Origin: Actinomycetota bacterium
GTDB lineage: Bacteria > Actinomycetota > Actinomycetes > Nanopelagicales > Nanopelagicaceae
Length of the DNA: 39,177 nt
Direction: 5' to 3'
NCBI GenBank assembly: GCA_026393035.1
Contig: JAPLAY010000066.1
Span: 1 to 39,177 of the forward strand
Part shown: positions 1 through 39,177 of the stretch, piece by piece
Layout: each line of letters opens with the position of its first letter
How positions within the stretch are numbered: position 1 is the stretch's first letter
Translations under genes and position numbers: made by a program
Notes under the pieces: generated by a model
Database searches by the model: none
Seen by the model: only the letters and a program-made list of their open reading frames with translations
What the model was told of the DNA's origin: nothing

Positions 1-1
1 A

Positions 2-721
2 GTTCGGCTCTCTCGCCGCCTTGTTGAATTAGGTCGTGCTGCCCGCGCCGAATCAAAGGTGAAAATTAGACAACCACTTGCACGTGCTTTAGTTGCAGCT
101 TCGGGTTGGAATGAAATGGATAGCGAGATTCGTTCTCATATTTCTGATGAACTAAACGTTGCCAATTTGGATGAAATTGCATCTGCTGGCGCAGACCTGG
201 TGAGCATCTCGGTTAAAGCAAACTTCAGAACTATCGGCGCTAAATTTGGTGGCGATGTTCAAGCGATTGCTAAGAGCATAACTGAGCTTGACCATGGTGT
301 ACTTGTGAAGAAACTTCGCGAAACTGGAACTACCGAGATTACTTTCGGAAGTGGCGCAAAAGCTGTAATCGATTTGGAAGACTTAGTAATTACTGAAACC
401 CCTAAGGCGGGTTGGTCAGTTGCTAGTCATAATGGCGAAAGCGTGGCCCTTGATCTCGCCTTAACTCCAGAGCTAATTGAGGCTGGCATGGTTCGCGAAG
501 TTATTCGCGCAATTCAAGAAGAGCGCAAGCAATCTGGCTTTGAAATCAGTGATCGAATTTTCGTTCGATGGGGCGCCTCGAAACAAGTTTCCGAAGCTAT
601 AACCAAGAACCTAGAACTTATTGGCGATGAAACTCTTGCTACTAAATTCGAAAATGTAGCCGATAAGAGCGATGACTCAAATGAGTTGGGGCTTTGGTTA
701 GAACTTACAAAAAATAATTAA
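2..721 (+). CDS. ileS: Isoleucyl-tRNA synthetase, C-terminal part (5' truncated)
   Basis: Only the last 239 codons are inside the window. The frame is open from base 2 and reads through RRLVELGRAARAESKVKIRQ, the typical class I IleRS stretch at the start of the anticodon-binding region. The first in-frame ATG/GTG inside the window (base 59) is therefore not the real start. LTPELIEAGMVREVIRAIQE and the SGFEISDRI segment after it are typical of the long, actinobacterial/eukaryote-like IleRS C-terminal region. The enzyme charges tRNA-Ile in the cytoplasm. It converges on yggT: the palindrome TTAA at 718-721 carries both stop codons, TAA on each strand. In many actinobacteria divIVA lies between ileS and yggT; it is absent here. 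Confidence 0.95.
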   Translation, partial: VRLSRRLVELGRAARAESKVKIRQPLARALVAASGWNEMDSEIRSHISDELNVANLDEIASAGADLVSISVKANFRTIGAKFGGDVQAIAKSITELDHGVLVKKLRETGTTEITFGSGAKAVIDLEDLVITETPKAGWSVASHNGESVALDLALTPELIEAGMVREVIRAIQEERKQSGFEISDRIFVRWGASKQVSEAITKNLELIGDETLATKFENVADKSDDSNELGLWLELTKNN

Positions 722-1014
722 AGACTTCTAGCAAGTGTCGAAAGGACGCTTGATAGAAGTTGGGCGCCAAAGAAAATTACGATGAATGAAAGATCAAGCG
801 CCACTGGTCCCAGTCTTAGTGGTGGCACAAAGCGGCGAACAAAATTCACTACTGGATCCGTTATTGCATAAATAAATTCTGCGATCGCTAACAAGATTCC
901 GCGGGGGCGCCAACTAGCGGCAAAGATCCGCGCATAATCAAGGATTAGTCGACCAACTAGCGCCAAAATAAAAATATTTAGCGCAGTGTGTAATAAGTCA
1001 AATAACAGACTCAA
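718..1014 (-). CDS. yggT: YggT/YlmG family membrane protein
   Basis: A 98-residue protein with two hydrophobic segments (about residues 8-28 and 70-95). A linker between them carries DPVVNFVRRFVPPLRLGPVALD, the hallmark of the YggT/YlmG family (the usual form is DPxLxPxRRxxPxxGGxDxS). The family sits beside sepF in the division cluster and is thought to help septum or nucleoid organisation at the membrane; the exact role is unsettled. The start appears to be TTG at 1014, because no ATG or GTG fits the first transmembrane segment; it lies 7 bases after the sepF stop. It is the last gene of the leftward dcw run. Confidence 0.88.
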   Translation of the reverse strand: MSLLFDLLHTALNIFILALVGRLILDYARIFAASWRPRGILLAIAEFIYAITDPVVNFVRRFVPPLRLGPVALDLSFIVIFFGAQLLSSVLSTLARSL

Positions 1015-1021
1015 TTAATTA

Positions 1022-1504
1022 TCAGCTCTGATTGAAGAAGCTTGCTTGTGCAGCAGCTGTTTTATCTTCGTTACTTACCATTACATTTGGAGGTGTAAGC
1101 AAGAAAACTTTTGAGGTAACTCTTTCGATACTTCCATAATGTCCGAAAACTAAACCAGATGCGAAGTCGATCATGCGCTTGCGCTCTGACTCTTCCATGT
1201 CACTTAGATTCATGATTACTGGTTGACCTAAACGATAGTGCTCGCCAATTCCACGAACATCGCTATACATTCTTGGGTGAAGTGTAATTATCCGATCAAC
1301 AACTGCGTTCTCTTGAACTGCTGGTACTGGAGTTGCGGCACGAGCAGAGCGAATATAAGAAGGAGTTGAATCTGCAACTGGTGCAGAACGTAATGGGCGA
1401 CTGTAACGAGGTTCAGTTGCTGCAACTTCGCTAGAAGCTAGATTGCCTTCTTCGTCGTCAACAAGTCCAAGGAAGTTCGCTGCTTTTCTAAATGCATTAG
1501 CCAT
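1022..1504 (-). CDS. sepF: Cell division protein SepF
   Basis: 160 residues. The N-terminus MANAFRKAANFLGLVDDEE is the membrane-binding amphipathic helix, followed by a low-complexity linker rich in Ala, Ser and Pro (about residues 25-65). The C-terminal SepF/DUF552 domain (about 66-150) contains LHPRMYSDVRGIGEHYR, PVIMNLSDMEESERKRMIDF and ASGLVFGHYGSIERV. In actinobacteria SepF is the membrane anchor and bundler of FtsZ at the septum, since FtsA and ZipA are absent. Full length, ATG start. It lies between the damaged yggS and yggT in the same orientation as ftsZ, the classical order. Confidence 0.95.
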   Translation of the reverse strand: MANAFRKAANFLGLVDDEEGNLASSEVAATEPRYSRPLRSAPVADSTPSYIRSARAATPVPAVQENAVVDRIITLHPRMYSDVRGIGEHYRLGQPVIMNLSDMEESERKRMIDFASGLVFGHYGSIERVTSKVFLLTPPNVMVSNEDKTAAAQASFFNQS

Positions 1505-1525
1505 GGGATAAGCCTAAGTTAAGGG

Positions 1526-2102
1526 CTATCGAACTCCGAGTATTTGGCTACCAATTCGAATGTGTGTCGCACCATTGGAAATGGCCACCTCAAAGTCATT
1601 GCTCATGCCGGCAGAAATTGCCCTCATGCCAGGATGTATTGCCAGTAGATTTTTTGAGATTTCACTTAGCCTGTTAAATGCCGAATCTGGCTCCTCGCCC
1701 AACGGCGCAACTGCCATCAAACCCAGAATTCGTAAGTTTGAAAGTGCGGTTAAAGATTCGACAAAATTCATTAACTCACTTGGTTGAATTCCACCTCTAT
1801 TTTCACTCTGATCTAGAGCCACTTGAATAAAGATATCTTTTTTCGCCCCAAAGGAGTCCAGTTTCTGGGCATGTGAAAATTGATCTATCGAATGAACTAC
1901 ATCTGCCCAATTAACAATTGACTTCAATTTGTTGCTCTGAATCTGTCCTTGAAAATGCCAAATTGCATCATCCGGTAATTCATGAGCCTTAACGCTCCCC
2001 TCTAATTTCTCCGACATCGCGCTTCGCTGCATCGGCCGCCTTGGAAATGCGTTCCTTTACCTTGGTCAAATTCTCGGCGATTTCAATTCGGCGCGTGGTC
2101 AT
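1526..2102 (-). pseudogene. yggS: YggS/PLPHP-family PLP-binding protein, frameshifted with internal deletion
   Basis: The expected start is the ATG at 2102, overlapping the pgeF stop as ATGA. From there the frame gives an N-terminal YggS helix (ENLTKVKERISKAADAAKRD) but stops at TAA 1991-1989 after 37 codons. The rest of the protein continues one frame over from about 2015: EGSVKAHELPDDAIWHFQGQ, LMAVAPLG, SAGMSNDFEVAISNGATHIR. Compared with actinobacterial homologues, the stretch holding the PLP-binding lysine (VTKTFP-type motif) and the intact GEN motif is missing, about 92 bases, which also explains the shift. The junction is near 2003-2018. A protein of up to 168 residues could start at ATG 2032 but would lack the cofactor lysine. 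The family maintains PLP homeostasis. A real pseudogene or an assembly error. Confidence 0.82.
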
Positions 2103-2764
2103 AGAACTATTACTCCAGCACTTCTACCAGTCTGGCCATCTCTGCGATAAGAAAAATAATTCGCATTGTGCGCCGTACAAATATCCAAAGTGCTTACCTT
2201 CACGCCGGCACTTTCCAATTCGAATTTTGCAGCCCGGGTTAAATCAAGGCGATGGCTAGAAAGAGTTGTAGAAAGCTCGGGCTTCTGTTCTATGGCTGCT
2301 TTGTACATCTCAAGATCAACTTCGTAACAAGCTTTGCAAATAGCAGGACCAATCTTCGCTTCTAAATCTTTGGCACCTAGAGCACGCATCGCCGATACAG
2401 TTTTAGAAATGATTCCATTGAGTACGCCTTTGCGCCCTGCATGAACCGCACCTACAACCGAAGGACTTGAAATCAGAATAGGCAGGCAATCTGCTACTAG
2501 CACCACTAACGGCAAGCCAGGAGTTCTCGTAATAATTGCATCCGCTGTTACTGGTGAATTAACACTTTCGTCTACTTCAATCACCGTATCACCGTGGACC
2601 TGGTTCATAAAAACTAACCGCTCTTCGCTAACGAGTTTGCGCAAAGCTTCACGATTCTGCGCGACTAAATCTCGATCATCGCCAACATGGTCACCCAAAT
2701 TAAGTGAGGAGTAATCAACGGTGGACGAACCACCAGCCCGCGCAGTGAAAATTAATTGCGCCAT
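2099..2764 (-). CDS. pgeF: Peptidoglycan editing factor PgeF / multicopper-like YfiH (laccase domain)
   Basis: 221 residues, the COG1496/DUF152 family. The conserved His-Cys-His metal site is visible as H57 (MNQVHGDTV), C93 (VADCLPIL) and H108 (GAVHAGRKG). Other signatures are GPAICKACYEV and the C-terminal CTAHNANYFSYRRDGQTGR. Family members are zinc-dependent purine nucleoside phosphorylases/deaminases, and in E. coli the protein prevents misincorporation of serine into peptidoglycan precursors. ATG start 21 bases after the ftsZ stop; its TGA overlaps the yggS ATG by four bases, so it is translationally coupled to the damaged yggS. The N-terminus is a little shorter than typical homologues of about 240 residues. 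Confidence 0.9.
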   Translation of the reverse strand: MAQLIFTARAGGSSTVDYSSLNLGDHVGDDRDLVAQNREALRKLVSEERLVFMNQVHGDTVIEVDESVNSPVTADAIITRTPGLPLVVLVADCLPILISSPSVVGAVHAGRKGVLNGIISKTVSAMRALGAKDLEAKIGPAICKACYEVDLEMYKAAIEQKPELSTTLSSHRLDLTRAAKFELESAGVKVSTLDICTAHNANYFSYRRDGQTGRSAGVIVL

Positions 2765-2785
2765 TAATTTAGAAGAGGCTTGAAA

Positions 2786-3934
2786 TTACTTCATAAAATC
2801 AGGGATATCGATATCGTCTTCAGTTACCAAATCTTCAAAGGTAATTCGCTTACGTGGCGTATTAGCCGTTGAAATAGAAACTGTAGGAATATCGAGCGCT
2901 ACCGCTAATGGATCATTAGCCGCAATTGGATCTGCATTCCCCGTCAGCGAAGCTGCATTGATTACCGGGACTGAAACTCGTTTTGGCATGCCGCCTTCAA
3001 AGCCTGCAGCAATTACAGTTACTCGAACTTCATCGCCCAAGGCATCGTCAATAACAGTTCCAAAAATTATATTTGCATCAGGGTGCGCAGATTGTGCAAC
3101 TAATTCGGCAGCTTCACTCAATTCGAATAATCCGATATCTGAACCACCGGCAATTGACAGTAGAACTCCATGAGCGCCATCAATCGATGCTTCAAGTAAT
3201 GGACTCGAGATTGCAAGTTCAGCGGCGCGAGTTGCGCGAGCTTCGCCACGTGCTGAACCGATTCCCATCAAAGCTGAACCAGCACCAGACATAACGCTCT
3301 TAACATCTGCAAAGTCCAAGTTGATTAAGCCCGGCGTTGTAATCAAATCTGTAATTCCCTGAACACCAGAGAGCAGAACTTGATCCGCACTTCTGAATGC
3401 TTCAAGCTGACTGATTGAACGATCTGAGATAGCAAGCAAACGATCGTTTGGAATAACTATTAACGTGTCAACTTCTTCACGTAGGAGCGCGATACCTTCA
3501 TCGGCCTGAGCAGTGCGACGCTTTCCTTCAAAGGTAAATGGTTTTGTGACAACTCCAACTGTTAGCGCACCTAAATCTTTTGCAATCTTCGCGACGATTG
3601 GTGCGCCACCCGTACCGGTTCCGCCACCTTCGCCGGCAGTTACGAAAACCATATCTGCACCGCGCAACATCTCTTCAATTTCTTCAGTGTGATCAAGTGC
3701 TGCTTGCTTACCAATTTCTGGAGCTGCCCCTGCACCAAGACCTCTTGTTAATTTTCTACCAATATCTAATTTCACATGTGCATCACTCATAATTAATTGT
3801 TGAGAATCAGTATTGATTGCAATGAACTCGACACCTTTGAGTCCTGCTTCAATCATTCGATTGATTGCATTAACACCGCCGCCGCCAACACCAACAACTT
3901 TGATGACTGCTAAATAATTCTGTGGTGTAGCCAC
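2786..3934 (-). CDS. ftsZ: Cell division protein FtsZ
   Basis: 382 residues, full length. The GTP-binding tubulin signature GGGTGTG is at 103-109, the N-terminal [15 protein letters not shown] loop at about 13-27, and the T7 catalytic loop NLDFAD at 205-210. After a short linker the C-terminal peptide ends [10 protein letters not shown], the conserved tail that binds SepF and FtsW. The protein forms the cytokinetic ring. The start is GTG at 3934, preceded by a purine-rich Shine-Dalgarno (AAAGAGG, about 7 bases away). It is separated from ftsQ by 149 bases, the largest gap inside the cluster, so it probably has its own promoter as in other actinobacteria. Confidence 0.98.
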
Positions 3935-4083
3935 AATCTGCCTCTTTCTTAACCCTAAATCTCTACTTGAGATTTACATGATGCTTCATTGAATGGTAAA
4001 ACTATGCGGGTTCACACTTTCAATCAACGACCGACACGAAGTAAAAAACTTTAATTTTTAAGTTAAAAAATTACCGGAATTTG
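3935..4083 (-). promoter_or_regulatory. ftsQ-ftsZ intergenic region with inverted repeat before ftsZ
   Basis: This 149-base, AT-rich gap precedes ftsZ. It holds a perfect inverted repeat AAATCTC-5-GAGATTT at 3957-3975, ending 22 bases upstream of the ftsZ GTG and just before its Shine-Dalgarno. It could be an operator or a weak leader hairpin. Nearer ftsQ the minus strand has AACTT-8-AAGTT followed by a run of T, which is too AT-rich to call as a terminator. A TTGAAA hexamer is present but I could not pair it with a convincing -10. That ftsZ has a dedicated promoter here is inference from the gap size and from other actinobacteria. Confidence 0.45.
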
Positions 4084-4794
4084 TTATCTGACTATTGGTG
4101 AGTTAGCGATACTTAGATCCACTTCGCTTATTTTCTTATTCTCTGGAAGTGCCAATAAACCCACTAATACTTTGCTTTTAACCGCAATATCAGTTGCGCT
4201 ATTTCCAGCTCCCCAATTTACGGAAAGTGATTTCTTGCCATGACTCATTTGCATCCCAATTTCGCGATCGGTAGATATTTCAAGCCCTAGTAACGAGCCA
4301 ACTAATTCTGGTGGGAGGTGGGACACGAAACTAGCGATTGTTCGGCGCTCACTCTTCGAGCTTTGACCTAAAGAAATCTCAGCCAAGTTACTAAATTTCT
4401 GTGGACTAGAAAATTCCACACCATCGCTTGTTAAGTATTTAGGGTCGTTACTCGCCAAACTCTCTTTAAATACCGCAACCGGAACGCGCTCGGTTATTTG
4501 AATCTTTACCTCTCCACTCCACCAATTTCTTGAGACATTTGCACCTGCGATCCATTCCAGATCTTCGATCAAATTCGATTCGGTTCGTGGATTAATTCGA
4601 GCAAGTGGCTCACCAACTCTTATTTTGGACTCCCCTGCTACTAACTGCGAAGTTATTAGCGAACTCTGTTCTGTTCCAGTTATGGAAATGGAATCAACTG
4701 CAAGGATTTTCGACCACCCAAGGCCATACGCAAGTGCCGAGGTTAATGCGATTAACGAAAATACTAAAATTAATCGTCTAACCTTAATTGGCAA
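4084..4794 (-). CDS. ftsQ: Cell division protein FtsQ (DivIB)
   Basis: About 236 residues: a short basic cytoplasmic tail, one transmembrane helix (LILVFSLIALTSALAYGLGW), then the POTRA domain (VDSISITGTEQS ... IRVGEPLARIN) and the FtsQ domain (ITERVPVAVF, LTSDGVEF). FtsQ links FtsL/FtsB to other divisome parts at the septum. Neither in-frame start is ATG. TTG at 4794 has a GAGGA Shine-Dalgarno about 6 bases upstream and is preferred; TTG at 4806 (4 residues longer) has none. Both overlap the 3' end of murC (by 11 or 23 bases), so translation is coupled. Weak sequence conservation is normal for the family; order and topology make the call. Confidence 0.88.
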   Translation of the reverse strand: MPIKVRRLILVFSLIALTSALAYGLGWSKILAVDSISITGTEQSSLITSQLVAGESKIRVGEPLARINPRTESNLIEDLEWIAGANVSRNWWSGEVKIQITERVPVAVFKESLASNDPKYLTSDGVEFSSPQKFSNLAEISLGQSSKSERRTIASFVSHLPPELVGSLLGLEISTDREIGMQMSHGKKSLSVNWGAGNSATDIAVKSKVLVGLLALPENKKISEVDLSIANSPIVR

Positions 4795-6172
4795 TTTGTT
4801 CCTCAAGTGTTTGAAGAATTAGCGGTACCAATAAATTCACATCACCAGCGCCAAGCGTGATAATCACATCACCCGACTTCGCGATTTTTGCTGCTTCAGT
4901 TACAACTTCAATCATCGATGGTTCAAATTTCACTTTTGAACTGGCCATCGCATTAGCAATCTGAATTGATGAGACACCTGGAATTGGTTCCTCACTGGCT
5001 GCATATACTTCAAGTAAGAAAATCTGATCGGCAATATCCAAAACTTCGGCAAACTCAGAAACAAACATGGCAGTACGTGAATAACGATGAGGTTGGAAAA
5101 TCACTATGACTCGACCATTCCCAGCAAAACGTTTCGCGGTTTCAAGAGTCACTCGTACTTCAGTTGGGTGATGGCCATAATCATCAATAACAGCTATTCC
5201 ATTGACACTGCCCTTATTTTCGAAGCGACGTTTAGCACCACTGAAACTGCTTAGGCCCGCAAGAAGTTCGCCAACTGGGGCACCCAGTTTTAAACCAGCA
5301 GCTAACGCAGCAGTCGCATTTTCTACGTTATGGCCGCCTGGAATTGATAATGACAGTTCGCCTAAAACTTTCCCAAGCTTGGTGATTCGAGCATGCGCAG
5401 CGTTTGGTTGTAATGAGATGTGCGATATTGAGAAGTCTGCACTCTCGCCATAAGAAATAATTTCAATGTCGCTGCGGGAAATCTTTGCTAATAGCGCCAC
5501 AACTCCTGGACTATCAATCCCAGCAATTAGAAATCCACCTGTTTGAATCGAATTAACGAAGTCCACAAAGATTTTATAGACGGAATCTAGGTCTGGAAAG
5601 TGATCTACGTGATCTAACTCGATATTCGTGATTATGGCTCCGAAAGGTTTATACGCAAGGAATGAGCCATCTGATTCATCTGCTTCTGCTATAAAAATTT
5701 CGCCAGTACCGAGATGGGCATTTGTTCCACCGCGGTTAATCATTCCGCCAATTGCAAATGATGGATCTAATCCAGCTTGCTGAAGCGCAACTGTAAGCAT
5801 GGATGTTGTAGTGGTCTTGCCATGAGTTCCGGCTACAGCAATAGATTTTGATTCTGACATCAACATTGCAAGCGCTTGCGCGCGAGTGAGAATCTCTAAG
5901 CCGTTAGTGACTGCTGCCAAAACTTCGGGATTATTCTTATCAATCGCGCTAGATACGACCAAGATGTCACTCGCTCCAATATTGGTTGCGTTGTGACCGA
6001 CAAAAACTGTGGCACCTAGCGTTTGTAAACCATTTAGTACCGAAGATTCTTTGGCATCTGAACCTGAAACGCTAATTCCGCGTGCCAACATAATGCGGGC
6101 GATTCCGCTCATTCCAGCGCCACCAAGTCCAATGAAATGAACTTTCTTATCGGCTAATTCGGCTAATTTCAT
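4784..6172 (-). CDS. murC: UDP-N-acetylmuramate--L-alanine ligase
   Basis: 462 residues, full length. The N-terminal UDP-binding loop is IGLGGAGMSGIARIML, the P-loop GTHGKTTT is at 115-122, and the family motifs EADESDGSF, DDYGHHPTEV and FQPHRYSRT are all present. It adds the first residue, L-Ala, to UDP-MurNAc in the cytoplasm using ATP. The ATG overlaps the murG stop as ATGA (6172-6169). The murG-murC-ftsQ-ftsZ order is that of mycobacteria and relatives. Its intact P-loop is a useful contrast with murE in this window. Confidence 0.98.
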   Translation of the reverse strand: MKLAELADKKVHFIGLGGAGMSGIARIMLARGISVSGSDAKESSVLNGLQTLGATVFVGHNATNIGASDILVVSSAIDKNNPEVLAAVTNGLEILTRAQALAMLMSESKSIAVAGTHGKTTTTSMLTVALQQAGLDPSFAIGGMINRGGTNAHLGTGEIFIAEADESDGSFLAYKPFGAIITNIELDHVDHFPDLDSVYKIFVDFVNSIQTGGFLIAGIDSPGVVALLAKISRSDIEIISYGESADFSISHISLQPNAAHARITKLGKVLGELSLSIPGGHNVENATAALAAGLKLGAPVGELLAGLSSFSGAKRRFENKGSVNGIAVIDDYGHHPTEVRVTLETAKRFAGNGRVIVIFQPHRYSRTAMFVSEFAEVLDIADQIFLLEVYAASEEPIPGVSSIQIANAMASSKVKFEPSMIEVVTEAAKIAKSGDVIITLGAGDVNLLVPLILQTLEEQIAN

Positions 6173-7266
6173 CGCTTTAGCTTCGTCAATTTACTTAGAA
6201 CTAACGCGCCTATAAGTTCCGCTGCTGGCTTGCCAGATTGAGGTGCGCGCTTTAGGTTCCAAGCCTGCGCTTTAGAAATTAATTGATCAATATTCGCTTC
6301 CAACCAAGTGGCGTTGAACTCTGAATTACTACAAATTTCTGCGGCACCTTTGGCTACCAAATCAGCGGCATTTGCGTTCTGCTCACCATTTCCAATCGGC
6401 AGCGGAACGATTAGCGCAAATGAATTTGTCGCATCAATCTCCGCACAAGTAACGGCGCCACCGCGCGAGATTACAAGATCGCTTGCGACATAGATTTTTG
6501 CCATATCCGAAATATATGCGAGTGGAACATATCCAAGGCGCGCTTTGGGCAGAGAGTTCTTGGTACCAACGCCATGAATAACATTGAAACCCTTCTCGAG
6601 AAGCGCATCAAGTGCGCCCGCAACTGCAGTATTCATAGACTGCGCGCCTAGGGAACCACCAAAGATAAAGATCGTTCGCTTTGTTCGATCTAAACCAAAA
6701 TCAAGATAGGCCTGACTCCAAATCATTGAGCGATCCGACTTGCTCATATTGGAAATTGCGAAGATATCTGAACGAATCGGCATTCCAACCAATTTCGCTG
6801 AACTCCAAGATGCACCGGAATTTATGGTGCTTTTAAAGGCAACTAAGTTCTCGTCTGCGAATTTCGAACCCAATTTATTGGCCCAACCAGGTATCGCATT
6901 AGCCTCGTGTATCAATAATTTAACACCAAGAACTCGCGCTGCAATATAACAAGGCGCACTTACATAACCGCCAAATCCGATAACTAGATCCGCACTACGA
7001 AGAATCCGAAGCGCTTGCGCGATTGCGATTGTTAACCGAACTGGCCAAAGAATTGTAGAAATATTCAAAGTGCGTGGCAAAGGAGCTTTGAGAATAGTGT
7101 GCAACTTCAATCCTGCGCTCGGAACTAGATCCTGTTCGATTCCAGATGAAGTGCCAACAAATTCACAAGCAATATCCTCGCTATTTTCTAGCAACCAATG
7201 TGCAACAGCCAATGCTGGCTCCACGTGTCCGGCAGTGCCGCCTCCGACTAAAAGAACGCGATGCAC
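6169..7266 (-). CDS. murG: UDP-GlcNAc:undecaprenyl-PP-MurNAc-pentapeptide GlcNAc transferase
   Basis: 365 residues, two Rossmann domains (GT-B fold). The N-terminal GGGTAGHVEPALAVA loop, LIHEANAIPGWANK, the C-terminal FGGSLGAQSMN, and the donor-binding region VISRGGAVTCAEID ... PLPIGNGEQNANA are typical. It converts lipid I to lipid II at the inner face of the membrane. The start is GTG at 7266 and shares one base with the ftsW stop (TAGTG). The stop overlaps the murC ATG. Expected family length. Confidence 0.97.
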   Translation of the reverse strand: MHRVLLVGGGTAGHVEPALAVAHWLLENSEDIACEFVGTSSGIEQDLVPSAGLKLHTILKAPLPRTLNISTILWPVRLTIAIAQALRILRSADLVIGFGGYVSAPCYIAARVLGVKLLIHEANAIPGWANKLGSKFADENLVAFKSTINSGASWSSAKLVGMPIRSDIFAISNMSKSDRSMIWSQAYLDFGLDRTKRTIFIFGGSLGAQSMNTAVAGALDALLEKGFNVIHGVGTKNSLPKARLGYVPLAYISDMAKIYVASDLVISRGGAVTCAEIDATNSFALIVPLPIGNGEQNANAADLVAKGAAEICSNSEFNATWLEANIDQLISKAQAWNLKRAPQSGKPAAELIGALVLSKLTKLKR

Positions 7267-8450
7267 TATTCGCCCCCTCGTTTTGCCTTACGAGCAGCGA
7301 TGAATTGTGGCTCTCGGCTAGCGACGTTTAGAACGAATGAAAGTGCCAGGCAGTTTGCTACTAGCGAAGAGCCGCCATAAGAAATAAATGGAAGAGTTAC
7401 GCCAACTACCGGAACGATTCCAACATCGGTCATTAAGTTAACCAAGACCTGCAGAATCATCCAGCAGCCAATTCCGGTAACTACATATTTTTGAAATAAA
7501 TCTTTGGTGTTTATTGCAATTCGAAAAATTCCAAATATTAAAAGTCCGAAGAGGAAGATGACCGTCATAGTTCCTAGTAAACCTAGCTCTTCACCTATTA
7601 CTGAGAAAATAAAATCGGTATGTGCTTCAGCAAGGTTTGCCCACTTCTGCTTGCTAGCTCCGATACCAACTCCAAATAATCCACCACTCGCCAAACTCAT
7701 GAGACTGTGCGCTGGTTGCCAACCTGCCAACTTATAAATCTCTGGTGCGAACGGATCGATAACGGCTTTGAAACGCTTTAATCTAGCTGGTTCAGTGATT
7801 GCCAAAGCAAGTCCACCAAGAAGAAATAGCGATGAAATCCCAGATAAAACCTTTAAATCCGTGCCAGCGATAAATAACATTCCAAAAACTATTCCAGCCA
7901 CTATTACTGCAGTACCTAAATCGCGCCCCTTCAGAATTAAAATCAAAAACGATACGGTGCCTATTGCAACGATTCCAACAGCGCTTGATGAAACGCCTCT
8001 CTCTTTTCGATCCAAATGTTTACGTAACATCAATGCGCAGTAAAGAATTAAGGCAAGCTTTGCAAATTCACTTGGCTGGAGAGTAAATGGCCCAATGGGA
8101 ATCCAGTTTCGGTTTCCATTTACTGTGCTACCTAGAAAAATAGGCAAGGTAAGAGCAATTACGCCGATAGGTAGCGCAAATTTAGCCAGGCTCTCCCAAT
8201 GTGAGAGATGCATCCGCATTGTTATATAAGAAATACCAATACCTATGACAAGAAAGAGTATTTGCTTCAAAAAGATGGAATAAGTATTTCCAGACTCTGA
8301 CAGCGATGTAACTGACGATGCCGATAAAACCATTACCAAGCCGAGTCCAGCCAGGGCGCCTGTACTCCCAATAATCATTAAGTAGGAAGCAGTTGGTTTT
8401 GATAAAAAATTGGCGTAGGCCTGACCCTGTTCGCGCATCCGCTTCTTCAT
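7266..8450 (-). CDS. ftsW: Peptidoglycan glycosyltransferase FtsW (SEDS family)
   Basis: 394 residues with about ten hydrophobic segments. SEDS signatures are GSTVNGNRNWIPIGPFTLQPSEFAK (read here as short pieces: NGNRNWI and QPSEFAKLA), the FSVIGEELGLLG loop that carries the conserved Glu, and LPFISYGGSSL near the C-terminus. FtsW polymerises lipid II at the septum together with the class B PBP FtsI, which is encoded in the same operon. ATG at 8450 overlaps the murD stop as ATGA. Assigned as FtsW rather than RodA because of its position between murG and murD. Confidence 0.96.
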   Translation of the reverse strand: MKKRMREQGQAYANFLSKPTASYLMIIGSTGALAGLGLVMVLSASSVTSLSESGNTYSIFLKQILFLVIGIGISYITMRMHLSHWESLAKFALPIGVIALTLPIFLGSTVNGNRNWIPIGPFTLQPSEFAKLALILYCALMLRKHLDRKERGVSSSAVGIVAIGTVSFLILILKGRDLGTAVIVAGIVFGMLFIAGTDLKVLSGISSLFLLGGLALAITEPARLKRFKAVIDPFAPEIYKLAGWQPAHSLMSLASGGLFGVGIGASKQKWANLAEAHTDFIFSVIGEELGLLGTMTVIFLFGLLIFGIFRIAINTKDLFQKYVVTGIGCWMILQVLVNLMTDVGIVPVVGVTLPFISYGGSSLVANCLALSFVLNVASREPQFIAARKAKRGGE

Positions 8451-9820
8451 TTTGCAGCCAATCTAGAAACCGAATCGATGAAGAGTTCGCCGCGTTGGGC
8501 ATATGATGAAAATTGATCCATCGAAGCGCACGCAGGTGCCAGAAGAACTGTGTCCCCAGCAACTGCAATATTTTTTGCACACGTGACAACCTCATCCATT
8601 AAATCTGCTGGATTCTCATTGTTCGCAATTTTATGGACAGGTACATCCGGAAGTACTTTCGCTATTGCTTTTGCAATTAGATCAGCATCCGTTCCGATCA
8701 ATATTGCGGCCTTGATTCGTGAGCTAGTCCGAACTACTAATTCATCCATCTTTGCGCCCTTTGCCAATCCCCCAGCTATCCAAATATTTGAAAGATGTGA
8801 AAGCAGCGAAGCGCTAGCAGCATGCGGATTAGTTGCCTTGGAATCATTTACCCAATCGATCCCATCTTTAGAAAGAACTGTCTGCAATCTATGTTTATCT
8901 AATTTGAAGCTGGCAAGTCCCGCTTTCACAATCGGGTGCGGAATACCAATAGCTAGCGCCAAACCTGCGGCTGCCATTGCGTTAGAAACATTATGAGGAA
9001 CTGCTGGCTTGATATCACTTAGCTCAGCAAATACTTCAGCAGCTTCCGGTGAAGTTACAAATGCTCTGTCAATCAATAGCTCTTCGACTAAACCAATCTC
9101 ACCGAACTGCGGAGTATCAAAGCCAAAGAAAACTTTGCGCCCAGTCCAACCTGCGCTCCGAAGAATTACCTCTGGGTCATTCAAATTAAGTACAGCCATT
9201 TTGCTTTGATTCAATAATTTCATCTTCGCATTGGCATATTCTGCAAAACTTCCATGCCAGTCAATGTGATCTTCCGCAAGATTTAGGATGGCAACAACTT
9301 CATAGATTGGAAGCGTGCTCCATTCAATTTGAAAAGATGAAAGCTCTATTGCAAGAGTTTCATAGCTATTTCCACTTGTTACTGCCTCAACAACTGTGGT
9401 TCCAACATTGCCACAAGCAATTGCCTTGGCTCCTGCTGCAACCAAAATAGATTCAAGCATTTGGACTGTTGTGGTTTTACCATTTGTGCCAGTAAGTGCT
9501 ACCCACTTCTGATCTGGGCTTAGTTCCATCTTCAATTGCCAGGCGAAGTCGATTTCACTTATTAATTCGATTCCCTTAGCGCGCATACTCTCGATTATTG
9601 AATGGTCTTTGCGCCAACCTGGTGAAACGATAGCCAAGTCAAAATTAATATTTTCTGGAACGTTGCTTACAATTTCGAGACCATCCAGCGTTGCAGCTTT
9701 CTCATCAATAATCTGAAAGTCTGCGCCAATATTCTCTAAATATCTCGCAACTGATTTTCCAGTCGTGCCGGCTCCAACAATTAAAATATTCTTACTTTGA
9801 AGTTCGGCGATGTAAGACAT
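8447..9820 (-). CDS. murD: UDP-N-acetylmuramoyl-L-alanine--D-glutamate ligase
   Basis: 457 residues. The N-terminal ILIVGAGTTGKSVARYL loop, intact P-loop GTNGKTTT (about 111-118), NLAEDHIDWHG, and C-terminal LLAPACASMDQFSSYAQRG identify MurD, which adds D-Glu to UDP-MurNAc-L-Ala. I chose the ATG at 9820 because it overlaps the mraY stop by one base (TAATG), the coupling used elsewhere in this operon, and gives the usual N-terminus MSYIAELQSKNILIVGAG. An ATG at 9838 would add six residues and overlap mraY by 19 bases. Confidence 0.96.
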   Translation of the reverse strand: MSYIAELQSKNILIVGAGTTGKSVARYLENIGADFQIIDEKAATLDGLEIVSNVPENINFDLAIVSPGWRKDHSIIESMRAKGIELISEIDFAWQLKMELSPDQKWVALTGTNGKTTTVQMLESILVAAGAKAIACGNVGTTVVEAVTSGNSYETLAIELSSFQIEWSTLPIYEVVAILNLAEDHIDWHGSFAEYANAKMKLLNQSKMAVLNLNDPEVILRSAGWTGRKVFFGFDTPQFGEIGLVEELLIDRAFVTSPEAAEVFAELSDIKPAVPHNVSNAMAAAGLALAIGIPHPIVKAGLASFKLDKHRLQTVLSKDGIDWVNDSKATNPHAASASLLSHLSNIWIAGGLAKGAKMDELVVRTSSRIKAAILIGTDADLIAKAIAKVLPDVPVHKIANNENPADLMDEVVTCAKNIAVAGDTVLLAPACASMDQFSSYAQRGELFIDSVSRLAAK

Positions 9821-10881
9821 TATTGGGAGACAACCCATTGACCATAGAAGAGTCCTAGCCCTGCAGCCACGCTCATGCCCGCCAAGATCCAGAATCGAAT
9901 AACAATTGTTACTTCGCCCCAGCCCATCAATTCAAAGTGATGTTGTAACGGCGCCATCTTGAAAACGCGTTTTCCACCAGATAATTTGAAATAACCTGTT
10001 TGAATAATTACGGACAAGGTGATTAAAACGAAGAGCCCGCCTAGCGCAGCTAGTAAGCCTTGCACGCGAAGAACTATTGCAATTCCAGATATTGCTCCGC
10101 CAAGTGCAAGTGAACCAACATCCCCCATAAATATTCGCGCTGGTGAAGCGTTCCACCATAAGAAGCCAGCGCATGCACCCGCAAGTGCTGCAGAAAGAAC
10201 AGCGATATCGAGTGGATCTCGAACGTTGTAACACTGTGCCACATCAGAAATCGCGCAACTCTGTCCGAACTCCCAAACTCCAATAACAATAAAGGAGAGG
10301 AAAGTCATTATTGCGGCGCCTGATGCCAACCCATCTAACCCATCAGTGAGATTTACGCCGTTGGAACTTCCGAGAACCAAGAAAATTATCCAAATGATAA
10401 CAAGTGCCATTCCAAGTTTGAGCGAGGTATCGCGGACAACAGAGAAATAATTTGAAATTGGCGCCAGGCCTGACTCATCTTTGAAATGTAATCCAGCAAA
10501 GGCAAAACCAGTAGCGACGACAGCTTGGCCAAATAATTTCTGTTTAGAATTTAAACCAAGTGATTGCTTCTTCGAAATCTTTAACCAATCATCCAAAAAT
10601 CCAACTAGACCTAATCCGCACATCAATCCAATAACCAGAAGTGCTGAAGTTGTTATGCCGATTCCAGTAATTGCATGACTTGAAAAATAAGCGACAACGC
10701 TTGCAAGTATTAGGACTATGCCTCCCATGGTTGGAGTGCCGCGCTTTACGTGGTGAGTTTGTGGACCATCATCACGAATCATTTGGCCAATACCGTTACG
10801 GGAAAGGATGCGAATTAATGAAGGCGTGAAGATAAAACTTAGAAGCAGCGAAATAGCGCCAGAGAATACAATCCCCTTCAT
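9820..10881 (-). CDS. mraY: Phospho-N-acetylmuramoyl-pentapeptide transferase
   Basis: 353 residues, polytopic membrane protein. It carries the MraY catalytic motifs: GFLDDWLKISKKQSLGL with the DD pair, NLTDGLDGLASG, and the C-terminal APLQHHFELMGW with the HHxE motif. It makes lipid I from UDP-MurNAc-pentapeptide and undecaprenyl phosphate at the inner membrane face. The ATG at 10881 overlaps the murF stop as ATGA. Complete. Confidence 0.97.
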   Translation of the reverse strand: MKGIVFSGAISLLLSFIFTPSLIRILSRNGIGQMIRDDGPQTHHVKRGTPTMGGIVLILASVVAYFSSHAITGIGITTSALLVIGLMCGLGLVGFLDDWLKISKKQSLGLNSKQKLFGQAVVATGFAFAGLHFKDESGLAPISNYFSVVRDTSLKLGMALVIIWIIFLVLGSSNGVNLTDGLDGLASGAAIMTFLSFIVIGVWEFGQSCAISDVAQCYNVRDPLDIAVLSAALAGACAGFLWWNASPARIFMGDVGSLALGGAISGIAIVLRVQGLLAALGGLFVLITLSVIIQTGYFKLSGGKRVFKMAPLQHHFELMGWGEVTIVIRFWILAGMSVAAGLGLFYGQWVVSQ

Positions 10882-12266
10882 TCACTCTCTCCTTTCAACT
10901 TTTCAGCAATTGCATCCGCGAGCAAATTAAATTCACCAGCGCGAGAAGCTTTGACCAAAACCACATCTCCAGGTGCCAGATGTTCAACAAGCGAGAGAGC
11001 GCTCTCTTTATTTTCGAAGTAATGCACTGCGCTTTCGCCTCCAACGTCACCATCTGCTAAATCATCAAGAAATTCCCGATTGCCAATAGCAACCAGATGA
11101 TCTATCCCGATCTCAGTGGCGAGTCTGCCAATTGCAGCATGCTCGGAGGCTGATGACTCGCCGAGTTCCTGCATCTTGCCGAGAAATGCCCAACTGACTC
11201 CCCCAGTTTCCTGCGAGATTAGTGCAAGGGTTCTAAGTGCAGCAGACATACTCTCGGGATTAGCATTGTAAGAATCATTTATTAAGACAATCTCGCCCAC
11301 TGTAGAAATTTCCATACGCCACTTACTAGAAACTTCAGCGGTTGAGAGCGCTGCTGAAATGGAATCAATCGGAATATCTAGCGCAGTTGCGACTGCAGCG
11401 GTTGCCAATGCATTTGAAATCTGATGTAAGCCAAGTAATTGCAGACTTACTGAAGCGCGGCCCTTTGGAGTAACCAGATCGAAATGGGCGCGACCTTCAC
11501 GCACTTCAATGTCTGCGGCGCGAATTTCACAATTATTTTTCTCGCCAAAAAATATTGTTTTCACACCTGAGGGAACAACCATCTTCGGAGTGAATTCATC
11601 ATAAGTTCCGAGAATCGCGATTCCGCCTGAAGCTATTCCGGTAATTAATTCTGACTTAGTTTTTGCAATGATTTCTCGGCTTCCGAATTCTCCAACATGA
11701 GCCTTACCAACTCCGAGGACTACTCCGATATTTGGCTGTGCAATCTGGGCCAAGTGCGCAATATCGCCAAGATGTCGGGCTCCCATTTCCACTATGCAGT
11801 ACTTAGTTTTTTCAGTGCATTGCAGAATTAATAGCGGAACTCCTAGTTCATTATTAAGTGATTCCTGCGGTGCTACAGTCTCGCCGGCAACGCTTAAAAC
11901 ATGTCGAAGCAAATCTTTCGTTGTTGTTTTACCTTGCGAACCAGTAATCCCAATAACTATTAATGAAGGTAACTTGGTGCGAACATAGGTAGCCAGCTTT
12001 GTAAGAGCTACTTGTACATCATCCACTTTTATAGCTGGGTACTTGCAATCTTTGCTGACTAGTGCGAACTGTGCGCCACGCGTCATCGCATCCTCGATGA
12101 AATCATGGCCATCTACATTTTCGCCGACGAATGCCGCGAAGAATGTTTCTGCGTTAGCTAATTTTGAGTTAATAACTGGATATGCCGCTGTCGCTATTGA
12201 GCCATCCGCATTTAGAATTTTTCCGCTAGTTATCTCGGCAATCTCTGCAAAGGTAAGTGAAATCAT
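10878..12266 (-). CDS. murF: UDP-MurNAc-tripeptide--D-alanyl-D-alanine ligase
   Basis: 462 residues. Signatures are NSKLANAETFFAAFVGE (UDP-sugar domain), the intact P-loop GSQGKTTT at 109-116, ESLNNELGVPLLIL, VEMGARHLGDIAHLA, and INDSYNANPESMSAAL. It joins D-Ala-D-Ala to the stem peptide, completing the UDP-MurNAc-pentapeptide used by MraY next door. The ATG overlaps the murE stop as ATGA. Full length. Confidence 0.97.
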   Translation of the reverse strand: MISLTFAEIAEITSGKILNADGSIATAAYPVINSKLANAETFFAAFVGENVDGHDFIEDAMTRGAQFALVSKDCKYPAIKVDDVQVALTKLATYVRTKLPSLIVIGITGSQGKTTTKDLLRHVLSVAGETVAPQESLNNELGVPLLILQCTEKTKYCIVEMGARHLGDIAHLAQIAQPNIGVVLGVGKAHVGEFGSREIIAKTKSELITGIASGGIAILGTYDEFTPKMVVPSGVKTIFFGEKNNCEIRAADIEVREGRAHFDLVTPKGRASVSLQLLGLHQISNALATAAVATALDIPIDSISAALSTAEVSSKWRMEISTVGEIVLINDSYNANPESMSAALRTLALISQETGGVSWAFLGKMQELGESSASEHAAIGRLATEIGIDHLVAIGNREFLDDLADGDVGGESAVHYFENKESALSLVEHLAPGDVVLVKASRAGEFNLLADAIAEKLKGESE

Positions 12267-13702
12267 GAGAGTTCCTCGATTGCTCTTGCAAGTTCAATTC
12301 GATCATCAAATGGGAATTTCTTGCCCGCTATTTCTTGTCCAGTTTCGTGACCTTTACCCATTACAACTACGCAATCACCAGGCAGCGCACTAGCAACCGC
12401 AAGTGCAATCGCTTCTCGACGATTTTCAATAACTGCGGTGCTTTCATTTAACTCCAAGCCCGCAACCATCTCGTCTAAAATCTTTGTAGGTAGTTCACTG
12501 CGCGGATTATCGCTAGTGAATATCGCTAGATCAGTTCCAGCTAATAACTCGCTTCCCATTATGGGGCGCTTGGCTTTGTCGCGATCTCCACCGCAGCCAA
12601 GTACGCCAATGATTCGACCGGAACAACTCTTTCGTAGCGTTTCCAAAGTTCTAGTAACCGCATCTGGCGTATGTGCATAGTCAACAAGAGCTAGAAACTT
12701 CTGCCCGAGATCAACGCTTTCAAGTCGACCAGCTGCGCCCACTAGATGGCTCAAACTGTTTGCGATTACAAGTGGATCAATTTCAAACTCGAACGCAATC
12801 GCAACCGCCATCAACAAGTTATCTAAGTTGTGATCACCAATAAAGTTAACTCTGCCCTCGATAAGAACGCCACCTGTGCCGCGGATAGCAATTTCATAGC
12901 CCTTAGAAGTAGCTTCCACTCTTTCATAGTGCCATTGCGCAGATGAGTTCTCTCTGGCGAGAGTAATAACTGGGATTTGGGTAGCAGCTAAAAGTTTCTG
13001 GCCATAAACATCATCGATATTTATGAAGCCCAACTCGCTGAATTCTGGCGTGAACAACTTTGATTTTGCCGCAAAATAACTATCCATATCGCCATGAAAA
13101 TCTAAATGATCTTGCGTTAGATTAGTAAATCCGACGACCTTATATTTAGTCCCGGAAACTCGCATGGCTTCTAATGCGTGACTACTTACCTCCATTGCAA
13201 CATGCGAAATATGTCGCTCTTGCATGGTGGCCAAAAGGCTTTGTAACTCGCTAGCTTCAGGCGTTGTGTGAGTAGCATCAACTTTCTCCGGGCCAATTTC
13301 GATTCCGATAGTTCCTACGAGCCCAGTAATTTTCCCGGCATATTTCAATATCTGATTGAGGATTACGGTTGTAGTGTTTGATGGTCTTCCATAAAACCAA
13401 GAACAAATTTCACCTAATTCGCGAACTGGATTGGCAACAATTAAAACTGGGGGCTTTGAACCAATTAAATCTGCCCCGATCGAATCTGTAAGTACTGCGA
13501 CTGCGCCACGCTTTACGACATCATCGATAAAACTTGCACCGTGTGCGCTGGACCCAGGCAGAGCAACAAATAGATCTCCTGCTTCTACTGCCCGTGAATC
13601 TGAGGTAATGCCTGTGAAATCTAATTCAGAGCTCGATTCAATTCCTAAGAAACGAGATAGTTCCGCAACTGATTTCTTAAAATCAGAGACCGGCCGAATC
13701 AT
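12263..13702 (-). CDS. murE: UDP-MurNAc-L-Ala-D-Glu:meso-diaminopimelate ligase, P-loop deleted
   Basis: 479 residues with a normal N-terminal domain (TGITSDSRAVEAGDLFVALPG), central substrate motifs (THTTPEASELQ, MEVSSHAL, NLTQDHLDFHG) and C-terminal domain (GRLESVD, VDYAHTPDA, GCGGDRDKAKRP). DNPR at 398-401 is the motif associated with meso-DAP specificity. The ATP-binding P-loop is missing. After FYGRPSN (residue 109) homologues have about 13 more residues ending GxTGTxGK before TTT; here N109 is followed directly by TTTVILNQILKYAG. The frame is preserved (about 39 bases lost, junction near 13376). Without the loop the ligase should not bind ATP, yet MurE is essential, so an assembly or sequencing error is at least as likely as a true mutation. 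ATG at 13702 overlaps the ftsI stop. Confidence 0.93.
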   Translation of the reverse strand: MIRPVSDFKKSVAELSRFLGIESSSELDFTGITSDSRAVEAGDLFVALPGSSAHGASFIDDVVKRGAVAVLTDSIGADLIGSKPPVLIVANPVRELGEICSWFYGRPSNTTTVILNQILKYAGKITGLVGTIGIEIGPEKVDATHTTPEASELQSLLATMQERHISHVAMEVSSHALEAMRVSGTKYKVVGFTNLTQDHLDFHGDMDSYFAAKSKLFTPEFSELGFINIDDVYGQKLLAATQIPVITLARENSSAQWHYERVEATSKGYEIAIRGTGGVLIEGRVNFIGDHNLDNLLMAVAIAFEFEIDPLVIANSLSHLVGAAGRLESVDLGQKFLALVDYAHTPDAVTRTLETLRKSCSGRIIGVLGCGGDRDKAKRPIMGSELLAGTDLAIFTSDNPRSELPTKILDEMVAGLELNESTAVIENRREAIALAVASALPGDCVVVMGKGHETGQEIAGKKFPFDDRIELARAIEELS

Positions 13703-15492
13703 TTCGCACTTTCGCTTTTCTTGAGTTCAGCTTCCGTTAGCGGGTAAGGCTGTAATTTACTTTTCGAAGGTTCGATGTGCTTAGTTTGTAGAACAAACTT
13801 CATAACCTTTGCGAATACTGGACCGCCTAAGGCGCCGCCCCAGTGCATTCCCTTTGGATCTTGAATCGTCACACTGACTACATAAGCCGGCTTATCTGCT
13901 GGAGCAAAACCAATAAATGAAGCGGTGTAGCCGCTATAGCAAGAGCAAATTGAGTTGTATCTCATTGCAGTTCCAGTTTTGCCTGCTACGCGATAGCCAG
14001 AGATTGCCGCAGTTGGCGCAGTTCCGTTTGCTGAAACCACGCTCTCCAGCATTTTACGAATTTCCTTTGCGGTGCTCGCACTTACAACGCGCTTAGTTGT
14101 TTGATCTTTAGCTGGGATGTAATTTCCACTTGCATCAGTAGTTCCAGCAACAACGGTCGGAGTTACTCGCACACCATCATTTGCAATGGTTGCAAAAACA
14201 CTTGTCGCTTGTAGTGCAGTTACTGAATAGCCCTGCCCGAACGAGAAAGTTGGAAGCGAAGTTCCTGACCAATCTGATACTGGCCGAAGTAAACCAGCTG
14301 ATTCACCAGGTAAATGTGATCCAGTACTCTGGCCAAAACCAAAATCTGTTAAATACTTATATAGAGTCTTACTTCCAAGCTGTTGGCCAATTTGAATTGC
14401 GCCGGTGTTACTAGAAACCGCAAGGGCGCCTGTTGCAGTTAAACGTTGAGTTGCGTGCTTCTCATGATCCTTAAAAGGTGAACCTGCAACTTTCATCGCG
14501 TAAGGAATTGTATAAACTGAATTTGGCGTCAACTTTGATTCTTCGATAGCTGCCGCGTATGTAATAACTTTTCCAGTTGATCCTGGTTCATAAACATCCT
14601 GAACTGCAGGGTTTCGAATAACTTCGAGATTTCCGACAATCGGTTTAGAAGGATTAAATGTTGGTGCACTTGCCTGCGCAAGAATTGCGCCAGTCTTTGG
14701 ATCCATGACAATTACAGTTCCAGACTTGGCACCTGAACTCTTTACCGCCTTGCTAATTGCATCTTGAGCGACCCATTGAATATCACGGTCAACTGTTAAT
14801 CGGATTGAGGTTCCTGCTTTAGCTTCAGTTCTAATTTTCGCTGATCCCGGGATAATTGTTCCGGCACCGTTCTCGTAAATGTACTGGCCATTAACACCAG
14901 AAAGTTCACTATTCAAACTACTTTCGATTCCTGCCGCGCCAACGCCTTCATGATTGATTACGCCGATTAAAGATGAGGCCAACATTCCTGTTGGATATTC
15001 TCGGATATATCCGCGCTCTGAGAAGAAACCTACGATGCGCTTAGACATTCCACCTTTGCTTTTCAAAACTTCTTTATTGTAATTAGTAATAACGCTCTGC
15101 AGAGCAGTCCACATTGCAGGTTTGGCATTCTTGACAATTATTTTGTACTTCAAAGTGCCGCTGTAAAGTGCAGCCAATTCGCTTACTCCCATATTAAGGA
15201 CTGGGCTGGTTATCTCAGCAGTTAACTTTGGATCTGAAATCTGAGTTTGGTCAACAATTATTGTTATTGCGGCAACGCTTCGAGCAAGTTCTACGCCATT
15301 TACATCACTGATTGTGCCGCGTGGAGCCAATAGAACTGAGGTCTGCATAAGTTCATTTGTTGCACGCTCGCTAATTGTTCCGGCTCGTACTACTTGAACT
15401 GAGAATAGCTGGGCCAGAATAACGCCGAAAAGTGCAAACGTCGCAAATAGCAGAATGCGAATTCGTTTATGCACTAAAGCGTGATGGGTCAT
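13699..15492 (-). CDS. ftsI: Peptidoglycan D,D-transpeptidase FtsI (class B PBP)
   Basis: 597 residues: short cytoplasmic tail, one transmembrane helix (about 11-32), PBP dimerisation domain (from about 50, LLAPRGTISDVNG), then the transpeptidase domain. Active-site motifs are intact: SxxK as EPGSTGK with S305 and K308, SxN as SSN at 360-362, and KTGT at 505-508. It crosslinks septal peptidoglycan with FtsW. Two nearby cysteines (SICSCY, about residues 517-521) lie beyond KTGT. No C-terminal PASTA domain, unlike some actinobacterial PBPs. ATG overlaps the ftsL-like stop as ATGA. Confidence 0.96.
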   Translation of the reverse strand: MTHHALVHKRIRILLFATFALFGVILAQLFSVQVVRAGTISERATNELMQTSVLLAPRGTISDVNGVELARSVAAITIIVDQTQISDPKLTAEITSPVLNMGVSELAALYSGTLKYKIIVKNAKPAMWTALQSVITNYNKEVLKSKGGMSKRIVGFFSERGYIREYPTGMLASSLIGVINHEGVGAAGIESSLNSELSGVNGQYIYENGAGTIIPGSAKIRTEAKAGTSIRLTVDRDIQWVAQDAISKAVKSSGAKSGTVIVMDPKTGAILAQASAPTFNPSKPIVGNLEVIRNPAVQDVYEPGSTGKVITYAAAIEESKLTPNSVYTIPYAMKVAGSPFKDHEKHATQRLTATGALAVSSNTGAIQIGQQLGSKTLYKYLTDFGFGQSTGSHLPGESAGLLRPVSDWSGTSLPTFSFGQGYSVTALQATSVFATIANDGVRVTPTVVAGTTDASGNYIPAKDQTTKRVVSASTAKEIRKMLESVVSANGTAPTAAISGYRVAGKTGTAMRYNSICSCYSGYTASFIGFAPADKPAYVVSVTIQDPKGMHWGGALGGPVFAKVMKFVLQTKHIEPSKSKLQPYPLTEAELKKSESAK

Positions 15493-15875
15493 GGGACTAC
15501 TACTTCATTCAATTGTGAATAATTTAGATATCCAATTTCAGTGGCTGGAACCATGCCCATGTCACTAGCGACTCTGGCTAAATTAACTGGCGAGTTCATC
15601 TGATTTACCCGATTTAAAATCGCATCTTTCTGATCAAGAGCGGTATTTCGTTCCGCCTTTAAATGTTGCAGCGTGAAGGCATCTTGGGTCATAAGAATAT
15701 TTATGCCAGCAATTACCAGAAGATTTAGCGTTACAACAGTTGCCATTACGAAAACAAATTTCCTAGTGTCTAATTTTGTAATCGTGATACTTGCTTGCGT
15801 TTCAACTGCGCTTTCAATTACCTGTTTAAGGGCAAGACGTGGACGTATTAGTGGGGGCAGGGTAAGAATTGCCAT
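15489..15875 (-). CDS. ftsL: FtsL-like septum formation protein
   Basis: 128 residues: cytoplasmic N-terminus of about 40 residues, one transmembrane segment (FVFVMATVVTLNLLVIAGINIL), then a short extracytoplasmic helix with heptad-like spacing (LQHLKAERNTALDQKDAILNRV) and a family-like tail (NLARVASDMGMVPATEIGYL). This is the architecture of FtsL, which forms a coiled coil with FtsB and activates FtsW/FtsI. Sequence identity in this family is low, so position between rsmH and ftsI carries much of the assignment. ATG overlaps the rsmH stop by one base (TAATG). Confidence 0.85.
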   Translation of the reverse strand: MAILTLPPLIRPRLALKQVIESAVETQASITITKLDTRKFVFVMATVVTLNLLVIAGINILMTQDAFTLQHLKAERNTALDQKDAILNRVNQMNSPVNLARVASDMGMVPATEIGYLNYSQLNEVVVP

Positions 15876-16825
15876 TACGCAGCCACCCGTTCTAGTGCGC
15901 GCAATCTCATTGATTGTGCTCGGGCATTAATTGCAATTTCCTCTTCACTTGCACCTTCACTGCCACTAATTATTAACTTGTAGCTCGCGGCCGAATTCGG
16001 AAGATCGAATGGCAACCCAAGTGGTGAATGAGACTCTGTGACTTCGGCAAATGCTTTCTTAACAATCTTGTCTTCGAGTGATTGGTAGGCCATAACAACT
16101 AAGCGCCCGCCAACTCGTATCGCTTCGATTGCTTGCGGCATTGCTCGTTCTAGAACTGAGAGTTCCTGGTTCACTTCAATACGAAGGGCTTGGAATGTTC
16201 GCTTTGCTGGGTTTCCGCCAGTACGTCTTGCTGGCGCAGGAATACTGTTCTTTACGATTTCAGCTAAATCTTTAGTTGTCGAAAGCGTTCCAGCCGCGCG
16301 AGCTTTAATAATGTTATCTGCAATCTTTGTTGCAAACTTTTCTTCACCAAAATTGCGAATTACCCGTACTAAGTCGCCGTAGGAGTAAGTATTTAAAATA
16401 TCTAACGCACTGAGTCCAGAGCTTTGATCCATTCGCATATCGAGTGGAGCTTCTTGCGAATATGCAAAGCCTCGATCTGCTTGGTCCAATTGCATTGAAG
16501 AAACCCCAAGATCAAAGAGGATGCCATCTACCTTTTCAATTCCAAGATTTGCTAATACTGCTGATAATTCGTCATATACCGCATGAACAATTTGAATTCG
16601 ATCAATTACATCCGAGAGATTATCTGTCGCTACTTTGATAGCACTTAAATCACGATCCAACGCGATGATCTTTAGATTTGAATATTTAAGTAACAAAGCT
16701 TTTGAGTGACCACCCATGCCAAGTGTTGCATCAATAATTATTGGATTCGCATTTGATTCAATAGCTGGAGAGAGCAGTGCAATACAGCGGTCAAGTGCTA
16801 CTGGTGTATGTAACGCATCTTGCAT
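15875..16825 (-). CDS. rsmH: 16S rRNA (cytosine(1402)-N(4))-methyltransferase
   Basis: 316 residues, the MraW/RsmH family. HTPVALDRCIALL, the SAM-binding IIDATLGMGGHS, FDLGVSSMQLDQADRGFAY, MRMDQ, RTFQALRIEVNQEL and AYQSLEDKIVKKAF are the standard motifs. It methylates C1402 in the decoding centre of 16S rRNA. ATG at 16825 with a GGGGGAG Shine-Dalgarno about 4 bases upstream. It is the second gene of the dcw run, separated from mraZ by 165 bases that hold a long hairpin. Confidence 0.96.
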   Translation of the reverse strand: MQDALHTPVALDRCIALLSPAIESNANPIIIDATLGMGGHSKALLLKYSNLKIIALDRDLSAIKVATDNLSDVIDRIQIVHAVYDELSAVLANLGIEKVDGILFDLGVSSMQLDQADRGFAYSQEAPLDMRMDQSSGLSALDILNTYSYGDLVRVIRNFGEEKFATKIADNIIKARAAGTLSTTKDLAEIVKNSIPAPARRTGGNPAKRTFQALRIEVNQELSVLERAMPQAIEAIRVGGRLVVMAYQSLEDKIVKKAFAEVTESHSPLGLPFDLPNSAASYKLIISGSEGASEEEIAINARAQSMRLRALERVAA

Positions 16826-16868
16826 CTTCTCCCCCTTTCCTTGAACTGTTTACAACTTTTAACTTCGT

Positions 16869-16977
16869 AACATTTCTAAACTCTGGTCATCGCCGGCCGA
16901 CGGATCTGGGGGTAACGGCGCCGGGGAAGGGGCGTCGTTATAGAGGTCGGCGATGGCCACAATTGAGAAATGTTTTT
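16869..16977. ncRNA. Long GC-rich hairpin between mraZ and rsmH (candidate structured RNA)
   Basis: Three nested stems can be drawn. Outer: AACATTTCT (16869-16877) with AGAAATGTT (16966-16974), 9 bp. Middle: GGTCATCGCC (16885-16894) with GGCGATGGCC (16949-16958), 10 bp with one wobble, plus GAC/GTC (16899-16901 with 16946-16948). Inner: GTAACGGCGCC (16912-16922) with GGCGTCGTTAT (16931-16941), 11 bp with two wobbles, loop of 8. The core is far more GC-rich than its surroundings. Position matches the known mraW RNA motif described upstream of mraW genes in actinobacteria, which would be on the minus strand. However, all three non-Watson-Crick pairs are G-U only when read on the plus strand (A-C on minus), and a T run follows on the plus strand. 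Strand therefore left open. Confidence 0.6.
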
Positions 16978-16990
16978 ACGCTTCTAATTT

Positions 16991-17422
16991 CTAGAAGAGT
17001 CCTGGCAACACCTCCGAAGAAACATCAGAGAATGTTTTTTCACGATCTGCTAAATAACTTTCCCAAGCAGCGTTATCCCAAATTTCAAGGCGAGTGTTTG
17101 CGCCGATAACTACGCAATCTTTTTCCAGACCCGCATATGTGCGAAGTCCACTTGGAATAGTTACGCGACCTTGTTTATCTGGAACTTCATCGTGTGCGCC
17201 AGCAAACATCACGCGCATGTAATCGCGTGCTGCCTTTTCGGTGACGGGTGCTTGGCGCAGACGATCAGTAATTGAAGAAAATTCGCCGCTAGGAAAAACA
17301 TAAAGACAACGCTCTTGGCCTTTTGTTATTACAAGTCCATTTGCTAATTCATCTCGGAAACGTGCGGGCAAAATGATTCGGCCCTTTTCATCGAGTTTGG
17401 GTTCGTGGGTACCTAGAAACAC
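16991..17422 (-). CDS. mraZ: Transcriptional regulator MraZ
   Basis: 143 residues made of two SpoVT/AbrB-like half-domains: [20 protein letters not shown] at the N-terminus and [20 protein letters not shown] at about residues 73-92, each with the DxKGR or DKQGR motif. MraZ forms a ring that binds tandem repeats in front of its own operon and represses dcw transcription. Start is GTG at 17422, with a strong purine-rich Shine-Dalgarno (GGGGAGG, about 9 bases upstream). First gene of the dcw run; a clear operator lies upstream. Confidence 0.97.
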
Positions 17423-17449
17423 TTAGACCCACCTCCCCTAATTCACGCT

Positions 17450-17467
17450 CAAATCCCCCCGGATTTG
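17450..17467 (-). promoter_or_regulatory. Inverted repeat in mraZ leader
   Basis: A perfect 7-bp inverted repeat with a four-base spacer, CAAATCC-CCCC-GGATTTG on the plus strand, lies between the MraZ repeat array and the mraZ Shine-Dalgarno (17432-17438). It could form a small hairpin in the mraZ leader or be a second operator. No function is shown by the sequence. I did not find a convincing -10/-35 pair between the repeats and the start codon. Confidence 0.4.
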
Positions 17468-17477
17468 ATAGCAATCA

Positions 17478-17541
17478 CCACTTTACTCCATTTCTACCCA
17501 CTTTGCACCATTATTGCCCATTTATTTCCCTTTTCTACCCA
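17478..17541 (-). promoter_or_regulatory. MraZ operator: array of TGG(G) repeats with 10-bp period
   Basis: On the minus strand TGG trinucleotides start at 17541, 17520, 17510, 17500, 17490 and 17480, with a related AGGG at 17531. Unit examples are TGGGTAGAAA, TGGGCAATAA, TGGTGCAAAG and TGGAGTAAAG. The spacing is 10 bp except for one 11-bp step. MraZ of E. coli binds TGGGN repeats spaced by 5 bases (10-bp period), normally about three, in front of mraZ. This array ends 56 bases upstream of the mraZ start, the right place for autoregulation of the whole dcw cluster. Three to four units match the TGGG core exactly; the others are degenerate. Confidence 0.82.
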
Positions 17542-17552
17542 CTTTTGGGCAT

Positions 17553-17575
17553 AAAAAAACCACCCAGTTGGGTGG
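17553..17575 (-). terminator. Intrinsic terminator after DUF3040
   Basis: On the minus strand CCACCC-AACT-GGGTGG is a perfect 6-bp GC-rich stem with a four-base loop, followed at once by seven T. It lies 24 bases past the DUF3040 stop and just upstream of the MraZ operator. It should end transcripts of the dnaE2-dinB-DUF3040 region and insulate the dcw promoter. Confidence 0.9.
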
Positions 17576-17598
17576 CGACGAGCAGGGGCGGTTAAGCG

Positions 17599-17952
17599 TT
17601 AATTATCAAAATTACGGCGTTCCCAGCGATCTTCTAACCGTGAGGACCACTTAGTGCGAGCGCCTTTTGGACCCTTGAATTCAGAGCGACCCATGCTGAG
17701 GTTCGATAGAAGTACAACTAGCCCAACGAGTGAAATCAAAAATCCTGCGATACCTACCGCAATCGCCTGGGCGATAAGGCCAGCAAGTAGAACTGCCATT
17801 CCACCAAGGATTGCTAAGAAACCGGTCAGAGATCTACCAGCCTTCGGTGTGCGAGCACGCCCATTTAGCGTTGAGACAAGTCTTGGATCGTCTGCAGAAA
17901 GCGCAGCTTCCATCTCGGCTAATAGGCGTTTTTCGTGATCTGATAGTGGCAC
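17599..17952 (-). CDS. DUF3040 membrane protein
   Basis: 117 residues from GTG 17952: the family N-terminus (V/M)PLSDHEKRLLAEMEAAL with DDPRLVSTL, then two adjacent hydrophobic segments (about residues 39-80) and a charged, Arg-rich tail. DUF3040 proteins are small actinobacterial membrane proteins usually found beside mraZ; the function is unknown. A reading from ATG 18009 would add 19 residues with no family match. The GTG is supported by a -10-like TATTGT (17965-17960) ending 8 bases before it, which fits a near-leaderless mRNA. A strong terminator follows. Confidence 0.85.
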   Translation of the reverse strand: MPLSDHEKRLLAEMEAALSADDPRLVSTLNGRARTPKAGRSLTGFLAILGGMAVLLAGLIAQAIAVGIAGFLISLVGLVVLLSNLSMGRSEFKGPKGARTKWSSRLEDRWERRNFDN

Positions 17953-18025
17953 GTTGCGAACAATACGGCAGGTCGCCAATCTAGGAAAGTCGAACCCCCT
18001 GGTTTTCACTAGTTATAGGCGAGTT

Positions 18026-19195
18026 TTAAGCATCTTCATCGAACAATCGAGCAGGTCGCACGCTGCCCTGGCCAAATCTGGCGGCCGCCTTATCAATTGC
18101 AGCGGTGGCCTGGCGCCAACCCTTCTCGCGCTCGCCCAACATCAATTGTTCTGTGCCATCTACGCCATCTTCTAGACCGTCAAGACTTACTCCTACTAAT
18201 CGCAACCTTGCGCGATCCAATTTAAGTGCGAGAAATAACGCTTTAACAACTTCGAATACTTCATGTGTTGCACTTATTGGTAACGGAACCGTCTTTGATC
18301 TTGAAATAGTTTTGAAATCTGCAAAGCGCACCTTAATTGAGATTGTTCGGGCGCTGAAATCTTTCTCGCGCATTCGATGTGTTGCCTTCTCGGTGAGTCT
18401 TAGAAATTCGCGCAAGATAATCTCTTGATCTTCAATATCGGTATCGAATGTTTCGGCTGCGCTAATTGATTTATCAACCTCTTCGGGCTCGACATCTCGA
18501 TAATCGCGCCCCCATGCAAGTTCGTAAAGTGAGGCACCGGATGCTTCACCAAGTGCACGAATTAAAGTCTGACGAGGGGTGTTTGCAATATCTGCAACAG
18601 TTCGCAGCCCTAACTTTTGCAACTCTTCATTTGTCTTCGGCCCTACGCCCCAGATTGCATCTACGGGAAGTGGGTGCAGAAATTCAAGCACCCGATCTGA
18701 CGCGATTTCTAACATGCCATTTGGTTTACATCGACCGGATGCTAGCTTTGCAATAAATTTCGTTGTCGCAATTCCAACCGAACAAGTGATTCCCTCACTA
18801 GCTTCAACTTTGGCTCTAATTAATTTAGCAATTTCGCGGCCGCCACCAAGTAAGCGTTTTGCGCCCGTTACATCAAGAAAAGCTTCATCTAACGAAAGTG
18901 GTTCGACCAGCGGTGTTACTGATCTAAAAATTTCCATGATGTGTGAGGAGACTTCGGAATACCTGGACATGTTTGGTGGCACAAAGATTGCGTGTGGAGC
19001 TAAACGTTTTGCCCGGCCAACTGGCATTGCGGCATGGATTCCAAATTTACGGGCCTCGTAATTCGCGGCAGACACAACACCGCGGACCCCAGTTCCAACA
19101 ACTACCGCTTTACCTTTTAGCGCTGGGTTATCGCGCTCTTCAACTGACGCGAAGAAAGCATCCATATCTACATGGAGAATTGTTGATTCAGTCAT
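18026..19195 (-). CDS. dinB: DNA polymerase IV (Y family)
   Basis: 389 residues from ATG 19195, giving the usual N-terminus MTESTILHVDMDAFFASVEE. Catalytic residues are intact: D10 in VDMDAFF and D103-E104 in SLDEAFLD, so this is an active polymerase and not an ImuB-type pseudo-polymerase. A helix-hairpin-helix is seen at IWGVGPKTNEELQKLG, then a little-finger domain. No clear QLxLF clamp motif; EQLMLG near the C-terminus is the nearest. It performs translesion synthesis. The start overlaps the dnaE2 stop by 8 bases, so both lie in one SOS-driven operon. ATGs at 19240 and 19213 are possible but lengthen the overlap. Confidence 0.93.
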   Translation of the reverse strand: MTESTILHVDMDAFFASVEERDNPALKGKAVVVGTGVRGVVSAANYEARKFGIHAAMPVGRAKRLAPHAIFVPPNMSRYSEVSSHIMEIFRSVTPLVEPLSLDEAFLDVTGAKRLLGGGREIAKLIRAKVEASEGITCSVGIATTKFIAKLASGRCKPNGMLEIASDRVLEFLHPLPVDAIWGVGPKTNEELQKLGLRTVADIANTPRQTLIRALGEASGASLYELAWGRDYRDVEPEEVDKSISAAETFDTDIEDQEIILREFLRLTEKATHRMREKDFSARTISIKVRFADFKTISRSKTVPLPISATHEVFEVVKALFLALKLDRARLRLVGVSLDGLEDGVDGTEQLMLGEREKGWRQATAAIDKAAARFGQGSVRPARLFDEDA

Positions 19196-22100
19196 GCGTT
19201 CCACTGGCTCCATAAACTGCGAGATTACGCCACTTTTCATAGGAATTTGCTAACTCCCACGCGCCAGTTCCAAGAAGTGAAACTCCCCTTGGTCCAGTTC
19301 TGCGAATCTCACCGCGAACTAAAAAGAGCCAAGAGTTGCGCAGCACTGAAGCAAAGTCTGCCTGTTTATCTTCAAAGAAAGTTATGTCGTTGCAACCAAA
19401 GCCATCATCAATAGTTAAGAACATTACGCGTCGCCCCGAACGAACTGGTGGTGTTTGCAGAGCAACCTTAACTCCGGCGACCAAGACCGATGTCCCCGAC
19501 CGCTGTTTAATTAAATCGCAAGATCTAACTGCGCCAATCTTGTTTAAGAAATCACCGTAGAACTCGAGCAAGTGGCTAGATACATCCATCCCCAAAATAT
19601 CTATCTCATTTTTAACTTGTTCACTCGCCGTTATATCTGGCAACCCGCTTGGCTCAAATTTCTCTGGTTGCAATTCAAAGCTCATCTGATTCTGACTGGT
19701 AGTGCTCTTGGATCCAGTAAGGCGATATAAATCCTGTAGGTGTAGTAGTAAGTCACGGCGATTGATATTTGATGTTGCGAGTTTATGCAATTCATCAAAT
19801 GCCCCGACCGCTAAAAGTGATTCAGTTGTTGGTCGACTTGCGCCAGAACGATAAACAAAGTCGGCTAAATCTAAATATGGCCGCCCCGAAATTATATTTG
19901 TGATCTCTTTGCTATCTATTCCACCGATATCACTTAACGCCATTCGGATTGCAAAGCCTCTGGCATCAGGAAGTTTTAGCTCAGCCCCAGAACTTAAAAC
20001 ATTTGGTGCAAGATATGGCGCTCTAGTTATTTGTGAACTTTTTTCAACGCGATAAGTAGCATCGGATAAATTCACATCAATCGGCGCGATTTGAATTCCC
20101 CACTGTCTTGCCTCATCCAAAATAACGCGCTTGGGATACATCCCTGGGTCATGTGTTAAAACTCCAGCTAAGAATGCTGCAGTGTGATGAGTCTTTAGCC
20201 AAGATGATTGATAAGTCGGAAGTGCGAAAGCAGCAGCATGTGCTTTGCAGAAACCGAAAGATGCAAAGGCGCGGAGAATTTCCCAGACTTCGGTGACAAC
20301 GGCGCTGGTGTAACCACGAGCAAGAGATGATGGATAGAACCAGTCACATACGCGTTGTTGCGCAGCTATATCGCCTAACTCTCGTCGCTTCTCATCAGCC
20401 TCGGCCAGAGATATTCCAGTCATGGTGGAAATAATTCGAATTACTTGTTCATGAAAAACAACAACACCTTGGGTCTCTTGCAAAATACTTTCAAGATCGG
20501 CATGAATTATCGGACGAACTCGAAGGCCATATTTAGTTGCAAGAAATGGCGTGATCATGTCGCTCTTAACTGGGCCAGGTCGGAAGAGTGAGATATCAAT
20601 AATTAAATCGTTAAAAGTTTCTGGTGCAAATTTCCCAACAAGCTCACGCTGTCCCGGACTTTCAATTTGAAATATCCCTAGCGTTCTAGTTGATTTAATT
20701 AAATCAAAGGTAGCGTGATCATCTAAGGCAATCGCATCGATATCAATCGGTGCACCTTCAATTCGTTCAATCTCAGAGAGCGTGTAAGAAATTGCTGATT
20801 GCATCCGAACCCCGAGAACATCTAGCTTCAATAAGCCGATTGCCTCAACATCATCCTTATCGAATTGCACCATCGGATAGCCACTTGCATTTATCTGCTG
20901 AGGTGCATATCCCCCCAATCCTAAATCCGATAGAACAATTGCACATGGGTGCATCGATAAATGTCTCGGCAATGAATCAAGGCGACCAGCAAGTTCTATC
21001 GCCATCTTTAAAATTGGCGTATTTAGATTTAGATCTTTTAGTTCGGGCAGATTAGCCAAGGCCTTTGGAATATTGCTCGATCTAATATGTGGCATTGATT
21101 TTGCAATTAGATCAATCTCCATTGGAGATATTCCAAGTGCCGCCCCAACATCTCGAATCGCATGACGCGAACGATAAGTTTCAACCATCGAAACTGTTGC
21201 ACAACGCTGGCCATACTTCTCAAAGATTGCGCTATAAATTTCTAACCGCCTTGCAGATTCCACATCGATATCAATATCTGGCAACTCGCCTCTAAGTGGC
21301 GAACAGAAACGTTCCATCAATAACCCATGCGTTATTGGCTCGACGCCAGATACCCCAAGCACATGACAGATTAATGAGCCCGCACCACTTCCCCGGGCCG
21401 CAACTCGAATCCCTTTGCTGCGTGCTAAATCAGTTATATCTGCAACTGTTAAAAAATAAGATTCATAGCCAAGAGTTCGAATTGCACTTAACTCTTCTTC
21501 CAGTCGACTCGCGGCAGCAACCGATTTGGATCCAACATATCTGCGAGATAAACCAACTTCACATCTAGATCGAAGCTGCGCCGCAAGTTCGCTCTGATTC
21601 TTTGCACCGAGCGCTGCGGCATCAGGTAGATGGATTGCACCGATTCCAACATCTTTGCGTGGTGAGAGAAGTGCGCGCTCGCTCCATGCCGCAGTTGTGT
21701 TCAATAGCAATCTGCCATCTCGTTCACCGGCAAGCCGCGAAATTTCATCACCGAGATAGCGCATCTCAAAACTATCTTTAAAGTAAGCCTCGCTGTTCTG
21801 CCTGCTAACGCTCTTGTTGCTTAATGGAACTAATTTGCGGGCGGCATCTAAAACATCAGCTATTGGGCCATCACTGCGATCTAACATGCGAACTGCATTG
21901 CTTAAAACTGCAGGCAAGTGATTATCTCTAGCAAAGCCCAACATCCGGGCAGCATGCGAGGTTGAGAATTGGCCATCGCCGCGAATCAAATGTGAAACAC
22001 ATTCCAGGGCCTGGTCAGCAAATAGATCACGAGTTGCGTTATAAATTGAGAGCGCTTCGGCGCTTTTTCGAGAAGCAATCATCGATGCTAGTTGAGACTC

Positions 22101-22478
22101 TGGACCATGCAGAAGAAGTAGGTTCTTTGAGTACTGGCTAAAGCGCTCTAATAGTGAATGTGTTAATAAATTCTCACTGTTATCTAAATTGATAGCAGTC
22201 ACTAATCGATAAAGTGAATCGAGGTGGCCACCTTGTGCAAGAAGAGTGATGCGATATTTCTTCTGTACGAAACTTAAATTGACACCAAGAATCGGCGCGA
22301 TGCCATTTGCTTCGCAGCTCTTGGTAAATCGAATCGCACCGGCCATCGTGTCCATGTCAGTAAGTGCGAGCGCTGGCATCTCGAATTCGGCTGCGCGTTC
22401 TGCTAATTGATTTGCATGAGCCGTTCCATATTTAAATGAGTAACCGCTAGCAACGCGTAGATGAGTAAAACTCTTCAT
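19188..22478 (-). CDS. dnaE2: Error-prone DNA polymerase DnaE2 (C-family)
   Basis: 1096 residues. An N-terminal PHP domain (1-70) has lost metal ligands: the usual HxH is HLR and TDHD is TDMD (40-43). The polymerase core has VAARGSGAGSLICHVLG and the catalytic PDIDID at 400-405 (D401, D403), then GIFQIESPGQRELVGKF, SLFRPGPVKSDM, VVFHEQVIRI, FGFCKAHAAAFA and a C-terminal OB-like region. Sequence style and the neighbours DUF6504 and dinB point to the DnaE2 mutasome polymerase, not replicative DnaE1. ATG is 2 bases after the DUF6504 stop; dinB overlaps the end. Controlled by the SOS box at 22799. Confidence 0.92.
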   Translation of the reverse strand: MKSFTHLRVASGYSFKYGTAHANQLAERAAEFEMPALALTDMDTMAGAIRFTKSCEANGIAPILGVNLSFVQKKYRITLLAQGGHLDSLYRLVTAINLDNSENLLTHSLLERFSQYSKNLLLLHGPESQLASMIASRKSAEALSIYNATRDLFADQALECVSHLIRGDGQFSTSHAARMLGFARDNHLPAVLSNAVRMLDRSDGPIADVLDAARKLVPLSNKSVSRQNSEAYFKDSFEMRYLGDEISRLAGERDGRLLLNTTAAWSERALLSPRKDVGIGAIHLPDAAALGAKNQSELAAQLRSRCEVGLSRRYVGSKSVAAASRLEEELSAIRTLGYESYFLTVADITDLARSKGIRVAARGSGAGSLICHVLGVSGVEPITHGLLMERFCSPLRGELPDIDIDVESARRLEIYSAIFEKYGQRCATVSMVETYRSRHAIRDVGAALGISPMEIDLIAKSMPHIRSSNIPKALANLPELKDLNLNTPILKMAIELAGRLDSLPRHLSMHPCAIVLSDLGLGGYAPQQINASGYPMVQFDKDDVEAIGLLKLDVLGVRMQSAISYTLSEIERIEGAPIDIDAIALDDHATFDLIKSTRTLGIFQIESPGQRELVGKFAPETFNDLIIDISLFRPGPVKSDMITPFLATKYGLRVRPIIHADLESILQETQGVVVFHEQVIRIISTMTGISLAEADEKRRELGDIAAQQRVCDWFYPSSLARGYTSAVVTEVWEILRAFASFGFCKAHAAAFALPTYQSSWLKTHHTAAFLAGVLTHDPGMYPKRVILDEARQWGIQIAPIDVNLSDATYRVEKSSQITRAPYLAPNVLSSGAELKLPDARGFAIRMALSDIGGIDSKEITNIISGRPYLDLADFVYRSGASRPTTESLLAVGAFDELHKLATSNINRRDLLLHLQDLYRLTGSKSTTSQNQMSFELQPEKFEPSGLPDITASEQVKNEIDILGMDVSSHLLEFYGDFLNKIGAVRSCDLIKQRSGTSVLVAGVKVALQTPPVRSGRRVMFLTIDDGFGCNDITFFEDKQADFASVLRNSWLFLVRGEIRRTGPRGVSLLGTGAWELANSYEKWRNLAVYGASGTHD

Positions 22479-22480
22479 TT

Positions 22481-22807
22481 TTACAGTGGCCGAGAAGTTG
22501 GGCGGATCAACCAGCTCTTTGTTACTTCATCTAACTCAATTTCAAATGTAGCTAGTGCACCTTCGGGCGCCGCTTCTACGCGCCAGATTGCGCGAGCGCC
22601 ATCATCGAAAATAGTTGATTCAGTAACGCGATTCTTGCCATCGCTTATGCGATTCCACCAACCACCAGATTCGCGCCATCTCGAAACGATGGCATGGATA
22701 TGAAACTTGCGACCGTTATAGATGAACTCAATTGGTTCACCTTCGGGGGCAAGTACCCGGGCGCTAATAGGGCCTGGGGTTATGGGAGTTATAGATTCTT
22801 CGAACAT
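22481..22807 (-). CDS. DUF6504 family protein of the SOS mutagenesis operon
   Basis: 108 residues from ATG 22807. It contains EPIEFIYNGRKFHIHAIVSRWRE (given in pieces: FIYNGRKFHIHAI, SRWRESGGWW), RAIWRVEA and a C-terminal WLIRP. This matches small proteins encoded next to DnaE2/ImuB polymerases in actinobacteria (DUF6504); the function is unknown. The ATG lies in the centre of the LexA-type palindrome, and a -10 element ends 8 bases upstream, so the mRNA would have a leader of 0-2 bases. The open frame extends upstream to 22888, but that part (with CACQGRR) crosses the promoter and is probably not translated. Confidence 0.8.
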   Translation of the reverse strand: MFEESITPITPGPISARVLAPEGEPIEFIYNGRKFHIHAIVSRWRESGGWWNRISDGKNRVTESTIFDDGARAIWRVEAAPEGALATFEIELDEVTKSWLIRPTSRPL

Positions 22808-22844
22808 ATGTTCGAAAGATAACCGCCTCCCCTGACAGGCGCAA
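22799..22844 (-). promoter_or_regulatory. SOS box (LexA site) and promoter of DUF6504-dnaE2-dinB
   Basis: TTCGAACATATGTTCGAA at 22799-22816 is a perfect 18-bp palindrome and matches the actinobacterial/Bacillus LexA site (TCGAAC-4-GTTCGA). On the minus strand a -10 TATCTT (22821-22816) and a -35-like TTGCGC (22844-22839) are separated by exactly 17 bases. The palindrome overlaps the -10 edge, the predicted transcription start and the ATG at 22807. LexA bound here would block the promoter until DNA damage. Inference rests on consensus match and position. Confidence 0.9.
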
Positions 22845-22900
22845 GTAAGGTCTAGATCTGGCAATTCACGCGTGATTAACCCCGACACACCGGCTAATTA

Positions 22901-22930
22901 GTTGAAAGTTCAACCAATCGCCCCTACCTT
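22901..22930 (+). promoter_or_regulatory. doxX promoter with inverted repeat over the -35
   Basis: TTGAAA (22902-22907), a 17-base spacer, and TACCTT (22925-22930) form a good sigma-70-type promoter, predicting a start near 22937 and a leader of about 43 bases. An inverted repeat GTTGAA-AG-TTCAAC (22901-22914) covers the -35 and could be an operator. The leader ends with an AAAAGGAAA ribosome binding site. Confidence 0.7.
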
Positions 22931-22979
22931 TAACTCACAGCAATACCCGAAAGCAGTAAACAACTAGAAAAGGAAATCA

Positions 22980-23408
22980 ATGAACGCAATAGTCCTAATC
23001 GGCCGAATCCTATTTGGCGGCTTCTTCCTAATGTCAGGCATCAACCACTTCACAAAGCTTGAAGCAATGACAGGTTATGCAAAGTACAAGAAGCTTCCAG
23101 CAGCAAAGCTTGGTGTTCTTATCTCAGGCCTAATGCTTGTAATCGGCGGTATCTACATCGTTCTTGGCTACTACGCAGATCTAGGCGCACTTCTACTAGC
23201 AATCTTCCTAGTTCTAGCAGCAGTTATCTTCCACAACTTCTGGAAAGAAACTGATGCAACAGCTAAGCAAACAGAGATGATGGCTTTCATGAAGGACATC
23301 GCTCTTGCTGGTGGCGCACTTGTTATCTTCGCAATGGTTGCAAAGCAAGGCGGAGAAATCGACTTTGGTTGGGTTATTTCTAAGGCACATATCGCGCTTT
23401 GGAAGTAA
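22980..23408 (+). CDS. DoxX family membrane protein
   Basis: 142 residues with four hydrophobic segments (about 4-20, 43-63, 65-85, 107-124). GRILFGGFFLMSGINHFTKL is the DoxX signature start, followed by KLPAAKLGVLISGLMLVIGG. DoxX-like proteins are poorly defined; some act with thiosulfate:quinone oxidase or in redox stress membrane complexes. Strong Shine-Dalgarno, own promoter and own terminator make this a single-gene unit. Codon choice is unusually uniform (many GCA, CTT, AAG and ATC), which may mean high expression. No TQO partner is seen nearby. Confidence 0.88.
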   Translation: MNAIVLIGRILFGGFFLMSGINHFTKLEAMTGYAKYKKLPAAKLGVLISGLMLVIGGIYIVLGYYADLGALLLAIFLVLAAVIFHNFWKETDATAKQTEMMAFMKDIALAGGALVIFAMVAKQGGEIDFGWVISKAHIALWK

Positions 23409-23428
23409 ATAACTAACAAGTAATTAAT

Positions 23429-23461
23429 AAAAGCCCTCGGCGTAACTGTCGGGGGCTTTTT
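23429..23461 (+). terminator. Intrinsic terminator of doxX
   Basis: AAAAGCCCTCGGC, loop GTAACT, then GTCGGGGGCTTTTT: about 13 paired bases (two wobbles) followed by a T run, starting 20 bases after the doxX stop. A classical Rho-independent terminator. Confidence 0.92.
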
Positions 23462-23489
23462 ACTTGCCCTAGATGGCACCATTAGCCAT

Positions 23490-24239
23490 ATGGAAATCGT
23501 GCTCGCCCTATTAGCTGGAGTATTTGTTGGCGCAGTCCTTGGCTTCATCGGCGCTGGTGGCGCAATGCTTACCGTGCCAATTCTTATCTATTTATTTAAT
23601 TTCACTCCGGTCCACGCAACCACTGCAGCTTTATTGGTTGTATTCCTTGCCGCGGCATTTGGCTTAATTCCAAAGCTAAAGTCGGGCGATGTCCAGATAA
23701 AGATTGCACTTTCAATCTGGTCACTCGGCCTGATAACAAATCTTGGTGGGGCAATTCTTGCAAAGCAATTATCAGATTCCTTTATTGTTACCGGTTTTGC
23801 AATAATTTTGACGCTAGCTGGATTCTCGATGCTGCGTGCACCACTGCAAAACAAAGATGAGAAGAAGATTCCATTAATTGTTCTAGTCCCGATTTCTTTA
23901 GTTATTGGATCGATGACCGGAATCTTTGGTATTGGCGGCGGCTTTCTTGCAATTCCAGTTCTCGTAATCTTCTTTCACACCCCGCAGATTAAAGCTGCAG
24001 GAACATCGTTATTCATAATCGCTATCAATTGCCTGACCTCGTTAATTGGACATCAAAGCCTTTGGCGCGAAATTGATTGGAAAATTCCGATTCTAATTTC
24101 AATATCAGCTATAACAATTTCAATCTTTGGGTCAAATCACAGTTCGAAAGTGCCAACAGCAATTCTTCGAAAAGCCTTCGCTTATCTACTTTTCGCTATT
24201 GCTATATTCTCAATTACTGAAACCTGGTTTATTTCCTAA
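23490..24239 (+). CDS. TauE/SafE (DUF81) family membrane permease
   Basis: 249 residues, about seven to eight transmembrane helices in two halves. Each half holds the family loop: GFIGAGGAMLTVPILIYLF (18-36) and GSMTGIFGIGGGFLAIPVLV (from about 140). The family exports or imports sulfonates, sulfite or sulfoacetate-type anions across the membrane; the substrate here is unknown. ATG at 23490. It overlaps the end of convergent copC by 11 bases, with no terminator between. The doxX neighbour may hint at a sulfur redox role, but that is weak. Confidence 0.88.
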   Translation: MEIVLALLAGVFVGAVLGFIGAGGAMLTVPILIYLFNFTPVHATTAALLVVFLAAAFGLIPKLKSGDVQIKIALSIWSLGLITNLGGAILAKQLSDSFIVTGFAIILTLAGFSMLRAPLQNKDEKKIPLIVLVPISLVIGSMTGIFGIGGGFLAIPVLVIFFHTPQIKAAGTSLFIIAINCLTSLIGHQSLWREIDWKIPILISISAITISIFGSNHSSKVPTAILRKAFAYLLFAIAIFSITETWFIS

Positions 24240-24600
24240 CAGTAAAAGTTAAGAAAGATGAGACCGGGTGTCCATCTTCAGATACAACGCGCCAAGAAAC
24301 CTTGATAGTTCCAGTCGCATTTCGGTCCTTGATATTCACGCTTATTCTGGCACCACCAACAAAAGCTTTGCCATCGCTTAACTCTTTGCCTTTACTATTT
24401 TTAACAGTTAAGAAATTGGTCTGCTTATCTGCAATCGTGATTAGATTTCCATCAAATTCCACCCAGAGCAACTTCGGTAATTTAGTAATAACAGAGCGGG
24501 CTTTAGGGTTTGAATCTGAATAAGAGGCATGCGCGCTGGCACTTGGAGCCGCCGATATGGCGACCCCAAATGCAAGTAATGCGCTAACTAGTTTTTTCAA
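24229..24600 (-). CDS. copC: CopC-domain copper-binding protein
   Basis: 123 residues: signal peptide (MKKLVSALLAFGVAISAAPSASA, cleaved before HASYSDSNP; given here in pieces) so that the mature chain starts with His, the classical Cu(II) ligand of CopC. The domain carries SNPKARSVITKLPK and the C-terminal SEDGHPVSSFLTF motif, with D and H ligands. Short single-domain CopC without a CopD partner. It lies last in a copper operon with sco1 and ycnI and probably carries Cu(II) outside the membrane. Eight bases separate it from ycnI. Confidence 0.9.
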   Translation of the reverse strand: MKKLVSALLAFGVAISAAPSASAHASYSDSNPKARSVITKLPKLLWVEFDGNLITIADKQTNFLTVKNSKGKELSDGKAFVGGARISVNIKDRNATGTIKVSWRVVSEDGHPVSSFLTFTVRK

Positions 24601-24608
24601 TTTAGCTA

Positions 24609-25172
24609 CTAGCTCGCAACCGTAGTTACCGTTGGTGCTGGACCAAATTCGGTATCTTCAGTAGCAGCCATGGTTGAGCCATCGGTGATGTGCCACTTTA
24701 GATACAGCGCCTTACGAGTTCCTGAAGCTGTGTCATAAGCAGAACATATTTGAGTTGTCTTGAAAGCGATCTTCTGTGGTGTCTTATTCCAAGTTACTTT
24801 GAAACCGAAGTCATAAAAAGTGTTTGGATCAATATCCCAGCTCGATGACTTTGCAGTCCAAGAAACTGTGTAATAAGCCGGCGTATTTGTTGCATCTACT
24901 TCACTAGATGCGACAACTTTTGCCTTGAAACCCTGATGAAATTCCGGAGTTGGTTTTCCAGCCGCTGCTGGAACTTCGGTAGAAAATACGTGGGTTGCAT
25001 ATTGCACGCCCTTGTAATTGCAACCATGTCCAAGACTTAAATAAATCCGACTTGAACTTCCGGCAACTAAAGTATTTCCGCGGGTTTGAGTTCCCACGTG
25101 AGCCTGCGCCGGTGAAATAAATCCAAGGCTCAGCGCTAAGGCAGCTGAAATTGCTATTACTTTCTTATTCAT
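24609..25172 (-). CDS. ycnI: YcnI-like DUF1775 copper-associated protein
   Basis: 187 residues. The signal peptide ends PAQA before HVGTQTRG, so the mature protein starts with a His as in YcnI, where His1 and a Trp bind Cu(II). The DUF1775 fold is suggested by LSLGHGCNYKGVQYATHVF, VSWTAKSSSWDID and FKVTW; two Cys (C52, C143 approximately) could pair. No C-terminal transmembrane helix, unlike Bacillus YcnI. A GAAAGG ribosome binding site precedes the ATG. It is flanked by sco1 and copC, the usual copper context. Confidence 0.85.
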   Translation of the reverse strand: MNKKVIAISAALALSLGFISPAQAHVGTQTRGNTLVAGSSSRIYLSLGHGCNYKGVQYATHVFSTEVPAAAGKPTPEFHQGFKAKVVASSEVDATNTPAYYTVSWTAKSSSWDIDPNTFYDFGFKVTWNKTPQKIAFKTTQICSAYDTASGTRKALYLKWHITDGSTMAATEDTEFGPAPTVTTVAS

Positions 25173-25204
25173 TTAAAACCTTTCAGTTAATTGAAAAAAT
25201 CGAT

Positions 25205-26044
25205 TTAGTGGATATGAATTCCGGTGATATCCATAAGCGCTGAATAAATAGCATCAACTTTCCAACTTGATCCCTCTGGTTTTTCCAAATTCTTCAAACC
25301 ACCAGGACTTAGATAGGACTTTAACTTTGCAGGGATTGTTGAAGTGCCAACGTTTGGGGCGCCAAGATCTAGCCACCTCCACGTTGATTTCTCATCAACA
25401 ATAATTACTAAATCGGCATGCATCATGTCGTAGGAAACTGGCTTTCCAGTTTGCCAGTCACGTGGACTTGCCTCTGCATCAGCTTTTGAGAACTCTTCAA
25501 TTGTCGCGGGTGCGCCAAAATAATCCCAAAGCTTTGCCAGGCCAGCTTCTGTTCCACCAGCAAGATCCCAGTTCTTAGTTGCAAACAAGTTTTGATATGC
25601 CAATAATCGAGATGGCACATCGCGCTTGGCATCAACTGTTATTTCAAGAACCTTTATCTTCTCTGAGGCTTTCGCTCCAGCGATCGCATCTCCAACATCA
25701 CGCATATTCGCAGATGTCATAGGACAGATTTCTTGGCAAGATGTTAAGAAATTTGTAATTACAAGTGTTTGACCTTTAAGTGATTCCAAAGTGAATGTCT
25801 TTCCGTTCTGATCTACCAGAGGCAGGTTCAAAACATCTGCTGGGATTGGCTCATTTAAATATGTTCCACCCCCAGGTGCAGCTTCCCCGGTACCAGTTTT
25901 TGGAATTGCAGCAGGATGGCTGTGATCCATCGGTTCTGCCGCTTTTTCACTGCTACTTCCACATGAAGTTAGAAGAAGTGCACTGGCTAAAGAAATTGAA
26001 ACTGCAAAGACCTTCATCTTCTTATTCGACTTAAGAATTAACAT
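25205..26044 (-). CDS. SCO1/SenC family lipoprotein (cytochrome oxidase copper chaperone)
   Basis: 279 residues. Lipobox LLTSC with C28, then a His- and Pro-rich linker (MDHSHPAA). The thioredoxin-like SCO domain has the copper-binding CxxxCP motif (C103, C107 in CQEICP) and the distal His (H209 in DMMHADL). Sco proteins deliver copper to the CuA site of cytochrome c oxidase or act as thiol-disulfide reductants. The start ATG at 26044 has a GGAG Shine-Dalgarno. The C-terminal 40 residues, ending in GIHIH, go past the usual domain. Part of the leftward copper operon. Confidence 0.92.
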   Translation of the reverse strand: MLILKSNKKMKVFAVSISLASALLLTSCGSSSEKAAEPMDHSHPAAIPKTGTGEAAPGGGTYLNEPIPADVLNLPLVDQNGKTFTLESLKGQTLVITNFLTSCQEICPMTSANMRDVGDAIAGAKASEKIKVLEITVDAKRDVPSRLLAYQNLFATKNWDLAGGTEAGLAKLWDYFGAPATIEEFSKADAEASPRDWQTGKPVSYDMMHADLVIIVDEKSTWRWLDLGAPNVGTSTIPAKLKSYLSPGGLKNLEKPEGSSWKVDAIYSALMDITGIHIH

Positions 26045-26070
26045 TTGATCTCCAAAATTAATTAATTGAA

Positions 26071-26187
26071 CTATTTGCGGCTTCGACTAGCGAAATACCA
26101 CCAGATTCCGATAGCGACCAGAGCCGCTGCGGATATTAAAATATGTGTGAGATGGTGCTGAAAGAAATTTTCGTGGACATGTTCCAT
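26071..26187 (-). CDS. Small His-rich single-pass membrane protein (38 residues)
   Basis: ATG at 26187 starts one base after the stop of the upstream membrane-protein gene (TGACATG), and TAG ends it at 26071. The N-terminal half is rich in His (MEHVHENFFQHHLTH, five His in 15 residues), then comes a hydrophobic helix (ILISAAALVAIGIWWYF) and a basic end (ASRSRK). The tight coupling between two same-strand genes of a copper operon, the clean membrane-peptide design and the positive-inside tail support a real gene. It might bind copper and assist Sco1 or the oxidase. I do not recognise the family. Confidence 0.65.
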   Translation of the reverse strand: MEHVHENFFQHHLTHILISAAALVAIGIWWYFASRSRK

Positions 26188-26188
26188 G

Positions 26189-26698
26189 TCAGGCGAAGAT
26201 TCCAGTTCTCAAAATTAGTGGCGGCGCTCGAAGGCCATGGCTCGATGTAACAAGAGCTGAACTCCAACACTTTACCTCATGGCAAATTGCGGAAATGGCT
26301 AGTTTCTTTGTATCTGGAAGAAAAGTTTTGAACGGTAAGAATTTTACGAAGACAAAATTTCTAAGTGCGAACCAGAATTCATCAGACTTCGTTAGCAGTA
26401 CGAAGGAAGCAAAACCACCAATAATGTGACTTGCAGACATAACGATTCCGCCGATATTGATTCCACCTAAAACAAAGTGTGTTGAGCTTTGCACGATGAG
26501 AACTAATAAAGCTAGGCGTGGGCCAGATAAAACACTTCTTCCCAAAATGAACAGTGCGCAAACAATTAACGCCAACATTGCAAACAACCGTGCAATATTC
26601 GTAAAGCTTCCACCTGCAAAAGTGTGTGAAACAAGCGCGAATCCCAGCAAAATCAAGGAGTTGATTACCAACCTAGGCGATCCACCGGTCTTCAGCAT
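26189..26698 (-). CDS. Predicted integral membrane protein of copper operon
   Basis: 169 residues with about four hydrophobic helices (around 10-30, 34-54, 59-80, 83-100), followed by a moderately hydrophobic C-terminal third with two Cys (ICHEVKCW) and HGLRAPPLI. Similar small four-helix proteins with a final RGPP/RAPP-type motif occur near copper genes in actinobacteria, but I cannot name a family with confidence. First gene of the operon running to copC. The ATG at 26698 is preceded by TAGGCT ending exactly 6 bases before it, predicting a leaderless mRNA. Confidence 0.72.
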   Translation of the reverse strand: MLKTGGSPRLVINSLILLGFALVSHTFAGGSFTNIARLFAMLALIVCALFILGRSVLSGPRLALLVLIVQSSTHFVLGGINIGGIVMSASHIIGGFASFVLLTKSDEFWFALRNFVFVKFLPFKTFLPDTKKLAISAICHEVKCWSSALVTSSHGLRAPPLILRTGIFA

Positions 26699-26704
26699 TT
26701 TGGA

Positions 26705-26740
26705 AGCCTAGCGAAAGTGCCCCCGCATTCCTACTACTAT
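26705..26740. promoter_or_regulatory. Divergent leaderless promoters for the copper operon and arsenate reductase
   Basis: The 48-base gap between divergent ATGs (26698 minus, 26747 plus) holds one -10 element for each side. TAGGCT on the minus strand (26710-26705) and TACTAT on the plus strand (26735-26740) both end six bases before their start codon. Each predicted start falls on the A of ATG. No good -35 hexamer is seen for either, so confidence rests on the matched geometry. Confidence 0.55.
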
Positions 26741-26746
26741 TTCGTT

Positions 26747-27136
26747 ATGCCTTCAGTCCTATTTGTTTGTGTCCACAACGCCGGCCGTTCTCAAATGGCT
26801 GCTGGATTTATGACCGCCCTATCTGGCGGCAAAGTCGAAGTACTTTCTGCTGGATCGGCCCCTAAAGATTCAATTAATCCAATCGCGGTTGAAGCAATGG
26901 CTGAAGTTGGAATTGATATCGCAAATAATCAACCAAAGATTTTAACTACCGAAGCTGTCCAACAATCTGATGTCGTTATAACAATGGGTTGCGGCGATAC
27001 CTGTCCGTTCTTCCCTGGCAAGCGCTATGAAGATTGGGTTCTAGATGATCCAGCAGGCCAAAGTATTGAATCGGTGCGAGTAATCCGCGATGAAATTAAG
27101 AAGCGAGTGGAAGATTTACTCAAAGAAATAATCTAA
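26747..27136 (+). CDS. arsC: Arsenate reductase, low-molecular-weight phosphatase type (probably mycothiol-dependent)
   Basis: 129 residues from ATG 26747, giving MPSVLFVCVHNAGRSQMAAG. The P-loop is C8-V-H-N-A-G-R14-S; the general acid region is DDPAGQ (100-105); a second Cys pair lies in GCGDTCP (C82, C86). This pattern is that of actinobacterial arsenate-mycothiol transferases and related LMW-PTPase arsenate reductases, which reduce arsenate to arsenite in the cytoplasm. No arsenite exporter or ArsR is seen in the window. An ATG at 26717 would add ten residues that do not match the family and would span the predicted -10. Confidence 0.9.
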   Translation: MPSVLFVCVHNAGRSQMAAGFMTALSGGKVEVLSAGSAPKDSINPIAVEAMAEVGIDIANNQPKILTTEAVQQSDVVITMGCGDTCPFFPGKRYEDWVLDDPAGQSIESVRVIRDEIKKRVEDLLKEII

Positions 27137-27143
27137 CATCATC

Positions 27144-27149
27144 TAAAGT
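27144..27149 (+). promoter_or_regulatory. -10 element for ybaK-carotenoid operon
   Basis: TAAAGT ends exactly six bases before the ybaK ATG (27156), in the 19-base gap after arsC. It could start a leaderless mRNA for ybaK and the four carotenoid genes behind it. No clear -35 is seen, so read-through from arsC is the alternative. Confidence 0.45.
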
Positions 27150-27155
27150 AAAGCC

Positions 27156-27644
27156 ATGGAAAACGTTCTTCAAAACCCTTCCGTCCAACGCGTCTCGGTA
27201 AAGCTAAATGAGCTTGGTATCAAGGGTGAAGTCCACGTTCTATCTGATAGCGCCCGCACAGCCCAAGAAGCGGCAGATGCACTTGGAATTCTGGTCGGCC
27301 AAGTCGCTTCTTCAATTGTTTTTAAACTTGATGATGATTCACCTCTGCTTGTAATCACAAGTGGGCGCCATCGCGTCGACACCAAATTGGTTGCCGAAAA
27401 ACTAGGCATTACTAAATTACACCGCGTTGATGCAGATTATGTAAAAGAGAAATCTGGATTCTCAATTGGTGGCGTGAGCCCAGTGGGGTGGATTTCTAAG
27501 CCAGAAATTATCCTCATTGATGAAGCGTTAAACGATTACGACATTGTTTGGGCTGCTGCTGGACATCCCCATGCGGTGTATCCAACAACTTATGGCGAAT
27601 TGATTCAATGCACAGGTGCGCAACCAATGGTTGTTGGTGATTAA
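27156..27644 (+). CDS. YbaK/ProX-type aminoacyl-tRNA deacylase
   Basis: 162 residues, the YbaK/EbsC editing-domain family. Typical pieces are TAQEAADALGILVGQVASSI, VFKLDDDSPLLVITSGRHRVD with the lysine that positions the mischarged CCA end, FSIGGVSPVGW and DIVWAAAGHPHAVYPTTY. Members hydrolyse mischarged tRNA-Pro such as Cys- or Ala-tRNA-Pro; the exact substrate is unknown. Its stop overlaps the CrtA-like start (TAATG), so it is translationally coupled to carotenoid genes, probably by chance of operon building rather than shared function. Confidence 0.88.
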   Translation: MENVLQNPSVQRVSVKLNELGIKGEVHVLSDSARTAQEAADALGILVGQVASSIVFKLDDDSPLLVITSGRHRVDTKLVAEKLGITKLHRVDADYVKEKSGFSIGGVSPVGWISKPEIILIDEALNDYDIVWAAAGHPHAVYPTTYGELIQCTGAQPMVVGD

Positions 27645-28306
27645 TGGTCGTTTTAGTTTATTTCTGGAAGATAAATCTTCGCTCACTTCCGTTTGCCATC
27701 CTGCATATGGCTTTGGATCGATTAACTCTTGGGCGAAATAAGAAGATAACTTTCTTTAAATCCCTTGGAACCGGCAAAGGTGAGACATTTACACCAAATG
27801 ATGCCGACGCAAAACGCTGGGGCTTATTGGTTGTAATACATTCTAATGAAGTGAATTCATTTGATTCTTCGCGATTAATTTCTAGGTGGCGCAAGATTGC
27901 AATTTCTGAATATCGAGCAACCTTGCAACCCATTTCTTCGCATGGCATGTGGTCAAGGCGCGAACCATTTAGCCAGAATCAAATCTCTGATTGGAAAGGC
28001 CCAATCGCCGCGATTACCCGGGCTCGGATCAAATGGTCGATGAACTCTAAGTTTTGGGGCGCGGTTCCGCCAGTGACAGTTAGCTTGAAATCTTCACCTG
28101 GATTGCTCAGTGCAATTGGAATTGGTGAGGCACCTATCGGACTTCAAGGCACATTTTCTAGATGGGAATCTGGCGCAGCGCTTCGAACCTTTGCATATCA
28201 AGGTCAAGCACACACTGCCGCGATCCAAGCGACGAAAGATTTGAATTGGTATGCCGAAGAACTCTTCGCCCGCTTTGCGATTATCAATGAGCATGGTGGC
28301 TTCTAG
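27644..28306 (+). CDS. CrtA-like (spheroidene monooxygenase family) carotenoid oxygenase
   Basis: 220 residues. Family-like motifs: FFKSLGTGKGETFTPNDADAKRW (in pieces: FKSLGTGKGETFTP, DADAKRWGLL), MWSRREPF, AAITRARIKW, FWGAVPP, AIGIGEAPIG, TFSRWESG, FAYQGQAHTAAI and ELFARFAIINEHG. CrtA of purple bacteria adds a keto group at C2 of acyclic carotenoids such as spheroidene. Here it precedes cruF, cruG and a CrtD-like gene, so it may oxidise a hydroxylated carotenoid end group. ATG overlaps the ybaK stop by one base. The substrate is not shown by the sequence. Confidence 0.82.
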   Translation: MVVLVYFWKINLRSLPFAILHMALDRLTLGRNKKITFFKSLGTGKGETFTPNDADAKRWGLLVVIHSNEVNSFDSSRLISRWRKIAISEYRATLQPISSHGMWSRREPFSQNQISDWKGPIAAITRARIKWSMNSKFWGAVPPVTVSLKSSPGLLSAIGIGEAPIGLQGTFSRWESGAALRTFAYQGQAHTAAIQATKDLNWYAEELFARFAIINEHGGF

Positions 28307-28330
28307 CCAGTCTTAAGGCAGAATTGGGCC

Positions 28331-29146
28331 ATGTCGATTCGCCAATACCGCCCGAGAAATAATCGGCGTCGTGGAATTTCAGCGAATCAAAGTATGGGTT
28401 TGATTTTGCTTTTTGCAATCGCAATCGGGTTACAGATTTCTTATCCGCTAATTTCAGGAACCGCGCTCCGCTACATAACAATTTTTACCGTTATTTCTGG
28501 TGCTTTATTGATGTTGGCTCATTCACTTATATCTTATGGATTTAGATACTTCGCAACTTTTGCTTGCGTAACTTTTATCTTTGCTCTCCTAATCGAAATA
28601 TTGGGCAGTAAAACTGGTTGGCCTTTTGGAACCTATGCATACGATGATTCACTTGGTTTTAAAATTGCTGGCGTTCCAGTAATTGTTCCCTTCGCTTGGA
28701 TCATGATGGCTCATCCAGTTTTAATTGCAGCCAGAAAAACTATTCCAAGTTGGGCTTTCCTTTACGGTGGCGCTGGACTAATGGTTTGGGATCTCTTCCT
28801 AGATCCGCAAATGGTTGCTGCGGGCAGATGGAGCTGGGATGTTGTTGGGCCACATGTTCCATTTCAACCAGAGATTCCACTTTCTAATACCGCCGGTTGG
28901 TTATTTGCTGGAATGGGATTGATGGCGCTACTGAATTTGATTCTGCCAAAAGAGCGACGAAAGTCTGGAATAAATTCAACTGTGCCAGATCTCTTTCTTG
29001 CATGGACACTCTTCTCTGGCGTAATTGGAAATCTCTTCTTCTTTGACCGAGCCGGTGTTGCACTTATAGGTGGCATAGCTTTTGTTATTTGGGCTGCGCC
29101 TTATTTGTTTGTAATTTCTTTTGGCAAGCCAGATCTACTTAAGTAA
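28331..29146 (+). CDS. cruF: CruF-like carotenoid 1,2-hydratase (DUF422 membrane protein)
   Basis: 271 residues, about seven transmembrane helices. The family core is EILGSKTGWPFGTYAYDDSL (GxxTGxPFGxYxY), GVPVIVPFAWIMMAHP, and GLMVWDLFLDPQMVAAGRWSWD. CruF adds water to the psi end of gamma-carotene or similar carotenoids in cyanobacteria and is also found in C50 and myxoxanthophyll-type pathways. It sits 24 bases after crtA-like and exactly abuts cruG (TAA then ATG), the classical cruF-cruG pair. Confidence 0.9.
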   Translation: MSIRQYRPRNNRRRGISANQSMGLILLFAIAIGLQISYPLISGTALRYITIFTVISGALLMLAHSLISYGFRYFATFACVTFIFALLIEILGSKTGWPFGTYAYDDSLGFKIAGVPVIVPFAWIMMAHPVLIAARKTIPSWAFLYGGAGLMVWDLFLDPQMVAAGRWSWDVVGPHVPFQPEIPLSNTAGWLFAGMGLMALLNLILPKERRKSGINSTVPDLFLAWTLFSGVIGNLFFFDRAGVALIGGIAFVIWAAPYLFVISFGKPDLLK

Positions 29147-30193
29147 ATGATTGAGTTCTGGCTCTGCGCGATTGCGCTAATAATTACCGTTACCAATGTA
29201 ATAAATATGCGTGTTGTCGGACTAAAAGGCGCTTCCCATATTCTTGAAAGTGTGGATGTGTTAATCCCAATGCGCAATGAAGAGGGCAACGTTGAAGCCT
29301 GTCTTAAGGCGGTTTTGAATAGTGAGCTATTAGAAGCCAGCCGGGTTTATGTCTTAGACGATGGATCAAGTGATGAGACCGGAAAGCTGATTAGCGAATT
29401 TAAAGTTAAGAAATTAACTGGAACCCAATTGCCCGAAGGTTGGCTGGGTAAAGTTTGGGCTTGTCACAATCTGGCGCAGGCCAGCAGCGGTGAGTATTTA
29501 GTCTTTATCGATGCTGATGTCAGGCTACATCCTTATGCAATCGCATCCGCAATTAACAAGATGAAAAAGTACGGCTGGGACTTTATCTCTCCCTATCCAA
29601 GACAAGTCACTGGCTCCATTCTTGAAAAATTAATTCAGCCACTGCTCCAATGGTCTTGGCTTGCAAGTGTTCCGCTTCGAATTGCTGAGAAATATCCAAA
29701 CCGATCTATGACAATCGCAAATGGCCAATTCTTTATTGTTAAGCGCAGTGCTTATGAGAAATCAGGTGGACATGCCGCAATACCAAATGAAGTATTAGAC
29801 GATTTAGAACTTGCGAGATTGCTTGTAAAAAATGGCATTAAGGGTGGTGTGGCCGATGGCAGTTCGGTCGCAAGCTGTCGTATGTACAAATCAAATAGTG
29901 AGTTAGTAGATGGCTACACCAAATCTTTGTGGAAAGCCTTCGGTGGCCAACTTGGAACAATAGTTGCAATTCTTATTCTGGTCATGACTGGCATAACGCC
30001 ATACCTCGGATTCGGTGCCCCAGTCTTATTTATATTTCTCTCCCGAGTGCTAGCGGCAGTTAAAACAAAATCTAATCCTGCTTATGCCTTCTTGCATCCA
30101 TTCGCGATCCTTGTGTTGATCTATTTAATTGTTCTCTCTTCGATTCGAAAAAATCGTGGAACTCTAACTTGGCGTGGGCGGTTAATCTCCTAA
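29147..30193 (+). CDS. cruG: CruG-like carotenoid glycosyltransferase (GT2)
   Basis: 348 residues. A GT-A fold family 2 domain follows an N-terminal membrane helix: VDVLIPMRNEEGNVEACLKA, VLDDGSSDET, the DxD in FIDADVRLHP, and NEVLDDLELARLL. The C-terminus has two or three membrane helices (TIVAILILVMTGITPYLGFG; PFAILVLIYLIVL). CruG transfers a sugar to the 2'-hydroxyl of carotenoids hydrated by CruF. The start abuts cruF, and its stop overlaps the next gene (TAATG). The sugar donor is unknown. Confidence 0.88.
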   Translation: MIEFWLCAIALIITVTNVINMRVVGLKGASHILESVDVLIPMRNEEGNVEACLKAVLNSELLEASRVYVLDDGSSDETGKLISEFKVKKLTGTQLPEGWLGKVWACHNLAQASSGEYLVFIDADVRLHPYAIASAINKMKKYGWDFISPYPRQVTGSILEKLIQPLLQWSWLASVPLRIAEKYPNRSMTIANGQFFIVKRSAYEKSGGHAAIPNEVLDDLELARLLVKNGIKGGVADGSSVASCRMYKSNSELVDGYTKSLWKAFGGQLGTIVAILILVMTGITPYLGFGAPVLFIFLSRVLAAVKTKSNPAYAFLHPFAILVLIYLIVLSSIRKNRGTLTWRGRLIS

Positions 30194-31689
30194 TGGCTAA
30201 TGTTGTTGTAATTGGTGCCGGAGTTGGTGGAATGTCAGCCGCAGCGCGGCTAGCTAAAGCTGGGCACGCGGTAACAATTTATGAAGCAAGTGATCGCACC
30301 GGTGGAAAATGTAGGACTAAATGGCTTGGCGATTATGCCTTTGACGTCGGCCCATCTCTGTTAACTCTTCCCGCGGTTTACCGAGACTTGTTCTTGAAGA
30401 CCGGCAAGCGAATTGAACATATTCTGAATTTGGAATCAGTTGATCCGGCCTTTGAATACAACTTCGCAGATGGCATGGCAATTACCTTTCCTAATCTTTC
30501 ACTTAAAGGTATCTGCGATTCAATCGAATCAAAGCTTGGAAAAGAAGCGGGCGATCAATGGCATAACTTGATGCAACGGGCCGAACACATGTGGGATGTT
30601 TCGCGCGGCCCATTTGTTGAGTCAGAGTTGAAATCAATTAGGAGTCTGATTGCAAAGAAAGGTTTCTTGTCAGATCTCCGAGTTATCTCACCGCTCACAT
30701 CTCTTCGATCTCTTACTTCTAAATACACCACAAATCCGTATTTGAAAAAGATTATTGATCGCTACGCCACTTATTCTGGATCAGATCCCCGCAAAGTGCC
30801 AGCCGTTCTTCTGACGATTGCCTTCGTTGAATCTTCATTTGGCGCTTGGCATATTAAAGGTGGAATTGGGCAACTATCGGTTGCGCTAGAGGCAAGATGC
30901 CGCGAACTCGGAGTTAAGTTCGAGCTAAATTCGCCAGTAACATCAATTACTCATGAAGGCTCGCGCGCCACTGGCGTCGTAGTAAATGACGCAAAGATTG
31001 CAGCAGATTTTGTTGTTGCCAATGCGGACGCCGAACTTGTCTACAACAAACTTTTACTTAAAGATTTAAAGGTTGTTAGCAAAGAGCGCAAGAAGCTTGC
31101 AAGCTCCACAAAATCTCTAGCCGGATTCTCACTCCTTTTGGGGCTTGATAACAGTAAGTTGGCTGGAGAGATTCCAAAACTTAAGCATCACAATATCTAT
31201 TTCCCCGAAGATTACGACGCGGAATTCGATGACATCTTTAGCCGAAAGATTCCGGTCGATGACCCAACAATCTATATTTGTGCACCACATGATCCAACAA
31301 TGGTTAAAGGTGAGAACAAAGAGGCTTGGTTTGTTCTTGTAAATGCGCCACGTCATGAACCAGGAAATGGTTGGGACTGGAGTAAAGGTTCTTCGCTGTA
31401 TGCCGCAAAAATTATTGCGAAGTTAGATGCACTTGGTCTGCGAGTATCAGAGCGGTTAGATGTTATGGAATTTCAAACACCGATGGATTTAGAAAATAGC
31501 GTTGGTGCACCTGGCGGATCTATTTACGGAACTTCGAGCAATGGCGCAAAGTCAGCATTCTTGCGGGCAAGTAATACCTCTCCCCTAAAGAATCTTTACT
31601 GCGTAGGTGGCTCGGCGCATCCCGGTGGCGGACTTCCCCTAGTTGGAATCAGCGCTGAATTAGTAGCAGAGGCAATTGGTCCAAAATAA
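30193..31689 (+). CDS. CrtI/CrtD-family carotenoid desaturase (FAD amine oxidase fold)
   Basis: 498 residues from ATG 30193 (TAATG overlap with cruG); an ATG at 30169 lies inside cruG and is less likely. N-terminal dinucleotide site VVVIGAGVGGMSAAARLAKAG, then EASDRTGGKCRT and DVGPSLLTLP. The C-terminal FAD motif ends GGSAHPGGGLPLVGISAELV. The gene order after CruF and CruG suggests a CrtD-like 1-hydroxycarotenoid 3,4-desaturase, but a ketolase or aldehyde-forming CrtP/CrtO-type oxygenase cannot be excluded. A second CrtI-type enzyme lies at 37807, so the two probably divide labour. Confidence 0.85.
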   Translation: MANVVVIGAGVGGMSAAARLAKAGHAVTIYEASDRTGGKCRTKWLGDYAFDVGPSLLTLPAVYRDLFLKTGKRIEHILNLESVDPAFEYNFADGMAITFPNLSLKGICDSIESKLGKEAGDQWHNLMQRAEHMWDVSRGPFVESELKSIRSLIAKKGFLSDLRVISPLTSLRSLTSKYTTNPYLKKIIDRYATYSGSDPRKVPAVLLTIAFVESSFGAWHIKGGIGQLSVALEARCRELGVKFELNSPVTSITHEGSRATGVVVNDAKIAADFVVANADAELVYNKLLLKDLKVVSKERKKLASSTKSLAGFSLLLGLDNSKLAGEIPKLKHHNIYFPEDYDAEFDDIFSRKIPVDDPTIYICAPHDPTMVKGENKEAWFVLVNAPRHEPGNGWDWSKGSSLYAAKIIAKLDALGLRVSERLDVMEFQTPMDLENSVGAPGGSIYGTSSNGAKSAFLRASNTSPLKNLYCVGGSAHPGGGLPLVGISAELVAEAIGPK

Positions 31690-31804
31690 ACACGAGCGCC
31701 AATTGGATATCCATCGCGCGCTTCGGATAAGTAATTCAAGCCTTAATTCCTAGTCTCACTTACTAATGATCCCGGCGCTGCTGGGGAGATAGGGGTTTTA
31801 TCGG

Positions 31805-33271
31805 ATGAAAATTGGAATCGTAGGAGCCGGTTTTGCTGGCCTCTCGTCGGCGAAAGTTTTAACTGAATTCGGACATGATGTTCATGTCTTTGAAAAAGAA
31901 TCTGATGTTGGCGGTGTTTGGTCTGCATCACGTCGCTATCCAGGACTTGGAACTCAAAACGTTCGCAGCACCTATGCGATGAGCGATTATCCATATCCAA
32001 AAGGAACGCCGGAATGGCCAAGTGGCGAACAAGTCCAGCAATACATGGAAGGTTACGCCAAGAAATTCAATATCTATAAGAAGATTTCGTTTAACACTGA
32101 AGTAAATCTGGCTAAGCAGAATAGTGATGGCTCATGGACTGTCGAGACAACTGCCAATGGCAAAAAAACTTCACATGACTTCGATTATTTCATTGTTGCC
32201 AATGGTATTTTCTGCGATCCATTTATCCCAGAATGGAAAGGCGCAGATGCCTTTAAGGCAGCCGGTGGAAAAATTCTGCACACCGTTGATTTTCATAATT
32301 TAGAAGATGTCCGCGGCAAGAATGTAGTTGCGGTTGGATATGGAAAATCATCATGTGATGCTGCAAATGCAACTGTTGGAACATCTAAGAAGACAACAAT
32401 TGTTGCGCGCCACTTGATCTGGAAGGTGCCAAAGCGCCTTAACAATGTTCTCAACTACAAGATGCTTCTACTTACTCGAATGGGAGAAGCTCTCTTCCCT
32501 TACATCGAACTTAAGGGTGCTGAAGCTTTCTTGCATGGCAAAGGTAAGAAAGTTAGTGCTGGAATGCTTGGAAGTGTTCAAGGAGTTATCGAGAAGCAAT
32601 TCAAACTTGAGAAACTCGGATTACATCCAAAGACCGGCCTCGACACAATTGTGCGAAGTACGGTTTCGCTAGCAACCGATGGCTTCTTTAAGAACATTAA
32701 GAATGGAAAGCTATTCGTAGAACGTGATGCTGAAATCGTGAGCATGTCTGCCGGAAAAGTAACTCTTTCAAATGGCAAGACTTTGGATGCTGATTACGTA
32801 ATTTGCGGAACTGGTTTCCACCAACGCGTGCCATTCCTAGAGGCTTCAGTCATGAAGTCGATAAACGATGAGCGCGGAAACTTCCGTTTATACCGTCAGT
32901 TGATTCCATTAGACGTTAAGAATTTGGCATTCAACGGATATAACTCCTCATTCTTCTCACAATTGAATGCTGAAATCGGAGCAATCTGGATCGCTGCAAA
33001 TATCGAAGGCGCGATTGCATTGCCATCCCGCAGTGAAATGCTGGCCCATATTGATAAGCGTCTTGCTTGGATGGAGAAGCGCACCGAGAATAAGCATGCG
33101 CGCGGAACAAACATCATTCCGTTCTCAGTTCACAATATTGATGAGTTGCTAGGTGACTTGAATCTTCAGATTCCAGCGCCAGTTAGATTCAATCAATGGC
33201 TGCTACCAATTAATCCAAAGAGCTATTCGAAGATCGGTCCAAAGCTTCGCAAGCGATTAGTTAAGAAGTAG
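31805..33271 (+). CDS. Flavin-containing monooxygenase (FMO/BVMO-like)
   Basis: 488 residues. FAD site GAGFAG (7-12) near the N-terminus; VWSASRRYPGLGTQNVRSTY resembles the substrate/FAD segment of FMOs; NADPH site GYGKSS (178-183). The FMO fingerprint FxGxxxHxxx(F/Y) is partly kept as G155-xxx-H159-xxx-F163, with Ala in place of the first Phe. The substrate is unknown. It is preceded by a 115-base gap in which I see a TGGATATCCA palindrome (31704-31713) but no sure promoter. Its last codons and stop (AAGAAGTAGG) are repeated once directly afterwards. It converges on an SDR. Confidence 0.85.
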   Translation: MKIGIVGAGFAGLSSAKVLTEFGHDVHVFEKESDVGGVWSASRRYPGLGTQNVRSTYAMSDYPYPKGTPEWPSGEQVQQYMEGYAKKFNIYKKISFNTEVNLAKQNSDGSWTVETTANGKKTSHDFDYFIVANGIFCDPFIPEWKGADAFKAAGGKILHTVDFHNLEDVRGKNVVAVGYGKSSCDAANATVGTSKKTTIVARHLIWKVPKRLNNVLNYKMLLLTRMGEALFPYIELKGAEAFLHGKGKKVSAGMLGSVQGVIEKQFKLEKLGLHPKTGLDTIVRSTVSLATDGFFKNIKNGKLFVERDAEIVSMSAGKVTLSNGKTLDADYVICGTGFHQRVPFLEASVMKSINDERGNFRLYRQLIPLDVKNLAFNGYNSSFFSQLNAEIGAIWIAANIEGAIALPSRSEMLAHIDKRLAWMEKRTENKHARGTNIIPFSVHNIDELLGDLNLQIPAPVRFNQWLLPINPKSYSKIGPKLRKRLVKK

Positions 33272-33286
33272 GAAAGAAGTAGGTAA

Positions 33287-34075
33287 TTACGCTTCTAGTA
33301 ATGGGATCGCGGGCACTGCTTGCTCCGGTCCCATTGCAGAGTAACCACCATCTGCAGCCCAATCAGCTCCTGTAACAACTGAAGCTTTATCGCTAGCTAG
33401 AAATGAAATTACATTTGCAACTTCCTCGGGATCGCCAACACGTCCGGTTAAATGAAACGGTGCGGCAACTCGATCGGTCTTCTTGCGATCGCCCTTTGAC
33501 AACATGTCCATGATTGCAGACCAAGTCCAACCTGGTGAAACAGAATTCACACGAATTTTATCTCCGGCATAATCCATCGCCATATTGCGAGTAAGTTGAA
33601 CAAGTGCTGCTTTTGATACTGGATAAATCCAACGTCCAGTCTGAGCAACGCTCGAAGAAATACTTGTTAGGTTAATAATTGATCCCCCGCCTTGCTTTGC
33701 CATATGTGGGCGAAGCGCGCCAGCCAACATTGCAGCACTTGCGATATTTACATTTAAAGTATTTGTCCATTGGGCGCGAGTGCTATCAGCGCCAGAATCA
33801 TCATACGAACAGGCAAGGTTGACCAAAATATCTACGCGACCCCATGTTGAAATTGCACTATCTACAAGTTTTACAATTGATGAATCATCAGTTACATCAC
33901 CGTGGAAAAAGGTTGCTCCAGAATTTTTTGCCGCTGCGCTGCCACTTTCAGCGTTGATTTCAACGATCATAACTTTTGCACCATCGTTAATAAGAGTCTG
34001 AGCAACTGCGGCGCCAAATAGCGTTCCGCCACCGGTAACAATCGCGACTTTGCCCTTTAATGAATCTGAACTCAT
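33287..34075 (-). CDS. Short-chain dehydrogenase/reductase
   Basis: 262 residues, classical SDR. Cofactor motif TGGGTLFG (14-21), D60 in GDVTD, NLACS in place of NNAG, catalytic Ser in LTSISSS (138-142), Y151 and K155 in YPVSK, then SPGWTWS. The motif is complete enough for an active NAD(P)(H) enzyme. ATG at 34075 has a strong AAGGAG Shine-Dalgarno. It is convergent with the flavin monooxygenase and divergent from the AraC regulator, suggesting a small oxidation module under AraC control. The substrate is unknown. Confidence 0.9.
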   Translation of the reverse strand: MSSDSLKGKVAIVTGGGTLFGAAVAQTLINDGAKVMIVEINAESGSAAAKNSGATFFHGDVTDDSSIVKLVDSAISTWGRVDILVNLACSYDDSGADSTRAQWTNTLNVNIASAAMLAGALRPHMAKQGGGSIINLTSISSSVAQTGRWIYPVSKAALVQLTRNMAMDYAGDKIRVNSVSPGWTWSAIMDMLSKGDRKKTDRVAAPFHLTGRVGDPEEVANVISFLASDKASVVTGADWAADGGYSAMGPEQAVPAIPLLEA

Positions 34076-34091
34076 GTCTCTCCTTTTTAGA

Positions 34092-34101
34092 ACCCTAGGG
34101 T
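34092..34101. repeat. Palindrome ACCCTAGGGT in SDR-araC intergenic region
   Basis: A perfect 10-bp palindrome 16 bases upstream of the SDR start, in its probable leader or promoter. A second short inverted repeat GGAC-CA-GTCC is at 34128-34137. Both may be operators in this 170-base divergent region; nothing further in the sequence proves it. Confidence 0.35.
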
Positions 34102-34209
34102 AAAAGTAATAGGGGAAAGATTAGATAGGACCAGTCCGGAAAGATGTCCCACCCACGCACGGGCTATCCAAAGAACGCAAATAACGCCCTATAAATCGGG
34201 GCAAAACCA

Positions 34210-34239
34210 TTGACAGCGTGTCATTGCAGCGTGAACGAT
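34210..34239 (+). promoter_or_regulatory. Promoter and candidate operator of the AraC-family gene
   Basis: A perfect -35 TTGACA (34210-34215), an 18-base spacer and AACGAT (34234-34239) end exactly six bases before ATG 34246, predicting a leaderless start. The -10 is weak (A in place of T at position 1). An inverted repeat TGACA-GCG-TGTCA (34211-34223) overlaps the -35 and is a good candidate for autoregulation. Confidence 0.5.
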
Positions 34240-34245
34240 TCAGCG

Positions 34246-35223
34246 ATGGTCCCGGTTACCGAACTACTTCGCGAACATAATCTATTTCGCACTACTCACT
34301 TAGATGAGGCACGTAGTGAAGTTGCGCGCGTTTTCTGTCCACATGGACTCACGACGACAAAGAAAGACGAGAAGTTAAATACTGTCCATAACCGAGTAAC
34401 TCTCGGTGATGTGACTTTGAATTATTTAGATTATGGCGCCGAAGTTCATATCACTCCTGGGGAGTTGAATTCTTTCTATCTTATTCAGATGCCACTAGCC
34501 GGAAGCGCCGAGATAACTTGTGGCAAGGAGACAATTCATTCGGATGTAAATATGGCTTCAATTCCAAATCCGCTTGAGAAACTAGACATGGTCTGGCACG
34601 ACGATAATCCACAACTCCTTGTCTATATCAATCGCAGCACCTTGGAAGAGCGCCTTGAAGATTTAATTGGACGAGAATTACATCTACCTGTTCTCTTTGA
34701 TCTCGGGATGAATCTAACTACCCCAGAAGCTAGGAGCTGGCGAACACTTGTAGACACTTTGGTTTCGGATGTAGATCGCGGTGGTTTAACAATGCACACC
34801 GGTGTTAGAAATCAATTCCAGGATTTAATTATTAGTGGACTTCTCCTTTCGCAACGGCATAACTACAGTGAATCAATTGGGACAAGTGTTGAACCCGCCG
34901 CACCAAGATCTGTTCGCCTTGCCATGCAGGCCTGCGAGGCAAGCCCAGCAGAACCGTTAACTGTTACAGATATGGCTCGTATTGCTGGAGTTAGCATCCG
35001 ATCGCTTCAAGATGGATTTAAGAAATATGTTGGAATGAGCCCAACAGATTATCTGCGCAATGTTCGACTGACGCGTGTCCGCGAAGAGTTAATTTCTGAT
35101 CGCGGATTTAACTCCTCAATTTCTGATGTCGCTTTCTCGTGGGGGTTTACCCATTTAGGAAGATTTGCGAAGATGTATCACGAGCGCTTTGGTGAATTGC
35201 CCTCAGAAACTATTAGAAGGTAA
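34246..35223 (+). CDS. AraC-family transcriptional regulator
   Basis: 325 residues from ATG 34246. The N-terminal part (to about 190) is like the AraC_binding_2 domain (FYLIQMPLAGSAEITCG, SIPNPLEKLDMVWH). The C-terminal HTH_18 domain has PLTVTDMARIAGVSIRSLQDGFKKYVGMSPTDYLRNVRL (in pieces: MARIAGVSIRSLQDGFK; GMSPTDYLRNVRL) and VAFSWGFTHLGRFAKMYHERFG. It binds DNA as an activator, ligand unknown. The open frame can be extended to a TTG at 34210, but that TTG is part of a perfect TTGACA -35. Divergent from the SDR. Its stop abuts the next gene's stop (35223/35224). Confidence 0.9.
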   Translation: MVPVTELLREHNLFRTTHLDEARSEVARVFCPHGLTTTKKDEKLNTVHNRVTLGDVTLNYLDYGAEVHITPGELNSFYLIQMPLAGSAEITCGKETIHSDVNMASIPNPLEKLDMVWHDDNPQLLVYINRSTLEERLEDLIGRELHLPVLFDLGMNLTTPEARSWRTLVDTLVSDVDRGGLTMHTGVRNQFQDLIISGLLLSQRHNYSESIGTSVEPAAPRSVRLAMQACEASPAEPLTVTDMARIAGVSIRSLQDGFKKYVGMSPTDYLRNVRLTRVREELISDRGFNSSISDVAFSWGFTHLGRFAKMYHERFGELPSETIRR

Positions 35224-35844
35224 CTAGTTTCTTAAGCGGTTATAAGAACTTCTTGTTAGTTGAAGTAAAGCAAATAGCTGCATGCCTAACCAGATTGCCG
35301 ACATCGCAGGCGCAATTTGCAGAGAGAATAAGTTTGCAATGATGGCGATAAATATCAGACTTGCGCGAACTGGGCGTTCGCAAATCGTCACAATTCCGAT
35401 TTCGTTATGACCAAGGCCACCGGATCTAGCTCGTAAATACTCTTGAATATATGTTGCAAGCAAGGCAGTGAAAACTAACGCTTTGGGCGCGCCTAATTCA
35501 TAAAGTGCTAAGGCCCAGAAGATTTCGGATAATCGATCGACAAATGAATCGGTGAATGCGCCGAATTTTGAGGTAACTCTTGTAACTATTGCGAGTGAAC
35601 CATCTATGCCGTCAAACATAAGTGAGGCAATTAGAAAGAGCGCCGCCGGCCAACTATGGGGAAATTGCCAGAGCAAAATTGCACAGATCAAACCGCCAAG
35701 TGTCAGAATATTGGGCGTAACTCGCAACTTAGCCAGAGGCTTAACTAGCGCGAAAGAAATATTGAGCCAAGCTTTAACGATTCCATCTATTTTGGCCCCA
35801 CCATGTAGCCCAGACCAGGTAGTTAAATACTCATCTTTATTCAT
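35224..35844 (-). CDS. CDP-alcohol phosphatidyltransferase family protein
   Basis: 206 residues, about five or six membrane helices. The CDP-AP motif is at 81-103: D81-G82-x2-A85 ... G95-x3-D99-x3-D103. The usual Arg after Ala is Ile86, although R89 is close and the four Asp/Gly positions are kept. Such variants occur in an actinobacterial subgroup starting with an LHGG motif (here SGLHGGAKIDG). It probably transfers a phosphoalcohol from CDP-diacylglycerol or a related CDP-alcohol; the product is unknown. ATG overlaps the metF stop by 8 bases. Confidence 0.85.
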   Translation of the reverse strand: MNKDEYLTTWSGLHGGAKIDGIVKAWLNISFALVKPLAKLRVTPNILTLGGLICAILLWQFPHSWPAALFLIASLMFDGIDGSLAIVTRVTSKFGAFTDSFVDRLSEIFWALALYELGAPKALVFTALLATYIQEYLRARSGGLGHNEIGIVTICERPVRASLIFIAIIANLFSLQIAPAMSAIWLGMQLFALLQLTRSSYNRLRN

Positions 35845-36694
35845 TATTTGTTAGCCCTAAATTCTTACAAATTTGCAGAGTCGCATCAGAAGTATTCATC
35901 GTGTAGAAGTGCAGGCCTGGGACTTTTAGTGAAATCAACTCCTGGCACATCTTGGTTGCAAGTTCGATGCCAACTTTCTTGACCGCATCTGCATCATCTG
36001 CGATGGCCGCAAAAGTCTTCTCGATATTAGCTGGAATCTGCGCGCCTGTTAGCTCTGACATTCTTTGGAGTTGCTTAACATTTGTTACCGGCAAGATGCC
36101 AGCGATTACTGGAAGCTTCGAACCACGAGCTTGTAGTTTTGAAACTAAGGTCTCCCACTTTGCGCTATCAAAGAAAAATTGAGTCGTAGCGAAACTTGCA
36201 CCAAGCTCTTCTTTACGGATAAGCACATCTATATCTCGATTGAAATCCCCACCACTTGCAGGATGAGAGTCAGGGAATGCTGCAACACCAACTTCGAAAC
36301 CACCTTGTGACATTGCAAGTTCGACTAACTGATCTGAATGGTCAAAACCGCCAGGAGTTGTTACCCAAGGCGAAGTTGGACCGCCAACTGGATCACCACG
36401 AAGTGCCAGAATTGTCTTGATACCTGCGCTCTTATATTGCGCAAGAATTTCAATTAGCTCTGCCTTGGTCGAACCCACACAAGTTAAATGTGCCACCGTA
36501 TTTCGCCCAGTGCGTTGGGTAATTTCTTTAGTAATTTGAATAGTGCGATCTCTAGTGCTGCCACCAGCGCCATATGTAACAGAGATAAAATCTGGCGAGA
36601 TTGATTCGAGGGCGCTAGATGCGCTCCAAAGTCGGGCTACCCCGGCTTCATCCTTCGGCGGAAAGAATTCAACCGAGACTGTCATGCGCTCCAT
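35837..36694 (-). CDS. metF: 5,10-methylenetetrahydrofolate reductase
   Basis: 285 residues, TIM barrel MTHFR. The start MERMTVSVEFFPPKDEAG carries the catalytic-type Glu in VEFFPPK; SVTYGAGGSTRDRT, AHLTCVG, ILALRGDP, ASFATTQFFFD and IPANIEKTF are diagnostic. It makes 5-methyl-THF for methionine synthesis with FAD and NAD(P)H. ATG at 36694 or the internal ATG at 36685 are both possible. A -10 TAACCT ends 8 bases before 36694, supporting that start. Only 24 bases separate it from the divergent GGPP synthase gene. Confidence 0.96.
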   Translation of the reverse strand: MERMTVSVEFFPPKDEAGVARLWSASSALESISPDFISVTYGAGGSTRDRTIQITKEITQRTGRNTVAHLTCVGSTKAELIEILAQYKSAGIKTILALRGDPVGGPTSPWVTTPGGFDHSDQLVELAMSQGGFEVGVAAFPDSHPASGGDFNRDIDVLIRKEELGASFATTQFFFDSAKWETLVSKLQARGSKLPVIAGILPVTNVKQLQRMSELTGAQIPANIEKTFAAIADDADAVKKVGIELATKMCQELISLKVPGLHFYTMNTSDATLQICKNLGLTNNE

Positions 36695-36702
36695 AGCGAG
36701 TC

Positions 36703-36712
36703 AGGTTACCCT
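36703..36712. promoter_or_regulatory. Overlapping divergent -10 elements, metF and GGPP synthase
   Basis: In AGGTTACCCT the minus strand reads TAACCT (36708-36703) toward metF and the plus strand reads TACCCT (36707-36712) toward the synthase. Two bases (TA/TA) are shared. The plus-strand element ends 6 bases before GTG 36719; the minus-strand element ends 8 bases before ATG 36694. Both mRNAs would be leaderless or nearly so, and -35 regions would lie inside the opposite gene. Confidence 0.6.
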
Positions 36713-36718
36713 TACGGC

Positions 36719-37792
36719 GTGAATTTTTCCGCTACCGCAGACCTGAAAGAGATTCGTAATTTAGTAAATCAAGAGTTACTTAACTTTGTTGCGGCCGAAA
36801 ATAAATACCTAAATGAAATTGGCTCAGAACTCGCCCCAGTGGCAAGTGCTATGGAACGTTTCCTGCTCGATAGTGGGAAACGCCTGCGCCCACTCTTTGC
36901 ATATCTGGGATTTCTAGGAACTGGCAATAAGCCAACTCTAGAAATATTACGTGCCTGTGCATCTTTGGAACTAGTCCATGTCTGCGCTCTTATGCACGAC
37001 GATGTAATGGATGCTTCAGACACAAGACGAGGTGCGCCATCTATCCATCGCGCATTTGAAGCAATGCATAAGGATTCAAAGTTAAGTGGTTCTAGCGCGC
37101 AATTCGGTATTTCAACTGCAATATTGCTAGGCGATCTAGCACTTGTCTGGTCAGCAAAGATGTTGCACCAATCAGGAATCGATGGCACAACTTTAATCCG
37201 CTCACTTCCAATGTATGACGAGATGCGAGTTGAATTAATGGCTGGGCAATATTTAGATGTTTACGAACAGGCACTCGCTTCACAATCAGTAGAGCGTTCA
37301 TTAAAAGTTGCACGATATAAATCTGGTAAATACACGATTGAACGCCCACTGCATTTTGGTGCTGCATTAGGTGGTGGCAAGCCAGATATATTTTCTACTT
37401 ACTCAGATTATGGACTTCCACTTGGCGAGGCTTTCCAACTTCGCGATGATATTTTGGGAATCTTTGGGGACCCGGAAGAGACCGGAAAGCCTGCTGGCGA
37501 CGATCTGCGTGAAGGCAAGCGCACAGTTCTACTTGCGAAAGTAATGGAACTTGCAGATTCAACTCAGAAATCCGAGATAAATTCGACACTTGGCAATCAG
37601 AGCCTAGATTTAGCCCAAGTTAATAAGGTCCGCGAGATTTTTGTATTAACCGGTGCGCTCTCAGAAGTAGAAGCGCTAATTTCAAAGTTAACTTCCAGCG
37701 CGCAATCTGCGCTCGAACATGGTGAAATTGACCCAATGGCAACAAGTGCATTGACGCAACTTTTGACCATCGTGACCCAGCGAAAACTTTAG
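36719..37792 (+). CDS. Geranylgeranyl diphosphate synthase (polyprenyl synthetase)
   Basis: 357 residues from GTG 36719. First Asp-rich motif DDVMD at 94-98 (LMHDDVMDASDTRRG), GKRLRP at 53-58, and a second motif DDILG (243-247) in LRDDILGIFGDPEETGKPAGDD. Actinobacterial IdsA/CrtE-type trans-prenyl synthases have this DDxLG form. It condenses IPP with allylic diphosphates to give the C20 precursor. crtI lies 14 bases downstream, so the C20 product probably feeds carotenoids. Chain length cannot be fixed from sequence alone. Confidence 0.92.
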   Translation: MNFSATADLKEIRNLVNQELLNFVAAENKYLNEIGSELAPVASAMERFLLDSGKRLRPLFAYLGFLGTGNKPTLEILRACASLELVHVCALMHDDVMDASDTRRGAPSIHRAFEAMHKDSKLSGSSAQFGISTAILLGDLALVWSAKMLHQSGIDGTTLIRSLPMYDEMRVELMAGQYLDVYEQALASQSVERSLKVARYKSGKYTIERPLHFGAALGGGKPDIFSTYSDYGLPLGEAFQLRDDILGIFGDPEETGKPAGDDLREGKRTVLLAKVMELADSTQKSEINSTLGNQSLDLAQVNKVREIFVLTGALSEVEALISKLTSSAQSALEHGEIDPMATSALTQLLTIVTQRKL

Positions 37793-37806
37793 GAATTGGA
37801 TGTTAA

Positions 37807-39177
37807 ATGCCAGCACGCGTTAAAGGACCAACAGATCACGTTGTAATTGTTGGCGCAGGTTTAGGTGGCTTAAGTGCGGCGCTTCGACTTGCTGGAGCCG
37901 GTCGAAAAGTTACAGTTATCGAACGCGAGAGCGTTCCTGGTGGTCGCAACGGTCTATTAAATAAAGATGGGTATTCATTTGATACTGGCCCAACTGTTTT
38001 AACCATGCCTGATCTAATCCAAGATGCGCTCTCCTGTGTTGGTGAAGAGTTAAAAGATTGGATGGAACTTCTTCCCTTAAAGCCGTTGTACCGCGCTTTT
38101 TATCACGATGGATCGACTCTGGATGTTCATGCCGAAACCGGTCGCATGCAGGAAGAGATTAGAAATGTAATTGGGCCCGATGAAGCCGCAGGTTATGGCA
38201 AATATGTAGATTTCGTAACCAAACTTTATAAGTATGAGATGAAAGACTTTATCGATCGCAATATCGATTCACCGTTGAATTTATTAACTCCCAACCTAGC
38301 GAAACTTGTTGCTCTAGGTGGCTTTAGAAGGCTTGCGCCAAAGGTAAATGACTTCTTAAAAGATCCTAGAACACAGAAGGTTTATTCATTCCAAGCAATG
38401 TATGCCGGCGTTAGTCCACAACAAGCCTTGGCAATCTATGCAGTTATTGCTTATATGGATTCAGTAAATGGTGTCTTCTTCCCTAAGGGCGGAATGCATG
38501 CTCTGCCACGCGCACTTGCTGGCGCAGCAGCAAAACATGGAGTTGAATTTAAATACAACCAAACTGTTACATCTATTGAACATTCAGGTGGACGTGCGCG
38601 CGCAGTTATAACCGCGAATGGCGACCGCATCCCATGTGATGCTGTGATTCTAAATCCAGACCTTCCAGTTGCTTGGCGTGAATTATTAGGCCGCACTCCA
38701 CCATCAGTAAAGCGTCTAACTTATTCACCGTCATGTGTAACGATGTTAATCGGCTCGAATAAGAGTTATGACCGTTTGGCCCATCACAATATTCACTTTG
38801 GAAAGTCATGGGATGGCGTCTTTGATGAACTCATTAAGAAGAAAACTCTAATGACTGATCCAAGTTTGCTGGTAACCGTTCCAACGCATGATGACAAAGA
38901 TTTGGCTCCTGCCGGGAAAAATTCTTATTACGTGCTCTTCCCAACTCCAAACTTATCTGCGGACATTGATTGGAAAGTAACGGGGCCTAAATACCGCGAT
39001 CAGATGTTGCGCACGATGGAAGAGCGTGGCTATGACGGATTTGCAGATTCAATCGAGGTTGAACATATGACAACTCCCCTAGATTGGCAGAGCCAAGGAA
39101 TGGAGCAAGGCGCACCATTTGCAAGTGCTCATACCTTCTTCCAAACCGGACCATTTAGACCGCGCAATATTGCAAAA
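37807..39177 (+). CDS. crtI: Phytoene desaturase CrtI (3' truncated by the window end)
   Basis: 457 codons are present and the frame is open to the last base. N-terminal FAD site VVIVGAGLGGLSAALRLAGAG (in pieces: VVIVGAGLGGLSAA), ERESVPGGRNG, FDTGPTVLTMPDL; then FQAMYAGVSPQQALAIYAV, FFPKGGMHALPRALA, LNPDLPVAW, and NIHFGKSWDGVF. This is the standard bacterial phytoene desaturase layout; the final FAD-binding motif lies outside. It introduces double bases into phytoene to give lycopene or neurosporene. ATG at 37807; the gap from the GGPP synthase stop is 14 bases, so the two are one operon, likely continuing to crtB. Confidence 0.94.
   Translation, partial: MPARVKGPTDHVVIVGAGLGGLSAALRLAGAGRKVTVIERESVPGGRNGLLNKDGYSFDTGPTVLTMPDLIQDALSCVGEELKDWMELLPLKPLYRAFYHDGSTLDVHAETGRMQEEIRNVIGPDEAAGYGKYVDFVTKLYKYEMKDFIDRNIDSPLNLLTPNLAKLVALGGFRRLAPKVNDFLKDPRTQKVYSFQAMYAGVSPQQALAIYAVIAYMDSVNGVFFPKGGMHALPRALAGAAAKHGVEFKYNQTVTSIEHSGGRARAVITANGDRIPCDAVILNPDLPVAWRELLGRTPPSVKRLTYSPSCVTMLIGSNKSYDRLAHHNIHFGKSWDGVFDELIKKKTLMTDPSLLVTVPTHDDKDLAPAGKNSYYVLFPTPNLSADIDWKVTGPKYRDQMLRTMEERGYDGFADSIEVEHMTTPLDWQSQGMEQGAPFASAHTFFQTGPFRPRNIAK

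Follow-up and report, generated by a model that had tools for sequence, protein, structure and literature searches.

Does the murE gene described here encode a ligase that has dispensed with its ATP-binding loop, or is the loop missing only from the deposited sequence? The gene lies in the window, i.e., the whole analyzed stretch of DNA (39,177 nucleotides of one contig from an actinobacterium of the Nanopelagicaceae). In Staphylococcus aureus MurE, ATP is bound by a Walker motif extended to TGTXGKT, which leads from the central sheet into a helix and is described as a conserved feature of every Mur ligase (PMC3829189). The loop lysine of the Mycobacterium tuberculosis enzyme, Lys157, was described as its most essential active-site residue (PMC10058398), and the four Mur ligases have been described as essential (PMC6736417). 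In the related MurT, it is the lysine and threonine of the loop that hold phosphates and magnesium, and catalysis is lost when T60 and E108 are replaced by alanine (PMC6113224).

A 14-codon gap at the ATP-binding site

The site in question is made up of the following features:

12263-13702, minus strand: murE as assembled, 479 amino acids (open reading frame; scores above cut-off for TIGR01085, NF001124, NF001126 and three Pfam Mur domains)
13375-13376, minus strand: junction at which alignment to relatives shows 14 codons (42 bp) to be absent, those for a strand and the TGTNGK(T) loop
13376-13384, minus strand: left flank codons PSN, residues 107-109
13361-13375, minus strand: right flank codons TTTVI, residues 110-114, where the helix after the P-loop normally begins

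Over the junction, the reading frame is EICSWFYGRPSN followed directly by TTTVILNQILKYAG, so that SWFYGRPSN runs straight into TTTVILNQILKYAG; the gap site is flanked by GAAATTTGTTCTTGGTTTTATGGAAGACCATC and CTCAATCAGATATTGAAATATGCCGGG. Alignment with relatives places a gap of exactly 14 residues, or 42 bp, between Asn109 and Thr110, with a breakpoint that is uncertain by about one codon because a same-species copy was not at hand (a scan of IMG/VR for such a copy found none). A strand of the central sheet is absent, together with the P-loop TGTNGK(T). The first-pass annotation had described a clean, in-frame loss of the P-loop from an otherwise normal murE, and this is confirmed in the deposited sequence; its size estimate of about 39 bases, however, has to be corrected to 42 bp.

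The same annotation had warned that gene callers would accept the short gene, and they would indeed do so. TIGR01085 scores 414.6 bits (cut-off 257.3), NF001124 scores 480.4 (cut-off 476) and NF001126 scores 434.4 (cut-off 373). The three Mur ligase domains PF01225, PF08245 and PF02875 follow each other in order, each above its cut-off, and the alignment of PF08245 begins only at profile position 9. The ATP-binding loop TGTxGKT expected of a MurE is absent from the assembled protein and found in every relative whose alignment spans the site. The order of genes, together with orthologues in relatives, places murE directly upstream of murF in a division and cell-wall cluster, for which the names fts, mraY, murG, mraW and mraZ are assumed here from gene order and general knowledge. 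Judged by its sequence, the gene is murE by descent, and the protein as written is not one that could be filed as a functional MurE. At the mraZ position of the cluster, a small ORF (window 16991-17422) encodes a protein 99% identical to that of distant genus members, with 89-92% identity of the DNA, and by this comparison is under unusually strong constraint.

The site in relatives and in the own genome

Eighty loci were fetched from the genome collection. In 78 of them a murE alignment spans the gap site, and the 14-residue block is found in every one, even at 37-45% identity; at the other two (L039 and L041), a different Mur ligase is printed at this site. Alignment to MurE of close relatives, as proposed in the first-pass annotation, shows the loop intact between near-identical flanks. 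Two same-genus proteins, encoded on G003:C90 (82% identical) and G010:C118 (81% identical), resemble the window MurE in their mur/fts position, domain order and other checked motifs and share the flanks SWFY.SPS and VILNQILKYAG, but have 14 more residues, including AGITGTNGKT. The sequence at the site is, for example, SWFYGSPSNNLNIAGITGTNGKTTTTFILNQILK in G003 and SWFYQSPSSSLNIAGITGTNGKTTTSVILNQILKYAG in G010.

A pattern of the intact site was matched without mismatch in 23 of 27 genus genomes, and these 23 are all the relatives in the genus with sequence over the site. The short-form junction pattern, searched in the same 27 genomes, matched solely the genome of the window. Besides this genome, the intact pattern is missing from G019, whose murE match reaches only residue 156, from G006, whose match comprises only residues 453-478, and from G018, in which no proper murE match was found. 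In these three genomes, murE is missing or fragmentary at the site, and none is a second example of the gap. On these counts, a trait shared by the lineage was rejected. In the wider family, where presence of the block was judged by length, the 132 listed murE matches are 10-24 residues longer than the window MurE over the matched span, a difference that is never near zero. Three family genomes contain two full-length murE matches each (G251:C12 and C2, G071:C27 and C53, G274:C84 and C7), at about 52-56% identity to the query, and represent either contaminated drafts or true paralogues. In two others (G085 and G147), one of them a 20-contig, 1.3-Mb draft of 87% completeness, there is no Mur-ligase match at all, and the cluster was probably unsampled.

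The loop positions G, T, G, T, N, G, K and T, i.e., eight of the 14 missing positions, are invariant in 11 aligned genus relatives. Across 19 cluster genes, deletions of at least three amino acids occur elsewhere only in comparison with some relatives, whereas the murE gap is seen against all 13 covering relatives. As the gap removes these invariant positions and is unique among the 19 genes, it is far beyond chance. The best solved-structure matches by both sequence and fold are the Mycobacterium MurE structures 8g6p, 2wtz and 2xja (TM about 0.93), which carry a GTSGKT loop where the window MurE is gapped. PAP11, the MurE-like subunit of plastid RNA polymerase (8w9z, 8r6s) and a MurE homologue, seems to keep the segment, as judged by the matched lengths of 396 residues in the query and 414 in the chain, and thus offers no precedent for its loss.

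The other three Mur ligases of the window were correctly reported to retain their loops:

10878-12266, minus strand: murF, P-loop GSQGKT intact
8447-9838, minus strand: murD, P-loop GTNGKT intact
4784-6172, minus strand: murC, P-loop GTHGKT intact

The draft assembly (1.26 Mb, 86 contigs, 82.7% complete) further contains two Mur_ligase_M proteins beyond MurC, MurD, MurE and MurF: a FolC-type protein on contig C73, which we take to be FolC from sequence features and general knowledge, and MurT on contig C38, with a GTNGKT loop. It had been suggested that the strain carries another murE, yet the own genome yields a single murE match, an absence that is not proof in a draft of this completeness. 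The lost piece of murE was likewise not found elsewhere in this genome by a degenerate P-loop search. A second or displaced copy was rejected, as protein, family and P-loop searches of this draft returned only the loops of MurC, MurD, MurF, FolC and MurT and scattered chance matches.

On C38, MurT and GatD adjoin (L118, 937-2058 and 239-940), and the organism therefore probably amidates peptidoglycan precursors. MurT has a Mur-type ATPase domain, as does MurE, but it is encoded by a separate gene, lacks the N-terminal Mur domain and keeps its P-loop. It could be asked whether the deletion is real and fixed, with MurE function supplied by another protein, either MurT or a further murE in the part of the genome that the draft does not cover. 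The incomplete draft, the presence of MurT with an intact loop beside GatD and the finding that, in vitro, MurE could be replaced by MurT of S. aureus (PMC3266927) speak for such a substitute. Replacement in vivo was, however, judged unlikely, since neither murT nor murE is dispensable (PMC3266927), most genus members have a single full-length murE, and a bypassed murE should decay, which the window gene has not done. Taken together, a fixed deletion with a substitute is improbable.

Constraint and predicted structure outside the gap

Three of the motifs that murE has kept are located as follows:

13058-13072, minus strand: AAKSK with the invariant lysine K213, by homology the carbamylated lysine of Mur ligases
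12500-12511, minus strand: DNPR motif, amino-acid binding, intact
12344-12358, minus strand: GKGHE motif, intact

The complete set of retained motifs is MEVSSH, QDHLDFHG, AAKSK, VDYAHTPD, GCGGDRDK, DNPR and GKGHE, and EVSSH, the carbamylated lysine, GCGGDRD, DNPR and GKGHE all lie at invariant or nearly invariant columns. Relative to the nearest relative, murE shows a pN of 0.109 and a pS of 0.69, against 0.101 and 0.72 for murD and 0.112 and 0.73 for murF. Outside the gap, murE is, as these values indicate, under normal constraint like murD and murF. Changes unique to the window murE number 13-15, compared with 6-8 in its sisters; mraY tilts in the same direction and murF in the opposite one. 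Eight of its substitutions fall at columns invariant in the other relatives, which themselves score 0-16 by the same count. With relative rates and pN/pS both unremarkable, an old pseudogene was rejected. The kept motifs and ordinary pN/pS values fit neither such a pseudogene nor a ligase long adapted to life without a P-loop.

Three of the eight window-specific substitutions (L84P, R93V and S106R; residues 84-106, window 13385-13453) are located no more than 25 residues upstream of the gap. When this clustering was tested by permutation, p was about 0.008 for an interval that was picked post hoc, and nothing was built upon it.

Structure prediction singles out the junction. The AlphaFold2 model of the short MurE, based on an alignment of 33 sequences, has a mean pLDDT of 88.7, and its sole segment below 50 consists of residues 107-110, i.e., the junction. 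The model of an intact relative (L005) has a mean pLDDT of 92.6, no segment below 50 and values of about 95 through the loop, with the strand predicted to span residues 112-117 and the helix that follows the loop to begin at residue 122. As AlphaFold is no test of stability, this comparison serves as supporting evidence only. A Foldseek search with the short model ranks mycobacterial MurE first.

A working MurE that manages without a P-loop, the "most unusual ligase" envisaged in the first-pass annotation, would account for a gene that is in frame, conserved elsewhere and changed at three otherwise invariant positions near the gap. The loop is nevertheless present in every comparable relative, and the deletion takes away a strand of the central sheet together with the lysine and threonine that bind phosphate. 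In the related MurT, the exchange of the loop threonine and E108 for alanine abolishes activity (PMC6113224). Relatives sharing the trait or signs of adaptation would be expected; beyond the weak cluster of substitutions, no other part of the protein seems adapted to the loss. Such an enzyme is extremely improbable.

Origin of the gap and its implications

How could the gap have arisen? In relatives, the sequence matches over no more than 2 bp at a 42-bp offset, and no suitable repeat was found around the gap site in the window. Slippage between direct repeats was consequently rejected. A generally bad contig was rejected as well, as no other such deletion occurs in 19 neighboring genes.

The gap is best explained, at a probability of roughly three in four, as a sequencing or assembly artefact or as the reading of a rare defective template. 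A deletion would have been introduced during library preparation, amplification, sequencing or assembly and then fixed in the consensus; alternatively, a rare defective template would have supplied the short form. Candidate routes to such an artefact are a chimeric molecule, a deletion during amplification and an error in assembly or gap closing. The gap is unique among relatives, the gene is present as a single copy and its remainder is intact. The draft is fragmented (86 contigs, 82.7% complete), and the break in the predicted model coincides exactly with the junction, where the model of the intact relative stays near 95. An artefact also needs no biology and touches one place only. Against it stand a gap length exactly divisible by three (expected by chance in 1 of 3 cases), the clean, repeat-free junction and the otherwise clean contig, none of which is a strong objection, as well as the substitutions just upstream of the gap, a mild, post hoc argument. 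The exact multiple of three, clean junction and clean contig leave the artefact short of certainty. The first-pass suspicion of a wrong assembly is thus upheld as the favored reading of a sequence error, for which sequence comparison alone does not provide proof.

A clean, repeat-free junction in a contig with no other such fault would also suit a deletion that is real and recent, present in only part of the sampled population and taken as the consensus. Dying or defective cells would carry it as a dead allele, or other cells would carry it beside an intact copy. The missing decay elsewhere in murE would be expected for so young a lesion. A cell without MurE should not grow, however, and its allele should not reach consensus depth, and the second copy that might rescue it is not seen in the draft; this scenario is unlikely.

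Under the favored reading of an artefact, the living organism would most likely carry an ordinary murE with a TGTNGKT loop, which would bind ATP, allowing UDP-MurNAc-dipeptide to be activated and the third stem residue to be added. Since MurE is essential and ATP-dependent, the cell itself should possess the loop; a single-copy, essential MurE without an ATP site should not support growth.

If the gap is an error, it calls for caution, as a gene that has lost its catalytic core in frame still passes the thresholds of curated families, and annotation and pathway reconstruction would consequently count a broken gene as complete. It is highly improbable that a lineage of walled actinobacteria has truly fixed a MurE without a P-loop, be it for loop-free catalysis or as a non-catalytic partner while, for example, MurT adds the third residue. 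If true, this would break the rule that Mur ligases rely on a GxxGK(T/S) loop, and it would suggest that an essential and much-studied antibiotic target can be bypassed.
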